Part shown: one piece after another, positions 1-64,000 of the stretch | Numbering within the stretch: the stretch's first letter is position 1 | Layout of the letters: the number at the start of each line of letters is the position of its first letter | Assembly (NCBI GenBank): GCA_030148985.1 | Contig: JASBSJ010000033.1 | Coordinates: forward strand, 1-64,000 | Direction of reading: 5' to 3' | DNA length: 64,000 nucleotides | DNA from: Sphingopyxis sp. | Lineage (GTDB): Bacteria; Pseudomonadota; Alphaproteobacteria; Sphingomonadales; Sphingomonadaceae | Program-made: the position numbers and the translations under genes | Notes under the pieces: model-generated | Seen by the model: the letters and a program-made list of their open reading frames with translations, nothing else | Told to the model about the DNA's origin: nothing | Database searches by the model: none

Positions 1-365
1 CGGTGGAACACTTCCATATTGCCGGTGTCGGGCGCCGAGCAGTTGAACACTTCGCTTGCGAAACCGACGCGGCCCATTTCCTCGGCGCACAGCGCATATT
101 CAAGGTTGGTGAGGCCGGGCCCCTCGAATTCGAACGTCTCGTCGACATGATGATGCGCCGCCGATTTGGGCGGCATGAACAGGTTCCAGATGCCGGCCTC
201 TTTGGCTTCGGCCTTCAGATCCTCGACGATCTGGATCACCTTCCAGCGATCGCCGGCCTTGTCCTGCTCGTTATAGGTCGGCACCGCGGGGCGAACCTTG
301 CGCTCGATGAAATCGCGCACGCGGTCGCGCCAATAGACCTGCCGGTCGGTGAGATCGAAGTCCAT
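1..365 (-). CDS. Acyl-CoA dehydrogenase, N-terminal part (cut by window edge)
   Basis: About 121 N-terminal residues are visible, read leftwards and running off the window. The protein begins MDFDLTDRQVYWRDRVRDF and contains the helical N-terminal domain typical of the acyl-CoA dehydrogenase family, which introduces the alpha-beta double bond into acyl-CoA thioesters using FAD. The ATG at 365 is the first in frame, and the gene lies 110 nt downstream of the co-oriented transporter gene, with a palindromic operator-like site in the gap. The substrate cannot be told from the N-terminus. It is the third dehydrogenase of this family within 5.3 kb, which points to a catabolic locus for a fatty, branched or cyclic acid. 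Confidence 0.85.
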   Translation of the reverse strand, partial: MDFDLTDRQVYWRDRVRDFIERKVRPAVPTYNEQDKAGDRWKVIQIVEDLKAEAKEAGIWNLFMPPKSAAHHHVDETFEFEGPGLTNLEYALCAEEMGRVGFASEVFNCSAPDTGNMEVFH

Positions 366-381
366 CTTCGCGTCCTTTCCC

Positions 382-397
382 TTTACGTTTACGTAAA
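382..397. promoter_or_regulatory. Palindromic operator-like site TTTACG-N4-CGTAAA
   Basis: A 16-bp perfect inverted repeat TTTACGTTTACGTAAA apart from its 4-nt centre, placed 17 to 32 nt before the start codon of the leftmost acyl-CoA dehydrogenase. A near copy (TTGACG-N4-CGTAAA) sits at 2901-2916 before a second dehydrogenase gene. The form resembles sites bound by regulators of acyl-CoA or branched-chain amino acid catabolism (LiuR-like MerR or TetR types), but no such regulator is encoded in the window. Confidence 0.5.
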
Positions 398-475
398 CCC
401 TTGGACCGATTCGCCGACCTTGCCAAGTCCCGCGGTCCGAAAATTACATCATTCTGACGATTGGCGACATGATCG

Positions 476-1936
476 TTACGGATGCGCCCCGCTCGCGTCG
501 GGTTCGGCGCGCGCGGCATCGCCCAGCAGCGCCAGCCGCGCCTCATGGTCGGCGCGCGAAATCGGAAAGCGCCGCATCACGATCAACCCCAACGTCCCGA
601 TGATCAGCACCGCGAGCGCATAACCGAGCGCGAGGTTGCCCAGCACGTCGCTGCCGACCTCTCCCGGCTTCGCATTGGCGGGAAAGGCTGCGAAAGACAG
701 GATCAGTCCGGCGACGAAAATCCCGATGCCGGTAGCGCATTTCTGCATGAAGAAATAACCCGCGAAGAACAGCCCTTCCGACCGCCGCCCGGTCTCGCTC
801 TGCGACGCTTCGACGACATCGGCCATCATCGACGACGACAGGATCATCAGGATGATCGAGAAGGTGTTGGAAATGAACACCATCGCGAACATCGTCGCGA
901 CGCTGGGCTTGCCGGGCAGGCCGGGAAAAACGCCCTGAATCCAGGCAAAATAGATGCCGCTGTTGACCAGCAGTGCGATCGCGCCCGCGACGATCGCGCC
1001 GTCGCGCTTGCCGAGCCGGGCCGACATCGGCGCCACAATCAGGAAGGCCGCGATCATCGACGCGAACAGCAGGAAGACATAGGCGACCATCTCGCCCTGC
1101 GTGAACTGCCAGAAAAAGCCGAGCAGATAATTGTTCATCGAAAAGGTGATGCCCTGATTGACGAAGCCGAACAGCGCCGCGAAGATCAGCCACAGGAAGG
1201 CGCGGTTCGACAGCGTGTCGCGCATCTCGCCGATGACTTGGCGCAGCGTCGTCTTGGGTTTCACATCGGCCAGGTTCGACACCGCGATGCGTTTGTGCTG
1301 CCCCGCCGCCGAAATCATCACCGCGCCCGCCATCAACAGCGCGCCGGTCAGTGCGTATGGGAAATAGCCGTCGGGATCGACGAGGCCTTTGGCGCCGCCA
1401 AAGAAAACCCCATAAGCCAGCAGCAGGATGAGCAGCCCGCCGCCCCATCCGAACAGGAAACGATATCGCATGACGGCGGTGCGCTCGTCATAGTCGGCGG
1501 TGAGTTCGGGGACGATCGCGACCGACGGCACTTCGCACATCGACACCAGCGAGCGGACGATGATCGCAAAGCCGATCAGCCAGGCGACAGTCATCGCATC
1601 GCTCATCACGGGCGGATTCCAGAGCAGCATCCACATGATCGCGAGCGGGATCGGGGCGCCATAAAGCCAGGGCAGGCGGCGCCCCCAGCGGCTGCGCGTG
1701 CGGTCGGTGAGTTCGCCGATCACCGGATCGACAAAGGCATCGGCGATCAGCGCGACCATGATCGCGGCGCCGACGATGCCCGCGTCGAGCCCGATCACCT
1801 GGTTGTAGAAGAGCAGCAGGAAGGTCGAAAAGCCGTTATCCTTGACGCCATAGGCGATGCTGCCCAGCCCGTGGGTGGCCTTCAGCCAGACGGGCAGGCG
1901 CTCGGGGCGCGGAACCGCGACGGTCGCCGCACTCAC
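476..1936 (-). CDS. MFS transporter, GPH (glycoside-pentoside-hexuronide) type
   Basis: 486 residues with about twelve hydrophobic segments, the usual length and pattern for the cation symporters of the GPH branch of the major facilitator superfamily. The N-terminal half holds the family signature region around residues 60-90, with D-x-x-x-D-P-x-I-G and the loop D-R-T-R-S-R-W-G-R-R. It would import an organic substrate across the inner membrane with a cation. Its ATG overlaps the TGA of the upstream SDR gene by 4 nt, so the two are translationally coupled. The neighbourhood of acyl-CoA dehydrogenases suggests the substrate feeds that pathway rather than being a sugar; this is inference from context only. 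Confidence 0.85.
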   Translation of the reverse strand: MSAATVAVPRPERLPVWLKATHGLGSIAYGVKDNGFSTFLLLFYNQVIGLDAGIVGAAIMVALIADAFVDPVIGELTDRTRSRWGRRLPWLYGAPIPLAIMWMLLWNPPVMSDAMTVAWLIGFAIIVRSLVSMCEVPSVAIVPELTADYDERTAVMRYRFLFGWGGGLLILLLAYGVFFGGAKGLVDPDGYFPYALTGALLMAGAVMISAAGQHKRIAVSNLADVKPKTTLRQVIGEMRDTLSNRAFLWLIFAALFGFVNQGITFSMNNYLLGFFWQFTQGEMVAYVFLLFASMIAAFLIVAPMSARLGKRDGAIVAGAIALLVNSGIYFAWIQGVFPGLPGKPSVATMFAMVFISNTFSIILMILSSSMMADVVEASQSETGRRSEGLFFAGYFFMQKCATGIGIFVAGLILSFAAFPANAKPGEVGSDVLGNLALGYALAVLIIGTLGLIVMRRFPISRADHEARLALLGDAARAEPDASGAHP

Positions 1937-2790
1937 GCGGATGCCCCGGCTTTCGCCGCTTCCTCCATGGCGAGCAGGGCATCGAACATGCCCGGCGTTT
2001 CCTTGTCCCAGGCGTGGCGTTGGCCGATCGTCAGCCCGCCGTCGACGAGCAGGTGCGTGCCCGTCATGAAACTCGACTCCTCGCTCGCGAGATAGGCGAC
2101 CGCGTTGGCGATATCTTCGGGCTGCCCGCCGCGCGCGACGGGCTGCGCGTTCGCGCTCATCTGCGCGATCACGTCATTCGCCTGCGCCTTGAGCTCGCCC
2201 GGCACGTCGAGCGAGGCGGTGAAGATATTGGTATTGATGAACCCCGGGCAGATCGCGTTCACGCGGATGCCGTACTGCGCCAGATCGGTCGCCGCGACTT
2301 TCGACAGATGCAGCACCCCCGCCTTCGCCACCGCATAGGCGATCGGCGAATAGCCCGCGCCGAGTGCGGCGACGCTCGCGGTGTTGACGATGCTCGCCCC
2401 CTTGCGGTGCTTCATATGCGGCGCGGCGTAACGGATGCCCATCGCGACCGATTTCAGCACAAGGTCCATCGTCCTGTCCCAGCCTTCGGGCGTGATCTCG
2501 TCGATCGGCGCGCGGTCGCCGCCCGCCGCGGCGTTGTTGAAGACGATGTCGATGCCGCCCGCTTTTGCGGCCGCGGCGTTCATCAATTCTTCGATGTCCG
2601 ACGGTTTCGTAACGTCGCAGCGAATGAAGTCGATCTTGCCGTTCGACTGTTCGGCCAGCACCTGTCCGCCCGCCTCGTCGATGTCGGCGGCGAAGACGTG
2701 CGCGCCCTCGCCCGCCAGTTTCAAGACCGCAGCTTTGCCGATTCCCGACGCGGCTCCGGTGACGACGGCAATCTTGCCCGCGAATCGCAT
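1933..2790 (-). CDS. SDR family NAD(P)-dependent oxidoreductase
   Basis: 285 residues of classical short-chain dehydrogenase type. The cofactor motif TGAASGIG is at about residues 11-18, the NNAA motif follows near residue 86, and the catalytic Y-x-x-x-K (YAVAK) is in the central part. The acidic D at the end of beta-2 (AADID) suggests NAD rather than NADP. It would oxidise an alcohol or 3-hydroxyacyl intermediate in the cytoplasm. It starts the leftward operon with the GPH transporter and is divergent from the dehydrogenase gene at 2963; the shared 172-nt gap holds the regulatory site at 2901. The substrate is not identifiable. Confidence 0.85.
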   Translation of the reverse strand: MRFAGKIAVVTGAASGIGKAAVLKLAGEGAHVFAADIDEAGGQVLAEQSNGKIDFIRCDVTKPSDIEELMNAAAAKAGGIDIVFNNAAAGGDRAPIDEITPEGWDRTMDLVLKSVAMGIRYAAPHMKHRKGASIVNTASVAALGAGYSPIAYAVAKAGVLHLSKVAATDLAQYGIRVNAICPGFINTNIFTASLDVPGELKAQANDVIAQMSANAQPVARGGQPEDIANAVAYLASEESSFMTGTHLLVDGGLTIGQRHAWDKETPGMFDALLAMEEAAKAGASA

Positions 2791-2900
2791 GACCCATTCT
2801 CCCGTTTTCTTTTGCCACTTAGCTTAGGCGCCAAAGGGGGCGCGTCAACGGCGGCCTGATCGACGCTACGGCGCCGTAACGGCAGGCAGGTTCTCCCAAG

Positions 2901-2916
2901 TTGACGCTTGCGTAAA
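2901..2916. promoter_or_regulatory. Operator-like site TTGACG-N4-CGTAAA in divergent promoter
   Basis: A 16-bp imperfect palindrome, one mismatch from the site at 382-397, lying 47 nt before the start codon at 2963. A separate 12-bp palindrome, TACGGCGCCGTA, is at 2867-2878 in the same gap. The repetition of the motif before two genes of the same family supports a shared regulator, but this is not proof. Confidence 0.5.
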
Positions 2917-2962
2917 GCGGGCGACTGCTCCTAGATTTGGCACCGGAAGAGGAGCCCGAAAC

Positions 2963-4144
2963 ATGAGCGAACAGGACGCTTTCCGCACCGAGGTGCGCGA
3001 ATGGCTGGAGGCCAATTGCCCCGCCGAAATGCGTGAGCCGATCCGCGACGAAGATGACGTCTGCTGGGGCGGGCGCAAATTCAAATTCAAGAATGAAGCG
3101 CAGAAAGCCTGGCTCGATGCCTGTGTGTCCAAAGGCTATACCGTCCCCGACTGGCCCAAAGCCTATGGCGGTGCCGGGCTGACGCCCGAACAGACCAAGA
3201 TCCTCAAACAGGAAATGAAGCGCATCAAGGCGCGCTCGCCGCTCGACAGCTTCGGCATCTGGATGCTCGGCCCCGCGCTGCTGCAATTCGGCACCGAGGA
3301 ACAGAAGGTCCATTATCTGAACCCGATCGCGCGCGGCGAAATCCGCTGGTGCCAGGGCTATTCGGAACCGGGATCGGGCAGCGACCTCGTCAGTCTGCAG
3401 ACCTTCGGCGAGGACAAGGGCGATCATTGGGTCGTCAACGGGTCGAAGATCTGGACGAGCTATGCCGACAAGGCCGACTGGATCTTCTGCCTCGTCCGCA
3501 CCGACAAGGCGAACAAATATCAGGGCATCACCTTCATGCTATTCGACATGGAGAGCAAGGGCGTCACGACCTAGCCGATCCTGCTGATCAGCGGCAACTC
3601 GCCCTTTTGCGAAACCTTCTCCGACGCTGTCGAGGTGCCGAAGACGCAATATGTCGGCGAGATCAACCGCGGCTGGGACGTCGCCAAATATCTGCTCGGC
3701 CACGAACGCGAGATGATCTCGGGCGGCGGCGCCGGCGGCGACATGGTCAGCATCGGCGGCGCCTTTGCCAAGGCGTTCGGCAAGAATGCGGCAGGCGAAC
3801 TCGACGATCCGATCCTGCGCGCCGAAATGGCGGCGTTCGACGTCGACGTCTTCGCCTATCGCGCGATGGGCGAGCGTTTCATGGACATGTGGAAGACCGG
3901 GCGGGCGCATCCGGCCAGCTCGAACATGATGAAATATGTCGGCACCGAACTCAACAAGCGCCGCCACGAACTGGTGATGTCGGGCGGCGGCAGCGAAGCG
4001 CTCGAATGGGACAGCGAAGAGACCAAGGGCGGCGCGCGCGCGCGGGGCTGGCTGCGCACCAAGGCCAATTCGATCGAGGGCGGGACGAGCGAAGTCATGC
4101 TCAACGTCATCGCCAAGCGTATCCTCGATCTGCCCGGAGCCTGA
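2963..4144 (+). pseudogene. Acyl-CoA dehydrogenase interrupted by an in-frame TAG
   Basis: One continuous frame from 2963 to 4144 would give a 393-residue acyl-CoA dehydrogenase, but codon 204 (3572-3574) is TAG. Before it lie the N-terminal and beta domains, including the flavin-contact region Y-S-E-P-G-S-G-S-D near residues 133-141. After it the same frame continues without gap into P-I-L-L-I-S-G, then the C-terminal helical domain and the terminal E-G-G-T-S-E-V motif. Lysine (AAG) or another codon one base away would restore the protein. It lies 3 nt upstream of the next dehydrogenase gene, so they may form a heteromeric pair. The stop could be a real nonsense mutation or a sequencing error. 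A shorter restart at the ATG at 3635 would lack the FAD-binding half. Confidence 0.85.
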
Positions 4145-4147
4145 CCC

Positions 4148-5266
4148 ATGCCCTTGTATCACAATGACGACCAGGCGATGCTCAAGGACAGTGTCGCGCC
4201 CTTCGTGGCCGAACAGGCGCCGGTGTCGCATCTGCGCCAGCTGCGCGATTCGGCCGACGCCACCGGCTTCTCGCGCGACCTCTGGGCGCAATTCACCGAA
4301 ATGGGCCTGCCCGGCATGCTCGTTCCCGAAGCCCACGGCGGGCTCGGCATGGGGCATATGGAGGCGGGCATCGTGCTCGAGGAAGTCGGCCGCAACCTGA
4401 CCCCATCGCCCTTCCTGTCGACCAGCGTCGGCGCGGTCGCCGCGCTGGCGAAGGCGGGCGGCACGCAAGCCGGCCGCTGGCTCCCGGCCATTGCGAGCGG
4501 CGAAGCGATCATCGCGCTCGCGATCGACGAAGGCGCCAAGCATCGCCCCGACCGCATCGCGACGACCGCGACGCGCGCCGGGAACGGGTTCCGTTTGGAC
4601 GGCAAGAAAAGCTTCGTCCTCCACGGCCATGTCGCCGACATGAGCATCGTCGCGGCGAAGACCGACGGCGGCATCACCCTGTTCGCGGTGCCGAAGGATG
4701 CGAAGGGCGTCACCGCCGATCCGCGCCGCCTCGTTGACTCCTCGCTCGCAAGCCATGTCACGCTCGACGGTGTCGAAGTCGATGCCGACGCGGTGATCGG
4801 CGAAGTTGATGCGGGCGGCGACATCCTCGACGCGCTGCTCGCCGCCACCCGCACCGGTGCCGCCGCCGAAATGGTCGGCGTCGGGCAGGGCGCGATGGAC
4901 ATGACGGTGAACTACCTCAAGGAACGCAAGCAGTTCGGTAGGCTGATCGGCGAGTTTCAGGGCCTCCAGCACCGCGCCGCGCATCTCTATGGCGAAATGG
5001 AAGTCGCGCGCGCCACGGTGATGAAGGCGCAGCAGCTTTTGGACGAGGGCAGCGAGGGCGCGAAGCTGATGGTCTCGGTCGCGAAAGCCAAGGCCGGCCG
5101 CGCCGCCAACCTGGCGGTGCGCGAAGGCGTGCAGATGCACGGCGGCATCGGCATGACCGACGAATATGACATCGGGCTCTATATGAAACGCGACCGCGCG
5201 CTCGCCGAATTTATGGGCGACGTACATTATCACATCGATCAGGTCGCCCGGATGAACGGCTACTAA
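4148..5266 (+). CDS. Acyl-CoA dehydrogenase, second of a tandem pair
   Basis: 372 residues, close to the usual length for the family, starting 3 nt after the stop of the interrupted dehydrogenase gene. The C-terminal half carries the helical segment with R-K-Q-F-G and the motif M-H-G-G-I-G-M-T-D-E near residues 330-340. The N-terminus is of the divergent type seen in the second subunit of two-gene dehydrogenases from steroid, bile-acid or branched-acid catabolism. Tandem genes of this kind often encode alpha2-beta2 enzymes in which both chains build the active site, so loss of the partner could leave this protein without a functional complex. Substrate unknown. Confidence 0.85.
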   Translation: MPLYHNDDQAMLKDSVAPFVAEQAPVSHLRQLRDSADATGFSRDLWAQFTEMGLPGMLVPEAHGGLGMGHMEAGIVLEEVGRNLTPSPFLSTSVGAVAALAKAGGTQAGRWLPAIASGEAIIALAIDEGAKHRPDRIATTATRAGNGFRLDGKKSFVLHGHVADMSIVAAKTDGGITLFAVPKDAKGVTADPRRLVDSSLASHVTLDGVEVDADAVIGEVDAGGDILDALLAATRTGAAAEMVGVGQGAMDMTVNYLKERKQFGRLIGEFQGLQHRAAHLYGEMEVARATVMKAQQLLDEGSEGAKLMVSVAKAKAGRAANLAVREGVQMHGGIGMTDEYDIGLYMKRDRALAEFMGDVHYHIDQVARMNGY

Positions 5267-5294
5267 GAACCGAGCATTCCCAAACTCCGTTTGC

Positions 5295-5365
5295 CCTGAG
5301 CTTGTCGAAGGGCCGTCCTTTCTTTCGGACGTCGCGGAGAAGAACGGTCCTTCGACAAGCTCAGG
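5295..5365. repeat. Inverted repeat, REP-like pair
   Basis: Two perfect 17-bp arms in opposite orientation (5295-5311 and 5349-5365), the arm reading CCTGAGCTTGTCGAAGG. The spacer of 37 nt contains a smaller hairpin. It lies in the 122-nt gap between the tandem dehydrogenase and the downstream SDR. Sequences of this form are scattered through sphingomonad genomes as REP-like elements. Here it could form an mRNA hairpin that separates the two genes. Confidence 0.7.
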
Positions 5366-5388
5366 ACGAACGGAAGAGAGACAGGATT

Positions 5389-6192
5389 ATGAACCTCCAA
5401 GACAGGTTCGGCCTCGACGGCCGCATCGCCCTCGTCACCGGCGGCTCGCGCGGCATCGGCAAGATGATCGTCGAGGGCTATCTCGCCGCGGGCGCCGCGC
5501 GCGTCTATATCTCGGCGCGCAAGACCGCGCAGATCGAGGAAGCCGTCGCCGATTTCGAGACGCGTTATCCGGGCAAGGTGATCGGCCTTCCTGTCGACCT
5601 CTCGACCGTCGATGGGTGCCGTGCGCTCGCCAAGGAACTCGAAGCGCGCGAAGAACGTCTCGACATCCTCGTCAACAATGCCGGTGCGGCGTGGGGCGAA
5701 CCGTTCGAGGGCTTCCCCGAGGCGGGCTGGGACAAGGTGATGGACATCAACGTCAAATCGCCCTTCTTCCTGACGCAGGCGCTGCACGGGCTGCTCAAGG
5801 CGGGCGGGTCGCACGAACGCCCGGCCAAGGTGATCAACATCGGCTCGATCGACGGCCAGCGTCTGAACCCTTGGGAAACCTACAGCTACCACGCGTCGAA
5901 GGCGGCGATCCTCTATTTGACCAAGCGCCTCGCGGCACGGCTGGTGAGCGACCATATCCTCGTCACCGCGATCGCCCCCGGCGCTTTCCAGTCGGACATG
6001 AACAAGGCCGCGCGCGACCATGGCGACGCGGTGGCCAAGAGCATCCCGGTCAAGCGCATCGGTATTCCCGAGGACATGGCCGGCGCCGCGATCTTCCTCG
6101 CGTCGAAGGCTGGCGACTATGTCGTCGGCGACACGATCACCGTCGACGGCGGGCTGGTGCATGGCGACGTGCGGACCAGCATCGACGCTTGA
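5389..6192 (+). CDS. SDR family oxidoreductase
   Basis: 267 residues with TGGSRGIG near residues 18-25, an NNAG motif and the catalytic Y-x-x-x-K (YHASK) near residue 165. The start at 5389 has a purine-rich GGAAGAGAG stretch upstream; an earlier in-frame start at 5302 would translate the REP-like repeat and is unlikely. The R following the second strand (ISARK) fits an NADP(H) preference. It resembles ketoreductase-type or 3-oxoacyl reductases. Position behind the dehydrogenase pair suggests a later step of the same catabolic route. Confidence 0.85.
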   Translation: MNLQDRFGLDGRIALVTGGSRGIGKMIVEGYLAAGAARVYISARKTAQIEEAVADFETRYPGKVIGLPVDLSTVDGCRALAKELEAREERLDILVNNAGAAWGEPFEGFPEAGWDKVMDINVKSPFFLTQALHGLLKAGGSHERPAKVINIGSIDGQRLNPWETYSYHASKAAILYLTKRLAARLVSDHILVTAIAPGAFQSDMNKAARDHGDAVAKSIPVKRIGIPEDMAGAAIFLASKAGDYVVGDTITVDGGLVHGDVRTSIDA

Positions 6193-6204
6193 TCCCGCCA
6201 TGTC

Positions 6205-6286
6205 CTTCGTGGTCGCCCCGAACTTGATCCGGGGTCGACCACGACGGCCGTTGCATGAATGTCGGATCAAGTCCGGCGTGACGAAG
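6205..6286. repeat. Inverted repeat, second REP-like family
   Basis: Left arm 6205-6232 and right arm 6263-6286 share an inverted core with ACTTGATCCG and flanking CTTCGT, with a few mismatches. It lies 12 nt after the SDR stop and before the promoter of the lipoprotein gene, so it may also act as a transcript end. It is not related in sequence to the repeat at 5295. Confidence 0.6.
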
Positions 6287-6294
6287 CGAGAAAG

Positions 6295-6323
6295 TTGACC
6301 TGCAAAACTCCAGGGTGTATTAT
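6295..6323 (+). promoter_or_regulatory. Sigma-70-type promoter
   Basis: TTGACC at 6295-6300 and TATTAT at 6318-6323 with a 17-nt spacer, close to the housekeeping consensus and locally AT-rich. The start codon at 6351 is 27 nt downstream with AAGGAG at 6338-6343. Confidence 0.65.
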
Positions 6324-6350
6324 TCAAATAATTCACCAAGGAGATTATCC

Positions 6351-6869
6351 ATGCGTCTCGCTTTCCTGATTCCCCCGATGATGCTCCTCGCCGCTTGCGG
6401 GTCGGAGGAGAAGAAAGCCGGCGAAGCGACCGAAGTGTCGATCAACGCCGAAGGCGACGGCGGCGGCATCCGGATCAAGGCCGACCAGGATGGCGGCAAG
6501 ATCAAGATCGGCGGCGACGGCGCCGCGATCGACATCGACATTCCCGATTTCGTCGATCTCGATATCGAGAGTGATTTCGACATCGACGGAGTAAAACTCT
6601 ATCCCGGCAGCAAAGTCACCAAAGTCGACGTGGATGCCAGCGACAAAAATGGCGTCGACAAGGCGACGGTCAAACTCGGCTTTACCTCGCCTGCCGCGCC
6701 CAAAGTCGCGGCCGACTGGATGGCGGGCGAATTTGCCAAAAAGGGCGTCAAGGTCACGCGCAGCGGCGATACGCTCGCGGGCAAGGACAAAGACGGCGCC
6801 GATTTCCGCATCAACTTCGGGCCCGATGGCAACACCGCCAAGGGCGAGGTGGTGATCACGAAGGTTTGA
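6351..6869 (+). CDS. Acidic repetitive lipoprotein
   Basis: 172 residues starting with a lipoprotein signal; the lipobox is L-L-A-A-C with the cysteine at residue 16. The start at 6351 is set by AAGGAG 8 nt upstream and by the signal sequence. Residues about 30-80 are built of short alternating strands rich in G, D, I and K (for example IRIKADQDGGKIKIGGDG), which would suit a stacked beta structure. The second half has no recognised domain. It would be anchored in the cell envelope. It is monocistronic, facing the ppc gene across a structured repeat. Function unknown. Confidence 0.7.
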   Translation: MRLAFLIPPMMLLAACGSEEKKAGEATEVSINAEGDGGGIRIKADQDGGKIKIGGDGAAIDIDIPDFVDLDIESDFDIDGVKLYPGSKVTKVDVDASDKNGVDKATVKLGFTSPAAPKVAADWMAGEFAKKGVKVTRSGDTLAGKDKDGADFRINFGPDGNTAKGEVVITKV

Positions 6870-6875
6870 CCTAAA

Positions 6876-7042
6876 CCCCTCCCCCTCGATGGGGGAGGCG
6901 GCGAGACTTGCGAATTTATTCGCTAGTCGCAGCGGTGGGCGTGCGGTTTCGGCCTGATGCGGCGCGCGCGATCACCCTCATCCAACTTCGCCTAGCCGCT
7001 ACGCGGCAAGGCTGCATATCCTTCTCCCGTCAAGGGAGAAGG
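6876..7042. repeat. Structured intergenic element, copy A
   Basis: This element fills the 179-nt gap between two convergent genes. It starts with a palindrome of the CTCCCCCTCGATGGGGGAG type. Next comes a small hairpin at about 6901-6930, with GCGAA facing TTCGC, then a stretch with GTGCGGTTTCGGCCT. It ends in a perfect hairpin at 7020-7042 with 9-bp arms and a GTCAA loop, 6 nt past the ppc stop. A second copy is at 25216-25347, again between convergent genes. Confidence 0.7.
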
Positions 7043-7048
7043 AAGTTG

Positions 7049-9745
7049 CTACCCGCTGTTCCTGAGTGCAGTCGCGATCGCGTTGATCGTCAGCTGGATG
7101 CCCTCGGCAATGCGCGGGTCGGTCTCGCCCGCCCGGTGCCGCTTCATCAGCTCGATCTGGAGCAGGTTGAGCGGCTCGATATAGGGCAGGCGCAGTCGGA
7201 TCGACGCCTCGAGCGCCGGGTTCTTTTCCAGCAGCCGCGTCTGCCCGGTGATGTCGAGCAATCCGTCATGCGCGCGGTTCCATCCGTCGCGGATGCGGCC
7301 AAAGATCGCGTCATGGCCGTCGACATGCGCGGCAAGCTCGGCGTAGCGCGCGGCGATCCCCATGTCCGATTTCGCCAGCACCATTTCCATATTGCCGAGC
7401 AATGCCGCAAAAAAGGGCCAGCTCGCCGCCATGTCGGCCAGCAGCGCTTTGTCCTCGAACGCGGCAAAACCTTCGCCGGTGCCATACCAGCCCGGCAGCA
7501 TCGCGCGCGCCTGCGCCCAGCTGAACACCCACGGGATCGCGCGCAGATCCTCGATCGCGCTCGATTTGGTGCGGCTCGACGGCCGCGACCCGATCTTCAG
7601 AGTCGCGATCTCGGCGATCGGGGTCATCGCGCGGAAGAAATCTTTGAACGTCGGGGTGTCGTATACCAGCCCGCGATAAGCGGCGAAGGCATTGCCCGAC
7701 AATTGGTCCATGGCGGCGGTAAAGCGCGCCGCATCGGCATCGCTCAACGCTTCGGGCTCAAGGCTCGCGAGCAGGCTCGCCGACACCATTGCTTCCAAAT
7801 TGGTCGCCGCGCTCGCTGCTGTGCCATATTTGGCCGCGATCACTTCGCCCTGCTCGGTGATGCGGATGCGGCCCTGCACCGTGCCCGCGGGCTGGGCGCG
7901 GATCGCGGCAAAGGCGCTGCCGCCGCCGCGCCCGACCGCGCCGCCGCGCCCGTGGAACAATTGCATCGCGGTGTCGGCCTCCTCGAACACGGGGGTCAGC
8001 GCCTGCGACGCCTGATGCAATCCCCAGGTCGAGGTCAGATAGCCGCCGTCCTTGTTGGAGTCGGAATAGCCGATCATCACTTCCTGATGTCCGCGCTGCC
8101 CGATCTGCGGACCGATTTCGGGCATCGCGAAATAGCGCGCCATGATGTCCGGCGCCTTGTCGAGATCGGCGATCGTCTCGAACAGCGGCACGACCATCAG
8201 GTTCGATTTCCCCGCCGCGTCGCCGCTGCGCCACAGCCCGGCCTCGCGCGCGAGGACATGGACTTCGAGCAGGTCCGACAGCTCTTGCGCCATGCTGATG
8301 ATCCACTGGCAGATCGCGTCATGGCCCAGCCGCGTCCGCACATCGGCGGCGGCGTGGACGATCGCAAGCTCGCCCGCGGTCTCGTCGCTCCACTGGTGCC
8401 ATGGCGCGGCAAGCGGGCGGTCGCTCGCCAGTTCGGCGGTGAGCAGCGCGACGCGCGCCTCCTCATCCAGCGCCAGATAGTCGGCGCACACGCCCGAAAC
8501 GCTCAGCAGTTCGGCGAGCACGCGTTCGTGCACCGCGCTGTTCTGCCGCATGTCGAGCGTCGCGAGGTGAAAGCCGAACACTTCGACCGCGCGGATCAGC
8601 CGCCCGAGCGCGCCGATTCCGCCGAACTGCCCCTGGCTGTTTGCCGACAGGCCGTTCGCGATGGTGACGAGGTCGCGGCGGAAATCGGCGGGGTTGGCGT
8701 AGGGCGCGCCGACCAGTGCCGATGGGCGCGGCGGTGCCTTGCCGACGATCTGCGTATAAGTCGCGCACAGCCGCGCATAAATCCCCGACAACGCGCGGCG
8801 ATAGGGTTCGTCGCGGCGGCTCGGCGCCGTGTCGCCGCTCGCCTCGGCCAGCGCCTCGACCGCATCGGGCACGGCGGCCAGGCTCGCCGACACCGACAGT
8901 TCGGCGCCGAGGTGATGGACCGCGTCGATATAATGGCCGAGCACCGCCGCCGCATTGCGCGCGGTCGCGTGTTGCATCGTCTCGGCGGTAACGAACGGAT
9001 TGCCGTCGCGGTCGCCGCCGATCCAGCTGCCGACGCGCAGGAAACTCGCCGGGCGCTGCCCCAACTCGGCTTCCCAGCGCGCATAGAGCTTCGGCACCAC
9101 GGGCAGGAAGACGTCGCGCAGATAGGTCAGCGCATTGTCGATCTCGTCGGCGACGAACAATTTTTCGGTGCGCAGCGGACGCGTCTGCCACAGCAGGACG
9201 ATCTGCCGCCGGATCGCCTCTTCGACGACGTCGCCCTCGGACGTCTCGTCGACGCCGGAGTCGCGCAGCAGCATCAGCTCGGCGATGCGGTTCTTGTGGT
9301 CGAGCATCGACTTGCGCCGTACCTCGGTCGGATGTGCGGTCAGCACCGGCGCGACGAGCGAGGCGCCGAGCAGCGCCGCGATGGCGTCGCTATCGATCCC
9401 GTCGCCCTTCAGCTTGTCGATTGCTGCCGCAACCGTCGCCTCGGGCTCGGCGGCCACCCCCTGCCGGTCCTCGGCCAGGTTGGCGAGCATCGAGAACAGC
9501 ATGAAGCCGCGGACGAACGCGATGGTATCGTCGAGGCTCAGCGCGTCGAGCCCGGGGTCGATCGCTTCGGCCCCCGCGATGCCGCGGTGCCGGTCGACGC
9601 TCGACGAGCGGATATATTCGGTCTGGCGGAACAATTTGTCGCCGCCATAGGCGCGAATGACGTCGCCGAGGATACGCCCCAAATAGCGGATGTCGGGATT
9701 TTGCGAGATCTGGATAGGCGGGCCCATGGGCCCAGCTTGCTGCAC
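7049..9745 (-). CDS. ppc: Phosphoenolpyruvate carboxylase
   Basis: 898 residues, normal length for the bacterial enzyme that adds bicarbonate to PEP to form oxaloacetate and refill the TCA cycle. The active-site region with A-H-P-T-E-V-R-R near residue 140, the glycine-rich F-H-G-R-G-G-A-V-G-R-G-G-G motif in the central part and the Q-G-E-V segment are present. The C-terminus ends R-N-S-G rather than the usual R-N-T-G. It lies 47 nt downstream of the YbaY-like gene in the same direction, separated by a perfect palindrome. An alternative start is the ATG 18 nt further in (MGPPIQ). Confidence 0.97.
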   Translation of the reverse strand: MQQAGPMGPPIQISQNPDIRYLGRILGDVIRAYGGDKLFRQTEYIRSSSVDRHRGIAGAEAIDPGLDALSLDDTIAFVRGFMLFSMLANLAEDRQGVAAEPEATVAAAIDKLKGDGIDSDAIAALLGASLVAPVLTAHPTEVRRKSMLDHKNRIAELMLLRDSGVDETSEGDVVEEAIRRQIVLLWQTRPLRTEKLFVADEIDNALTYLRDVFLPVVPKLYARWEAELGQRPASFLRVGSWIGGDRDGNPFVTAETMQHATARNAAAVLGHYIDAVHHLGAELSVSASLAAVPDAVEALAEASGDTAPSRRDEPYRRALSGIYARLCATYTQIVGKAPPRPSALVGAPYANPADFRRDLVTIANGLSANSQGQFGGIGALGRLIRAVEVFGFHLATLDMRQNSAVHERVLAELLSVSGVCADYLALDEEARVALLTAELASDRPLAAPWHQWSDETAGELAIVHAAADVRTRLGHDAICQWIISMAQELSDLLEVHVLAREAGLWRSGDAAGKSNLMVVPLFETIADLDKAPDIMARYFAMPEIGPQIGQRGHQEVMIGYSDSNKDGGYLTSTWGLHQASQALTPVFEEADTAMQLFHGRGGAVGRGGGSAFAAIRAQPAGTVQGRIRITEQGEVIAAKYGTAASAATNLEAMVSASLLASLEPEALSDADAARFTAAMDQLSGNAFAAYRGLVYDTPTFKDFFRAMTPIAEIATLKIGSRPSSRTKSSAIEDLRAIPWVFSWAQARAMLPGWYGTGEGFAAFEDKALLADMAASWPFFAALLGNMEMVLAKSDMGIAARYAELAAHVDGHDAIFGRIRDGWNRAHDGLLDITGQTRLLEKNPALEASIRLRLPYIEPLNLLQIELMKRHRAGETDPRIAEGIQLTINAIATALRNSG

Positions 9746-9763
9746 GTGCGAAGGTGCAGGGTC

Positions 9764-9789
9764 AAGCCGCGCATAGCTATGCGCGGCTT
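9764..9789. terminator. Perfect 26-bp palindrome between two genes
   Basis: Two 13-bp arms meet with no spacer (9764-9776 and 9777-9789), 3 nt past the stop of the leftward lipoprotein gene and 18 nt before the ppc start. There is no strong T-run, so it could be a weak terminator or an mRNA-stabilising hairpin rather than a classic intrinsic terminator. Confidence 0.45.
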
Positions 9790-9792
9790 ATA

Positions 9793-10215
9793 TCAGTTCG
9801 TCTTGACGAGGGTCAGCATGCCCATATCGATCGTGCGCCGACCGTCGAACGCAACAGAGTTGCGCGTGTCGGTGATGAACATCAGCTTGCCCGTCGCATC
9901 GGTGATCCGCGCCGAAACCGCATAGCTGTGGCGCGGGTCGAGCGGGCGTTGGTCGACCGTCATCGTGAAGGCAAAGGGCACCTGCCGCCCGTCGGCGGTG
10001 AACGATTGCCGCGCGAGCGTTTTTGACGGCGCATCCATCAGACTGACGTCGGCAAGCGTGATTTCGACCTGTGCCGTCGGCGGCAATGCGATGCGCTCGC
10101 GATAGGTGATGCTGCCGGTGACCGACACGGGCTGCTCGGCCGGCGTGGTCGCGCAGGCGGCAAGCAACGGTGCGGCGATCGCACTTGCGGCGAGGATGCG
10201 AGTGATGCGAACCAT
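9793..10215 (-). CDS. YbaY-type lipoprotein
   Basis: 140 residues. The start at 10215 is chosen because GGAGGA lies about 8 nt upstream and because it opens a clean lipoprotein signal with lipobox L-L-A-A-C (cysteine at about residue 19). The mature part has the pattern of the YbaY/YscW-like family: V-T-G-S-I-T-Y-R-E-R-I-A-L-P-P near residues 30-45, then V-E-I-T-L-A-D-V-S and a final I-D-M-G-M-L-T-L. Such proteins are envelope-anchored beta-rich lipoproteins of undefined role. It is transcribed toward ppc. Confidence 0.8.
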   Translation of the reverse strand: MVRITRILAASAIAAPLLAACATTPAEQPVSVTGSITYRERIALPPTAQVEITLADVSLMDAPSKTLARQSFTADGRQVPFAFTMTVDQRPLDPRHSYAVSARITDATGKLMFITDTRNSVAFDGRRTIDMGMLTLVKTN

Positions 10216-10297
10216 GATATTCCTCCGTTTGCGATGGTTGGCGAGGCGCCTAATGCCATCGAGGTGAACCCATGCTGTCGCACCCGCTGCGCCGCTA

Positions 10298-10864
10298 TCA
10301 GCCTTCGAGTTCGACATCCCAATACAGCCAGTCGATCCAGCTCGTATGGAGATAGTTCGGCGGGAAGGCGCGGCCATTGTCCTGCAACTGCCAGCTCGTC
10401 GGTCGCCAGGGTTGGCGATAGAGCGGCATATGCGCCTGTTGCGGCGTGCGGCCGCCTTTTTTCAGGTTGCATGGGGCGCAGGCGGTCGCAACATTTTCCC
10501 ATGTCGTGCGGCCGCCGAGGCGGCGCGGCACGACATGATCGAAGGTCAAATCCTTTCCCGACCCGCAATATTGGCACGCGAAACGGTCGCGCAGGAACAG
10601 GTTGAAGCGGGTGAACGCGGGATGCTCCGACGGCTTCACATATTGGCGCAGCGCAATGACGCTGGGGATCGGCATCGTCCGTGTCGGCGAATGAATCTCG
10701 CGCTCGTAATTTTCGACGATGGTAACGCGGTCGAGGAACACCGCCTTCACCGCTGTCTGCCAGGGCCAGAGGCTCAAGGGGTAATAGCTCAGCGGCGTAT
10801 AGTCTGCGTTGAGGACGAGGGCCGGACAGCTATCGGGATGCCGGGCAAGATCGGGATGGAACAT
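10298..10864 (-). CDS. HNH endonuclease family protein
   Basis: 188 residues from the ATG at 10864; an earlier in-frame ATG at 10945 would add 27 residues of unlikely composition. The C-x-x-C pair (CQYCG), the D-H-V-V-P-R histidine motif and the downstream C-x-x-C-N (CAPCN) form a zinc-bound HNH fold at about residues 95-140. Many proteobacteria carry this stand-alone HNH protein as a chromosomal housekeeping gene. Its DNA target and role are unknown. No methylase or restriction partner is adjacent. Confidence 0.85.
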   Translation of the reverse strand: MFHPDLARHPDSCPALVLNADYTPLSYYPLSLWPWQTAVKAVFLDRVTIVENYEREIHSPTRTMPIPSVIALRQYVKPSEHPAFTRFNLFLRDRFACQYCGSGKDLTFDHVVPRRLGGRTTWENVATACAPCNLKKGGRTPQQAHMPLYRQPWRPTSWQLQDNGRAFPPNYLHTSWIDWLYWDVELEG

Positions 10865-11028
10865 GGCTTGGTAACGCTGCCCCCTTTGATCGCGGGATGG
10901 CGCGCCACTGCCGTTCCTGCATGACACCATCATTACATGCCGCATCAGATTCTGACGTCAAGGGGGCTTATGCCCGCAAGATATGGAATGATTGCCTTTG
11001 ACTCCCCACAGCATATGGATTCATTGCC

Positions 11029-11886
11029 ATGACGATGCTGACCCGTTTCGCTCCGAGTCCGACCGGCGAGTTGCACCTCGGCCACGCTTATAGCGCGGTT
11101 CTGGCGCATGAAGCGGCGCGCGCGGCGGGCGGGTCTTTCCTGCTCCGTATCGACGATATCGACGGCAGCCGCTCGCGGGAGGAGTTTGTGGATGCTTCGC
11201 TCGCGGATCTCGCCTGGCTCGGGCTAGACTGGGACGGCGATCCGGTGCGCCAGTCGTCGCGGCTCGGCGATTATGCGGCGGCGCTCGACAGGCTGCGGCA
11301 CCAAGGCCTCGTCTATCCATGCTTCTGCACGCGCGCCGACATCGCGGCGAGCCTTTCGGCGCCGCATGGGCCGTCCGGCGCGCTGTATCCGGGCACCTGC
11401 CGTAATCTGCCGGAGTCGACGCGCGCGCGCCGGATGGCGGTCGAAGCGCATTGCTGGCGGCTCGACGCCGCCCGCGCGGTCGGCCGAACGGGCGCGCTGC
11501 GATGGGAAGAGGTTGGGCATGGTGTGCGCATCGCCGATCCACTCGCCCATGGCGATATTGTCCTCGCGCGCAAGGACGCGCCGGCGAGCTACCATCTCGC
11601 GAGCACGCTCGACGACGCCGACATGGGGGTCAGCCACGTCATCCGCGGCGCGGACCTGATCGCATCGACCGACGTCCACCGGCTGCTCCAGGCGCTGCTC
11701 GACCTGCCGACCCCGCTTTACCGTCACCATGCGCTCGTCTGCGGCCGCGACGGCAAACGGCTGGCAAAACGCGACGCCGCGGCGTCGCTCGCTTCGCTCC
11801 GTGCGGCCGGGATCGACGGGCGCGCGCTCGCCGCCGATTTGGGCGCGGGGCGGCTTCCTACTGGCTATTCGCTGCAAAATCCCTAG
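11029..11886 (+). CDS. gluQ: Glutamyl-Q tRNA(Asp) synthetase
   Basis: 285 residues, a truncated paralogue of glutamyl-tRNA synthetase lacking the anticodon-binding domain. It attaches glutamate to the queuosine base at position 34 of tRNA(Asp). The class I motif HLGH is at residues 16-19, a zinc site is suggested by C-F-C near residue 100 with Y-P-G-T-C downstream, and a KMSKS-like K-R-L-A-K-R-D is near residue 245. A transporter of queuosine precursors is encoded at 21070, so the window holds two queuosine-related genes. The three downstream genes follow closely in the same direction. Confidence 0.93.
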   Translation: MTMLTRFAPSPTGELHLGHAYSAVLAHEAARAAGGSFLLRIDDIDGSRSREEFVDASLADLAWLGLDWDGDPVRQSSRLGDYAAALDRLRHQGLVYPCFCTRADIAASLSAPHGPSGALYPGTCRNLPESTRARRMAVEAHCWRLDAARAVGRTGALRWEEVGHGVRIADPLAHGDIVLARKDAPASYHLASTLDDADMGVSHVIRGADLIASTDVHRLLQALLDLPTPLYRHHALVCGRDGKRLAKRDAAASLASLRAAGIDGRALAADLGAGRLPTGYSLQNP

Positions 11887-11895
11887 ATAGGGGTC

Positions 11896-12120
11896 ATGGA
11901 AATCCTGCTCATCCTTGGCGTCGTGATCGCCGCCGGCTTCGTCCTCTTCTCGCTCGCGCGCGGACTCTTCTATTTCTCGCAAGGGCACAAGGCGCAGGTC
12001 GAGGGCACCGCGCACGAGAATCAGGTGATGCAGAACAAGATGATGATGTCGCGCGTGAAATGGCAGGCGATTACCATCATCCTGCTCGTGCTGATCGGCC
12101 TGTTCGCTGCAGGCAAATAA
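11896..12120 (+). CDS. HIG1-like twin-transmembrane protein
   Basis: 74 residues with two membrane segments (about 3-25 and 53-71) joined by a polar loop rich in K, Q and M with a Q-x-x-M-Q-x-K-M-M-M-x-R pattern. This matches the hypoxia-induced (HIG1) family, small inner-membrane proteins associated with respiratory complexes, notably cytochrome oxidase, in mitochondria and alphaproteobacteria. It starts 9 nt after gluQ and ends 12 nt before the adenosyltransferase gene, so the three are probably cotranscribed. Confidence 0.75.
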   Translation: MEILLILGVVIAAGFVLFSLARGLFYFSQGHKAQVEGTAHENQVMQNKMMMSRVKWQAITIILLVLIGLFAAGK

Positions 12121-12132
12121 GCGCCGCCCGCA

Positions 12133-12714
12133 ATGGTCAAACTGAACACGAGCTACACGCGCACCGGCGACGACGGCACCACCGGGCTGGTCGACGGATC
12201 GCGCATCGCCAAATCGGACGCGCTGATGGCGGCGATCGGCGACGTCGACGAGGCGAATAGCTGGGTCGGCATGGCGGCCGCCGCGCTCGATCCGGCGAGC
12301 GACGAAGCCGCCATGCTCGCGCGCATTCAGAATGAGATGTTCGACCTCGGCGCCGACCTTGCGACGCCGCCCGACATCCAGTTCGGTTTCGGGCCGCACG
12401 ACATGGCGCTGCGCATCGTGCCGAGCCAGATCGCGCGGCTGGAAGATGAGATCGACGGCATGAACGGCGCGCTGGATGCGCTCAAAAGTTTCATCCTGCC
12501 GGGCGGAACCGAAGCGGCGGCGCGGCTGCATCTCGCGCGCGCGGTCACGCGCCGCGCCGAACGCGCCGCCGTGGCGGCGGACGCGGCGCGCGACCTCAAT
12601 CCGCTTGCGCTGGCGTATCTCAACCGCCTGTCGGACCATCTCTTCGTGCTCACGCGGCACATCAATGCCGCGGCGGGCGGCGACATTCTTTGGAAACCCG
12701 GTGCGACACGCTGA
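12133..12714 (+). CDS. Cob(I)yrinic acid a,c-diamide adenosyltransferase, PduO type
   Basis: 193 residues. The N-terminal ATP-binding motif T-R-T-G-D-D-G-T-T-G-L is at about residues 9-19, and the R-x-x-E-R-A-A-V helix near residue 135 carries the conserved cob(I)alamin-site residues. The enzyme transfers the adenosyl group from ATP to cobalamin, giving the coenzyme for methylmalonyl-CoA mutase and related enzymes. It is the third gene of the gluQ run. No other cobalamin gene is in the window. Confidence 0.93.
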   Translation: MVKLNTSYTRTGDDGTTGLVDGSRIAKSDALMAAIGDVDEANSWVGMAAAALDPASDEAAMLARIQNEMFDLGADLATPPDIQFGFGPHDMALRIVPSQIARLEDEIDGMNGALDALKSFILPGGTEAAARLHLARAVTRRAERAAVAADAARDLNPLALAYLNRLSDHLFVLTRHINAAAGGDILWKPGATR

Positions 12715-12750
12715 CCCCGTCGTCGCCCGGCTTCGGTCCGACCGATCTTT

Positions 12751-12765
12751 GTTCTCTAAATGTTC
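12751..12765. promoter_or_regulatory. LexA-type SOS box GTTC-N7-GTTC
   Basis: GTTCTCTAAATGTTC matches the alphaproteobacterial LexA consensus of two direct GTTC repeats spaced by seven bases. It lies 75 to 90 nt upstream of the egtB start codon and 36 nt after the adenosyltransferase stop. A chance match in a GC-rich gap is possible, but the AT-rich centre and C after the first GTTC are typical of real sites. Confidence 0.55.
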
Positions 12766-12840
12766 TAGACTTTCCATCGCGGCGTAACCATAATCTGGGA
12801 CGCAGCGAAACCGAATCGCACCCCGGGGGATTGTCTCATC

Positions 12841-14106
12841 ATGGCTAGCCGCACCGACGCCCAGAATCGCTCCGATCCGATCGAATCGCTGGCATCGCGT
12901 TTCACCGCGACGCGGCATTTGTCGCTCGATCTGGTGGCGCCGCTGTCCGACGCCGATGCCAGCGCCCAGTCGATGCCCGACGCCTCGCCCGCTAAATGGC
13001 ATCTCGCGCACACGACATGGTTTTTTGAAACCTTTGTCCTGCGCGACCATGTGCCGGACTATTGCCTGTTCGACGAACGCTACCCCTTTCTTTTCAACAG
13101 CTATTATGAGGCGGAAGGGCCGCGTCACGCGCGGCCGCACCGCGGCCTGCTGACGCGCCCGGCGCTCGATGAAATCCGCATCTGGCGCGCGCATGTCGAC
13201 GCGGCGGTGTGCGCCGCGCTTCCCGCGCTGCCGCCCGCGGGGCACAAGCTCGTCGAACTCGGTATCCAGCATGAGCAACAGCATCAGGAACTTCTGCTGA
13301 CCGACATCAAGCATCTCTTTGCGCAAAACCCGCTCGGCCCGGCGGTGTGGGAACCGCCGATCGCGAGTGAAGTTGCGCAGTTTTCCGCGATGAAATGGGT
13401 CAAGGGGGGCGAAGGCGTCGTGCCGGTCGGCCACCGCGACGATGGCTTCGCCTTCGACTGCGAAGGCCCGCGCCACCCGGCGTTGCTGGCGCCGCACGCA
13501 CTCGCCAGTCGCCCGGTCAGCAACGGCGAATGGCAGGAATTCATCGCCGATGGCGGCTATCGAACTCCCTCGCTGTGGCTCAGCGACGGCTGGGCGTGGG
13601 TGCAGGGCGAGGCGATCGACGCCCCCGCCTATTGGGATGGCGACCGCCAGTTCACGCTTTCGGGTTGGCAGGCGATCGGCCCAGCCGCACCCGTCACGCA
13701 TGTCAGTTTCTTTGAGGCCGATGCCTTTGCCAGCTGGGCGGGCGCGCGTCTGCCGACCGAGTTTGAATGGGAAGCGGCGGCCGCCGCCTTCGACCCGCAT
13801 GGCGGACAGCAACTCGATGTCGCGGGGCCGGTGCATCCCGCGGCAGTGGCCGATGACGCGGTTCTGCAACAGATGTTCGGCAGCGTGTGGGAATGGACCG
13901 GCAGCGCCTATCGTCCCTATCCCGGCTTTCGCGCCGCACCGGGCGCGGTCGGCGAATATAATGGCAAGTTCATGAGCGGCCAGTTCGTGCTCCGCGGCGG
14001 CAGCTGCGCAACGCCGCGCGGCCATCTGCGCGCCTCCTACCGCAATTTCTTTTACCCCCACCAGCGCTGGCAATTCACCGGCGTGCGGTTAGCCAAGGAT
14101 CTTTGA
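12841..14106 (+). CDS. egtB: Ergothioneine biosynthesis protein EgtB
   Basis: 421 residues, the usual length. An N-terminal DinB-like helical domain is followed by a C-terminal formylglycine-generating-enzyme-like domain from about residue 185. The iron-binding three-histidine set is visible: His54 in K-W-H-L-A-H, and His144 and His148 in H-E-Q-Q-H-Q-E. The enzyme is a non-haem iron sulfoxide synthase joining a thiol donor (cysteine or gamma-glutamylcysteine) to trimethylhistidine with oxygen. It sits 1 nt upstream of egtD. The thiol donor cannot be assigned with certainty, but no egtA or egtC is in the window. Confidence 0.93.
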   Translation: MASRTDAQNRSDPIESLASRFTATRHLSLDLVAPLSDADASAQSMPDASPAKWHLAHTTWFFETFVLRDHVPDYCLFDERYPFLFNSYYEAEGPRHARPHRGLLTRPALDEIRIWRAHVDAAVCAALPALPPAGHKLVELGIQHEQQHQELLLTDIKHLFAQNPLGPAVWEPPIASEVAQFSAMKWVKGGEGVVPVGHRDDGFAFDCEGPRHPALLAPHALASRPVSNGEWQEFIADGGYRTPSLWLSDGWAWVQGEAIDAPAYWDGDRQFTLSGWQAIGPAAPVTHVSFFEADAFASWAGARLPTEFEWEAAAAAFDPHGGQQLDVAGPVHPAAVADDAVLQQMFGSVWEWTGSAYRPYPGFRAAPGAVGEYNGKFMSGQFVLRGGSCATPRGHLRASYRNFFYPHQRWQFTGVRLAKDL

Positions 14107-14107
14107 C

Positions 14108-15094
14108 ATGGGCGTAGTGCGTCAACTTCGGCAGATCGACGCCGATGCCGCGGGGGTCGACATCGCCTTTCGTGCCGATGTTCATGCGGGGCTGGCGCAG
14201 CAGCAAAAGGCGATTCCGGCGCGCTGGTTTTACGATGCGACGGGCTCTGCCTTGTTCGAGGATATTACGGCGCTCCCTGAATATTATCCGACGCGCAGCG
14301 AAACCGACCTGCTGACCCGCCACGCCGCCGACATGGCGTCGGCGATCGGGCCGGGGCGTGCGGTGATCGAACTCGGATCGGGCAGCTCGACGAAGACCCC
14401 GCTGCTGCTCGACGCGATTGCGCCTGCCGCTTATGTCCCGGTCGATATTTCGGGGGATTTCCTGCGCGACAGTGCGCTGGCGCTCGCCCGGCGTTTTCCG
14501 GGACTGCCGATCTACCCGGTCGAGGCCGACTTTACCCAGCGCGTCGAATTGCCGCGCGAAATCGTCGATCAGCCGAAACTCGGTTTTTTCCCGGGCAGCA
14601 CGATCGGCAATATGGTTGCGCGCACCGCGATCGACCTGCTCCGCAATTGGCGCTGCGCGCTTGGTGAAGGGTCGCTGCTGCTGATCGGCATTGACCGGAT
14701 CAAGGATGTCGCGACGCTCGAACTGGCCTATGACGACCCCGCGGGCGTGACGGCAGCGTTCAACCTCAACCTGCTCGAACGCATCAACCGCGAACTGGGC
14801 GGCGATATCGCGGTCGAGAATTTCGCCCATCGCGCGGTCTGGGACGAGGTTCATGCGCGCATCGAAATGCATCTGGTCGCGGCGTGCGACATGGACTTCA
14901 CGGTCGACGGCCGCGCCTATCATATGGCCGCAGGTGAAACGATCCATAGCGAGAACAGCCATAAATATGGTCCGCGCGACGCCAATTTGTTGCTTCGCGC
15001 ATCGGGCTGGACGCCGATTGCGACCTGGGACGACGCCGATCCCGCTTTCGCTCTGATCCTGGCCGAGGCAACGCCCTTCCGCTCCGCTCCCTGA
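14108..15094 (+). CDS. egtD: L-histidine N-alpha-methyltransferase EgtD
   Basis: 328 residues with the SAM-binding motif E-L-G-S-G-S-S-T-K-T near residues 81-90, the Y-Y-P-T-R-S-E-T segment before it, and F-P-G-S-T-I-G-N downstream. It trimethylates histidine to hercynine, the substrate of EgtB. The start codon lies 1 nt after the egtB stop, a tight operon. No egtE-like lyase is next to it, so the last C-S bond cleavage is encoded elsewhere or is spontaneous. Confidence 0.93.
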   Translation: MGVVRQLRQIDADAAGVDIAFRADVHAGLAQQQKAIPARWFYDATGSALFEDITALPEYYPTRSETDLLTRHAADMASAIGPGRAVIELGSGSSTKTPLLLDAIAPAAYVPVDISGDFLRDSALALARRFPGLPIYPVEADFTQRVELPREIVDQPKLGFFPGSTIGNMVARTAIDLLRNWRCALGEGSLLLIGIDRIKDVATLELAYDDPAGVTAAFNLNLLERINRELGGDIAVENFAHRAVWDEVHARIEMHLVAACDMDFTVDGRAYHMAAGETIHSENSHKYGPRDANLLLRASGWTPIATWDDADPAFALILAEATPFRSAP

Positions 15095-15180
15095 CCCGCG
15101 AGAGCGCCGCGCACGGCTCTTGACGGCGGAGACCCAGGGCGTAGGGCCACAGCCACGGGTTTTCAGCGAAAGGGCAATAT

Positions 15181-16047
15181 ATGATCGTCGGCGTCATCGG
15201 GGCGGGGCAAATGGGCGCGGGCATTGCGCAGGTATCGGCGGGTGCGGGCCACGACGTGCTGCTGTCCGACATCGACCTCGCGCGCGCCGAGGCAGGGAAG
15301 GCGGGCATCGCCAAGGCGCTCGGGCGCCTGGTGGCAAAGGAAAAGATCGGCCAGGCCGACGCCGACGCTTTGCTGGGCCGGATTACAGCTGTCGCCGATC
15401 ACGCCGCGTTCGCGCCCGCCGACCTGGTGGTCGAGGCAGCGACCGAGCGGGAAGAGATCAAGCGCGCGATCTTTGCCAGCGTGGGGCAGCATCTGTCGGC
15501 AACCGCAATTCTTGCCAGCAACACCAGCTCGATCCCGATCACTCGGCTTGCCCAGGCCGCACCCGATCCGGCGCGCTTCATCGGCGTCCATTTCTTCAAC
15601 CCCGTGCCGGTCATGGGGCTGATCGAACTGATCCGCGGTCTCGCGACCAGCGACGATACGCTCGCCAAGGTCGAAGCCTATGGCCGCGGTCTCGGCAAGG
15701 AAATCGTCCACGCCAACGACGCGCCAGGGTTCATCGTCAACCGCGTGCTGATGCCGATGATCAACGAAGCGGTCTTTGCGCTCGGCGAAGGCGTCGCGAC
15801 GATGCAGGACATCGACGCCGGCTGCCGTCTCGGGCTCAATCACCCGATGGGACCGATCACGCTCGCCGACTTCATCGGACTCGACACCTGCCTCGAAATC
15901 ATCCGCGTGCTGCAATCGGGCACCGGCGATCCCAAATTCCGTCCCGCGCCGCTGCTCGTCCAATATGTCGAGGCGGGCTGGCTCGGCAAAAAGGCCGGGC
16001 GCGGCTTCTATGACTGGACCGGCCCCGAACCCGTCCCGACGCGGTGA
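15181..16047 (+). CDS. 3-hydroxybutyryl-CoA dehydrogenase
   Basis: 288 residues, typical for the monofunctional enzyme. The NAD-binding G-A-G-Q-M-G-A-G-I-A is at residues 7-16; the S-N-T-S-S motif near residue 117 and catalytic H-F-F-N-P-V near residues 138-143 follow; the C-terminal domain carries the usual P-G-F-I-V-N-R and G-R-G-F-Y-D-W segments. It oxidises 3-hydroxyacyl-CoA to 3-oxoacyl-CoA in beta-oxidation or butanoate metabolism. It follows egtD by 86 nt in the same direction but is not functionally linked to it. Confidence 0.92.
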   Translation: MIVGVIGAGQMGAGIAQVSAGAGHDVLLSDIDLARAEAGKAGIAKALGRLVAKEKIGQADADALLGRITAVADHAAFAPADLVVEAATEREEIKRAIFASVGQHLSATAILASNTSSIPITRLAQAAPDPARFIGVHFFNPVPVMGLIELIRGLATSDDTLAKVEAYGRGLGKEIVHANDAPGFIVNRVLMPMINEAVFALGEGVATMQDIDAGCRLGLNHPMGPITLADFIGLDTCLEIIRVLQSGTGDPKFRPAPLLVQYVEAGWLGKKAGRGFYDWTGPEPVPTR

Positions 16048-16109
16048 GCGGCTCGGCGGAGCCGAAACGCGTCTGATGCGTTGGACTCCTCGAGAAACAG
16101 GGGATCGAC

Positions 16110-16604
16110 ATGACCATGCGTAACAAGACCTTATTCGTTCTGGCGGCCATTTGTTCGGCCGCGACCGTACCCGCTCACGCCCAGCAGGGCGCGCCCGAGG
16201 ATCCGACGATCAAGGACACCGCCAACAAGGTGACCGAGCCGTTCGACGGCAAGGAAATTCCGCCCAAATTGCTCGAAATCCAGGAAGCACCCTATTCGCT
16301 CGCGGGGCTTGGCCGCTGCGCCGCGATCATTCGCGAAGTGCGGGAACTCGATGCGGTGCTTGGCGCCGACGTCAACGAACAGGTCGACAAGAGCCGCGCC
16401 GAAAAGCGCGAGGAAACCGCGGGCCGCGTCGCCGGGACAATCGCGGGGTCGGTGATTCCCTTTCGCGGCCTGATCGGCGAGATTACCGGCGCCAACGCCG
16501 AGCGGCGACGCTATGCGCTGGCCGTCTATGCCGGAACGGTGCGCCGCGGTTTCCTGAAAGGTGTCGGGCTCGAGCGCGGTTGCAAGGCGCCGGCCCGGCC
16601 CTGA
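16110..16604 (+). CDS. Secreted protein of unknown function
   Basis: 164 residues with a signal peptide ending in A-H-A at about residue 24. The mature part has a conserved-looking motif with a single cysteine (G-L-G-R-C-A-A-I-I-R-E-V) near residues 67-78, a charged helix, and a short glycine-rich hydrophobic segment V-A-G-T-I-A-G-S-V-I-P-F. A second cysteine is near the C-terminus, so one disulfide is possible. The start could also be the ATG 6 nt downstream; an AGGGG stretch precedes both. It converges on the MliC-like gene with a 5-nt gap. No family recognised. Confidence 0.65.
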   Translation: MTMRNKTLFVLAAICSAATVPAHAQQGAPEDPTIKDTANKVTEPFDGKEIPPKLLEIQEAPYSLAGLGRCAAIIREVRELDAVLGADVNEQVDKSRAEKREETAGRVAGTIAGSVIPFRGLIGEITGANAERRRYALAVYAGTVRRGFLKGVGLERGCKAPARP

Positions 16605-16609
16605 CTCGA

Positions 16610-16933
16610 TCAGCGGGGAACGGCGACCTGCCGGCAGCTTTCGGGCGCCGAGCGCGCGGCGGTGTTCCACATCGCTTCATTGCCCTTTGTATGCAGGCGC
16701 CAGCCCTGATTATTTTCGTAGATGACGCCGCTCGCCGCCGGGGTTTGCCGCATCGCGACGGCACGCGCGCCGTTGACGCCGACGAGCGCGCGGTCGCCGA
16801 CAAAATCGACCTTCAGCCGGGTGCCTCGATCGCATTCATAATAGGTGCTGACGCCGGGGCCGCCGACCGAGGCGCAGGCCGACAGGAGCAGCGCGGCCGC
16901 TCCGCCGCCGCCGAGGATTTTGAAACCAGCCAT
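16610..16933 (-). CDS. MliC-type lysozyme-inhibitor lipoprotein
   Basis: 107 residues with a lipobox L-L-S-A-C (cysteine at about residue 20). The mature part follows the MliC/PliC pattern: a Y-E-C-D-R-G start, R-L-K-V-D-F, a short V-x-x-x-x-x-A-V-A-M-R-Q strand and the motif S-G-V-I-Y-E-N-N, closing with a C-terminal cysteine that would pair with the first one. These proteins protect the wall against host or predator C-type lysozyme. It lies 11 nt downstream of the crystallin-like gene and is probably cotranscribed with it. Confidence 0.75.
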   Translation of the reverse strand: MAGFKILGGGGAAALLLSACASVGGPGVSTYYECDRGTRLKVDFVGDRALVGVNGARAVAMRQTPAASGVIYENNQGWRLHTKGNEAMWNTAARSAPESCRQVAVPR

Positions 16934-16944
16934 GCTCTGTCTCC

Positions 16945-17556
16945 TCAATAGCCCGAGCGGACGCATAGCACATCGGCGAGATAGACCCGCCCGCCAACCG
17001 TTTCCATATGCTCGCGCGCCGACCCGTTCCAACCGATCGAACGGCACCAATTATCGGCAGCGCGCGCCGCGCAATTGGCAGTTGCCGATCCCTGCGTGCA
17101 TGCAAGGACACGATAATTTCCGGTCGACGGCTGGGTGTGGAATTCAGCAAAATTGCCGCGTGCGACCTGATCGTTCGCGGGCGGATCCGGGTTCCAGCCG
17201 CCGCTCCCGCCGACCGGACGGATCGACTGGATCGTCAGCCCGCGCAGGATATTGTTGAGCATCGGTGTATCGCGGTCGACGGTCCGGCATGTTCCGCGAT
17301 AGCGCGTGCGTTCGCAAAGCTGCCACTGGCCGTTCGTGACCCGAACCGAATTGACCGGCCAGGCAAGGCCCAGGTTCGGCTTGGCCTCGCCGACGAAAAC
17401 GGCAGGGCCGCGGTAGCCCGCATCGCGATAAATGGTCGCCTCGGGCGGCCGGTACATTTTATCCTCGGGGGGCTGGGCGTTCGAGGTGGCGAGCAAACCC
17501 GCCCCCACCGACACCGCAACAGCGGCAAACATCGACAAACGATAAGCGGATTTCAT
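16945..17556 (-). CDS. Secreted beta/gamma-crystallin-like protein
   Basis: 203 residues with a signal peptide ending near T-S-N-A. Residues about 37-100 show the beta/gamma-crystallin (Greek-key) pattern: I-Y-R-D-A-G-Y-R-G, then C-E-R-T-R-Y-R-G-T-C, then a final strand I-Q-S-I-R-P-V. The C-terminal half has four cysteines (V-L-A-C, A-N-C, N-W-C and L-C-V) and is not recognised. CAGGGAGG precedes the start at 17556 and a promoter is at 17610. Crystallin domains of this kind often bind calcium. Its pairing with the lysozyme inhibitor suggests envelope protection, but that is inference. Confidence 0.7.
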   Translation of the reverse strand: MKSAYRLSMFAAVAVSVGAGLLATSNAQPPEDKMYRPPEATIYRDAGYRGPAVFVGEAKPNLGLAWPVNSVRVTNGQWQLCERTRYRGTCRTVDRDTPMLNNILRGLTIQSIRPVGGSGGWNPDPPANDQVARGNFAEFHTQPSTGNYRVLACTQGSATANCAARAADNWCRSIGWNGSAREHMETVGGRVYLADVLCVRSGY

Positions 17557-17609
17557 GGCAGCCTCCCTGTTGACGAACACGACCCGGGACACTCTTTTGT
17601 TATGCGGGC

Positions 17610-17638
17610 AATTTACGCCATTTGGCTGCCGCTGGCAA
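17610..17638 (-). promoter_or_regulatory. Sigma-70-type promoter for the crystallin-like gene
   Basis: Read on the minus strand: TTGCCA (17638-17633), 17-nt spacer, TAAATT (17615-17610). It lies 54 nt before the start codon at 17556, in the 105-nt gap behind nupC. Confidence 0.5.
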
Positions 17639-17661
17639 ACTGCACTTTTGTTCCACGGCCA

Positions 17662-18915
17662 TCAGCCGAGCGGTGGAACCAGCCCGATCATCAACCCCGC
17701 GAGCGCCGCCGACATGAGGTTCGACAAACTGCCCGCAAGCAATGCTTTCAGCCCCAGCTTGGCGATCATCGGCCGCTGGTTGGGTGCGAGCCCGCCGGTC
17801 ACTGCCATCTGGATCGCGATCGAGCTGAAATTGGCGAAACCGCACAGCGCAAAAGTCGCGATCGCCACCCCGGTCATCGACAAATCGCCCTGCACGCGGC
17901 CGAGGTCGATGAAAGCGACGAATTCGTTGAGCACGACCTTGCTGCCGAACAATCCGCCGACGACCGCGCTTTCATCCCACGGCACGCCCATCAGCCACAT
18001 TACCGGACGGAACAAGGTGCCGATGATCGCCTGGAACGACAGATCGGGATAGCCCATCCAGCCGCCGATACCGCCAAGCAAGCCATTCGCCAGCGCGACG
18101 AGCGCGACGAAGGCGAGCACCATTGCGCCGACCGCGACCGCCAGCTTGACGCCGGTCTGCGCACCCTGCGCGGCGGCCATGATGATGTTGGCGGGCTTTT
18201 CCTCGTCATGGCTGGCCTCGGGCATGATGACGGGTTCGACGCCCAGATCCTTGGGATCGTCGGGCATCATGATCTTTGCCATCAATATGCCGCCCGGTGC
18301 CGACATGAAACTGGCGGCGAGCAGATAGGGCAGCAATTGTTCGCCGATCATGCTGGCATAGGCGCCGAGGATCGTGCCCGCGACTCCCGCCATGCCGACG
18401 GTCATCACCGTGAACAGCTGCGACGGGGTGAGGCCCGCCAGATAAGGGCGAATGACGAGCGGCGACTCGGACTGGCCGACAAAGATGTTCGCCGCGGCGC
18501 CCAGGCTTTCGACCTTGGTGATGCCCGTCACTTTCTGGATCGCGCCGCCGACCCATTTGATCACCAGCTGCATGATGCCGAGATAATAGAGGATCGAGAT
18601 AAGCGAGGCGAAGAAGACGATCACCGGGAGCGCGGCGATCGCAAAGCTGTTTGCCCCCATTTCGGGGGAGGCGAGCGGGCCAAAGATGAAGTCGGTCCCC
18701 GCCTTGGCATAGCCGAGCAGGTTCGAAACGCCGTTCGACATCGCCTGGATCACCGCGCGGCCCCACGGCGTACCGATGACGAGCACGGCGAAACCGGCCT
18801 GGAGCAGGAAGGCGGGGATGACGACGCGCAGGCGAATCCAGCGACGGTTCGACGAAAAAAGCACGGCAATCGCAAGCAATGCGACGATGCCCGCAAGTCC
18901 GATCAGGCGTTCCAT
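17662..18915 (-). CDS. NupC-type concentrative nucleoside transporter
   Basis: 417 residues with an N-terminal pair of membrane helices, a central gate-type domain (about residues 95-190) and a C-terminal domain including G-A-N-I-F-V-G-Q-S-E-S-P-L near residues 145-157. The length and these motifs fit the CNT family, which imports nucleosides with protons or sodium. It is divergent from the S9 peptidase gene across 154 nt. The nucleoside range cannot be told from sequence. Confidence 0.9.
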   Translation of the reverse strand: MERLIGLAGIVALLAIAVLFSSNRRWIRLRVVIPAFLLQAGFAVLVIGTPWGRAVIQAMSNGVSNLLGYAKAGTDFIFGPLASPEMGANSFAIAALPVIVFFASLISILYYLGIMQLVIKWVGGAIQKVTGITKVESLGAAANIFVGQSESPLVIRPYLAGLTPSQLFTVMTVGMAGVAGTILGAYASMIGEQLLPYLLAASFMSAPGGILMAKIMMPDDPKDLGVEPVIMPEASHDEEKPANIIMAAAQGAQTGVKLAVAVGAMVLAFVALVALANGLLGGIGGWMGYPDLSFQAIIGTLFRPVMWLMGVPWDESAVVGGLFGSKVVLNEFVAFIDLGRVQGDLSMTGVAIATFALCGFANFSSIAIQMAVTGGLAPNQRPMIAKLGLKALLAGSLSNLMSAALAGLMIGLVPPLG

Positions 18916-19069
18916 GATGTCAATGCGTCCCCCGCAAGTTAATGCGCCTGTCTAGCGGGCTTTGGCGTCAGGGCAAGAAATTCGGCTTTCCGCCGACTGG
19001 GTCGATGCAAACCGACTTGGCCTCCCGAAATTTCCGTTTTAGATTGGGGCTTTGGCGTCGGGGGTACGC

Positions 19070-21028
19070 ATGCTTCGTTTCATCCTGGCGGCGGTCATGC
19101 TCGCCTTTTCGTCGCCGCTGCTTGGCCAAGAGGGGGACGGCGCACCAGCTGCGCCGCGCGCTGCGGCGACGTTCGAGCCGCTTCCTACCGCCGCTTTCGC
19201 GCGGCTGCCGTTCATGGAAATGCCCGAACTTTCGCCCGACGGCCGGCATGTCGCGGGGCTGTTCGGGGTCAAGGGCGAGCAGCGCATCGGCATTCTGCCG
19301 CTGCGCGGCGATACGGCGGCCGCGGTGTTTATCGGGGTGCCCGACCAGACCGAAATCGACTGGCTGCGCTGGGTCGGCGACGACGACATCGTCATCGGAT
19401 TGCGGGCGCTGCTGCCGGTCGAGGCCGAAAATTGGTATATCACGCGCCTGCTCGGCCTCAATCGCACGACGGGCAAGGCGACGCGGCTGTTGTGGGATCT
19501 CAAGGGCCAGAATGCTGCCGATCTGCTCTGGGTGCCGACCGACGGCAGCCGCGAGATTCTGGTCGCCGGGCAGAACAGCATCTATGAGGGCGACAATTTC
19601 TGGCCCGCCGTCTATCGCGTCGATGTCGCGACCGGCCGCAAGAAGACCGAGGTGAACGGGCGGACGAGCGTGATGGACTGGGGCGCCGACCATCTCGGCC
19701 GCGTTCGCTACGGGATCGGCTATCGCGACCAGTCGACCAGGACGACCCTGCTCTATCGCCGCGACGGCGGCGGCGCCTTCCGCTCAATCGACAGCGCGTC
19801 GCTGCGCGACGAGGAGGAACTTACGATCCCCTTCCTCTTCGTGCCCGGCACCGATCATGGCCTGGTCTACAAGGAATCCGCCGATGGCCGGACGGTGATC
19901 GCCGAAATCGATCTGACGACCGGGCGCGAGGTGCGAATCGCCCACGCGGCCGAAAATGCCGATATCGAAGGCGCTATTCTGGCGTCCGACAGGGCGGGGC
20001 TCCTTGGCTATTATACGTCGGACGATGCGCGGCCGATCCATTGGATCGATCCTAAAATGGCCGCGCATCAAGCGACGCTCGATGCCGCTTCGCCGCGCTC
20101 ACGCGTCCGCATCGAAAGCTATAGCCGCGATCTGTCCAAGTTGCTGGTCCGGATCAACACGCCTGACAATCCGGGCCTCTTTTATTTCTTCGACGCTGCG
20201 GCAGGGTCGCTCGACCGGCTGGCCGCGGTGAACGAGGTGATCGGTGGCAAGCGGCTCTCGCGTGCCCGGCTCGTCCGGTACCAGGCGCGCGACGGGCTCG
20301 ACATCGAGGGCGTGCTGACGATGCCGCGCGGCCGGGCGACGAAAAATCTGCCCTTCATCGTGATGCCGCACGGCGGACCGTGGGGGCATGACGAGCTGAC
20401 CTATGACTATTGGGCGCAGTTTCTCGCCGAGCGCGGCTATGCCGTGCTCCAGCCCAATTTTCGCGGCTCGACCGGTTATGGCGAAAAATTCCTGAAGGCC
20501 GGGCAGGGGCAGATGGGTTTTGCGATGCAGGACGATGTGAGCGACGGGGTGCGCTGGGCGGTGGCCGAGGGGATCGCGGACCCGAAGCGCGTGTGCATCG
20601 TCGGGGCCTCCTATGGCGGCTATGCCGCGATGTGGGGGATCGCCAAGGATCCCGACCAGTATCGCTGCGCGATCTCGATCAATGGCGTTTCCAACCTGCG
20701 CCGCGAGGTCAATGATTTCGGCGGGAAAGTCCACGCCCGCCTCTATCGGACCCAATGGCAGAAGATGACGCCCGATTTTGCCGCGGTGTCGCCGATCAAT
20801 GCGATCGACCGGATCAAGTCGCCGTTGCTGCTGATTCACGGCAAGAAGGACGTTACGGTCGATCATGCCCAGTCGGCGAAGATGTATGGCGCGATGCGCA
20901 AGGCCGGCAAGGTGGTGGAATTCGTCTCGATCCCGCTCGCCGACCATTATTTCACCCGCGAGGCCGACCGGATGACGCTGCTGACCTCGATCGAGGCTTT
21001 TCTGACCAAGCATAATCCGCCCGATTGA
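19070..21028 (+). CDS. Exported S9 family (prolyl oligopeptidase-like) peptidase
   Basis: 652 residues. The ATG at 19070 opens a signal peptide ending at about S-P-L-L-G-Q; an upstream TTG in frame is unlikely. A beta-propeller domain (to about residue 390) precedes an alpha/beta hydrolase domain. The catalytic triad is visible: Ser514 in G-A-S-Y-G-G, Asp594 in G-K-K-D-V and His626 in A-D-H-Y-F. It would cleave short peptides in the periplasm. It belongs with acylaminoacyl or dipeptidyl-type S9 enzymes common in sphingomonads. Confidence 0.9.
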   Translation: MLRFILAAVMLAFSSPLLGQEGDGAPAAPRAAATFEPLPTAAFARLPFMEMPELSPDGRHVAGLFGVKGEQRIGILPLRGDTAAAVFIGVPDQTEIDWLRWVGDDDIVIGLRALLPVEAENWYITRLLGLNRTTGKATRLLWDLKGQNAADLLWVPTDGSREILVAGQNSIYEGDNFWPAVYRVDVATGRKKTEVNGRTSVMDWGADHLGRVRYGIGYRDQSTRTTLLYRRDGGGAFRSIDSASLRDEEELTIPFLFVPGTDHGLVYKESADGRTVIAEIDLTTGREVRIAHAAENADIEGAILASDRAGLLGYYTSDDARPIHWIDPKMAAHQATLDAASPRSRVRIESYSRDLSKLLVRINTPDNPGLFYFFDAAAGSLDRLAAVNEVIGGKRLSRARLVRYQARDGLDIEGVLTMPRGRATKNLPFIVMPHGGPWGHDELTYDYWAQFLAERGYAVLQPNFRGSTGYGEKFLKAGQGQMGFAMQDDVSDGVRWAVAEGIADPKRVCIVGASYGGYAAMWGIAKDPDQYRCAISINGVSNLRREVNDFGGKVHARLYRTQWQKMTPDFAAVSPINAIDRIKSPLLLIHGKKDVTVDHAQSAKMYGAMRKAGKVVEFVSIPLADHYFTREADRMTLLTSIEAFLTKHNPPD

Positions 21029-21069
21029 CGGCATCTTTCCACGCTGCGCAAAACCGACTATCGGGCGGC

Positions 21070-21747
21070 ATGACCGACACGACCTCGACGGCGCTGCCGC
21101 GCACGCTCTCGCCCTCGCTCTTCCTATTCTCGATCGTCTATGGCGGCATGGTGGTGCTCGCGGGGGTGCTCGGCAACAAGCAGGTCGCGCTCGGCGACTG
21201 GCTGGCGGTCGAGGCCGGGATTTTTGCCTTCCTGATGCTCGTCGCGCTGTCGAGCGCCGTGTCCGAACTGCATGGGCAAGCGCTCGCCAACCGGATTGTC
21301 CTGTGGGGTTTCGTCCCGCTCGTGCTGTCGATCATGCTGACCGCGCTGGTCCTCGCGCTTCCGGCATCGGGCGAAATGCAGCCCGAACGGCTGGCGTCGT
21401 TCGACATGATTCTCGGACAAAGTCCACGCCTGATGGCTGCGGGGATTGTCGCCTATGGCACGTCGCAATTCCTGAACGTCACCATCTTTTCGAAGCTGCG
21501 CGGGCGTGAAGGCGCCGGGACCGGAACGACCTGGCTCGCGATCCGCGGCGCGATCGCCAGCGCCTTGAGCCAGATTGTCGATACGTTGCTGTTCGTGACG
21601 ATCGCCTTTTATGGCGTGTTCCCGATTGCCAACCTGATGGGCGGGCAGATGCTCGCCAAGGTCGCGCTGTCGGTGCTCGTCATTCCCTTCGTCATCACCG
21701 GGCTGGTCGCGCTGGGCCGCAGCCTCGATGCGAAAAACCCCGGATGA
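21070..21747 (+). CDS. Queuosine precursor transporter (YhhQ/VUT family)
   Basis: 225 residues from the ATG at 21070, with six or seven membrane segments and the family's conserved stretch from N-V-T-I-F to L-A-I-R-G near residues 137-160. The family imports queuosine precursors such as preQ0 or preQ1. The C-terminus overlaps the argB start by 4 nt, so the two are translationally coupled. With gluQ at 11029 this suggests the cell makes and glutamylates queuosine but can import its precursor. A different vitamin-type substrate cannot be excluded. Confidence 0.85.
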
Positions 21748-22652
21748 TGACGATGACCGATCCTTCGAAAATGCCCGACCTGCTCGCCAAGGCCGAAACG
21801 CTCGTCGAGGCGCTGCCCTATCTGCAACGCTATGCGGGGCAGACTTTCGTGATCAAATATGGCGGGCACGCGATGGGCGATCCCGAGGCGCAGCGCGACT
21901 TTGCCGAGGATGTCGTGCTGCTGAAGGCCGTGGGGATCAACCCCGTCGTCGTCCATGGCGGCGGGCCGCAGATCGGGGCGATGCTGAAACAGCTGGGGAT
22001 CGAATCGACCTTCGTCGGCGGGCTGCGCGTCACCGACGCCGCAACCGCCGAGGTGGCGGAGATGGTGCTCGCGGGCAAGATCAACAAGGAAATCGTCGGC
22101 TGGATCGCAGGCCTCGGCGGCCGCGCGGTCGGCATTTCGGGCAAGGACGCCAATCTCGTCCTCGCCGAAAAAGTGAAGCGCACCGAGGCCGACCCCAATT
22201 CGGGGATCGAGCGCCACGTCGACCTGGGCTTTGTCGGCGAGCCGGTCGCGGTCGATCCGACGATCCTTGCGAACCTCACGAAAGACAATTTCATTCCCGT
22301 GGTGGCGCCGGTCGCGCTCGGCGCCGACGGCGCGACCTATAATATCAACGCCGACACGATGGCGGGCGCGATCGCCGGGGCGCTGGGCGCCAAGCGTTTC
22401 TTCCTGCTCACCGATGTCGCGGGGGTGCTCGACAAGTCGGGGGCTTTGCTCACCGACCTCGACCGCGCGGCGATCGACGCGCTCAAAGATGACGGGACGA
22501 TCACCGGCGGCATGATTCCCAAGGTCGAAACCTGCGTCGCCGCGGTCGATGCCGGGGTCGAGGCGGCGGTCATCCTCGACGGGCGCATCCCGCACGCGAT
22601 GCTGCTCGAAATTTTCACCGCAAGGGGTGCGGGGACGCTCATTCACCGCTAA
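21744..22652 (+). CDS. argB: Acetylglutamate kinase
   Basis: 302 residues. The lysine motif [10 protein letters not shown] is near residues 34-43, the V-H-G-G-G-P-Q-I motif near residues 70-77, and the C-terminal G-M-I-P-K-V-E-T near residues 253-260. It phosphorylates N-acetylglutamate in arginine biosynthesis. The ATG overlaps the stop of the transporter gene. It is followed at 36 nt by yggT. Confidence 0.96.
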
Positions 22653-22688
22653 CATCGCTGCCATCGACCTTTCGGCCGGAGACCTTCC

Positions 22689-22997
22689 TTGTATTTCATG
22701 TTTCTCGATATTCTGTCGATCCTCCTCAACATCCTCTGGTGGATCATCATTATCCAGGCGATCATGTCGTGGCTGATCGCGTTCAACGTCATCAACACGC
22801 ACAATGATTTTGTGGGGCAGCTCTGGTATGTGCTCGACCGGATTACCGAGCCGCTTTATCGTCCTTTCCGCCGCATCATGCCCGATTTCGGCGGCATCGA
22901 CCTGACGCCGATGGTGGTGCTGATCCTGCTCATCATCATCCAGGGTCCGGTCATGGCCTATCTCTATCGGCTCGGCGTGCAGACCGGGATGGCCTGA
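22689..22997 (+). CDS. YggT family membrane protein
   Basis: 102 residues with two membrane regions (about 8-30 and 75-95) separated by the family signature R-I-T-E-P-L-Y-R-P-F-R-R near residues 51-62. The TTG at 22689 is favoured because a GGAG lies 7 nt upstream; an ATG at 22698 gives a protein three residues shorter. YggT proteins are linked to osmotic tolerance and envelope or division protein assembly. It sits 3 nt before folD. Confidence 0.88.
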   Translation: MYFMFLDILSILLNILWWIIIIQAIMSWLIAFNVINTHNDFVGQLWYVLDRITEPLYRPFRRIMPDFGGIDLTPMVVLILLIIIQGPVMAYLYRLGVQTGMA

Positions 22998-23000
22998 CAC

Positions 23001-23909
23001 ATGACTGGCCAAGCCCCCGACACCAAAGTGATCGACGGCAAGGCCTTTGCCGCGGGGCTGCGCGCCCGGATTGCCGATGCCGTGCCCGCCTTCAAGGCGG
23101 CGACGGGACGCGCTCCGGGGCTTGCCGTCGTGCTTGTCGGCGACGACCCGGCGAGCGCTGTCTATGTCGGGTCGAAGGGCAAGGCGACGGTCGCGGCGGG
23201 CATGGAAAGCTTTGAGCACCGCCTGCCCGCGACGGCGACGCAGGACGAGGTCGAGGCGCTGCTTCGCCAGCTCAACGCCGACGAGGCGGTCGACGGCATC
23301 CTGCTGCAATTGCCGCTGCCCGGCCATCTCGACGAGCAGGCGGCCGTGGCGACGATTGACCCCGAAAAGGATGTCGACGGGCTGACCCCCGTGAGCGCAG
23401 GGCGCCTTGCACTGGGCATTGCCGGGATGGTCCCTTGCACCCCCTATGGCTGCCTGTTGCTCCTCGAGGACCGGATCGGCGATCTTTCGGGCAAGGACGC
23501 GATCGTCGTCGGCCGCTCGATCCTCGTCGGCAAGCCGATGGGGCAGTTGCTGCTCGGCGCCAATTGCACGGTGACAATGGCGCATAGCCGGACGAAAGAC
23601 CTGCCCGCGCTCGTCCGCCGCGCCGACATAGTCGTCGCCGCGGTCGGCCGCGCCGAAATGGTGAAGGGCGACTGGATCAAGCCCGGCGCGATCGTGATCG
23701 ACGTCGGCATCAACCGCCTGCCGCCCGCCGAGGGTGCAGCGAAAGGCCGGCTGGTCGGCGATGTCGACTATGCCGAGGTGTCGGGCGTCGCTGACGCGAT
23801 CACCCCTGTTCCGGGCGGGGTCGGGCCGATGACGATCGCCTGCCTGCTGCGCAACACGCTCGTCGCCGCGCACCGCCGCGCCGGCCTTGCCGATCCGGAG
23901 GGTTTCTGA
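23001..23909 (+). CDS. folD: Bifunctional methylenetetrahydrofolate dehydrogenase/cyclohydrolase
   Basis: 302 residues. The N-terminal catalytic domain contains Y-V-G-S-K-x-K (catalytic lysine near residue 57) and Q-L-P-L-P near residue 104; the nucleotide-binding domain contains [11 protein letters not shown] near residues 168-178 and the C-terminal [10 protein letters not shown]. It interconverts 5,10-methylene- and 10-formyl-tetrahydrofolate. It overlaps the next gene by 1 nt. Confidence 0.96.
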
Positions 23910-24580
23910 TGCGCCTGTTGCTTGCCGCCACATTGGTTCTGACGCTTGCCGGTTGTGCGGGGTCATCCGACGAGTTCCGCAACCGGCCGCTCGCCGCCAA
24001 TCCCAGCGCCTTCATCGCCGCCGAGATCGCCTTTGCGCGGCTGGCGCAGGAAAAGGGGCAATGGACCGCGTTCCGCGAAACCGCGCATCCCGACGCCGTC
24101 ATGTTCGTGCCCGAACGGGTGAAGGCGCGCGATTGGCTGAAGGCGCAGGCGGACCCCGCCGAGGCGGTGAAGTGGCAGCCGCACGCCGTCTATGTCAGCT
24201 GCGACGGCAATGTCGGCGCGACGACCGGCGCGTGGCAGAAGGGGGCGGCGCACGGCTATTTCACGACCGTCTGGCTGCGCGATCCCAAGAATGGCAAGAC
24301 CGCGTGGATTCTCGATCATGGCGACGGACTGGCGAGTCCGCGCGAAGCCCCGGAATTCATCGCATCGAAACAGGCGGCCTGCGGATCGCGCCCCACCGTC
24401 CCGATCGAGGCGGGCACCGAGGGTGAGGATATGGCGGTCGGCCTGTCGCCCGACCAGACACTCAGCTGGACCTCGACCGTCGGCGCCGACAAATCGCGCC
24501 GCGTCACCGTCCGCCTGTGGGACGGCAAGGATATGGCGGCGGTCATCGACGACCGGGTCGCGGCGCCGAAGCAGCCATGA
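23909..24580 (+). CDS. Lipoprotein of unknown function
   Basis: 223 residues with lipobox L-A-G-C (cysteine at about residue 16). The region around residues 35-135 has the look of an NTF2-like or DUF4440-type fold: a helix with A-E-I-A-F-A-R-L-A-Q, a strand with A-V-M-F-V-P and a closing strand with Y-F-T-T-V-W-L-R, but no catalytic residues can be claimed. It overlaps folD by 1 nt and marC by 4 nt, so it is cotranscribed and coupled. Function unknown. Confidence 0.7.
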   Translation: MRLLLAATLVLTLAGCAGSSDEFRNRPLAANPSAFIAAEIAFARLAQEKGQWTAFRETAHPDAVMFVPERVKARDWLKAQADPAEAVKWQPHAVYVSCDGNVGATTGAWQKGAAHGYFTTVWLRDPKNGKTAWILDHGDGLASPREAPEFIASKQAACGSRPTVPIEAGTEGEDMAVGLSPDQTLSWTSTVGADKSRRVTVRLWDGKDMAAVIDDRVAAPKQP

Positions 24581-25206
24581 TCGACCTGTTCATCTCGGCC
24601 TTTGTCACGCTGTTCGTGGTGATCGACCCGCCGGGCTGCGCGCCGATCTATGCCAGCCTGACGAGCGGCGCGAGCGCGCAGCAGCGCCGGTCGATGGCGA
24701 TCCGCGCCATCCTGATCGCCGGGCTGATCCTCGTCTTTTTCGCCATGTTCGGCGAAGCTTTGCTCGGTTTCCTGCACATCGACCTCGACAGTTTCCGCAT
24801 CGCGGGCGGCATCATGCTGTTCATCATCGCGATCGACATGGTGTTCGAGAAGCGCACCGAGCGCCGCGAACAACGCGCCGAGAAGCTGATGGCGACGCCC
24901 GAGATCGAGGATGTGTCGGTGTTCCCGATGGCGATGCCGATGCTCGCGGGGCCGGGGTCGATCGCCTCGGTGATGCTGCTCGTGTCGCAAAACAGCGGGC
25001 TCGACCGCGCCTTCGTCATCTTTGGCGCGCTGCTGCTCGTCCTCCTTCTGACGCTTGCCGCGTTGCTGGCGGCGGGACCGCTCATGCGGCTGATCGGCCA
25101 CAAGGGTGAGGCGGTAATTACACGGCTGCTCGGCGTGCTGCTCGCCGCGCTCGCCGCGCAGTTCGTGATCGACGGGCTGAAGGCGAGTTTTCCGACGCTG
25201 GGGTAG
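24577..25206 (+). CDS. MarC family membrane protein
   Basis: 209 residues from the ATG at 24577, which overlaps the preceding stop. Six membrane segments and the family motif V-I-D-P-P-G near residues 15-20 and P-M-L-A-G-P-G-S-I near residues 119-127 are present. The family is of unknown transport activity despite the historical link to multiple antibiotic resistance. It closes the six-gene run that begins at 21070. Confidence 0.9.
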   Translation: MIDLFISAFVTLFVVIDPPGCAPIYASLTSGASAQQRRSMAIRAILIAGLILVFFAMFGEALLGFLHIDLDSFRIAGGIMLFIIAIDMVFEKRTERREQRAEKLMATPEIEDVSVFPMAMPMLAGPGSIASVMLLVSQNSGLDRAFVIFGALLLVLLLTLAALLAAGPLMRLIGHKGEAVITRLLGVLLAALAAQFVIDGLKASFPTLG

Positions 25207-25215
25207 AAGGGACCG

Positions 25216-25347
25216 CCTCCTCCTTGATGGGGGAGGCAGCGAGACGTGCGAGCTTGCTCGCTAGTCGCAGCGGAGGGGGTGCGGTTTCGGCCTTGCACAT
25301 GCCTGCACCATCACCCCCACCCAACCCTCCCCCATCAAGGGGGAGGG
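25216..25347. repeat. Structured intergenic element, copy B
   Basis: This element lies between convergent marC and the OmpA-like gene. It is flanked by inverted arms at 25216-25236 and 25325-25347 built on CTCCCCCATCAAGGGGGAG. Its core is shared with copy A at 6876-7042: a hairpin at about 25239-25268, then GTGCGGTTTCGGCCT at 25279-25293. In the hairpin the pair that is A-T in copy A is G-C here (GCGAG facing CTCGC), a compensatory change. Confidence 0.7.
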
Positions 25348-25353
25348 CTTTCT

Positions 25354-26046
25354 TTACCCAGCGGCGTTCACGTCGGCCTGCGTCACCGGGGCGATGCGGA
25401 TTTCGACGCGGCGGTTGCACTGATAATCGGCTTCGCTCTGTTCGGGCGAGCATTTGAGCTGCGATTCGCCATAGCCGAGCGTCGCCATGCGCGCGCGCTG
25501 GATGCCGCGGCCGGCGAGATAGTCGGCGACCGAGGCGGCGCGGCGTTCGGACAGCCCTTGGTTATAGGTGTCGCTGCCGGTCGAATCGGTGTGGCCGTAG
25601 ACGTCAATATAAGTGCTCGGATATTCGGCGAGCGTCGAGGCCACATTGTCGAGTGCGCTGCGGAACTGCGACTTCACCATCGCGCTGTTGAGGTCGAAGG
25701 TGACGTCGCCGGGCATGTTGAGCACGAGCTGGTCGCCCTGCCGTTCGACATCGATGCCGGTGCCCGCGGTGCGTTCGCGCAGCTTCTTTTCCTGCTGATC
25801 CATATAATAGCCGACGCCCGCGCCGGCGACCGCGCCAATACCCGCACCGACGATTTCCTCGGTCCGGCTGTTGCGCCCGCCGATAAGGTCGCCGAGCAGG
25901 TAGCCGCCGAGCGCGCCGCCGACGCCGCCGATCGCGGCTTTGGAGATTTTGCGTTCGCCGGTCACCGGATCGGTGACGCAGCCGGTCAGCGCGATCGCGC
26001 CGAGGCTGGTCAGAATTGCGAGCCTGGTTGTTCTGCTTTTCATCAT
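25354..26046 (-). CDS. OmpA family lipoprotein with glycine zipper
   Basis: 230 residues with lipobox A-L-T-G-C (cysteine at about residue 23). Residues about 38-60 and 68-82 form two glycine-zipper segments (G-G-V-G-G-A-L-G-G and G-A-G-I-G-A-V-A-G). The C-terminal OmpA domain (about 105-220) has the peptidoglycan-binding pattern D-V-Y-G-H-T-D, L-S-E-R-R-A and Q-C-N-R-R-V-E-I. It ties the outer membrane to the wall. The ATG codons at 26046 and 26043 are both usable after AAGGGAG. Confidence 0.92.
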   Translation of the reverse strand: MMKSRTTRLAILTSLGAIALTGCVTDPVTGERKISKAAIGGVGGALGGYLLGDLIGGRNSRTEEIVGAGIGAVAGAGVGYYMDQQEKKLRERTAGTGIDVERQGDQLVLNMPGDVTFDLNSAMVKSQFRSALDNVASTLAEYPSTYIDVYGHTDSTGSDTYNQGLSERRAASVADYLAGRGIQRARMATLGYGESQLKCSPEQSEADYQCNRRVEIRIAPVTQADVNAAG

Positions 26047-26259
26047 GTCGCTCCCTTATATGACGGATGCGTGCGATGCTCTGCACGCGCCGTTACTTGC
26101 CGATAACATATGGCCGGCATTCTGGTTCCAGACTATGACTGAATGACGGCTGAGCGGACCGTTCGTCGGCGCCATTGTGCAATGCCGTGCCTTTCGCCTA
26201 TAGGGGGCCATGACCGAAGCTGACAGGGGCCGGGCGCCGACGCGCCGCATTGTCGCCCA

Positions 26260-27582
26260 ATGACCCCTTTTCCCTGGTCCGACGTCGCGATCATCGCGGT
26301 GCTCATTCTTCTCAATGGCCTGTTCGCCATGTCCGAACTGGCGATCGTCTCGGCGCGTGACCCGCGGTTGCAGGCCGCCGAAAAGCGCGGCAGCCGCGGG
26401 GCGAAGATCGCGCGGCAGCTCACTGCCGATCCAGGACGTTTCCTGTCGACGGTGCAGGTCGGCATCACGCTGATCGCCATCCTTTCCGGCGCCTACTCGG
26501 GCGCCAGCCTGGGCGGCCCGGTGGGCGAACGGTTGCAGACGCTGTTCGGCCTCGACGACGAAACCGCGCTGACGGTCGGCTTTGCGACGGTGATCGCGGT
26601 CACGACCTATTTCTCGCTGATCGTGGGCGAACTGGTGCCCAAGCAATTCGCGCTCCGCGCGCCCGAACCGATCGCCATTTTCATAGCCTTGCCGATGCTG
26701 TGGCTGTCGAAAATCGGCGCGCCACTGGTGTGGCTGCTCGATCGCAGCTCGGCGCTGGTGTTTCGCCTGCTTGGCCTCAGCCGCGAATCGGAGGAGCGGG
26801 TGACCGCCGAGGAATTGCACCTGATCGTCGCCGAAGCGTCGAAATCGGGGGTGATCGAGGAGAGCGAACGCGCGATCATTTCGGGCGTCGTGCGCCTGGC
26901 CGATCGGCCGGTGCGCGAGGTGATGACCCCGCGTAAGGACGTCGACTGGATCGACGTTGCGCTCGATGCGCGCGGCCTGCGCGACCGGCTGCTCGAAACG
27001 CCGCACAGCCGTCTGCCGGTCGCGCGCGGGTCGGTCGACGAGATCGTCGGCGTGGTGCAGGCGCGCGACATCGCCGCCGCGCTGTTCGCCGGGCAGACGC
27101 TCGATCTGGAACAGTTGATGCGTCCGGCGAGGGTCATCCACGATCAGATCGACGCGATGGACGCGCTCGAAGCCTTGCGCGTTGCCGAGGTGCCGATGCT
27201 GCTGGTCCACGACGAATATGGCCATTTCGACGGGCTGGTCACGCCGGCGGACCTGCTTTCGGCGATCGCGGGCGAATTTGCGTCGGACCAGGACATTGGC
27301 AGCGAACCTTTTGTGGTCGAGCGCGACGATGGCAGCCTGCTGATCGCCGGGGCGATGCCCGCCGACCAGATGGCCGAGCGGCTGGGGATCGAGCTTGGCG
27401 ACGACCGCGACTATGCGACCGCGGCGGGCCATGCGCTCGCCGTGCTGAAACATCTGCCCGAAGAGGGCGAAAGCTTTACCGACAAGGGCTGGAAGTTCGA
27501 GATTGTCGACATGGACGGGCGCAAGATCGACAAGCTGCTCGTCACCCAAATCCGCAAACCCAAGGGCTCCGAGGCCGAATAG
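26260..27582 (+). CDS. CNNM/CorC-type (hemolysin family) membrane protein
   Basis: 440 residues. A DUF21 membrane domain (about 1-190, with S-E-L-A-I-V-S-A-R near residues 24-32) is followed by two CBS domains (about 210-335, with V-M-T-P-R-K-D at residues 223-229) and a CorC/HlyC-type C-terminal domain. Such proteins act in magnesium or cobalt efflux in several species; the older name hemolysin is misleading. It is monocistronic and followed by a hairpin and the nested palindrome at 27646. Confidence 0.9.
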   Translation: MTPFPWSDVAIIAVLILLNGLFAMSELAIVSARDPRLQAAEKRGSRGAKIARQLTADPGRFLSTVQVGITLIAILSGAYSGASLGGPVGERLQTLFGLDDETALTVGFATVIAVTTYFSLIVGELVPKQFALRAPEPIAIFIALPMLWLSKIGAPLVWLLDRSSALVFRLLGLSRESEERVTAEELHLIVAEASKSGVIEESERAIISGVVRLADRPVREVMTPRKDVDWIDVALDARGLRDRLLETPHSRLPVARGSVDEIVGVVQARDIAAALFAGQTLDLEQLMRPARVIHDQIDAMDALEALRVAEVPMLLVHDEYGHFDGLVTPADLLSAIAGEFASDQDIGSEPFVVERDDGSLLIAGAMPADQMAERLGIELGDDRDYATAAGHALAVLKHLPEEGESFTDKGWKFEIVDMDGRKIDKLLVTQIRKPKGSEAE

Positions 27583-27592
27583 GTCGGGCCTA

Positions 27593-27645
27593 AAAGCCAC
27601 AAAAGCCCCGCACGTGCGCACTCAAACTGTGTCCTTTGTGGCTTT
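27593..27645. repeat. 11-bp inverted repeat after the CorC-like gene
   Basis: Arms AAAGCCACAAA (27593-27603) and its complement at 27635-27645 with a 31-nt loop that contains GCACGTGC. It begins 10 nt after the stop codon at 27582 and abuts the nested palindrome. It may help end transcription, but no T-run follows. Confidence 0.45.
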
Positions 27646-27820
27646 AGAGCCTGAAGAGGTTAGGTTGATGCATCGGCCCGCCCCGCAGGGGTTGTCCTGG
27701 GAAGCCCGCCGGACAGCGTCGCGGCGCTTGCAGGGGCCACCAGCCCCTCCTGCACGCCGCTCCTCGCCGGCGAACTTCCCAGGACAATCACGATGCATCA
27801 ACCTAACCTCTTCAGGCTCT
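27646..27820. repeat. 175-bp nested palindrome with perfect 30-bp terminal inverted repeats
   Basis: The outer arms 27646-27675 and 27791-27820 are perfect 30-bp inverted repeats. Inside them is a second pair of 13 bp (27692-27704 and 27775-27787), then 6 bp (27707-27712 and 27767-27772), then a central GC-rich hairpin (about 27720-27760). The whole could fold into one long hairpin. The right arm contains the stop codon of the leftward HTH gene. This is the architecture of a MITE or a REP-derived palindromic element; no transposase is present and no target duplication was established. Confidence 0.7.
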
Positions 27821-28225
27821 TAGCGGCGCCGCATCCTCGCGCAGCGCCGAATGGACAATGGCCATGTCGGGTCCGCCGGTGACGTCGATCGCACCGCCGC
27901 GCAATATGCGGACGGTGGTGATGCCGTTGATCGCGCGGTCCATCGCATAATCGAATTGCCGCATTCGCCCCATGGCGATGGCGCGGTCCCACGCGGCCGC
28001 GAAACTCGCGGCATCGGGGCGTTCGCGCAGGCGATAGGCGGAGCGGCGGCCCATCCCTACTGCGCGGGCGGCCTGCCCGACCGAACCCATCGCTTCGAGT
28101 GCGCGGATGAAACATTGCTGCACCTCGGGCGCCCAGCCGTCGGCGCGCTTGCGCTGTTGCGCGACGGGATGGAAGGCGAGGCTGGTGCCGGCGAGCAGCG
28201 GCGGGGTGATGGCTTGGGTGTCCAT
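27812..28225 (-). CDS. Small HTH-type protein
   Basis: 137 residues. Residues about 46-66 read as a homeodomain-like helix-turn-helix (G-S-V-G-Q-A-A-R-A-V-G-M-G-R-R-S-A-Y-R-L), followed by A-A-W-D-R-A. This resembles small sphingomonad proteins of unknown function with a resolvase or terminase-like HTH. The stop codon TGA lies in the right arm of the nested palindrome, so the C-terminus may have been changed by its insertion. No convincing ribosome site was seen before the ATG at 28225. Neighbouring gaps on both sides are full of palindromes. Confidence 0.6.
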   Translation of the reverse strand: MDTQAITPPLLAGTSLAFHPVAQQRKRADGWAPEVQQCFIRALEAMGSVGQAARAVGMGRRSAYRLRERPDAASFAAAWDRAIAMGRMRQFDYAMDRAINGITTVRILRGGAIDVTGGPDMAIVHSALREDAAPLRA

Positions 28226-28282
28226 TCACGAGTTTGGAGCATAGCGGAGCTGTGTAGGAAAGGCTTTTTTGAGGCGGCGGTT

Positions 28283-28303
28283 TTGGGGTGGGGAGCGGAC
28301 GTT
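28283..28303. repeat. Dispersed 21-bp repeat, copy 1
   Basis: A 21-bp stretch, beginning TTGGGGTGGGG and ending GCGGACGTT, occurs identically at 52040-52060. Both copies are followed within 6 to 14 nt by a GC-rich palindrome. It is part of the 335-nt gene-free stretch 28226-28560, which holds only repeats. Confidence 0.65.
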
Positions 28304-28312
28304 CCAATAGAC

Positions 28313-28402
28313 CGTCGCCCCCGCGAAGGCGGGGGCCACCGTCGGCCTTTTCCCGCGTCGCTGCGTAAACCGACAGCGGCCCCCGCCTTCGCGGGGGCGA
28401 CG
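28313..28402. repeat. REPIN-like pair of GC-rich palindromes
   Basis: Two 20-bp palindromic units (28317-28336 and 28379-28398), each of the form GCCCCCGC-GAAG-GCGGGGGC, are exact reverse complements of one another, with partly matching flanks (CCGTCG before, GTCGG after). This two-REP inverted arrangement is what is called a REPIN. The unit is a known repeat type in sphingomonads. Confidence 0.7.
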
Positions 28403-28434
28403 GCTGGTTTCGGTCGGAACGCGGCATTCTATAA

Positions 28435-28509
28435 GATTCGCGCAGAGGCGCAGAGAGCGCAGAGGGGAGTGCGCTTCAACTCTGCGATCTCTGCGCCTCT
28501 GCGCGAATC
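28435..28509. repeat. 30-bp inverted repeat with 15-nt loop
   Basis: Arms 28435-28464 and 28480-28509 match at 29 of 30 positions and are built of tandem GCGCAGAG-type units. It would form a very stable hairpin. It ends 52 nt before the stop of the leftward HhH gene at 28561, so it sits upstream of the HTH gene and downstream of the HhH gene. Confidence 0.7.
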
Positions 28510-28560
28510 CTGTTCCAATACGGCCCTTCGCGCAAAAGACCGCTTCCGGTCGAATCGCCC

Positions 28561-29322
28561 TTAAAGCTCGCCCCCCAGCGCACCATATTTTGCCTCGAAC
28601 CCGGCCTTGTCGCCGCGCGCGAGATAGGCGGCCTGGTCGATCAGATTGTCGCGTGCGATGCGGCCCTGGAAGGCGCCGAGCTGCGGGTCGATGCGCGCGA
28701 TGTCGGCGTCGGTCCAGTCGGCGATCTGCTGGAAACGCGTAACGCCAAGGCCGTTCAGCAGGACGACGAGCTTGGGGCCGACGCCCTTCAGCAGTTGCAG
28801 ATTGTCTGCCTTGGCGACCGTTGGCGCAGGCGCAGGCGCAGGCGCAGGCGGCGACGGGACGGTCGGCTCGGCGGGAATGGCTGCGGCGTCGGCTGGTGGT
28901 TTGGCCGCGGCCTTTTTCACCGTGGCTTTCGCGGCCGGGGCTTTGGTTGCCGTCTTCTTTGCCGCCGGTTTGGGCTTGGCAGCGGGCCTGGGCGGCGCCT
29001 CGGCCACAGGCTCTGCGGCAGGCGCCGGAGGCGGCGCTGCAACGGGTTCGGGCGCTGGCGCCTTGGCCGCGGGTTCGGCGGCGGGCGGGGGGGTGGGAGC
29101 GACGGGTTGCGGCTTGGGCTCGATCGGCTTGAAGCGCGCGGGTTCGGCGGCGATGATCTCGGGCTTTGCCGGTTCGAGCGGCTTGGCGGGCTTGGCCGGT
29201 TCGACGGTCGGCGGCGCGATCTCGGCGGGCCTGGCGCGGCCGAACAGCCACCAGAGCAGCACGACGGCCACGACGAGGCCGACGACCGCGATAATCCAGT
29301 TTTCCTGAAGCCAAGTCATCAC
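28561..29322 (-). CDS. Membrane-anchored helix-hairpin-helix protein
   Basis: 253 residues. An N-terminal membrane helix (about residues 9-27) is followed by a 150-residue linker of Ala, Pro, Lys and Glu. The C-terminal domain (about 172-250) has a helix-hairpin-helix: L-K-G-V-G-P-K-L near residues 179-186, then T-R-F-Q-Q-I-A-D-W-T-D-A-D-I near residues 195-208. This domain occurs in predicted 5'-nuclease-like proteins and is similar to extensions on NADH dehydrogenase NuoE and ribosomal protein L21 in alphaproteobacteria. DNA or RNA binding is possible. The long linker suggests a tether from the inner membrane. Confidence 0.75.
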   Translation of the reverse strand: MMTWLQENWIIAVVGLVVAVVLLWWLFGRARPAEIAPPTVEPAKPAKPLEPAKPEIIAAEPARFKPIEPKPQPVAPTPPPAAEPAAKAPAPEPVAAPPPAPAAEPVAEAPPRPAAKPKPAAKKTATKAPAAKATVKKAAAKPPADAAAIPAEPTVPSPPAPAPAPAPTVAKADNLQLLKGVGPKLVVLLNGLGVTRFQQIADWTDADIARIDPQLGAFQGRIARDNLIDQAAYLARGDKAGFEAKYGALGGEL

Positions 29323-29408
29323 GATCTCCCTGTTTTGGGGGCCAGATTATGCGCGCGCGGTCCTCGCGTCCAGCCCTGGTCGGTTTCGACCGGGCGGAAC
29401 GAGACGGA

Positions 29409-30686
29409 TTATTTTGCCTCGCGCGCGACCTCGCGCCAGCCGATGTCGCGGCGGCAGAAGCCGCTGGCGAAATCGATTCGGTCGAGCGCGGCATAGGCGC
29501 GTGCTTGCGCCTCGGTCACACTCTTGCCCGTCGCAGTGACATTCAGCACGCGCCCTCCCGCGGCGACGAGCGTGCGGTCCTCGCGCGCGGTGCCGGCGTG
29601 GAAGACGCGCACGCCCCCCGCTTCGGCATCGGCGATGCGGCGGATCGCGCCGCCTTTCTCCGGCGTCCCCGGATAGCCGTTTGCCGCCATCACGACGGTG
29701 AGCGCATAGTCGTGCAAAAAGGCGGGCGGTTCGGCCTGGGCCAGCTGGCCCGTCGCGGCGGCGTGGAGCAGCGCAGCAAGGTCGCCGCGGAAGCGCATCA
29801 TCAGCACTTGGCATTCGGGGTCGCCGAACCGGCAATTATATTCGATCAGCTTCGGCTCTTCGGCGGTGAGCATCAGCCCGGCAAAGAGCACGCCGACATA
29901 AGGCGTGCCCTCGGCGGCGAGCGTTTTGACCGTCGGGCGGATGATGCGATCCATCACCGCCGCCTCAAGGTCGGCGGTCAGGACGGGGGCGGGGCTGTAG
30001 GCGCCCATGCCGCCGGTGTTCGGACCCGTGTCGCCGTCGCCGACGCGCTTGTGGTCCTGCGCGCTGCCGAAGGCGACGACGTTCTCGCCATCGGAAAGCG
30101 CGAAGAAGCTCGCTTCCTCGCCGGTCATGAACTCCTCGATCACCACCTCGGCGCCCGCACCGCCAAACGCGCCGGCGAACATGTCGGCGACCGCGGCTTC
30201 GGCGTCGGCGCGCGTTTCGGCAATGATGACGCCCTTGCCCGCGGCGAGGCCGTCGGCCTTGATCACCACGGGAATCGCAAAGCCGTCGAGCACGGCGAGC
30301 GCTTCGTCGGCGCTGGTGCAGCGGACATAGGCGGCGGTCGGGATGCGCGCGCGCGCGCACAGATCCTTGGTAAAGCCCTTCGACCCTTCGAGCCGCGCGG
30401 CGGCGGCCGACGGGCCGAAGACCGGGACGCCGATGGCGCGCAGCCGGTCGGCGAGGCCCGCGACGAGCGGCGCTTCGGGACCGACGACGACGAAATCGAT
30501 GCCATGCGCGCGCACGAAGGCGATCAGGCCGTCGAGATCATCGGCGGCAATCGGCACACATTCGGCGTGGAGTTCGATTCCCGGGTTGCCCGGCGCGGCA
30601 TAGAGCTTGGCGCAGCTTGGCGATTGTGCCAGTTGCCAGCTCAGCGCGTGTTCGCGGCCCCCCGAACCGATGAGCAGGATATTCAT
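29409..30686 (-). CDS. purD: Phosphoribosylamine-glycine ligase
   Basis: 425 residues, standard length. The protein starts [15 protein letters not shown], conserved in the family; ATP-grasp motifs include [12 protein letters not shown] in the middle and V-L-F-A-G-L-M later. It joins glycine to phosphoribosylamine in purine synthesis. Its start codon at 30686 overlaps the start codon of the divergent xseA gene. Confidence 0.96.
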
Positions 30687-32112
30687 GGCAGTTCCTTTTC
30701 CCGATGAAGCGCCCGGCAACGGCACCGACGCGCGGCTGTTAGCCGAGGAGGCGCCCGGCGACAATGTGCCGCCGCTGTCGGTCAGCCAATTGTCGGCGGC
30801 GATCAAGCGGACGGTCGAGGACGGTTTTGCGCGCGTGCGCGTGCGCGGCGAGCTGTCGGGGGCGAAGCGCGCGGCGTCGGGACATTTTTATGCGGCGCTG
30901 AAGGACGATAATGCGCTGATCGACATGGTGATGTGGAAGGGGCAGGCGGCGCGGCTCGCCTTCCGGCCCGAGGACGGGATCGAGGTGATCGCGACCGGCA
31001 AGCTCACCACCTATCCGGGGCGTTCCAAATATCAGCTCGTCGTCGAAAGCCTGGAAATCGCGGGCGAAGGCGCGCTGATGCTGCTGTTCGAAAAGCTGAA
31101 GGCGCGGCTGGGCGGCGAGGGGCTGTTCGATCAGGGGCGCAAGCAGCCGCTCCCCTATCTGCCGCGCACGATCGGGGTGGTGACGTCGCCGACGGGTGCG
31201 GTGATCCGCGACATTCTCCACCGCCTTGCCGACCGCTGCCCGACGCATGTCATCGTCTGGCCGGTGCTGGTGCAGGGCGAGGGCGCGGCGGCGCAGGTCG
31301 CCAAGGCGATTCGCGGGTTCGACGCGCTGGCACCCGGCGGGCCGGTGCCGCGCCCCGACCTGGTGATTGTCGCGCGCGGCGGCGGGTCGATCGAGGATCT
31401 GTGGGCGTTCAACGAGGAGGTGGTCGTGCGCGCGATCGCCGATTGCCGCATCCCGACGATCAGCGCGGTCGGACACGAAACCGACGTGACGCTTGCCGAC
31501 TATGCCGCCGACATGCGCGCGCCCACGCCGACCGCGGCGGCCGAGATGGCGGTTCCGGTGCGCGCCGAGCTGCGCGCGCAGCTTACGACCTGGGGCGGCC
31601 GGATGATCGGCGCCGCGAACCGGCATCAGGCGCTGGGCGGCGAGCGGCTGGCGGCGCTCGCGCGCCATTTGCCGCGACGCGACGCGCTCTATGCACCGCA
31701 GCGCCAGCGGCTCGACGATGCGGGCGAGCGGCTTGACCGCGGACAAAGGCAGCGACTGACGATGCTGGGCGAGCGGCTCGGCGCGCGCGGCGCGGCGCTG
31801 CGGCCGAGCTTGCTCGCGCGGGCGTGGGACCGCGACCGTGCGAAGCTCGACGGGCTGGGGCGCCTGCTCGCGTCGCTCGACCCGCGCGCGCTGCTGTCGC
31901 GCGGCTATGCGATGGTGCGCGATGCTGGCGGCGCGATCGTGACCAGCGCGGCTAAGGCGCGTGACGCGGGGCATCTGCGGCTCCAGTTCGCCGACGGCGA
32001 ATTGCCCGTGACGGTCGGGGAGGGCGGCGATCCCGCGCCGTCGCCCGCGCCGCGCCCGGCGCGCAAGCCGCCGCCGCCCGCGCCGAAACCGGGGCAGGGC
32101 GAGCTGTTCTGA
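30685..32112 (+). CDS. xseA: Exodeoxyribonuclease VII large subunit
   Basis: 475 residues. The N-terminal OB-fold (about 30-130, with V-S-Q-L-S-A-A-I-K and R-V-R-G-E-L-S-G) is followed by the catalytic domain with [14 protein letters not shown] near residues 168-181, and then [14 protein letters not shown]-x-R-A-P-T-P near residues 270-289. It degrades single-stranded DNA with XseB. ATG at 30685 is the best start, though a GTG at about 30766 would still keep the OB-fold. The C-terminal tail is Pro/Ala-rich. Confidence 0.95.
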
Positions 32113-32188
32113 TCGCGCAGGGGTGGCCCGCGCAGCCGATGCTGCTATAGTTCCGCCACACTCTTCCCGCCGAACGGATATACGAACC

Positions 32189-32401
32189 ATGTTGATCGCC
32201 AGCCGCAACCGCCTCGCCCGTCTGCGCTATGGGCCGAACGGCTTTCGCGTCGTGTCGCCGGGCGATCATGTGCTGTGCGCGGTGACCGGCGTCGCGATCG
32301 GGCTCGATGAGCTACGCTACTGGTCGGTGGCGCGGCAGGAAGCCTATGCCAGCGCCGCGCTGTCGGTGCAGGCCGAACTGGACCCCGCGCGCACCGCATG
32401 A
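32189..32401 (+). CDS. DUF2093 domain-containing protein
   Basis: 70 residues, the full length of this small alphaproteobacterial family. The conserved core is A-R-L-R-Y-G-P-N-G-F-R-V-V-S-P-G-D-H-V-L-C-A-V-T-G near residues 9-34, followed by L-D-E-L-R-Y-W-S-V-A-R-Q-E-A-Y near residues 41-55. The function is unknown. It overlaps the M23 peptidase gene by 4 nt. Confidence 0.88.
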   Translation: MLIASRNRLARLRYGPNGFRVVSPGDHVLCAVTGVAIGLDELRYWSVARQEAYASAALSVQAELDPARTA

Positions 32402-33312
32402 TGGCCGCTGCGGACGGGCGGTGCGCCGCGGCGCTTGCGCTGCTGATACTGGCGCCGGGGTGCGTTCCTGTAGCTGAACCCGAAGCCGGGCCGGCGCCTG
32501 CCATTGCCGCTCCGACTTCGACTCCCGCGCCGCCGCCCGCCCCGGTGCGCCGCGAACTGGTGCTGTCGGGCGCCGCCGAACAGGGCGCGGTCGTCACCGG
32601 GCGGGTGTCGGCGGGCGTGCGCAGCCTGGCGCTGGACGGCAAGCCGGTTCCGGTCGCGCCCGATGGCGGCTTCCTCATCGGCTTCGACCGCGATGCGGGC
32701 GCGCAGGCCGAACTGGTTGCGACTTTCGCCGACGGGCAGCGCATCCGACGCCCGATCGCGGTGGCCGCGGGCCGCTGGCAACTCGAGCATATTAACGCGC
32801 CTTACCGTGGCAGCGCGTCGAGCGATGCCGAATTCGCCCGCCGCCGCCCCGCCGAACTGGCGGCGATTGGGGCGGCGCGCGCTAGAGAGGTCGAATCGGA
32901 CGGATGGCGGCAGGCGTTTCGCTGGCCGGTGATGGGGCGGCTGTCGGGTTTTTTCGGGGCACAGCGTATCTATCAGGGCAAGCCCGGCGCCTATCACAGC
33001 GGCACCGACATCGCGGTGCCGGCGGGAACGCCGTTCGTCGCGCCCGCCGACGGGGTGGTGACGCTGGCGGCAGACGCCCCTTTCACGCTCGAGGGACATC
33101 TGCTGATCGTCGATCATGGCATGGGGTTGTCGAGCGCCTTCCTCCATTGCCAGCGACTCGACGTAAAGGTCGGCGACCGCGTCGTTCAGGGGCAGCGGCT
33201 GGGCACTGTCGGCCGCACCGGTCGCGCGACGGGGCCGCACATGCACTGGGGATTGAGTTGGCGCGGTTCGCGACTGGACCCCGGCAAGCTTGCCGGACCG
33301 ATCGGCGGCTGA
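32398..33312 (+). CDS. M23 family metallopeptidase lipoprotein
   Basis: 304 residues with lipobox L-I-L-A-P-G-C. The LytM/M23 domain is in the C-terminal third: Y-H-S-G-T-D-I near residues 198-204 and H-M-H-W-G near residues 281-285 supply the zinc ligands, and the catalytic H is in F-L-H-C-Q. It would cut peptidoglycan cross-links or act as an amidase activator at the outer membrane. The preceding region (about 40-130) is a beta-rich domain with no assigned role. Confidence 0.9.
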   Translation: MMAAADGRCAAALALLILAPGCVPVAEPEAGPAPAIAAPTSTPAPPPAPVRRELVLSGAAEQGAVVTGRVSAGVRSLALDGKPVPVAPDGGFLIGFDRDAGAQAELVATFADGQRIRRPIAVAAGRWQLEHINAPYRGSASSDAEFARRRPAELAAIGAARAREVESDGWRQAFRWPVMGRLSGFFGAQRIYQGKPGAYHSGTDIAVPAGTPFVAPADGVVTLAADAPFTLEGHLLIVDHGMGLSSAFLHCQRLDVKVGDRVVQGQRLGTVGRTGRATGPHMHWGLSWRGSRLDPGKLAGPIGG

Positions 33313-33322
33313 TCCGCTTGCG

Positions 33323-33380
33323 GCGATGCCGCGATGAAATCGTAACCGATGAAACAAAATGTCGCAAAATGCGGCATCGC
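33323..33380. repeat. 10-bp inverted repeat after the M23 gene
   Basis: GCGATGCCGC at 33323-33332 and its complement at 33371-33380 with a 38-nt spacer, in the 274-nt gap before the TonB-dependent receptor. No T-run follows. Nothing else convincing, including no clear promoter, was identified in this gap. Confidence 0.4.
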
Positions 33381-33586
33381 AGCATCATGTGTGTCGCGAC
33401 TTTCCGAGTTTGTTGCAAATACGTCACAATGCTTCGCGAAACCGTCACGAGCGGGGCAAATTTCCTTTACTCAAACTGAACGAGGGGTCATCCCGCACCC
33501 TATCGGGGCATCTGCGCGTGATGGCTTTGCATTGCCGCAACAGGGGCCCGGGTATCTTTTATCACTCAGTAGCAAGGGACTGCACT

Positions 33587-36500
33587 GTGAAGAAAACCCA
33601 ATTTTCCATGCTGAAACTGGGCGCGGCACCGCTGGTGCTTAGCGTTGCAATGGTTTCGGCGCCTGCTCAGGCGCAAGACGCTCCCAATGACGATGGTGAA
33701 GCGGCGATTGTCGTCACCGGTTCGCGTATCGCACGTCCGAACCTCGATTCGAGCAGCCCGGTCGCGGTGGTTACCGGCGATGCGACGGTCGAAAATGCGG
33801 ATATCACGCTGGACACCTTCTTGAACACGCTGCCAGGCGTGAACCCGGCGGGCACGACGACGTCGAACAACCCCGGCAACGGTGGTCAGTCGAACATCGA
33901 TCTTCGCGGCCTTGGCGCCAACCGCAACCTGATCCTGATCAACGGTCGTCGCCCGATGGTGTCGCAACCGAACCAGACGGTCGATCTTAACACGATCCCG
34001 CAGGGTCTGATCGAGCGCATCGAAATCGTGACCGGTGGTGCTGGTGCGGCTTATGGCGCCGACGCCATCGCGGGCGTCGTCAACATGATCCTGAAGGACG
34101 ATTTCGAAGGCATCGATCTTCGCGCGACCTATTCGAACTCGGTTCCCAAGACCGACGCGCGCGAATATCAGATCAGCGGCATCATCGGCGGCAACTTTGC
34201 CGACGGCCGTGGTAACATCGCCTTCTCGGCCGAATATTCGAAGCGTCAGGGGCTGATTAAGGCGCAGCGTGACTTCGCGTCGCAGGCAACCTCGACGACC
34301 AGTTCGTTCCCCACCGGCTCCTTTTCGAACAGCGCGTCGAACCCGATCAGCCAGGCTGCGGTCGATGCACTTTTCGCGAGCTACGGCGTTGCGGCGGACC
34401 AGTTGCCGCGCGTCAACCAGCTGGCGTTCAACTCGGACGGTTCGCTGTTCGGCGTTGGTACGTTTAACAGCCCGGTCGAGGTCGCGAACTTTCGGTACGA
34501 TCTCGATTCCCCGGCCAATCCAAATTTGAACTATTTTCCGGATTTCTATTCCTACAACTTCGATATCGTGAACATTCTGACCTTGCCGCTTGAGCGCAAA
34601 TCAGCGTTCTTGACCGCGAAATATGAAATTTCGCCGGCTTTTGAAGTCTTCACCCAGGCAGGCTACACTGACTATTCGTCGGCAACGGCGCTGGCGCCGA
34701 CGCCCGTCAGCACGGGTATTGTCAACACGGACAGCGATGCGTCGGTGCTGAATGCTCGCTCGCCGCTCGTTGCACCCGGTCAGCGCATTACCGGTTTCGT
34801 TATCCCGACAACCAATCCTTTCATTTCGACGGATTTGGCTTCGCTTCTGGCCAGCCGCGCCGGCGACGATCCGCTTCTGACCGGTTCGGGTGCGACCGAA
34901 GGCTTCCGTATCGGTTATCGCTTCCTCGGCACCGGTCTTCGCGAACAGCAGCTCGATAACGAAGTCATTCAGGGCCTTATCGGTCTGCGCGGCGAATTTG
35001 CGCCGGGCTGGCGATATGAAACCTACTACAGCTGGGGTCAGACGACGATTGATCAGCGGGCGACGGGGAACGTGAACGTTCAGCGCGTTCAGGAACTGCT
35101 TGAAGCTCCCGATGGTGGCGTCAGCCTTTGCGACGGCGGCTTCAATCCGTTCGGCATCCAGCCGTTGTCGGCCGATTGTGTCGCCTATGTCGATGAAGTC
35201 GGCGTGACGCAGACGGTCTTCACGCAAAAGATCGCCCAAGCTTATGTTTCGGGTGAACTCGCCGATCTGCCGGGCGGCCCGCTCGGGGTTGTCTTCGGTG
35301 TCGAGCAGCGCAAGTTCAAGTATAGCTTCGATCCGGGCGCTCTGTTTGGTCCGATTGCCGGTTTCAACACCGGTACGCCGGACCTTGGAACCAACAAGTT
35401 CCTCGATTTCTTCGGCGAACTTCGTGCTCCGATCATGGACACGCTGGAACTCTCGTTGACCGCCCGCCATTCGAAAAGCGACTTTAACGACATAGCGAAC
35501 GGCGTTAACGGTGCACCTTCTAAAGACTGGGCTTACGGCGGCACTATTAGCTGGTCGCCGATTGATCAGGTTCGCATACGTGCCGGCTATCAGCATTCGG
35601 TTCGCGCTCCGAACTTCGGCGAACTTTTCTCGGGTGGCGGTAGCTTCCCGCAGATTTTCGACCCTTGTTCGGTCAACAGCCAGTTCCGGCAGAATGGCGG
35701 CGCCGAAGCCCGTCAGCTCTGCATCGATACAGGCGTGAGCGCAGGCACGGTGGATACCTTCGTGGCGACTCCGGGTGCCCAGGCTTTCGTGACCATCACT
35801 GGCAACCCGAACCTGAAACCTGAAAAGTCGGATACCTTCACGGTCGGCGCAGTGTTCCAGGCTGGGGGCTTCACCGGCTCGATCGACTATTACAACATCA
35901 AGATCGAGGACACGATCTTCGGACCCGACGTCAACGAAATCATCGCATCCTGCTATGGTTACAATGACATAAACGCGGGCCTCGACGATGCGAGCCCCTA
36001 TTGTGAGGGCCTTTTCCGGTCGAACAACAATATCGCTGCAATCTTCCTTCCGGAGGAACTTGGCGGCGATCCGGCGACCGGTTATTTCCAGGCGGTTAAC
36101 CAAGGGTCGGTCAAGACTTCGGGTATCGATGTCCAGCTCGGCTATCGTTTGCCGACGCCGTTCATCAATGAAGACAGCGCGCTCAACATGAACCTGCTGC
36201 TCAACTATCTGATCGACTTCAAGAACGTCGGTCTTGGTGGTCTGAAAACCGACTATGCCGGCACTGCCTCCTATTTCGGTGCCGGCCTGGGAACCAGCTT
36301 CCCGCGCTGGAAGGCGACGCTCAATACCAAGCTGAACATCTCTCGCGAACTCAGCTTCGATACCCGCGTCCGCTTTATCGACTCGATGGCGAACCGCGCT
36401 TCGCGCCAATATGCGGGCGAAACGTTTACGGGTCCGGGCAGCGTCGTCTACTTTGACTTTGCCCTTCAGGCCGAAGTTGAAGCGCTGACCTTCCGTGTCG

Positions 36501-36625
36501 GCTTGAACAACGCTTTCGACAAGAAGCCGCCGACGTACGCCCCGAACGTCCAGTCGGGCACCGATCCGTCGTTGTACGACGTCATTGGTCGCCGCGCTTT
36601 CGTCTCGGCGCGTCTGCGCTTCTGA
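33587..36625 (+). CDS. TonB-dependent receptor
   Basis: 1012 residues. The GTG at 33587 has AAGGGA 8 nt upstream and opens a signal peptide (M-K-K-T-Q-F-S-M-L-K to A-Q-A); an ATG at 33608 is the alternative. The TonB box A-I-V-V-T-G-S-R-I is at about residues 39-47, the plug domain spans about 55-165, and the C-terminus ends in the expected aromatic residue (V-S-A-R-L-R-F). The barrel is large and carries several cysteines in loops. T-ending codons are more frequent than in the neighbours. Substrate is unknown. It leads a locus of oxygenases and sulfotransferases. Confidence 0.93.
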   Translation: MKKTQFSMLKLGAAPLVLSVAMVSAPAQAQDAPNDDGEAAIVVTGSRIARPNLDSSSPVAVVTGDATVENADITLDTFLNTLPGVNPAGTTTSNNPGNGGQSNIDLRGLGANRNLILINGRRPMVSQPNQTVDLNTIPQGLIERIEIVTGGAGAAYGADAIAGVVNMILKDDFEGIDLRATYSNSVPKTDAREYQISGIIGGNFADGRGNIAFSAEYSKRQGLIKAQRDFASQATSTTSSFPTGSFSNSASNPISQAAVDALFASYGVAADQLPRVNQLAFNSDGSLFGVGTFNSPVEVANFRYDLDSPANPNLNYFPDFYSYNFDIVNILTLPLERKSAFLTAKYEISPAFEVFTQAGYTDYSSATALAPTPVSTGIVNTDSDASVLNARSPLVAPGQRITGFVIPTTNPFISTDLASLLASRAGDDPLLTGSGATEGFRIGYRFLGTGLREQQLDNEVIQGLIGLRGEFAPGWRYETYYSWGQTTIDQRATGNVNVQRVQELLEAPDGGVSLCDGGFNPFGIQPLSADCVAYVDEVGVTQTVFTQKIAQAYVSGELADLPGGPLGVVFGVEQRKFKYSFDPGALFGPIAGFNTGTPDLGTNKFLDFFGELRAPIMDTLELSLTARHSKSDFNDIANGVNGAPSKDWAYGGTISWSPIDQVRIRAGYQHSVRAPNFGELFSGGGSFPQIFDPCSVNSQFRQNGGAEARQLCIDTGVSAGTVDTFVATPGAQAFVTITGNPNLKPEKSDTFTVGAVFQAGGFTGSIDYYNIKIEDTIFGPDVNEIIASCYGYNDINAGLDDASPYCEGLFRSNNNIAAIFLPEELGGDPATGYFQAVNQGSVKTSGIDVQLGYRLPTPFINEDSALNMNLLLNYLIDFKNVGLGGLKTDYAGTASYFGAGLGTSFPRWKATLNTKLNISRELSFDTRVRFIDSMANRASRQYAGETFTGPGSVVYFDFALQAEVEALTFRVGLNNAFDKKPPTYAPNVQSGTDPSLYDVIGRRAFVSARLRF

Positions 36626-36647
36626 TCTAAGCACCGTCGAACAATCA

Positions 36648-36680
36648 GAGGGCGGGACTGGTGTCCCGCCCTCTTTTTTT
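36648..36680 (+). terminator. Intrinsic terminator after the receptor gene
   Basis: Stem GAGGGCGGGAC (36648-36658), loop TGGT, complementary arm 36663-36673, then seven T residues. It lies 22 nt past the receptor stop and 13 nt before the TPR-sulfotransferase start, so the next gene depends on readthrough or its own promoter. Confidence 0.85.
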
Positions 36681-36693
36681 ATAGACAGCGTCG

Positions 36694-38682
36694 ATGACCG
36701 TATCTGACCGATTGCGCGCCGCCTATGCGGCCTATGCCAAGGGCGATTTCGCCACAGCCAGAGCTCAGGGCGAAGCGGCGCTCGGTGCGCAGCCAACCAA
36801 CCCGACGGTGCTTCAATTGCTCGGCGTGGTTTCGTGCCAGACAGGTGCACCGAAACAGGGCGCCGATTACCTGCGGCGGGCGATCGCCAGCGGCGGCGAT
36901 ACCAGCGACAATCGCATCAACCTCGCACGCGCTCTGGTCGATCTCGGCGAGCTTGATGAAGCAGCGCAAATATGCGCCGAGGGAGATGTTGCCGAATCGG
37001 GCGAGCTGCAAGCAATGCAGGCGCAGATACTGAAAGCGCAAGGTCGCACCACGGAAGCCAGCTGGACCTATGAAAAGCTGGTTACGGATAACCCCGAAGA
37101 TTTCCGTGCATGGAACAATCTGGGCAACGCCCGACACGAAAGCGGAGATTTCGAAGGCGCGTTGAGCGCGTTTCAACAGGCGCGGCAGATTGATCCTAAA
37201 TCATCGCTGATCCATACAAATCTCGGACGCGTCCTGATCTCGATGGACCGGTACGAGGATGCGTGTCTGATGCTGGAAAAAGCGGCGCTGCTCGCGCCGG
37301 ACAAGTCGGAGCCGTTGCTCGAACTGGGGCGGGCGCTCACCAATATAGGCCATGCCGAGGGCGCGCTTCGCGCGCTCGGCGCCGCTGCACGACTAAACCC
37401 CTCCGATCCCGAGATATTTCTCGCTATCGCCGTCGCGTTTATGGATGCGTCCAATGATGAACAGGCTGAAAAGGCGCTTCGCTTTGCCATCAAGGCCGAT
37501 CCGTCATTTGCCGCCGCCTATCTGAATCTCGGTCTCATTCTTGAGAGAGCGAACCGGGTCGAAGATTTGCGCGAGCTCTACGCGTCGGCGGCGTCAGCCG
37601 GGATCGCGCGCGACGAACTGGACTATTTGCACGCGCTGCTGCTGGCGCGCGACGGCGACCGTGCGGGGGCTCTGGACCTGATCCGGGATCTTCAATCGCC
37701 GGCGATCAATGCGTCGATCAAGGCGCAATTCGCCGGACAGCTCGCTGATCGTCTTGGCCGGATCGACGAGGCCCTGTATTTCTATGAAGAGATGAATCGG
37801 GCCCAGGCGCAAAGTCCGATGGGGGTTGGCGTCGATCGCAGCGCCTATCAGCGGGCGATTGCCCGTCTGGAGGAACAGACGTCCGCGGCGTGGTTTGCAG
37901 AATGGTCCGACCCGCCGGCACCGGCTGAACGAGCGACGCCTGCGTTTCTCGTCGGCTTCCCGCGGTCGGGAACGACCTTGCTCGACACCATTTTGATGGG
38001 CCACAGCGGCACCCATGTGCTCGAAGAATTGCCGATTATCGAGCGATTGTCCCAGTCGCTAGGCGACTTCGACGCTATTCGCACGCTTGACAGTGCGGAC
38101 GTCGCCAATCTGCGCGACCGTTATTTCCAGGAACTCGACAAGCTTTCGTCGCCGCCGCCGGGGAAGCTGGTGATCGACAAGAATCCGCTGTCGATGATCC
38201 GCATTCCGCTGATCCACCGCCTGTTTCCTGATGCCAAGATCATCCTGGCCATGCGCCACCCGTGCGACGTGGTGTTGAGCTGCTATATCCAGAACTTCAA
38301 ACCGACCGAATCGATGGCAAGCTTTCTGGATCTGCCCAACGGCAGCCGCACCTATGACCGGATCTTCCGATATTGGGAAAAATGCCGGGAGGTCTTTCCG
38401 CTCGACGTCCATATGCTTCGCTATGAGGCGATGGTCGCCGATGTCAGCGCGTCAACGAGGCCGCTGTTCGATTTTCTCGAGCTCGATTGGGAGGAAAGCG
38501 CGCTTGATCACCAGAAGACGGCCGTGGAGCGCGGCTATATCCGAACGCCAAGTTACGCGCAGGTGATGGAGCCTATATATTCATCCGCCAGCGGCCGCTG
38601 GAAGCGATATGAACCCCAAATGCGCGAGATTTTGCCGATTCTGCAACCGTGGGTCGAACGCTACGGCTATAGTCTCGATTAA
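36694..38682 (+). CDS. TPR repeat protein with C-terminal sulfotransferase domain
   Basis: 662 residues. About ten tetratricopeptide repeats fill residues 1-390 (for example A-W-N-N-L-G-N-A-R-H-E-S-G-D-F near 139-153). The sulfotransferase domain starts at about residue 415 with the PAPS 5'-phosphosulfate motif G-F-P-R-S-G-T-T (421-428); A-M-R-H-P-C-D-V is the 3'-phosphate motif. It would transfer sulfate to a protein or small molecule, with the TPR part presenting the partner. No signal peptide, so cytoplasmic. Its last 4 nt overlap the converging oxygenase gene. Confidence 0.88.
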   Translation: MTVSDRLRAAYAAYAKGDFATARAQGEAALGAQPTNPTVLQLLGVVSCQTGAPKQGADYLRRAIASGGDTSDNRINLARALVDLGELDEAAQICAEGDVAESGELQAMQAQILKAQGRTTEASWTYEKLVTDNPEDFRAWNNLGNARHESGDFEGALSAFQQARQIDPKSSLIHTNLGRVLISMDRYEDACLMLEKAALLAPDKSEPLLELGRALTNIGHAEGALRALGAAARLNPSDPEIFLAIAVAFMDASNDEQAEKALRFAIKADPSFAAAYLNLGLILERANRVEDLRELYASAASAGIARDELDYLHALLLARDGDRAGALDLIRDLQSPAINASIKAQFAGQLADRLGRIDEALYFYEEMNRAQAQSPMGVGVDRSAYQRAIARLEEQTSAAWFAEWSDPPAPAERATPAFLVGFPRSGTTLLDTILMGHSGTHVLEELPIIERLSQSLGDFDAIRTLDSADVANLRDRYFQELDKLSSPPPGKLVIDKNPLSMIRIPLIHRLFPDAKIILAMRHPCDVVLSCYIQNFKPTESMASFLDLPNGSRTYDRIFRYWEKCREVFPLDVHMLRYEAMVADVSASTRPLFDFLELDWEESALDHQKTAVERGYIRTPSYAQVMEPIYSSASGRWKRYEPQMREILPILQPWVERYGYSLD

Positions 38683-39398
38683 TTAGCGGCGGCACTGCGC
38701 AGCCAGCCGGTGATCGACAGTCGCGGTTCGGGTGCGAACGGCGTAACATAGCTGACGCTGTGGCGTTGCGGCACCGAAAAGAGCCGCAATGCCCCCATTT
38801 TTGGCGCGAAACCTTGCTCGATATTGCCCTTGTCGTCGTGGAACATCAACAGCCCCCCCCATTCGGGGCGCCACGCCGGGGTCAGCGAGAAAACATAGGC
38901 CGCCTGCCGATTCTTTCCGGCAACATCATCGTCGTGGCAAGTGAGGAAATGTCCTTCGCCGTAACTGGTTGCCTGTCCATCAGCAAAGCTTGCCGAACCG
39001 CCGAGCACATAGTTGAGTCGATCGATTACCGGGGTCGATGAGAGGAATGCAACAAAACGGGACACAAGATCGTCGCCGCCCGCGCTGCCTCCGTCGGGTG
39101 AGCGGATCGATTTGTAACGATATTGAAAGCCCGCGCGACCGGCATTGACGACATGCTGGTCAAGCTCGCGTCGTTGGGCGGCGCTGAGGTTCGCGACCGC
39201 CTCGCGCGACAGCTCATATACTTTGTCGCCGGCGTTCAGGACCAGCTTCCAATCCCTGCGGCCGCAGAGGTAGGTACGGAGGATTTCTGCCTGGCCATCG
39301 GCAAGCAAGTCGGGGATTTCCAAACGACGCTGATGATGGAAATACGCCCTCAAGGCATCCCAATCGATGCGATCCGCCAACCGAAATTCAAAGTCCAT
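38679..39398 (-). CDS. 2OG-Fe(II) oxygenase, prolyl-hydroxylase-like
   Basis: 239 residues with the full metal and cosubstrate set: His155 and Asp157 (H-x-D in T-C-H-D-D-D), His213 (P-Q-R-H-S-V) and Arg226 (P-E-P-R-L-S-I-T-G-W). This is the prolyl 4-hydroxylase-like branch, which uses 2-oxoglutarate and oxygen. It is convergent with and overlaps the TPR-sulfotransferase gene. An AT-rich divergent gap of 132 nt separates it from the downstream operon. The substrate is unknown; protein side chains are plausible. Confidence 0.85.
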   Translation of the reverse strand: MDFEFRLADRIDWDALRAYFHHQRRLEIPDLLADGQAEILRTYLCGRRDWKLVLNAGDKVYELSREAVANLSAAQRRELDQHVVNAGRAGFQYRYKSIRSPDGGSAGGDDLVSRFVAFLSSTPVIDRLNYVLGGSASFADGQATSYGEGHFLTCHDDDVAGKNRQAAYVFSLTPAWRPEWGGLLMFHDDKGNIEQGFAPKMGALRLFSVPQRHSVSYVTPFAPEPRLSITGWLRSAAAN

Positions 39399-39469
39399 CT
39401 TCTGCTCAGTTCTCGAGATTTTATGCTGGACAGCGTTACATTAATTTACATTAGGTTTTGCAATTTTAT

Positions 39470-39497
39470 TTGACGGTCCGGCCGCTTTAAGTATCAT
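39470..39497 (+). promoter_or_regulatory. Sigma-70-type promoter
   Basis: TTGACG at 39470-39475 and TATCAT at 39492-39497 with a 16-nt spacer in an AT-rich stretch, 33 nt before the start at 39531. Directly upstream, TTACATTA occurs twice in direct orientation (about 39436-39453), spaced 10 bp apart, a possible regulator site. Confidence 0.55.
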
Positions 39498-39530
39498 TTC
39501 AAGATCGATTATCCATAGCGAGATATCCCT

Positions 39531-39788
39531 ATGCGCACCATTATCTGCACCGTCATCGTGGCGGCCACTCTGCTTCACTCCGCTCCTGCATTCGCGGAGA
39601 AAAATAGCGACGCAGCAGTTGTGAACCCCAAGGACCGCATGGTTTGCAAAAGAACCCAACGCACAGGAACCCGATTTCAAACCAAGGTCTGTAAGACCGC
39701 GGGCCAGTGGGATGCAATTGCCGAGCAGCATCGTCGCGATGTCAGCGAAATGGTCGATCGTCCCCAAGTGGAAATCCGTCGGGAGTAA
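39531..39788 (+). CDS. Small secreted protein with two cysteines
   Basis: 85 residues with a signal peptide ending A-P-A-F-A at residue 22. The mature 63 residues contain a C-x15-C arrangement (M-V-C-K-R to K-V-C-K-T) that could form one disulfide, then a charged C-terminal helix. Similar small proteins with this paired-cysteine pattern are common in sphingomonads and have no known role. It is the first gene of a tight operon, 5 nt before the first beta-hydroxylase-like gene, which makes it a possible but unproven substrate of the cassette. Confidence 0.7.
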   Translation: MRTIICTVIVAATLLHSAPAFAEKNSDAAVVNPKDRMVCKRTQRTGTRFQTKVCKTAGQWDAIAEQHRRDVSEMVDRPQVEIRRE

Positions 39789-39793
39789 ACCGG

Positions 39794-40741
39794 ATGAAGC
39801 TGGGGATGCCGCTGGTCAAGCTGCCAAGGCAATATTGCGCGGATACGCTCGCGAGGGAGGTCGCAGCCCTGCCCAAATCGGCGTGGCTGCCGCATCCGGG
39901 ACGGATTCCTGGCAATGATGCGGTGCCGCTGATTACCCCCGCCGGACAGATAACGAATGGCTTTGCGGGACCGATGGCGCCGACCGAGGCCCTTGAACAG
40001 TGCCCGTACATCAAGGAAATACTCGCCGACCTCGGCGCTGTCTGGGGACGTAGCCGCCTGATGGGGCTGGCGCCGGGGGCAATCGTGCCCGAACATGTGG
40101 ATGTCGGCTATTATTGGCGCACGCATATCCGTATACACATTCCCGTCGTCACCAATCCGCAGGTCGCGTTCAGCTGCGACAAGGAAACGGTCCATATGGC
40201 GCCGGGCGAATGCTGGTTGTTCGACAGCTTTTGCCTTCATGATGTTCGCAACGGCGGCGACCAGAAGCGCGTCCATCTGGTTCTCGATACGGTCGGCGGC
40301 GAAAAGCTATGGGCGATGATCGCCGATGCCAAACGGTCCGGCCGTGATGGCCAGCCGATACAGCATATTGCGCCCGGATCAGTCCCCGTTGCACCGCTGG
40401 CCTTCGAACAGGTCAATCTGCCGACAATCATGTCGGTCTGGGAGGTGCGCTGCCACATTGACTTCCTGCTTGATCAATGCCCCGCAGGTCCGGATCGCGA
40501 TGCCGTCGCGGCGCGGCTGGAACAATTCGCAAATGCGTGGGGCGCGCTGTGGGCACAATATGGCACCCGGTCGTCGGGCATTGCCGTCTATCGCCAACTG
40601 ATCGATGCGGCGCAGCGCGACCTGCGCGCCATGGGGGCGCGGCGCATCCTGCTCGCCAACAATCAGGTGCCGCTCGACAGGGCGCTCACCGAACTGATCT
40701 TCATGGTGGCGGCACCCGATTCGCTCCCCGCGGCCGCCTGA
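39794..40741 (+). CDS. Aspartyl/asparaginyl beta-hydroxylase-like oxygenase (first)
   Basis: 315 residues. The start at 39794 has a GGGAG stretch upstream. The double-stranded beta-helix core has H101-x-D103 (H-V-D), H149 (L-H-D) and R159, the pattern of Asp/Asn beta-hydroxylases, which need only iron and 2-oxoglutarate. The additional C-terminal 140 residues are helical and unlike the short family members. It lies 4 nt before the sulfotransferase gene. The natural substrate is unknown. Confidence 0.87.
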   Translation: MKLGMPLVKLPRQYCADTLAREVAALPKSAWLPHPGRIPGNDAVPLITPAGQITNGFAGPMAPTEALEQCPYIKEILADLGAVWGRSRLMGLAPGAIVPEHVDVGYYWRTHIRIHIPVVTNPQVAFSCDKETVHMAPGECWLFDSFCLHDVRNGGDQKRVHLVLDTVGGEKLWAMIADAKRSGRDGQPIQHIAPGSVPVAPLAFEQVNLPTIMSVWEVRCHIDFLLDQCPAGPDRDAVAARLEQFANAWGALWAQYGTRSSGIAVYRQLIDAAQRDLRAMGARRILLANNQVPLDRALTELIFMVAAPDSLPAAA

Positions 40742-40745
40742 ACCC

Positions 40746-41369
40746 ATGATCGTTTCGCATCAACATCGCTTTATCTTTGTCGCTATTCCGAAGACGGGGA
40801 CGCATTCGGTTCGCCAGGCCTTGCGTGTGCATATGGGCGACGGAGACATGGAGCAGGCACGCCTGTTCGTTGAAAAGAGTTTTCCCATCCCCGAGATCGC
40901 GCGAATGGGCCATGGCCATATAAGCTTCGCCGAAATCCGACCGTTTCTGGCCGAAGATAAATTCGCAAATTATTTCAAATTTGCCTTTGTGCGCAATCCG
41001 TTCGACCGTTTCATTTCCTACTGCGCCTTTGCTACCAGCCGCGAAGGCAGTTTCGAACGCGATCCGCAGCGGGTGATGCGCCATTTTCTTTTCATCGCAC
41101 CACCGCATCAGCATATCATATTCCGCCCGCAGCATCTGTTTCTGACCGATCGCGATGGCCGCTTACTGGCTGATATGTTGGGAAAGGTCGAAGAAATGCA
41201 GCCATCCTATGATGCGATTTGCGCCAGAATTGGCATCCCTTCCACTCCCTTGGATCACGCCAATCGATCGCGACGGAGCAACTACCGCGATTATTATGAT
41301 CAGGAACTGATCGACGGGGTTGCGAAAATCTATGCCCGGGATCTGGAGCTTTTCGGCTATGATTATTGA
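40746..41369 (+). CDS. Sulfotransferase family protein
   Basis: 207 residues. The 5'-phosphosulfate-binding loop P-K-T-G-T-H-S is at residues 15-21 and the 3'-phosphate-binding motif R-N-P-F-D-R-F at residues 83-89. The type resembles the carbohydrate or tyrosylprotein sulfotransferase family (Sulfotransfer_2). The short length leaves out most acceptor-binding insertions. It is third in the operon 39531-41993. Confidence 0.88.
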   Translation: MIVSHQHRFIFVAIPKTGTHSVRQALRVHMGDGDMEQARLFVEKSFPIPEIARMGHGHISFAEIRPFLAEDKFANYFKFAFVRNPFDRFISYCAFATSREGSFERDPQRVMRHFLFIAPPHQHIIFRPQHLFLTDRDGRLLADMLGKVEEMQPSYDAICARIGIPSTPLDHANRSRRSNYRDYYDQELIDGVAKIYARDLELFGYDY

Positions 41370-41387
41370 CCGGAAAGGCTGAACGCG

Positions 41388-41993
41388 ATGTATCCCAACC
41401 CCAGGAAGACGACGAGCATCCGCCGACTGGGCGGGGTCGATATCGCCGCGTTAAAGGCCGCGGTGATGGCAATTCCTGAAGAATTGTGGAGCGCAGAAAA
41501 CGCGGACAAGCCTAATCGCTTTGAGGCGCTCGATGCGACGGCGCATATCGTCTTTCGCTTCATTTCGAACATGCGCGACTGGCGCAGCAGCTATTCGCGG
41601 CCCCTGTGGGCCGAGTGGGAGCCGCTGCTGACCCCCGTTCTTGCGGCGGCGACCACCGACTATGGTTATAGGAACGGAGTCTTCCCGAGGATCATGCTCG
41701 CCCGTATGCCCGCGGGGGGGGTGATTCAGCCGCACCGTGATGCCAATCCTGCAGCGAAATGGCCGCACAAGATTCATGTGCCGATCCAGACGAATGACCA
41801 GGTCCAGTTTCGTATCGAGGACCAGAGCTATCACATTACCGAGGGCGAGGCGGCCGAGGTCAATAATATGGGCGTGCATGCGGTGGTGAACGGCGGCGAC
41901 ACGCCGCGCATTCACCTGATCTTCGAATATTATGACGCCGATCAGCCCGAGCCCGAATGGCTCGCAACGCTCGCTGCGCAGCAGCCTGCCTGA
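41388..41993 (+). CDS. Aspartyl/asparaginyl beta-hydroxylase-like oxygenase (second)
   Basis: 201 residues. The same metal set is seen as in the first paralogue: H116-x-D118 (P-H-R-D), H164 (M-G-V-H-A-V) and R174. Only the beta-helix core is present. It differs greatly from the first paralogue outside these motifs, so the two probably act on different sites or substrates. It is the last gene of the operon and converges on clpB. Confidence 0.87.
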   Translation: MYPNPRKTTSIRRLGGVDIAALKAAVMAIPEELWSAENADKPNRFEALDATAHIVFRFISNMRDWRSSYSRPLWAEWEPLLTPVLAAATTDYGYRNGVFPRIMLARMPAGGVIQPHRDANPAAKWPHKIHVPIQTNDQVQFRIEDQSYHITEGEAAEVNNMGVHAVVNGGDTPRIHLIFEYYDADQPEPEWLATLAAQQPA

Positions 41994-42003
41994 CGGATAT
42001 GAA

Positions 42004-42025
42004 AGGGCAGCTCGATGGCTGCCCT
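42004..42025. terminator. Hairpin between convergent genes
   Basis: AGGGCAGC (42004-42011), a 6-nt loop, and the exact complement (42018-42025), in the 38-nt gap between the beta-hydroxylase-like gene and clpB. Neither side has a strong T-run, so it may act on both strands but only weakly. Confidence 0.55.
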
Positions 42026-42031
42026 CTCCGC

Positions 42032-44611
<2,580 letters not shown>

Positions 44612-44636
44612 GGTGGATAAGCCCCTTTCTCACCGG

Positions 44637-44667
44637 CGAAGATAGTGTTGCTTTTTGGCAACACAAG
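44637..44667 (-). promoter_or_regulatory. RpoH-like promoter of clpB
   Basis: Read on the minus strand: CTTG (44667-44664), 17-nt spacer, then ACTATCTTCG (44646-44637), matching nine of ten positions of the alphaproteobacterial heat-shock -10 consensus CYTATNTNNG. The spacer holds an inverted repeat, GTGTTGC and its complement at 44645-44651 and 44658-44664 with a 6-nt loop. It lies 26 nt before the clpB start. Confidence 0.65.
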
Positions 44668-44683
44668 GGGTGGCCAATTTTCT

Positions 44684-44763
44684 CCGTTCGTATCGAGTGA
44701 AGTCGAGATGCTCCTCGGTCGGACCCGGCTTCAGCGTGTCTCGACTACGCTCGACACGAACGG
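44684..44763. repeat. Inverted repeat, REP-like third family
   Basis: Arms 44684-44709 and 44738-44763 match at 22 of 26 positions and are of the GTTCGTGTCGAG type seen in many sphingomonads. It fills most of the gap between the M17 peptidase and clpB, and so separates their transcripts. Confidence 0.65.
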
Positions 44764-44772
44764 AATGGAGCC

Positions 44773-46347
44773 CTACTCCCCGCTACGCGCGAGTTGGTCG
44801 AGCAGGCGGACGCCAAAGCCCGTCATCCCCTTGGGGACAAGCGGACTCGCGGATTCGCTGCGGCCGACGCCCGCGATGTCGAGATGCGCCCACGGCATGT
44901 CCTCATCGACGAAAAAGCCGATGAAATGCGCGCCGAGGCTCGCGCCCGGCCCTTGGCTTGGCGCGATGTTGCGGATGTCGGCGATGTCCGATTTGAGCTT
45001 GTCGGCATAATCCTGGTGCAGCGGCATCCGCCACACTTCCTCGCCGCTGGCGGTTCCGGCGGCGAGCAGCGCCGCGGCAAGGTCGTCGTCGCGCGAAAAG
45101 AGGCCCGCATATTGATCGTCGAGCGCGCCGACGATCGACCCGGTGAGCGTCGCGATATTGACGATCGCGCGCGGTTTATACTCGCGTGCGACATATTCAT
45201 TGGCGTCGGCGAGCACGAGGCGGCCCTCGGCGTCGCTGTTCAGCATCTCGATCGTCTTGCCCGACAGGGTGCGCGTGACGTCACCGGGACGCTGGGCATT
45301 GCCGTCGGGCATGTTTTCGGCGAGCGCCGCGACGGCGACGACATGCACCGGCGCGCGCGATTTCGCGAGCGACAAGGCGGCACCGACCACCGACGCGGCG
45401 CCCGACATGTCGCCCTTCATATTCCACATGCCCGACCCCGGCTTCAGCGAAATGCCGCCCGAATCGAAGGTGATGCCCTTGCCGACGAACGCCATCGGCG
45501 CGGCGGGCGCACCGGCGCCGCGGTAGCGCACCGCAAGCAGCCGCGATCCGCGCGGGCTGCCCTGGCCGACGCCGACGAGCGTGCCCATGCCTAGCCGCCG
45601 CATCGCCGCTTCGTCGAGCACCTCGATGCTGACTCCCGGCACGCCCGCAAAGGCCTCGCGCACCCGCGCGACAAAGCTTTCGGGATAGATGACGTTGGCG
45701 GGTTCGTTGGCGAGGTCGCGCGACAGGCGCACGCCGTCGACGAGCGGTTGCCAGCGCGCCGCAAAGGCGGCCTCGGCGGCCGAAGGATTGGCGCCGACGA
45801 GCGTGATTGCGGCGGAGGGCGGCGCCTTGCGATCGACGGTCTTGTAGCGGTCGAAGCGATATTGGCCGAGCGCGAAACCATAAGCGACCTCGGCCGCCGA
45901 GGCATCGCCAAAGGCCCCGGCGATCGCGACGGGATGCGCCTCGCCCTTCATCTCCTGCGCCGCCTTGCCGCCCGCTTCGGCGAGCGCGAGCGACGAGGGC
46001 ACCGGCCCGGCGCCGACGAGCAGGATGCGCGGATGCGCGCCGATGCCGCGCAGCGACAGCGTCGACCCCGCCTTGCCGTCGAAACTCGCTGCGGCGATCG
46101 CGGCCTCGACCGCCTGCCGCTCCGCCGCAGCCAGCGCCACGCCATCGAGCGGCGGCAGCGCCGCGTCAGTCATCACGACCACGAGCGCGGCGCCCGCTGG
46201 TGCGCGCGAGGCGAAGCCGATCGCACGTTCGGCGCTGTTCGTGGCGCTCGCCGGAACGACGCCCGACCCCATGATACCCTGTGCCATCGCGCCGGGCGCA
46301 AAGGCGAGCGACAGGCAGGCGGAAAGTAGCAGTGTTTTCATGCGCAT
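44773..46347 (-). CDS. Exported M17 (leucyl) aminopeptidase
   Basis: 524 residues from the ATG at 46347, which opens a signal peptide ending A-P-G-A-M-A-Q. An N-terminal macro-like domain is followed by the M17 catalytic domain with K-G-I-T-F-D-S-G-G-I-S-L and the signature N-S-D-A-E-G-R-L. It uses two metals to remove N-terminal residues. Most family members are cytosolic; the signal sequence here predicts export, which suits nutrient peptide use. It is divergent from the acylase gene. Confidence 0.9.
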   Translation of the reverse strand: MRMKTLLLSACLSLAFAPGAMAQGIMGSGVVPASATNSAERAIGFASRAPAGAALVVVMTDAALPPLDGVALAAAERQAVEAAIAAASFDGKAGSTLSLRGIGAHPRILLVGAGPVPSSLALAEAGGKAAQEMKGEAHPVAIAGAFGDASAAEVAYGFALGQYRFDRYKTVDRKAPPSAAITLVGANPSAAEAAFAARWQPLVDGVRLSRDLANEPANVIYPESFVARVREAFAGVPGVSIEVLDEAAMRRLGMGTLVGVGQGSPRGSRLLAVRYRGAGAPAAPMAFVGKGITFDSGGISLKPGSGMWNMKGDMSGAASVVGAALSLAKSRAPVHVVAVAALAENMPDGNAQRPGDVTRTLSGKTIEMLNSDAEGRLVLADANEYVAREYKPRAIVNIATLTGSIVGALDDQYAGLFSRDDDLAAALLAAGTASGEEVWRMPLHQDYADKLKSDIADIRNIAPSQGPGASLGAHFIGFFVDEDMPWAHLDIAGVGRSESASPLVPKGMTGFGVRLLDQLARSGE

Positions 46348-46496
46348 GGTTTGATTTTCCCCGTTGTTTAACGACCTGCGCTTTGCATAGCGTCCTTCGC
46401 CCCGTCCGCAAATCCGGCTCGACGAACGACAGCGGCTTGCCATCTAACGACATGGCCGTCACAGATGCGCCGAAGCCGAAGCGAAGAGGACCAGCG

Positions 46497-48653
46497 ATGC
46501 TGCGACGGATTTTTCTGGGATTTCTGTTGCTGTTGGCAGTTACCGCCGCCTCGCTCGCAATCTGGGAACCATTAACGGCAGAAGCGCCAGCCGCGCCTGC
46601 CTTCAAGCCGACCGACGTGCGCATCGCGCGCGACAAATTCGGCGTGCCGCATATCTTTGGAAAGACCGACGCCGATGTCGCCTATGGGGTGGCTTATGCG
46701 CACGCCGAGGATGATTTTTCGACCTTGCAGGAAGTGCTGGCGATGACGCGCGGGCGTGCCGGGGCGATGCTGGGCGAAGATGGCGCGAAGGTCGATTATG
46801 CCGAGGCGCTGCTCGGCGTGCGCGCGACCGCGAAGCGCGACTGGCCGCGCCTGCCGGCCGACGTGCGCGCGCTATTCACCGCCTATGCCGCGGGGCTCAA
46901 CCATTATGCGGAGAAACACCCGGATGAGGTGCGGCTGTCGGGGCTGTTTCCGGTGACGGGCGAGGATGTCGTCGCGGGCTTTGTCCTCCGCTCGCCCTTT
47001 TTCTTCGGGCTCGATTCGGTGCTGGGGTCGCTCGTCGAGGGCAAACCGATCGGGCGCGAAGGTGGTCCCGCGCTCGACGCCACCGGCAAACTTGTTCCGC
47101 GCGAGCTGACACCGGTCGGGACCGATCCCGCTGACAATGGATCGAACGCGATGGCGGTCGCGCCTGCGCGCGCGGCCGACGGCGCGACGCGGCTCGTCTC
47201 CAATTCGCACCAGCCGTGGACCGGCGGCGTCGCCTGGTACGAGCTCGTCGTCCATTCGGAAGAAGGCTGGGATTTCGCGGGGGCGAACTTTCCCGGCTCG
47301 CCCTACCCCTTCCTCGGCCACAATAAATATCTTGGCTGGACCAACACGGTGAACCGGCCCGACCTGATCGACGTCTACAAGCTCGTGCTCGACGCGAGCG
47401 GCGAGAAATATCGCTTCGACGGCGGCTGGCGCCCGCTCGAGGAAAAGCGCATCTGGCTGAAGGTCAAGGTTGGCCCCTTCGTCTTGCCCGTGCCGCGCAC
47501 CGTCTATCGCTCGGTGCATGGGCCGGTCGTGAAGAATGGCGAGGGCGCCTTTGCGATCCGCTATGCGGGGCAGGATCAGGCGGCGATGGTCACCCAATAT
47601 TACCGGCTGAACAAGGCGAAGGATTTTGCCGAATGGCGCGCGGCGATGGCGGGACAGGGCGTGCCCGCGACCAACTTCGTCTACGCCGATGCCAAGGGCA
47701 ATATCGGCCTTTTCTATAACGCGATGTTCCCCGACCGGCCCGCGGGCTTCAACTGGCGCGGCGTGCTGCCCGGCGACACGTCGGCGGCGCTCTGGACCAA
47801 GACGTTGCCGTTCGACCGCGTGCCCGCGCTCGTCAATCCGCGCTCGGGCTATGTCATGAACGCGAACAACACGCCGTGGGTCGCGGCGGGGCCGGGCGAC
47901 GAACTGGATGCCGCCGCCTTTTCGCCCTTGCTCGGGATCGAGGACGATATGACCAACCGCGCGGTGCGGCTGATCGAGCTGTTCGAGGCTTCGGGTCAGA
48001 TCGACGAGACGCGGCTGAAGGCGATCAAATATGACACCGCCTATGCGCGCACGGGCTATGCAAAAGCGTGGATCGATCGGCTGCTCACGCTCGATACCAA
48101 GGGCGATCCGGCGCTTGGCAAGGCGCAGGCGCTGCTGCGCCAATGGGACTGGAATCTTGATGGCAAGGGGCGGGGCGATGCGCTCGCGCTGATGGTGCTG
48201 CGCCCCGCGAACGGGCGGCATTACCAGCGCCGCACCGCGCCCGACCCGCGCGAGGTTCTGACCGACGTCGTCGCGCATTTACAGGAGCATTTCGGCGGAC
48301 TCGACCCCCGGCTCGGCACGGTGCTCCGCCTCCGCCACGGCGAAGGGGCGAGCTACATCGACCTGCCGCTCGACGGCGGCAACGACACGGTGCGCGCCTC
48401 GACCTTGTGGGACGAGGAGCCCGACGGGCGGCTGAAGGTCCGCCACGGCGACAGCTTCATCATGTTCGTGACGTGGGACCGCGCGGGCCGCGTGCGGTCC
48501 GAATCGATCCAGCCGTTCGGTGCGGCGACGACGCGCCCGGACAGCCCGCATTACAACGACCAGGCGCCGCTGTTCGTGCGCCACCAGCTGAAGCCTGTGC
48601 TGTTCGACCCGGCGGCGCTGAGGGCCAGCGGTGCGCGATTCTATCGCCCTTGA
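46497..48653 (+). CDS. Penicillin acylase family protein
   Basis: 718 residues from the ATG at 46497, chosen because GAAGAGGA lies 6 nt upstream; the ATG at 46452 adds 15 residues. It begins with a membrane or signal helix (about 1-25). The N-terminal nucleophile serine is Ser216 in D-N-G-S-N-A-M-A-V, generated by self-cleavage of a propeptide. The family removes acyl groups from beta-lactams, acyl-homoserine lactones or lipopeptides; the substrate cannot be predicted from sequence. It is divergent from the M17 gene. Confidence 0.9.
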   Translation: MLRRIFLGFLLLLAVTAASLAIWEPLTAEAPAAPAFKPTDVRIARDKFGVPHIFGKTDADVAYGVAYAHAEDDFSTLQEVLAMTRGRAGAMLGEDGAKVDYAEALLGVRATAKRDWPRLPADVRALFTAYAAGLNHYAEKHPDEVRLSGLFPVTGEDVVAGFVLRSPFFFGLDSVLGSLVEGKPIGREGGPALDATGKLVPRELTPVGTDPADNGSNAMAVAPARAADGATRLVSNSHQPWTGGVAWYELVVHSEEGWDFAGANFPGSPYPFLGHNKYLGWTNTVNRPDLIDVYKLVLDASGEKYRFDGGWRPLEEKRIWLKVKVGPFVLPVPRTVYRSVHGPVVKNGEGAFAIRYAGQDQAAMVTQYYRLNKAKDFAEWRAAMAGQGVPATNFVYADAKGNIGLFYNAMFPDRPAGFNWRGVLPGDTSAALWTKTLPFDRVPALVNPRSGYVMNANNTPWVAAGPGDELDAAAFSPLLGIEDDMTNRAVRLIELFEASGQIDETRLKAIKYDTAYARTGYAKAWIDRLLTLDTKGDPALGKAQALLRQWDWNLDGKGRGDALALMVLRPANGRHYQRRTAPDPREVLTDVVAHLQEHFGGLDPRLGTVLRLRHGEGASYIDLPLDGGNDTVRASTLWDEEPDGRLKVRHGDSFIMFVTWDRAGRVRSESIQPFGAATTRPDSPHYNDQAPLFVRHQLKPVLFDPAALRASGARFYRP

Positions 48654-48750
48654 AAGCCGCTGCGCGCTGTCCTAGACCGTTGATACAGTGCCGTCCGGCA
48701 CCCGATTTTCGGCAGGTCTGAACCTGCCCGCCTTGACCCAGGGGACTATC

Positions 48751-51630
48751 ATGGCTCGCTTTCACCATTTTGCTGTCGCTCTCGCTTTGTCGACGTCGCT
48801 CGTCGCTGCCGCTCCGGCGCTCGCCAAGGCTGCTGCGCCCGCCCCGACCGCCGAGCTCGTGAAAGCGGTTGATATTCCGTACGAGGCCTTCACGCTCGAC
48901 AATGGGCTGCGCGTCATCGTGCACGAGGATCGCAAAGCGCCCGTCGTCGCCGTGTCGGTTTGGTATCGCGTCGGGTCGAAGCATGAGCCCAAGGGCAAGA
49001 CGGGCTTTGCCCACCTGTTCGAACATCTGATGTTCAACGGGTCCGAAAATGCGCCCGACGATTTCTTCGAGCCGCTGCGCCAGGTCGGTGCGACCGATTT
49101 CAACGGTACGACCTTCCTCGATCGGACCAATTATTTCGAAACGGTGCCGACCGGCGCGCTCGACCTGGCGCTTTTCCTCGAAAGCGACCGCATGGGGCAT
49201 CTGCTCGGCGCGGTGACGCAGGAAAAGCTCGATAACCAGCGCGGCGTCGTCCAGAATGAAAAGCGCCAGGGCGACAATAATCCCTATGGCCTTCTGCGTT
49301 ACGAGATTTTCGAGAATCTCTTTCCCAAGGGACACCCCTATCACCACAGCACCATCGGCTCGATGGCCGACCTCGATGCGGCGAGCCTCGACGATGTAAA
49401 GAAATGGTTCACCGACAATTATGGTCCGAACAATGCCGTGCTGGTGCTGGCGGGCGACATCGACGTGCCGACGGCCAGGGCCAAGGTCGGCGAATGGTTC
49501 GGCGACATCCCGCGCGGTCCGGAGATCAAGGCGCCCCCGGTGTCGGTGCCGACGCTGCCCGCGCCGCTCGCCAAAGAGGTCAAGGACATGATCCCGACCA
49601 CGCGCATCTATCGCATGTGGACGATGCCGGGGCTGAACGATGCCGAATCCGTGCCGCTCCAGATGGCGATGACGGTGCTGGGCGGGCTGTCCTCGTCGCG
49701 GCTCGACAATGCGCTGGTGCGCAAGGACCCGATTGCGGTCAGCGTCTCGGCCGGCGCCTCGCCGTTCGAGGATGCGGGAATCGTGCTGGTCCAGGCCGAC
49801 GTCAAGCCGGGCGTCGATCCCGCGCATGTTGCAAAAAGGCTCGATGAGGAAATCGCGGCTTTCCTCGCGAGCGGCCCGACCGCCGACGAGTTGCAGCGCG
49901 CGACCGCGAGCTACCTTGGCGGCGCGATTTCGCAGCTCGAATCGGTCGGCGGTTTCGGCGGCAAGGCGGTGACGCTGGCCGAGGGCGCGCTCTATTCGAA
50001 CGATCCCGCCTATTACAAGGTCGAGCTCGACCGGCTTGCCAAGGCGACGCCCGAACAGGTGCGCGATGCCGCGCGCAAATGGCTGTCGCGCCCGGCCTTT
50101 TTGCTGACCTACACCCCCGGCGAGCGTACCGAGGGTGGCGAGAACCGCGGCGGTGCGGTGGTCGCGGCAAAGGATAACGCGCCGGTCCAGCCCGACCGTT
50201 ACTGGAACCCCGCGCTCGGCGACGTCGGCCCCGACAGCGGTGTAGGCGCCGCAACATCGATCGCCGACCGCTCGCAATTTCCCGACGTTTCGGGCCTCAA
50301 GGCGCTTGAGTTTCCCGATATCGAGCGGACGAAACTCAAAAATGGCATCGAGGTCGTCTTCGCACGGCGGGCCGCCGTGCCGACGGTGAATGTCCAGGTG
50401 AGCTTCGACGCGGGCTATGCCGCCGATCCGCGCAGCGCGCTCGGCACGCAGTCGCTGATGCTCAGCCTGATGGACGAGGGCACGACCAGCCTCGATTCGA
50501 TTGCCTTTGCCGAAGCGAAGGAGCGGCTCGGTGCGCAGACCTATGGTTATGCCGATGCCGACGAAACCGCGCTCGGCCTGTTCGCGCTCAAGCCGAACCT
50601 TCGCGCATCGCTCGCGCTGCTCGCCGATTATGTGCGCAACCCGGCGTTCGATGCCAAGGAGCTGGAGCGCGTGCGTGCGCAGCAGCTCAACCGGCTGAAG
50701 GCCGAACTCAACGAACCGCGCGCGATTGCGCAGCGCGTGCTGAAACCCGCGCTCTATGGTGCGGACCATCCTTATGGCATCCCGCCTTCGGGGCTGGGCA
50801 ATGAAAAGGCCGTGAGCGAAGCGACGCGCGACCAGCTTGCGGCTTTCCATTCGGCGTGGATTCGTCCGGACAATGCGCGGATCTTCGTCGTCGGCGATAC
50901 GACGCTTGCCGAGGTGAAGAAGGAACTCGACGCGGCGTTCGGCAACTGGAAGGCACCGGCAACGCCAAAGCCGACCAAGCATTTCGAGATCGCCGTGCCC
51001 ACACCGCAGCCGCGCATTCTGCTCGTCGACCGGCCCAAGGCGCCGCAATCGGTGATCGTCGCGGGCAAGGTGCTCGACGTCAAAGGCGGCGACGAACTCG
51101 AAGTGCTGCGCGCAGCGAACGATATTTTCGGCGGCGATTTCCTCTCGCGCTTCAACATGAACCTGCGCGAGACCAAGGGCTGGTCCTATGGTGTGCGGAC
51201 GAGCGTGACGGGCGAAAAGGACCGGGTGAGCTGGATCGTCTCGGCCCCGGTGCAGGCCGACCGCACCGGCGATTCGATCAAGGAGCTGCAAAGCGACCTC
51301 AAGGCCTTCCTTGGCGACAAGGGCGTGACCAAGGACGAATTGCAGCGCACGGTGAATGGCAACATCCGCGAATTGCCCGGCAGCTTTGAGACGTCGAGCG
51401 ACGTGCTCGGCGGGCTGCGCGCGATCGCCAAATTCGATCGCCCCGACGATTATTATGAAAAGCTGCCCGCGACCTATGAAGCGATGACCCCCGAAGCCGT
51501 CGATGCGGCGGCGCGGAAGGCGCTCAGCACCGACGATCTCATCTATGTCGTTGTCGGCGACGCCGCGGTGGTGAAACCGCAGCTTGACGGATTGGGTCTG
51601 CCCGTGGAAACGGTGACTCCCGCTAACTAA
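48751..51630 (+). CDS. M16 family metallopeptidase, two-domain
   Basis: 959 residues from the ATG at 48751 (GGGG 7 nt upstream), with a signal peptide ending A-L-A-K-A. The zinc-binding H-x-x-E-H is His88, Glu91 and His92 (H-L-F-E-H). A second M16 half starts at about residue 520 without this motif, as in pitrilysin-type fusions of active and inactive halves. It would degrade peptides in the periplasm. The next gene is 26 nt away. Confidence 0.93.
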   Translation: MARFHHFAVALALSTSLVAAAPALAKAAAPAPTAELVKAVDIPYEAFTLDNGLRVIVHEDRKAPVVAVSVWYRVGSKHEPKGKTGFAHLFEHLMFNGSENAPDDFFEPLRQVGATDFNGTTFLDRTNYFETVPTGALDLALFLESDRMGHLLGAVTQEKLDNQRGVVQNEKRQGDNNPYGLLRYEIFENLFPKGHPYHHSTIGSMADLDAASLDDVKKWFTDNYGPNNAVLVLAGDIDVPTARAKVGEWFGDIPRGPEIKAPPVSVPTLPAPLAKEVKDMIPTTRIYRMWTMPGLNDAESVPLQMAMTVLGGLSSSRLDNALVRKDPIAVSVSAGASPFEDAGIVLVQADVKPGVDPAHVAKRLDEEIAAFLASGPTADELQRATASYLGGAISQLESVGGFGGKAVTLAEGALYSNDPAYYKVELDRLAKATPEQVRDAARKWLSRPAFLLTYTPGERTEGGENRGGAVVAAKDNAPVQPDRYWNPALGDVGPDSGVGAATSIADRSQFPDVSGLKALEFPDIERTKLKNGIEVVFARRAAVPTVNVQVSFDAGYAADPRSALGTQSLMLSLMDEGTTSLDSIAFAEAKERLGAQTYGYADADETALGLFALKPNLRASLALLADYVRNPAFDAKELERVRAQQLNRLKAELNEPRAIAQRVLKPALYGADHPYGIPPSGLGNEKAVSEATRDQLAAFHSAWIRPDNARIFVVGDTTLAEVKKELDAAFGNWKAPATPKPTKHFEIAVPTPQPRILLVDRPKAPQSVIVAGKVLDVKGGDELEVLRAANDIFGGDFLSRFNMNLRETKGWSYGVRTSVTGEKDRVSWIVSAPVQADRTGDSIKELQSDLKAFLGDKGVTKDELQRTVNGNIRELPGSFETSSDVLGGLRAIAKFDRPDDYYEKLPATYEAMTPEAVDAAARKALSTDDLIYVVVGDAAVVKPQLDGLGLPVETVTPAN

Positions 51631-51656
51631 CATCAGTTTCAGTAAGGAGAGCCCCA

Positions 51657-51959
51657 ATGTCCCAAGTCGATGGCAGCTATGATTGCGTCACCAAATCGCC
51701 GATGGGCGATCAGAAATCGGTTTTCACCGTCAAGAGCGACGGCGACAGCTTCACCGGCCAGAATGCCGGCGCGATGGGTTCGCTCGATGTCGAAAATGGC
51801 AAGGTCGATGGCAACAAACTGACCTGGACCATGAACATGAAGGTGCCGATGCCGATGACGCTCGAATGCGAAGCGACGATCGAGGGCGACGCGCTGACCG
51901 GCACGATCAAGGCCGGCGCCTTCGGTTCGATGGCGATGACCGGCACGCGCCAGGGCTGA
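51657..51959 (+). CDS. Small beta-rich protein of unknown function
   Basis: 100 residues with AAGGAGA about 8 nt upstream. There is no signal peptide. The sequence alternates short strands (G-S-Y-D-C-V-T-K-S, F-T-V-K-S-D-G-D, L-D-V-E-N-G-K-V) and ends with I-K-A-G-A-F-G-S-M-A-M-T, suggesting an eight-stranded beta fold. Two cysteines occur (residues about 9 and 71). It follows the M16 gene by 26 nt and is probably cotranscribed. No function assigned. Confidence 0.7.
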   Translation: MSQVDGSYDCVTKSPMGDQKSVFTVKSDGDSFTGQNAGAMGSLDVENGKVDGNKLTWTMNMKVPMPMTLECEATIEGDALTGTIKAGAFGSMAMTGTRQG

Positions 51960-51980
51960 TCGATCCGCGACCGAATAAGG

Positions 51981-52010
51981 AAGGGCTGTCCCGCGGGGCG
52001 GCCCTTTTTT
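51981..52010 (+). terminator. Intrinsic terminator
   Basis: AAGGGC at 51981-51986 pairs with GCCCTT at 52001-52006, with an inner GC-rich loop, followed by a T-run to 52010. It lies 21 nt after the stop at 51959. Confidence 0.7.
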
Positions 52011-52039
52011 GTGCGATGTCCGCGGGCGAGGGGTCTGAT

Positions 52040-52093
52040 TTGGGGTGGGGAGCGGACGTTGACTTTCTCCCCTCCCGCTTGCGGGAGGGGAGA
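52040..52093. repeat. Dispersed 21-bp repeat copy 2 with palindrome
   Basis: 52040-52060 is identical to 28283-28303. It is followed by a hairpin at 52067-52092 with two 12-bp perfect arms (CTCCCCTCCCGC) and a TT loop. The rest of the gap to 52202 shows nothing recognisable. Confidence 0.65.
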
Positions 52094-52202
52094 GGAACCG
52101 TCAGTAACCGGTCGTTTCCGGCCATTTGTCACCCTGACCATCCCAAGGTACCTCCCATCCGAAACGCTTGCCCCCGCGTCCTGCGACCGCCACATCTGCT
52201 TC

Positions 52203-54611
52203 ATGCGCCTCCCCGCCCCCTTCACCGACTGGTTCGCTGCGCGCGGGTGGCGGCTGCGGCGGCATCAGGCGGACATGCTCGCCGCGGCCGGGCGCGGCGA
52301 ACATGCGCTGCTTGTCGCCGCGACGGGGGCGGGCAAGACGCTCGCGGGTTTCCTGCCCAGTCTCGTCGATCTCGCGGCGCATCCCTCCGACCGGCTGCAC
52401 ACCCTCTATGTCTCGCCGCTCAAGGCACTCGCCGCCGACGTCGAACGCAATCTGCTGGGGCCGATCGCCGACATGGGCCTCGACATCAGCGTCGAAAGCC
52501 GCAGCGGCGATACGAGTTCGGATAAGAAGGCACGCCAGCGCAGCCGCCCGCCCAACATCCTCCTGACGACCCCCGAATCGCTGTCGCTGCTGATCTCCTA
52601 TCCCGACAGTTTCACCATGTTCGCCGATCTCAAGACCGTGGTGATCGACGAAATTCACGCCTTTGCGCCGGGCAAGCGCGGCGATTTGCTCAGCCTCGCC
52701 ATGGCGAGGCTTCAGCATATCGCCCCCGGCCTCCGCCGCGTCGGCCTGTCGGCGACGATCGCCGACCCCGACCTATATCGCGCCTGGCTCGCGCCCGATG
52801 CCGATGCGCGTGCGGTGACGCTCGTCGCGGGCGAGGCGGGGGCCGATCCCGACATTTCCATCCTGCTGCCCGAAGGCGCGGTGCCGTGGGCGGGGCATTC
52901 GGGGCGCTGGGCGGTGCATCAGGTGATGGAAGAGGTGGCGCGGAACCGCACGACGATCATCTTCTGCAACACGCGCGGGCTCGCCGAGCTGATCTTTCAG
53001 GAGCTGTGGAAGGTCAACGACCTCTCGCTCCCCATCGCGATCCACCACGGCAGCCTCGACCGCGAGGCGCGCCAGCGCGCGGAGGCGGCGATGGCCGAGG
53101 GGCGGCTGCGCGCGCTCGTCGCGACCTCCAGCCTCGATCTCGGGCTCGACTGGGGCGATGTCGATTGCGTGATCCAGATGGGGGCACCCAAGGGGTCGTC
53201 GCGACTGCTCCAGCGCATCGGGCGCGCCAACCACCGCCTCGACGAGCCAAGCCGCGCGCTGATCGTGCCGGGCAACCGCTTCGAATATCTCGAAGCGCGC
53301 GCGGCGCTCGACGCGGTCGATGCGGGCGAACGCGACGCCGACCGCTTCCGCCCCGGCGCGCTCGACGTCCTCGCGCAGCATGTGATGGCGCTCGCCTGCG
53401 CCGCGCCGTTTCGCGAGGAGGCGTTGCTCGCCGAAATCCGGTCGGCGGCGCCCTATCAGTGGATCGATGCCGAGGTCTTTGCCCGCCTGCTCGGTTTCGT
53501 GCGCGACGGCGGCTATGCGCTCAAAAGCTATGACCGCTTCCGCCGCCTCGCCCCCGACGGGCACGGCGGCTGGCGCATTTCGCACCCGCGGCTTGCCGCG
53601 CAGCACCGGCTCAACGCCGGGATCATCGTCGATGCGCCGACGCTCGACGTGCGCTTCAAAAATGGCCGCCGCCTCGGGCGCGTCGAGGAATATTTCGCGA
53701 GCACGCTCGTTCCCGGCGACACCTTTGCCTTTGCGGGTTTGAGCCTCGAGGTCGAATCGATCCGCGACACCGACCTCATCGTCCGCGCGACGACGCGCCC
53801 GGCGCGCATCCCCTCCTATATGGGCGCGCGCATGGCGCTCTCGACGCGGCTTGCCGACCGCGTGCGCGGCTTCCTTGCCGATCCCGCGAGCTGGTCGCGC
53901 TTTCCCGATGACGTGCGCTTCTGGCTGGAGATGCAGCAATTGCGCTCGGCGCTGCCGCGCGCGGGCGAACTGCTCGTCGAAACCTTCCCGCACGAGGGGC
54001 TGCACTATCTCGTCGCCTATCCGTTCGAAGGGTGGAATGCGCACCAGTCGCTCGGGATGCTCATCACCAAGCGGATGGACCGCGCGGGGATGCAGCCGAT
54101 GGGCTTCGTCGCCTCCGACTATGCGCTGGCAATCTGGTCGCTGCAGCCGGTGACCCGCCCCGAAACCCTGTTCGACGCCGAAATCCTGTCGGACGAATTT
54201 GTCGAATGGGTCGAAAATTCGCATCTTTTGAAGCGCGCCTTTCGCGAGGTCGCGGTGATCGGCGGGCTGATCGAGCGCCAGCATCCGGGCAAGCGCAAGA
54301 CGGGCAAGCAGGTCACCTTTTCGACCGACCTCATCTTCGACGTGCTCCGCAAATATGAGCCCGACCATCTGCTCCTGGAAGCCGCATGGGCCGACGCGCG
54401 CGAGCGGCTGACCGATGTCGCGCGGCTCGGCGACCTGCTCGACCGCGCGGCGGGGACGATGCTGCATGTGCCGCTGGAGCGGATCAGCCCGCTTGCGATT
54501 CCCGTGCTCGTGCTCATCGGGCGCGAAAGCGTCGCGGCGTCCGACCTCGACGACGCGCTGCTCGGCGAACTCGCCGATTCGCTGGCCGAAACGGCGATGC
54601 GTGCGGGTTAA
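52203..54611 (+). CDS. Ligase-associated DNA damage response DEXH helicase (Lhr type)
   Basis: 802 residues. Walker A A-A-T-G-A-G-K-T is near residues 39-46, the D-E-I-H box near residues 150-153, and R-V-G-L-S-A-T motif III near residues 179-185; the C-terminal RecA domain and Lhr-specific winged-helix follow. The family normally sits beside an ATP-dependent DNA ligase, a 3' exonuclease and PdeM. Here PdeM is 1.15 kb downstream but ligase and exonuclease are absent from the window. The start at 52203 follows a long in-frame extension that runs into the repeat and is unlikely. Confidence 0.9.
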   Translation: MRLPAPFTDWFAARGWRLRRHQADMLAAAGRGEHALLVAATGAGKTLAGFLPSLVDLAAHPSDRLHTLYVSPLKALAADVERNLLGPIADMGLDISVESRSGDTSSDKKARQRSRPPNILLTTPESLSLLISYPDSFTMFADLKTVVIDEIHAFAPGKRGDLLSLAMARLQHIAPGLRRVGLSATIADPDLYRAWLAPDADARAVTLVAGEAGADPDISILLPEGAVPWAGHSGRWAVHQVMEEVARNRTTIIFCNTRGLAELIFQELWKVNDLSLPIAIHHGSLDREARQRAEAAMAEGRLRALVATSSLDLGLDWGDVDCVIQMGAPKGSSRLLQRIGRANHRLDEPSRALIVPGNRFEYLEARAALDAVDAGERDADRFRPGALDVLAQHVMALACAAPFREEALLAEIRSAAPYQWIDAEVFARLLGFVRDGGYALKSYDRFRRLAPDGHGGWRISHPRLAAQHRLNAGIIVDAPTLDVRFKNGRRLGRVEEYFASTLVPGDTFAFAGLSLEVESIRDTDLIVRATTRPARIPSYMGARMALSTRLADRVRGFLADPASWSRFPDDVRFWLEMQQLRSALPRAGELLVETFPHEGLHYLVAYPFEGWNAHQSLGMLITKRMDRAGMQPMGFVASDYALAIWSLQPVTRPETLFDAEILSDEFVEWVENSHLLKRAFREVAVIGGLIERQHPGKRKTGKQVTFSTDLIFDVLRKYEPDHLLLEAAWADARERLTDVARLGDLLDRAAGTMLHVPLERISPLAIPVLVLIGRESVAASDLDDALLGELADSLAETAMRAG

Positions 54612-54693
54612 CGCACATTGCGCATACGGCCTTTCGCTTGCCGCACGCCGCGATGAGGCGTAGATTGCGATCAAATATACGAGGATGCCGGTA

Positions 54694-55719
54694 ATGCCCT
54701 TGACTGTCAGACGATCCGTCCGGGCGGCGCTGCTTGCCGTCGCTGGTCCGGCTTTGCTCGGCGCGACCCCGCCGGGCGCCGCGCCCGCTCCCGCTACCCC
54801 CGCGGCCGAAACGGTGACGCCGCCGGTTGGCGTCGTGCCGGTCATCGAGCCCTTCGATCTCGATGCAACGCGGCGCATGGCCGTGAACGTCACGGTCGGC
54901 GGCGAGGGGCCTTTTTCCTTTCTCGTTGATACCGGCGCCGAGCGGACGGTGATCGCGCGCGAACTTGCCGAACGATTGGGCCTTGTCGAAGGCGAGCGGC
55001 TGCGGATGGCGACGATTGGCGGACCGGCGACGGTGCCCAGCTATCGCATCGCGGGGCTGCAGATGAAGGAACTGCACCTCGCCCATGTCCAGGCGCCGGC
55101 GTTCCACGGCCGCCATATCGGCGCCGCGGGGCTGATCGGCGTCGACATGCTCGAGGAACGGCGCGTGCTCATCGATTTTCGCAAGGAAACGATGGAAATA
55201 TTGGAATCGCACAAACGCGCGCGCGCGATCATCCGCGACGACGATGCGATCGTCGTCACCGCGCGCAATGCCGCGGGGCGGCTGATCCTGTCCGACGCGC
55301 GGCTCGACGGCAGGCGCATCGACCTGATCGTCGATACGGGCGCGCAGACCAGCGTCGGCAACCTCGCGCTGCAACGGCTGGTGGCGGCCAAGCGCGCAAA
55401 TAGCCTGCCCTTTTTTCCGACGACGCTGGCCGCCGTAACGGGCGAGGACGTCCCGGCCATGCGCTCGGCGATCAAGCTGATCCGGGTCAGCGGCCTGGAC
55501 ATCAACGACCTGCCCGTCAGCTTCGCCGACGGTCAGGCGTTCCGCGCGCTCGGTCTGCACGAGCGACCGGCCCTGTTGCTCGGCATGGACAGCCTGTCGC
55601 TGTTCGACCGCGTCGAGATCGATTTTCCGAACCGGCGCGTCGTTTTCGACCTGCCCGAACGCGCACAGCGCAGCGCGGGCCAGCGTTTTGCCGCCCGCGC
55701 GGCCGCTGCTGGCGGCTAA
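54694..55719 (+). CDS. Exported retropepsin-like protein with two DTGA motifs
   Basis: 341 residues from the ATG at 54694; the ATG at 54685 is too close to the CGAGG. A signal peptide is followed by a Pro/Ala-rich stretch. Two active-site motifs are present: V-D-T-G-A (Asp79) and V-D-T-G-A (Asp214), each with the downstream I-G-V-D or G-M-D segment of clan AA proteases. Single-domain members must dimerise; tandem copies could form the active site in one chain. It is unrelated in sequence to its helicase and nuclease neighbours. Confidence 0.8.
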   Translation: MPLTVRRSVRAALLAVAGPALLGATPPGAAPAPATPAAETVTPPVGVVPVIEPFDLDATRRMAVNVTVGGEGPFSFLVDTGAERTVIARELAERLGLVEGERLRMATIGGPATVPSYRIAGLQMKELHLAHVQAPAFHGRHIGAAGLIGVDMLEERRVLIDFRKETMEILESHKRARAIIRDDDAIVVTARNAAGRLILSDARLDGRRIDLIVDTGAQTSVGNLALQRLVAAKRANSLPFFPTTLAAVTGEDVPAMRSAIKLIRVSGLDINDLPVSFADGQAFRALGLHERPALLLGMDSLSLFDRVEIDFPNRRVVFDLPERAQRSAGQRFAARAAAAGG

Positions 55720-55758
55720 CGCCTTGCCGCGGCGCGCCGCGCCCGCCATAGCCCCATC

Positions 55759-56475
55759 ATGTCCGACGCCGCGCCTTTCGACTTTGCGGGCCAGCGCTTT
55801 CATATGCTGGCCGACCGCGCGCTCTTCTGGCCGCGGCACGGCGCGCTGATCGTCGCCGACCTGCATCTGGAAAAGGCGAGCTGGTACGCGGCGCTCGGCC
55901 AGCCGCTGCCGCCCTATGACAGCCACGACACGCTCGACCGGCTCGCGGCGCTCGCGGCGCGCACGGGCGCGCGGACGATCTGGTGCCTTGGCGACAGTTT
56001 TCACGACCGCAACGCCGCGCGTCGCATCGTCCCCGCCATTGCTGCCCGCCTTGGCGCGCAAGCGCAATCGGCGGAAATCTTGTGGATCGCGGGCAACCAT
56101 GACGGGCTGAGCGCGGGCGCGTGGGGCGGAACGATTGCCGACGAGATCGTCGTCGACGGCATCGTCTTTCGCCACCAGAGCGAACGCGACGAGGCGCGCG
56201 CCGAAGTATCCGGGCATTTCCACCCGAAACTTCGAACCAGCATCCGCGGCCGCCATGTCGCGCGCGCCTGTTTCGCCGCCGACGATCGGCGGCTGATTCT
56301 GCCCGCTTTCGGCAGTTTGACCGGCGGATTGGCGGTCGACGACCCCGCGCTCGCCGACAATTTCGCCGGACCTTACCAGGCGATCCTCGTTGCCGGCGGG
56401 CGGCGACTTGCTTTTCCTTGTGCCGGCCGGGTGGCCGCTGACGCTACGGCACGCCGGACTGCCGCCATTTCATAG
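55759..56475 (+). CDS. pdeM: Ligase-associated DNA damage response endonuclease PdeM
   Basis: 238 residues of the calcineurin-like metallophosphoesterase fold. Metal-binding motifs are A-D-L-H (about residues 34-37), G-D-S-F-H-D (about 77-82), G-N-H-D (about 114-117) and G-H-F-H-P (about 153-157). It matches the nuclease found with Lhr-type helicases. It starts 39 nt after the retropepsin gene. Confidence 0.9.
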   Translation: MSDAAPFDFAGQRFHMLADRALFWPRHGALIVADLHLEKASWYAALGQPLPPYDSHDTLDRLAALAARTGARTIWCLGDSFHDRNAARRIVPAIAARLGAQAQSAEILWIAGNHDGLSAGAWGGTIADEIVVDGIVFRHQSERDEARAEVSGHFHPKLRTSIRGRHVARACFAADDRRLILPAFGSLTGGLAVDDPALADNFAGPYQAILVAGGRRLAFPCAGRVAADATARRTAAIS

Positions 56476-56622
56476 GTTGCCGACGCCGATTCCCGGCTGT
56501 GGCCTAAAAACATCACCCCGCCAAAAACGACGCAAATACAGGCCTTCCGCTGGATTGGCGGCGCAATTGCGTTATGCTCTCAGCGCAACAAAAAAAATGA
56601 AATGTTGAGAGGAGTGCCCGAA

Positions 56623-59415
56623 ATGAAATCATCTTCCCTTCATGCTGCCCGCTTGCTGCGTACGACGGCGATGGGCGTATCGATGGCGATCGCCGCGATG
56701 GCGGTCCCCGCTTTTGCACAGGACACGGCCGCCGATACCGCGACCGACGACAGCGACGACACGCCGATCATCGTCACCGCGCAGGGCCGTTCGCAGCTTC
56801 TGTCCGACGTGCCCGTCGCCATCTCGGCGGTCAGCGCCGAAACGCTCCAGAACAGCGGCGCGAACGACATTCGCCAGCTGAACCAGGTCGCGCCGTCGCT
56901 GCTCGTCTCCTCGACCGGCTCGGAAGCCAATGGCTCGGCGCGTATCCGCGGCATCGGTACCGTCGGCGACAACCCCGGTCTTGAAAGTTCGGTCCCCGTC
57001 TTCATCGACGGCGTCTATCGCTCACGTTCGGGTATCGGCCTCAACGAATTGGGCGAAATCGACCGTATCGAAGTGCAGCGCGGCCCGCAGGGCACGCTCG
57101 GCGGCCGCAACTCGTCGGCGGGTCTGATCAGCATCTATTCGAAGAAGCCCGATTTCCAGTTCGGCGCCACGGGTGAAGTCACCTATGGCAATTATGACTA
57201 TTGGCGCCTCGGCGGCAGCGTCACCGGCCCGATCGGCGACACGCTCGCCGCGCGCCTTGACGGCGTGTGGGTCAAGCGCGACGGTTTCTACAACGACACC
57301 GCCAACAACCGCGACATCAACAATCGCGACCGCTATTTCCTGCGCGGGCAATTGCTGTTCGAACCGACCGACGCGCTGTCGGTTCGCCTGATCGCCGACT
57401 ATACCTATCGCGACGAGGAATGCTGCGCGGCGACCTATATCGACAGCAGCGTCAATCCGTACATCGGCAACCTCAACAATCCGGGCGTGCCGGCGTCGGA
57501 TACGACGAACAATATCACCCGCGTGCTCGCCGATCTCGGGCAGGATCTGAGCGCCTTCAACCAGGGCTATGGCCGCGACATTTCGGTGACGCCCGGCCGC
57601 AGCTATGCGGGCAAGACCAAGGATTACGGCTTTTCGGGACAGATCGACTATGATTTCGGCGGCGCGACGCTGACGTCGATCACCGCGTACCGCGAATATC
57701 GGTCGAGCCAGGCGGGCGACGTCGATTATGGCACGGTCGATATTCTCTATCGCGCGCCCGACGCCGACGCCTATCGCCAGTTCCACACCTTCACGCAGGA
57801 ACTGCGCCTGCAGGGCGAAGCCTTCGACGGCAAGCTCGACTGGCTCGTCGGCGGTTTCTACGCCAATGAAAAGCTGCGCGTGCGCGACAATCTGCGCTTC
57901 GGCGAAGATTATGGCCGCTTCGCGGCGTGCCGCCTCATCACGGGTTCGGCGCTCGCCGGTCTTTATTCGCCCAACAACCCCTCGTGCATCATTCCGGGCG
58001 TCGGCCCGGCGACGCTGCTGGGCGCATTTGGCGCGGCAGGACCGGATATCGTCGCGGGGCTGTCGGCGCTCGACGGGCTCAGCGATCGCGGCAGCATCAA
58101 CGATGTTTATCGTCAGAATGGGGAAAATTGGGCGCTGTTCACGCACAATATCTTCCACATCACCGACAAGCTCGATTTCACCTTCGGGCTTCGGTACACC
58201 AACGACAAGAAGAAGTTCTCGGCGAGCTTCACGAACGACAACACCGTCTGCACCACGATCCAGGGCCTGCTGCTCGACGATCTTCAGAACCCCAGCGCCA
58301 CGATCCGCGCAGTTGCGGGCGGTCTGATCGGGCTGGGCTGCCAGGGCAATTCGACCGCCGAACTTAACGGCGTTTCGATCAACGACAGCCGCAGCGAGGA
58401 TGAATTCACCGGCACGGCGATCCTGTCGTACAAGCCGGTCGATGATCTGATGCTCTATGCCAGCTATTCGCGCGGCTATAAGGCAGGCGGCTTCAACCTC
58501 GACCGCTCGGCGCTCAAATCGCCGATCCTGCCGTTCGCGGCGGTCGGCGGCGCGCAGTCGCTGGTCAGCGCGCTTCAGTTCGATCCCGAAACGGTCGACA
58601 GCTATGAAATCGGCGCCAAATATGCGACCGGGCCGTTCTCGGTCGGCCTGACGCTGTTCCGCTCCGATTTCTCGAGCTTCCAGCTCAACACCTTCAACGG
58701 CACCGTCTTCCTCGTCCAGAACATCAACGGTTGCGACGCCGACCTGAACGGCGGGGATCGCGACCAGAGCAAGTTCCTCGGCGCTCCGAACTATAATGCG
58801 GCTGCGGCGACGACGGGTGCGTGCGCGAGCGACGATGTCGGCTATGGCGTTCGCTCGCAAGGGTTCGAACTCGAAGCCTCGCTCGTCCCGGCGCGCAACT
58901 TCCGCATGACCGCGGGGCTGACCTATGCGAAGACCAAATATCGCAGCCAGCTCGTCGGCAATGAATCGGGCGCCCCGCTCGATCAGGCGCTGCGCCTGCT
59001 GCCGGGCAATAATCTGTCGAACGCGCCCGAACTGGTCGCGACCGGCAGCGTCGCCTGGACCCCGGACATCGGCAGCGGCGGGCTTAGCGGCCTCGTCTAC
59101 ATCGATGGCCGCATGACCAGCGACTACAACACCGGCTCCGACCTGTTCCCGCAAAAGGGGCAGGACGGCTATGCGATCTTCAACGCGCGCATCGGCATTC
59201 GCGGCCCCGACGAGACATGGGGTATCGAATTCTGGGGTCAGAATATCTTCAACAAACAATATGCCCAGGTTGCGTTCAACTCGCCGTTCCAGGAAGGCGC
59301 GACGTCGGCCGGCGCCGCTTTTGCCGACCCGCAATATCCGGGCGGGCGCCAGATCTTCTCGCAGTTCCTCGCCGAACCCAGGACTTATGGCGTGACGCTG
59401 CGCGGCAAATTCTGA
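56623..59415 (+). CDS. TonB-dependent receptor
   Basis: 930 residues from the ATG at 56623, with GAGAGGAG about 9 nt upstream. A signal peptide (to A-F-A-Q) is followed by the TonB box P-I-I-V-T-A-Q-G-R near residues 47-55, the plug (about 60-170, with V-Q-R-G-P-Q-G-T-L) and a barrel ending Y-G-V-T-L-R-G-K-F. The plug type is that of receptors for iron-siderophore or plant-derived compounds, but the ligand is not identifiable. No transport or regulatory partner is adjacent. Confidence 0.93.
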   Translation: MKSSSLHAARLLRTTAMGVSMAIAAMAVPAFAQDTAADTATDDSDDTPIIVTAQGRSQLLSDVPVAISAVSAETLQNSGANDIRQLNQVAPSLLVSSTGSEANGSARIRGIGTVGDNPGLESSVPVFIDGVYRSRSGIGLNELGEIDRIEVQRGPQGTLGGRNSSAGLISIYSKKPDFQFGATGEVTYGNYDYWRLGGSVTGPIGDTLAARLDGVWVKRDGFYNDTANNRDINNRDRYFLRGQLLFEPTDALSVRLIADYTYRDEECCAATYIDSSVNPYIGNLNNPGVPASDTTNNITRVLADLGQDLSAFNQGYGRDISVTPGRSYAGKTKDYGFSGQIDYDFGGATLTSITAYREYRSSQAGDVDYGTVDILYRAPDADAYRQFHTFTQELRLQGEAFDGKLDWLVGGFYANEKLRVRDNLRFGEDYGRFAACRLITGSALAGLYSPNNPSCIIPGVGPATLLGAFGAAGPDIVAGLSALDGLSDRGSINDVYRQNGENWALFTHNIFHITDKLDFTFGLRYTNDKKKFSASFTNDNTVCTTIQGLLLDDLQNPSATIRAVAGGLIGLGCQGNSTAELNGVSINDSRSEDEFTGTAILSYKPVDDLMLYASYSRGYKAGGFNLDRSALKSPILPFAAVGGAQSLVSALQFDPETVDSYEIGAKYATGPFSVGLTLFRSDFSSFQLNTFNGTVFLVQNINGCDADLNGGDRDQSKFLGAPNYNAAAATTGACASDDVGYGVRSQGFELEASLVPARNFRMTAGLTYAKTKYRSQLVGNESGAPLDQALRLLPGNNLSNAPELVATGSVAWTPDIGSGGLSGLVYIDGRMTSDYNTGSDLFPQKGQDGYAIFNARIGIRGPDETWGIEFWGQNIFNKQYAQVAFNSPFQEGATSAGAAFADPQYPGGRQIFSQFLAEPRTYGVTLRGKF

Positions 59416-59434
59416 TCGCGCTTTCACCTATGAC

Positions 59435-59472
59435 AAAAGGGGGGCGGGCCATTGCGGTCCGCCCCTTTTCTT
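59435..59472 (+). terminator. Intrinsic terminator after the second receptor
   Basis: AAAAGGGG with an extra GG, then CGGGCC, pairs with GGTCCGCCCCTTTT across an ATTGC loop, and the second arm ends in T residues. It lies 19 nt past the receptor stop. Confidence 0.75.
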
Positions 59473-59581
59473 TGGCCATTTTACCTTGGCGCCGCCCGTA
59501 AAGTCTCTAAGCAATTGCATATCGCGCCGGGAAGGCTTAACCGGCGGCGCATCGACCGTTTAGAGTCAGGACAGGGCTGAT

Positions 59582-60025
59582 ATGGCTGGCAACGAACCGA
59601 ACGCGCGTCCGCGTTCCCCCCACCTGCAGGTGTATAAATGGACGCCTGCCATGGCGGTTTCCATCTTTCACCGCGTCAGCGGCGACGGGCTCGCGATCGT
59701 CGGCGCCTGCATGTTCCTCTGGTGGCTCGGCGCGCTGGCCGCGGGCCCCGAAGCCTATGCCGCCTTCATCGCCTGCGTCTGGCACGATCCCGATGCCGGG
59801 ACGGCCCATCAGGTGACCAATATCCTCGGCAAGATCGTGCTGATCGGCCTCACCTGGGCCTTTTTCCAGCATCTCTTCTCGGGCCTGCGCCATTTCGTGC
59901 TCGACGCGGGCGCGGGTTATGAACTGAAAACGAACAAGCTCTGGTCGACGCTCGTTTTCGTCGGCGCACTCTTTGCGACCGCCGCGACCTGGCTCTACAT
60001 CCTGCAGGGGACGTTCAATGGGTAA
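59582..60025 (+). CDS. sdhC: Succinate dehydrogenase cytochrome b556 subunit
   Basis: 147 residues with three membrane helices. The N-terminal R-P-x-S-P-H-L-Q-V-Y-K signature is near residues 9-19, S-I-F-H-R-V-S-G near residues 27-34, and the haem-ligand histidine is in G-L-R-H near residue 103. It anchors complex II and binds quinone and haem. It overlaps sdhD by 8 nt. Confidence 0.94.
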   Translation: MAGNEPNARPRSPHLQVYKWTPAMAVSIFHRVSGDGLAIVGACMFLWWLGALAAGPEAYAAFIACVWHDPDAGTAHQVTNILGKIVLIGLTWAFFQHLFSGLRHFVLDAGAGYELKTNKLWSTLVFVGALFATAATWLYILQGTFNG

Positions 60026-60422
60026 TGGAACGCGCCTCGGCCGCGTGCGCGGGCTCGGCTCGTCGCATCATGGCAGCGGGCACTGGCTGCAACAGCGGCT
60101 GACCGCGCTCGGCAACATCCTGCTGGTCGGCTTCCTTTTCGTCTCGCTGATGCGCCTGCCGCTCGCCGATCATGGCGCGGTGCTGCGCTGGGCGTCGAAC
60201 CCGACGGTCGCGCTCGCGCTGATCCTGATGCTGGTCAGCGTCTTCTGGCACCTGCGGCTGGGCTTGCAGGTGATGATCGAGGATTATGTCCATGGCGAAG
60301 CGACGCGGCTGCTCGCGCTCGTCGTCCTGAATTTCTACGCGATCGGCGGCGCCGCCTACGGCATTTTCGCGATCGTGCGCATTGCGCTGGCGCCCGCGGC
60401 GCTCGGCCCCGGGGGCATGTAA
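60018..60422 (+). CDS. sdhD: Succinate dehydrogenase membrane anchor subunit
   Basis: 134 residues with three membrane helices. The N-terminal [16 protein letters not shown] motif and [13 protein letters not shown] segment (second haem-region histidine) match bacterial SdhD. The start at 60018 lies inside the end of sdhC. It ends 1 nt before sdhA. Confidence 0.92.
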
Positions 60423-60423
60423 G

Positions 60424-62226
60424 ATGACCGAAGCCTACAAGATCATCGACCATATCTATGACACCGTCGTCGTCGGCGCCGGCGGCTCGGGCCTGCGCGC
60501 CACGATGGGCAGCGCCGAAGCCGGGCTCAAGACCGCCTGCATCACCAAAGTGTTCCCGACGCGCAGCCACACCGTCGCGGCGCAGGGCGGCATCGCCGCC
60601 AGCCTCGGCAACAATTCGCCCGACCATTGGCAATGGCATATGTACGACACCGTCAAGGGCTCCGACTGGCTCGGCGACCAGGACGCGATCGAATATATGG
60701 TGCGCGAGGCGCCGAACGCGGTCTACGAGCTCGAACATGCGGGCGTGCCGTTCAGCCGCAACGCCGACGGCACCATCTATCAGCGCCCCTTCGGCGGTCA
60801 TATGCAGAATATGGGCGAAGGCCCGCCGGTGCAGCGCACTTGCGCCGCGGCCGACCGCACCGGCCACGCGATGCTCCACGCGCTTTATCAGCAGTCGCTG
60901 AAATATGACGCGGACTTTTTCATCGAATATTTCGCGCTCGACCTGATCATGGAAAATGGTGAGTGCCGCGGCGTGATCGCGCTGTGCATGGAGGATGGCA
61001 GCATCCACCGCTTCCGGTCGCAAGCCGTCGTGCTGGCGACGGGCGGCTATGGCCGCTGCTATTTCACCGCCACTTCGGCGCACACCTGCACCGGCGACGG
61101 CGGCGGCATGGTGCTGCGCGCGGGCCTGCCCTTGCAGGACATGGAGTTTGTCCAGTTCCACCCGACGGGCATTTACGGCGCGGGCGTGCTGATTACCGAG
61201 GGAGCGCGCGGCGAGGGCGGTTACCTCACCAACAGCGAAGGCGAGCGGTTCATGGAACGCTACGCCCCCTCGGCGAAGGATCTGGCGTCGCGCGACGTCG
61301 TCTCGCGTTCGATGGCGCTCGAAATCCGCGAAGGCCGCGGCGTCGGCCCGCACGCCGACCATATCTACCTCCACCTCGATCATATCGATCCCGCGGTGCT
61401 CGCCGAGCGCCTTCCCGGCATCACCGAAAGCGGCAAGATTTTCGCCGGCGTCGACCTGACGCGCCAGCCGCTGCCCGTCGTGCCGACGGTCCATTACAAT
61501 ATGGGCGGCATCCCCTGTAACTATCATGGCGAAGTCGTCACGCTCGGCAAGGATGGTCCCGACACCGTCGTCCCCGGCCTGTTCGCGGTGGGCGAGGCGG
61601 CGTGCGTTTCGGTCCATGGCGCCAATCGTTTGGGCTCGAACAGCCTGATCGACCTTGTCGTCTTCGGCCGCGCGACCGGCCATCGCCTCAAGGAAATCCT
61701 GACCCCCGGCGCGGCGCAGCAGCCGCTGCCGAAGGACAGCGCCGACCTCGCGCTCGCGCGCCTCGACCATTTCCGCCATGCCAGCGGCGGTTCGCCGACC
61801 GCCGAAGTGCGCACCGAAATGCAGCGCGCGATGTCGGCGCACGCGGCGGTGTTCCGCACCGACGAGCTGATGGCGGAGGGCAAGGACAAGCTCGCGAAAA
61901 CCTATGCGCGGATGGCCGACATCCACGTCAGCGACCGCAGCCTCATCTGGAACACCGACCTTGTCGAAACGCTGGAGCTCGACAATCTGATCGCGCAGGC
62001 GACAGTGACGATGCACTCGGCGTTCAACCGCAAGGAAAGCCGCGGCGCCCATGCGCACGAGGATTTCCCGAACCGCGACGACGCGAACTGGATGAAGCAC
62101 ACGGTCAGCTGGTTCGACGGCTGGGGCGGCAAGGGCGGCGGCGTTCGCCTCGATTACCGCCCGGTCCACGAATATACGCTGTCGGACGACGCCGAATATA
62201 TCAAGCCGAAGGCGCGGGTTTATTGA
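60424..62226 (+). CDS. sdhA: Succinate dehydrogenase flavoprotein subunit
   Basis: 600 residues. The FAD-binding G-A-G-G-S-G-L-R is near residues 18-25, the histidine that carries FAD covalently is His49 in T-R-S-H-T-V, and the catalytic region with H-P-T-G-I and E-G-A-R-G-E-G-G follows near residues 243-264. It oxidises succinate to fumarate. The iron-sulfur subunit gene sdhB, usually next, is not found; a toxin-antitoxin pair follows instead. Confidence 0.97.
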
Positions 62227-62308
62227 GCCTGGAGGCGGTGTAGAATCCGACGTTGATTTAGGGATGGGCTGCACAGCCTAGGTGCCTGTGGTCGCGGCGA
62301 ATAGCGGC

Positions 62309-62596
62309 TCAGTCGGCGAGATGGCGTTTCACGTCCATCCGCTCGTGCAGGATACGGATAACCCAGACAAGGCCATCGCCCTCCGTCGCAAAGACGCAGA
62401 GGTGATGGCCCGAGCGGATTTTCCAAAATTCGTCGATCGGCTGCGCCACCCGTAAACCTGTCGCGGCCTTGCGCAAATCTTCTTCGATCTGTGCGATATA
62501 CTCATCCGCTTGATCGACGCCCCACCGATCCGCAGTGTAAAGCCAGATGTCGGTGATGTCGCGTCGCGCTGCGGGCGACAGCGCATAATGCGTCAC
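62309..62596 (-). CDS. parE: ParE/RelE family toxin
   Basis: 95 residues of the RelE/ParE fold: S-P-A-A-R-R-D-I-T-D-I-W near residues 7-18, G-L-R-V near 47-50 and V-I-R-I-L-H-E-R-M-D near 79-88. The branch is the DNA-gyrase-targeting ParE type rather than a ribosome-dependent mRNA nuclease, judged by its pairing with ParD. Its start overlaps the antitoxin stop by 4 nt. Confidence 0.88.
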   Translation of the reverse strand: MTHYALSPAARRDITDIWLYTADRWGVDQADEYIAQIEEDLRKAATGLRVAQPIDEFWKIRSGHHLCVFATEGDGLVWVIRILHERMDVKRHLAD

Positions 62597-62847
62597 GCGG
62601 CGCCCTTGTAATTCGCTCGCATTTCCTTGCGGAACTCATCGAAATCGAATGGTTCGGGCGGACCGCTGTCGAGGCCTTTCTGAATGGCGGCGCGGAGACC
62701 CTGCAACTGCACATCTTCGGCAATATAGCGCCGCATCGCTTCGCGCACGACTTCGCTCGTCGTCGCGAACTCGCCCGATGCGACCTTGCGGCGGGCAAAT
62801 TCAATGAAGGGTTCGCCCAAGGCGACCGAGGTGTTCTTTGCTGCCAT
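62593..62847 (-). CDS. parD: ParD family antitoxin
   Basis: 84 residues with an N-terminal ribbon-helix-helix (about 5-45, including E-V-V-R-E-A-M-R-R-Y) and a C-terminal toxin-binding tail with D-E-F-R-K-E-M-R-A. It neutralises ParE and represses its own promoter through the palindrome at 62858. It is the first gene of the pair. Confidence 0.9.
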   Translation of the reverse strand: MAAKNTSVALGEPFIEFARRKVASGEFATTSEVVREAMRRYIAEDVQLQGLRAAIQKGLDSGPPEPFDFDEFRKEMRANYKGAA

Positions 62848-62857
62848 GGCAGGACGT

Positions 62858-62872
62858 TACCAAATTTTGGTA
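62858..62872. promoter_or_regulatory. Palindromic operator of the parDE operon
   Basis: TACCAAATTTTGGTA, a perfect 7-bp inverted repeat with one central base, lies 11 to 25 nt before the parD start. Ribbon-helix-helix antitoxins bind such sites, so this is the likely autorepression operator. Confidence 0.65.
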
Positions 62873-62899
62873 TTGCCGTCGAGCGGGGATGACGATTCG

Positions 62900-63193
62900 T
62901 CAGTCGCCGACCAGGCTGCGCACGGGATTGATGTCGGAAAAGGGCACGTCGACGTCCTGTCCCATGATCCACAGCTTCTGGCACGCGATACCAAAAAACA
63001 TCAACGCGATCGCCCAGACGATGAAGGTCTTGCGCGCGATCCAGCGACGCTCGGCCTCTTCGGCGGCAGCGCGCGCCTTATAGTCGATCCCGAGTTCGCC
63101 CTCGAACTCGGCGACCAGCTGGGCGCGGCGGGTTCGCGAAATATTGGCGATGCTCGCATCTCCCTCTGCGCGTGTCGATCGGCGTTTCGCCAT
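62900..63193 (-). CDS. Small membrane protein of unknown function
   Basis: 97 residues. A basic, charged N-terminal part (about 1-50, with E-E-A-E-R-R) precedes one membrane helix (about 54-75), ending in a short polar tail. No family recognised. It is co-oriented with parD, separated by 52 nt including the operator. Confidence 0.6.
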   Translation of the reverse strand: MAKRRSTRAEGDASIANISRTRRAQLVAEFEGELGIDYKARAAAEEAERRWIARKTFIVWAIALMFFGIACQKLWIMGQDVDVPFSDINPVRSLVGD

Positions 63194-63268
63194 GATCCAC
63201 CTTGGTCCAGCTAGTCCTGTCGCCGGATATAGGGCCGATGCCCTGCCAATTGGTTAACCCGCACTGGG

Positions 63269-63514
63269 TCAATTGTGCGCGACGCCGATCAATTTGATCC
63301 GCGCCGATGCGCCGCGCAGCAGCGTCAGGTCGCGCGGCGGTCGCCCCAGTGCGGCGGCGAGCAGGCGCAGCACTGCGTCGTTCGCGGCGCCGTCGGCCGG
63401 CGGCGCGGTGACGCGCAGATGCACGGTGCCGCCCTCGATTCGTACCGCCTCGCTGCGCGCCCCCGGCGTCACGCGCACCTCGATCCGCCCTTCGGCGGCG
63501 AGCGCGTTCAGCAC
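63269..63514 (-). CDS. DUF167 (YggU family) protein
   Basis: 81 residues from a GTG at 63514; the N-terminus is uncertain since no ATG occurs before it in the right region. The conserved core is R-V-T-P-G-A-R-S-E, V-H-L-R-V-T-A-P-P-A-D-G-A-A-N-D-A-V and L-L-R-G-A-S-A-R-I-K. The function is unknown. It lies 29 nt after the oxidoreductase stop. Confidence 0.78.
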   Translation of the reverse strand: MLNALAAEGRIEVRVTPGARSEAVRIEGGTVHLRVTAPPADGAANDAVLRLLAAALGRPPRDLTLLRGASARIKLIGVAHN

Positions 63515-63543
63515 CGCAGTCAGCGCAGGGTCGGGCCGGTATT

Positions 63544-64000
63544 TCAGATGGTGATCACCAGCTTGCCGACCGCGCTGCGGTCGCCAAGCTTGGCGATCGC
63601 CTTGCCGCCGTCGGCAAGGCTGTAGCTGCCGGTGACGCGCGGGCGGATCTTGCCATGCTCCCACAGCTGGAACAGCCGCGCGATATTGGCGCGGTTGCGC
63701 GCCGGTTCGCGCGCGACGAACGCGCCCCAGAAAACGCCAGCGACGTCACAGCTCTTGAGCAAGGTCAGGTTGAGCGGCAGGCGCGGGATGCCCGCAGGGA
63801 AACCGACGACAAGATAGCGCCCCTCCCACGCGATCGAGCGCAGCGCCGGCTCGGCATAATCGCCGCCAACCGCGTCATAGATGAGGTTCGCGCCGCCGGG
63901 CCCGACGGCCTCCTTGAATCGGTTCGCCAATTCCTTCGACTGGTCCTTGTCGAACGGCTGGCGGCCATAGATCACGACCTCGTCGGCGCCCGCGTCGCGC
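63544..64000 (-). CDS. NADPH:quinone oxidoreductase family protein (cut by window edge)
   Basis: About 152 C-terminal residues are visible; the N-terminal part is outside the window. The segment A-N-L-I-Y-D-A-V-G-G-D-Y is followed by G-R-Y-L-V-V-G-F-A-A-G-type residues, and the end R-S-A-V-G-K-L-V-I-T-I is typical of medium-chain reductases of the zinc-free quinone oxidoreductase branch. It reduces quinones or enones with NADPH. Confidence 0.85.
   Translation of the reverse strand, partial: RDAGADEVVIYGRQPFDKDQSKELANRFKEAVGPGGANLIYDAVGGDYAEPALRSIAWEGRYLVVGFPAGIPRLPLNLTLLKSCDVAGVFWGAFVAREPARNRANIARLFQLWEHGKIRPRVTGSYSLADGGKAIAKLGDRSAVGKLVITI

Follow-up and report, generated by a model that had tools for sequence, protein, structure and literature searches.

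The stretch of Sphingopyxis sp. DNA analysed here (the window; 64,000 nucleotides) contains, at positions 33587–41993, seven genes encoding a TonB-dependent receptor (TBDR), a TPR-sulfotransferase (TPR-ST), a 2-oxoglutarate (2OG)-Fe(II) oxygenase of prolyl-hydroxylase type (P4H), a small protein (SEC), two PF05118 hydroxylases (HYD1 and HYD2), and a second sulfotransferase (ST2). All seven open reading frames (ORFs) were confirmed, and Pfam agrees with the families named in the original prediction, made from the sequence alone, except for SEC, which matched no Pfam family. The start of TBDR was taken as the GTG at 33587, a longer ORF opening at 33359; that of HYD1 is approximate (~39794). The 3' end of the minus-strand P4H gene overlaps TPR-ST by 4 bases. 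The left border genes are presumably xseA-like and M23-peptidase-like, as named from their translations. The GC content of the seven genes (0.52–0.63) is lower than that of the four flanking genes measured (0.665–0.72), suggesting that the cassette was gained horizontally or by replacement.

Table 1. Genes of the receptor locus and its borders (window coordinates)
Feature	Position	Strand	Evidence and remarks
TBDR (TonB-dependent receptor, type A)	33587..36625	+	PF07715 5.3e-20, PF00593 1.2e-30; signal-peptide-like start, plug and barrel
TPR-ST (TPR-sulfotransferase)	36694..38682	+	TPR families and PF13469 8.6e-34
P4H (2OG-Fe(II) oxygenase, prolyl-hydroxylase type)	38679..39398	-	PF13661 (2OG-FeII_Oxy_4) 1.2e-22
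SEC (85 aa, signal-peptide-like start)	39531..39788	+	Family alignment; recurrent member of such loci
HYD1 (PF05118, Asp_Arg_Hydrox; C-terminal helical part)	39794..40741	+	PF05118 1.2e-18
ST2 (Sulfotransfer_2 sulfotransferase)	40746..41369	+	PF03567 6.8e-17
HYD2 (second PF05118 hydroxylase, ST2 partner)	41388..41993	+	PF05118 2.4e-12
clpB (named from translation)	42032..44611	-	Right border of the site, conserved landmark
Left border genes	30607..33312	+	ORFs alike in length and order beyond the receptor at many clpB-site loci

The catalytic domain of TPR-ST (approximately residues 405–662) resembles tyrosylprotein sulfotransferase, with TPST1 and TPST2 as the top PDB matches (E-values, 1e-13 to 2e-10). 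Arg424, Glu445, Lys496, and Ser620 align with the Arg, Glu, Lys, and Ser that have catalytic roles in TPST, and are kept in 62, 62, 61, and 61 of 62 sequences, respectively. In ST2, which has 266 relatives in genome contigs, the PKTGTH loop, Arg83, and Ser91 are invariant in 40/40 aligned sequences; the motif retention noted for both sulfotransferases is borne out. The structure model of ST2 (pLDDT, 90.3) gave weak fold matches, none below an E-value of 0.01, with PAPS sulfotransferases on top. The family PF03567 takes in carbohydrate sulfotransferases, and its members mostly act on sugars.

The three oxygenases likewise keep the H-x-D...H motif and the Arg residue attributed to them: His101, Asp103, His149, and Arg159 of HYD1 are invariant in 36/36 aligned sequences, His116, Asp118, His164, and Arg174 of HYD2 are kept in 63/63, and His155, Asp157, His213, and Arg226 of P4H in 19/19. 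The folds nearest to the HYD1 model (pLDDT, 88.6) are free-proline hydroxylases, with AspH matched at 1.2e-6, and no TPR was matched by Pfam in HYD1 or HYD2; a single scanned hydroxylase from a sister locus gave weak TPR matches together with PF05118, in the AspH layout. The PDB matches of P4H are OGFOD1 (3e-6) and 4iw3 (0.006), the Pseudomonas prolyl hydroxylase complexed with EF-Tu. HYD1 and HYD2 also match the lipid A hydroxylase LpxO weakly, and HYD1 the ornithine-lipid hydroxylase OlsC, which, together with the carbohydrate sulfotransferases within PF03567, would be consistent with tailoring of a surface lipid or glycan, the receptor being a co-regulated neighbour. Lipid remodelling of Caulobacter under phosphate starvation, as described in the accessible portion of the report on it, is in keeping with such a role. 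We nevertheless regard envelope tailoring as improbable, as the matches lie far under the cut-offs (HYD1: LpxO, 20.8 vs 500 bits; OlsC, 14.8 vs 450 bits) and one receptor clade is strictly tied to ST2 in the Caulobacteraceae sample described below.

The site next to clpB was then compared among relatives, a clpB match at an E-value of 1e-250 or better being present in 185/196 genomes of the order. Among 80 family genomes (including L133 and L139, which had no readable gene calls and were counted as empty), the site carries a TBDR in 73 and hydroxylases or sulfotransferases of varying types in 48, compared with 0/18 random regions (from 38 positions drawn); TPR-2OG proteins were told apart from TPR-ST with domain models. 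All 48 enzyme-bearing loci also carry a TBDR, and a hydroxylase and a sulfotransferase occur together at 25/80 (Fisher, 8e-5). The remaining 32 loci, mostly TBDR-bearing, have none of the enzymes, and near receptor relatives at 57% and 52% identity also have none alongside. A PiuC-like gene, not one of the seven in the window, is present at only 3/80 sites. SEC, with the conserved core C-x(6)-G-x(7)-C-x-T-x(3)-W in its family alignment, occurs at 26/80 sites and is tied to the presence of sulfotransferases (Fisher, 6e-9); as a single general substrate it was ruled out, since it is missing at 54/80 sites and no SEC was called in the type-B operons described below. Five of the ten closest named loci contain all seven families. 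These conservation counts indicate that the set is more than a chance neighbourhood. A genomic island, in which unrelated genes without a common pathway had gathered at a clpB hotspot, would account for the low-GC cassette and the variable site, but is highly improbable: in the Sphingomonas loci L210–L212 all seven families are found together in rearranged order, recurrent loci exist away from clpB, and the co-occurrence counts largely refute it, the unlinked co-occurrence in Lysobacteraceae (below) ruling out an explanation by the island alone.

Loci of ST2 elsewhere (77 counted; L233, L270, and L282 were dropped from 80, having no ST2 ORF pick) include 36 alphaproteobacterial loci with a tight operon, TBDR–ST2–HYD2–TPR-ST–HYD1, and another type of receptor (type B). 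ST2 follows the receptor gene by ~70 bases and is connected through 4-base overlaps to HYD2 and TPR-ST, followed by HYD1; automatic calls undercount the genes, TPR-ST being hidden by antisense ORFs in eight type-B loci. One scanned type-B receptor scored above the cut-off of TIGR01782 (TonB-Xanth-Caul; 618.8 vs 310 bits), whereas the receptor of the window fell below it (45.6 bits). The operon consists of the receptor and the four enzymes only, without a transporter or scaffold-making gene, and a DUF5690 gene, which we take to encode a transporter, is found near 15/36 of the loci. HYD2 was called near ST2 in 63/77 loci. The original prediction had proposed co-occurrence of receptor and enzymes as a check, and this held in large part: besides the clpB loci, 15 of the 119 Caulobacteraceae genomes sampled have ST2, and exactly these 15 have the type-B receptor (Fisher, 2e-19), the two genes adjoining each other in 14 of the 15. 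It failed at 25/77 ST2 loci without a TBDR within 9 kb, 16 of them from Lysobacteraceae; among the 25 is L214 (with its duplicate, L033), which carries the HYD1–ST2–HYD2 trio.

In Lysobacteraceae, ST2 and HYD1 are usually apart, and yet among 149 genomes HYD1 is present in 25/25 with ST2 and in 17/124 without it (Fisher, 2e-17); in 6/6 Lysobacter genomes examined, HYD1 lies within ~1.3 kb of a TBDR ORF. Altogether, a TBDR and cytosolic-type hydroxylases and sulfotransferases are co-inherited, often as tight operons in Sphingomonadales and Caulobacterales and split in Lysobacteraceae, including named cultured strains of Caulobacter, Brevundimonas, Asticcacaulis, and Lysobacter. Hydroxylase and sulfotransferase also occur as single chains (3/3 long ORFs examined), with no TBDR in the short flank of 2/3 of these fusions. 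A lasso-peptide-like cluster (L096) carries relatives of HYD2 (45%) and ST2 (36%), which makes peptide substrates plausible. A reading of the operon itself as a biosynthetic cluster for a ribosomally made peptide was rejected, as the small ORFs in the 36 type-B loci include no precursor candidate, their most widespread families mapping mainly, in one orientation or the other, to the stretch occupied by a flanking phospholipase C gene, and the 4-base gene overlaps leave no intergenic space for a precursor.

Based on these observations, we tentatively favour, at somewhat short of an even chance, a receptor-linked modification system, acting most likely on a protein that is still in the cytosol, ahead of its export by Sec. 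HYD1, HYD2, and P4H would hydroxylate side chains of the Asp/Asn/Pro type using 2OG and Fe(II), and both sulfotransferases would transfer sulfate from PAPS, TPR-ST to Tyr, with its TPR array gripping the protein, and ST2 to the hydroxyl group put in by the neighbouring HYD2. The TPST-type catalytic site together with the TPR suggests a protein substrate, which may be the receptor itself, or SEC where present; the resulting charged, hydroxylated residues could adjust how a ligand is captured or enters at the outer membrane. One enzyme team would thereby serve different receptors, type A in the window and type B at the phospholipase C/phosphonate loci, and the sharing of the same enzymes by two receptor types is more easily explained if the enzymes act on receptors than if they act on a single ligand. 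A more specific version, in which the nascent receptor is hydroxylated by HYD2 (with HYD1) on residues of the Asp/Asn/Pro type, the new hydroxyls are esterified with sulfate by ST2, Tyr is sulfated by TPR-ST, and the double modification is needed for ligand binding by the receptor, is rather unlikely, its best support being the hydroxylase–sulfotransferase fusions and the coupling of the ST2 and HYD2 genes.

The original prediction, that the set modifies the receptor, its ligand, or a secreted peptide, thus gains from the receptor–enzyme co-occurrence but little from the receptor sequences. With only 4 (type B) and 2 (type A) unpaired receptors for comparison, Tyr at paired-specific conserved positions of type B amounted to 13/28 against 105/374 overall (p = 0.025, uncorrected, 20 residues tested), Phe being equally high, and type A showed no enrichment at such positions (Tyr, 2/31; Asp, 9/44; Asn, 10/50; Pro, 7/45); as a sign of receptor modification, this comparison is weak (type B) or negative (type A). 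Also counted against protein modification are the 17 Lysobacteraceae genomes with HYD1 but no ST2, the free-proline hydroxylases as best folds of HYD1, and the mostly sugar-acting enzymes of PF03567, as well as the enzyme-free TBDR loci at clpB, the TBDR-free ST2 loci, the two fusions with no TBDR in their short flank, and the absences of SEC.

The main rival, a plausible one to which we give somewhat less weight, is that the enzymes hydroxylate and sulfate the compound taken in by the receptor, or that they make a ligand for it that stays bound to the cell. Phosphonate genes, or genes for PI-PLC or phosphocholine-specific phospholipase C, are found at 30/36 type-B loci versus 0/41 other ST2 loci, placing the type-B receptor in an organophosphorus setting, and the fold neighbours of HYD1 act on free amino acids. 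The two receptor types, in unlike settings, share the enzyme team, however, and neither the operon lacking transporter and scaffold-making genes (DUF5690 notwithstanding) nor the TPST-like site with TPR fits easily with a small ligand. The ligand reading has a precedent in CciT–CciO of Caulobacter crescentus: according to the part of that report available to us, CciT is strictly dependent on the cytoplasmic oxygenase CciO, the pair is syntenic, and in the models put forward a ligand is synthesized or oxidized, or an inhibitor is removed. That its authors propose ligand-side models counts against protein modification.

Many environmental bacteria take up nutrients mainly through TBDRs. The genomes of sphingomonads and of Caulobacter each contain many of these receptors, most without a known ligand; a first look gave up to 93 and 69 TBDR candidates per genome. 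The conserved set suggests that an outer-membrane import receptor is linked to a chemical step not described so far: where two hydroxylases and two sulfotransferases accompany a receptor, either a new bacterial protein modification or a new nutrient-uptake step is implied, and the phospholipase C/phosphonate setting of type B points to organic phosphorus as the ligand class. In agreement with the original prediction, our literature search found no description of the receptor–hydroxylase–sulfotransferase combination, and the accessible passages on phosphate starvation and the Zur regulon in Caulobacter, and on ozone-exposed Xanthomonas, do not mention the set.

Several known systems resemble parts of the set. 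With TPST1 and TPST2 as its best solved relatives and the catalytic Arg, Glu, Lys, and Ser kept, TPR-ST resembles these enzymes, differing from them in its bacterial origin and its TPR array; among the seven genes, none resembles RaxX or RaxAB of the RaxST system. HYD1 and HYD2 share with AspH the PF05118 fold and the ligands for Fe and 2OG, but have no TPR, and are closer by fold to proline hydroxylases. P4H has OGFOD1 and the Pseudomonas prolyl hydroxylase (PPHD) as its closest solved relatives and keeps the HxD...H...R residues, although the matches are modest and P4H is linked to a receptor locus. Lasso clusters with tailoring enzymes are approached by L096, and a Pontixanthobacter table, in the portion accessible, lists sulfotransferases and an aspartyl beta-hydroxylase which, judged by cluster numbering, lie close to a lasso B2 protein, PqqD, and Asn synthase; the seven genes of the window, by contrast, gave no Pfam match to the lasso families (PqqD-like B1, B2 protease, and Asn-synthase-like cyclase), and a precursor would not fit between the genes of the type-B operons. 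Closest in arrangement are CciT–CciO and PiuA–PiuC/Fiu–YbiX, in which, as the available parts of the reports state, a TBDR lies beside a cytoplasmic PKHD-type 2OG oxygenase on which its function depends, and the two are co-conserved in Proteobacteria. The TBDR and 2OG oxygenases described here are similarly adjacent and co-inherited, whereas the receptors are different, the oxygenases belong to PF05118 (two) and to an OGFOD1-like PF13661 type, none matching the PiuC-like model, and two sulfotransferases are added. The question raised by CciT–CciO, why import through a receptor should depend on an oxygenase in the cytosol, thereby becomes a wider one.

Two sets of border genes enclose the seven-gene set of the window, and its ORFs and Pfam matches agree with the gene list of the original prediction, the P4H-like gene lying on the minus strand. 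The GC contents of the seven genes are 0.52–0.63 each versus 0.665–0.72 in the four flanking genes measured, the cassette thus being poorer in GC. The source assembly is incomplete (73%), with its 2.94 Mb spread over 86 contigs.

Features of the window and of the compared loci (L-numbers), with positions within each
Stretch	Position	Strand	Feature
Window	left border		xseA-like and M23-like genes (names from translations)
Window	33587-41993		seven-gene set, in the order of the next seven rows
Window		+	TBDR: TonB-dependent receptor (type A)
Window		+	TPR-ST: TPR-sulfotransferase
Window		-	P4H: prolyl-hydroxylase-like 2-oxoglutarate (2OG) oxygenase
Window		+	SEC: small protein, 85 aa, signal-peptide-like start
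Window		+	HYD1: PF05118 hydroxylase
Window		+	ST2: PF03567 sulfotransferase
Window		+	HYD2: PF05118 hydroxylase
Window	right border		clpB (name from translation)
L104	3208-4230		340-aa sulfotransferase-like protein
L142	394-978		CL1, secreted-looking protein of ~190 aa
L162	4272-5009		DUF6065 protein (PF19541)
L096	9555-17590		lasso-peptide-like cluster (G140:C1, about 97.5-105.6 kb)
L096	12455-12598		47-aa precursor-like ORF
L183	12602-14639		window-receptor relative and neighbors
L033	10704-11558		enoyl-CoA-hydratase-like gene (name from translation)

Judged by their motifs, the enzymes of the window look active. The HxD...H...R residues are kept in all aligned sequences of HYD1 (36/36), HYD2 (63/63), and P4H (19/19), which bears out the earlier claim that the three oxygenases retain H-x-D...H and Arg. 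Among PDB entries, the sulfotransferase domain of TPR-ST is closest to TPST1/2 (E, 1e-13 to 2e-10), with CurM as the next sulfotransferase (6e-5), and its four residues aligned to the catalytic Arg, Glu, Lys, and Ser of TPST are kept in 62, 62, 61, and 61 of 62 sequences, respectively. P4H is closest to OGFOD1 (3e-6), followed by the EF-Tu-complexed Pseudomonas prolyl hydroxylase (0.006), both of which modify proteins. The predicted models of HYD1 and ST2 are confident (pLDDT, 88.6 and 90.3, respectively); that of HYD1 matched proline hydroxylases first, AspH next (1.2e-6), and PiuC lower (6e-5), and the matches of ST2 were weak (best E, 0.016), headed by PAPS sulfotransferases.

The 3′ side of clpB (loci L103–L182) is a hotspot with a constant TBDR and changing hydroxylase and sulfotransferase genes. 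clpB was found in 185 of 196 genomes of the order, and 80 genomes of the window's family were chosen by clpB similarity order regardless of content (one at a contig end being skipped); in each, the stretch next to clpB was read, mostly 16 kb long (7.7 to 19.9 kb), with gene types counted by domain models and one representative scanned per new type. A TBDR is present at 73 of the 80 sites, a 2OG oxygenase of any kind at 42, a sulfotransferase of any kind at 31, either enzyme class at 48 (all with a TBDR), both at 25, and SEC at 26; 18 random 20-kb regions of the same family, taken as the control, contained a TBDR in one and oxygenase, sulfotransferase, or SEC in none. The oxygenases comprise a PF05118 type of ~400 aa (18 loci), a TPR + PF13759 type (25), P4H (6), a 2OG-FeII_Oxy_3 type with repeats that we label Sel1-like (4), and a type that we label PiuC-like (3); the sulfotransferases comprise TPR-ST (19 loci) and a 340-aa family without a Pfam match (18), in which a P-loop was seen by eye. 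The site thus retains a receptor, and its enzymes vary. In place of the window's trio, each of the seven other sampled genomes that share its genus carries at clpB the 340-aa sulfotransferase along with the PF05118 type of 400 aa. SEC, whose relatives are scarce (28 in 8 genomes, 14 of them at the clpB site), tracks sulfotransferase presence (counts of 22, 9, 4, and 45; Fisher, 6e-9). We also observed the CL1 family, with a sub-threshold VasI match, at 32 of the 80 sites, and, in the G141 locus, the DUF6065 protein flanked by SEC and the receptor.

Scanning of genome contigs with the ST2 alignment gave 266 relatives, of which the best 80 were examined and 77 were usable. These 77 loci contain HYD2 in 63, HYD1 and TBDR within 9 kb in 47 and 52, respectively, and TPR-ST in 38, as counted before the re-reading of missed genes. 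The ten closest are all titled sphingomonads: five have all seven families (L204, L207, and L210–L212, the last three with members rearranged yet still clustered), three are contigs of 3–5 kb (L206, L208, and L209), L203 has no SEC call and keeps the window's gene order beside an 859-aa ORF of clpB size, and L205 has neither SEC nor P4H calls.

Another receptor type (type B; TIGR01782, 618.8 bits in the one scanned) heads a five-gene operon, TBDR–ST2–HYD2–TPR-ST–HYD1, in 36 loci among the best 80 of the 266 relatives, from hosts including Caulobacter, Brevundimonas, Asticcacaulis, Phenylobacterium, Sphingomonas, and Novosphingobium. The genes are spaced by ~70 bases after the TBDR, then by 4-base overlaps, and then by ~4 bases. 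In eight loci without an automatic TPR-ST call, the gene was present at its place on re-reading; L234, L239, and L256 stop at a contig edge, and L271 and L274 have no room for HYD2. ST2 is present in 15 of 119 Caulobacteraceae genomes, and exactly these 15 have a receptor of at least 67% identity (Fisher, 2e-19), the two genes being at most 0.5 kb apart on the same strand in 14 and on separate contigs in one; the next-best receptors show at most 51% identity, and the eight genomes having only those are without ST2. Genes for phosphocholine-specific phospholipase C (PC-PLC), PI-PLC, or phosphonate metabolism (phosphonatase, PhnR-like, and Phn-HD) lie ~10 kb away or nearer in 30 of the 36 type-B loci, and in none of 41 other ST2 loci or 18 random regions, the PC-PLC, phosphonatase, and FAD oxidoreductase assignments being above the NCBIfam cut-offs and the PhnR and Phn-HD assignments below them.

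A split arrangement is seen in Lysobacteraceae. No TBDR lies within 9 kb in 25 of the 77 ST2 loci; 16 of these have record titles naming Lysobacter, Lysobacteraceae, or Pseudoxanthomonas, with HYD2 called in 13 of the 16. In three loci whose genes were read individually, genes that we take to be prfC and a hemolysin-III gene adjoin the ST2–HYD2 pair. In all six such genomes tested, HYD1 is located away from ST2, with a TBDR ORF within ~1.3 kb of it (immediately adjoining in L283, L284, L285, and L287, at 0.85 kb in L286, and at ~1.25 kb in L288, with small ORFs between). Across 149 Lysobacteraceae genomes, ST2 was found in 25, HYD1 in 42, both in 25, and HYD1 alone in 17 (Fisher, 2e-17), the two genes being mostly on separate contigs or distant, and ~9 kb apart in one genome (G443). 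Eleven of the 17 genomes with HYD1 alone have a HYD1 open frame of 625–715 aa, and the three long frames examined are single chains of HYD1 and a PF13469-type sulfotransferase (model hits, 2e-19, 7e-18, and 7e-14), with a TBDR immediately upstream in one and none in the short flank covered for the other two. These fusions link hydroxylation and sulfation on one predicted substrate. All three (L299, L300, and L301) adjoin an inorganic-pyrophosphatase-like gene, as named from its translation.

Because the enzymes use PAPS and 2-oxoglutarate as co-substrates and show no export signals by eye, the hydroxylases and sulfotransferases would act in the cytosol. We tentatively favor a protein as the predicted substrate of the enzyme team, with the receptor as the first choice and SEC as the second, on the grounds of the TPST-like site with TPR, the OGFOD1-like P4H, relatives in a peptide cluster, a single enzyme team shared by two receptor types, and the lack of a scaffold or transporter gene in the operon. 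The peptide cluster is the lasso-peptide-like L096, with relatives of HYD2 (45%) and ST2 (36%); it also contains PqqD-like, kinase-like, and Asn-synthase-like genes (names from translations) and additional sulfotransferase-like genes. On comparison of 33 receptors with the enzyme set alongside (paired) and four without it, Tyr in type B was paired-specific in 13 of 28 (p = 0.025, uncorrected for the 20 residues compared), with Phe similar; in type A (five paired versus two unpaired), Tyr gave 2 of 31, and Asp, Asn, and Pro were not enriched. Neither comparison thus establishes modification of the receptor. Two close relatives of the window receptor, in L183 (57%) and L184 (52%), have none of these enzymes alongside; the neighbors of the one in L183 are an O-methyltransferase and a protein of 324 aa that has no Pfam match. 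HYD1–ST2–HYD2 is present with no TBDR nearby in L214 (the same trio as L033); in L033, from one genome, the enoyl-CoA-hydratase-like gene lies within the trio, and the setting is phenylacetate-like by gene names from translations.

Processing of the receptor's ligand by the enzymes, instead of protein modification, is the main alternative and only somewhat less likely, the above grounds for a protein being opposed to it; ligand-side models are put forward by the authors of the report on CciT–CciO, a TBDR–oxygenase pair of Caulobacter crescentus. This pair shows dependence of a TBDR on an oxygenase of the cytosol, and CciT was found to be still made in the absence of CciO. As originally stated, the combination of receptor, hydroxylases, and sulfotransferases has no described pathway that we found in the openly licensed full-text literature. 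The protein-modifying team proposed here resembles the receptor-plus-cytosolic-oxygenase systems in joining a TBDR with a cytosolic oxygenase, and differs from them in its different and multiple enzyme families and in its sulfotransferases.
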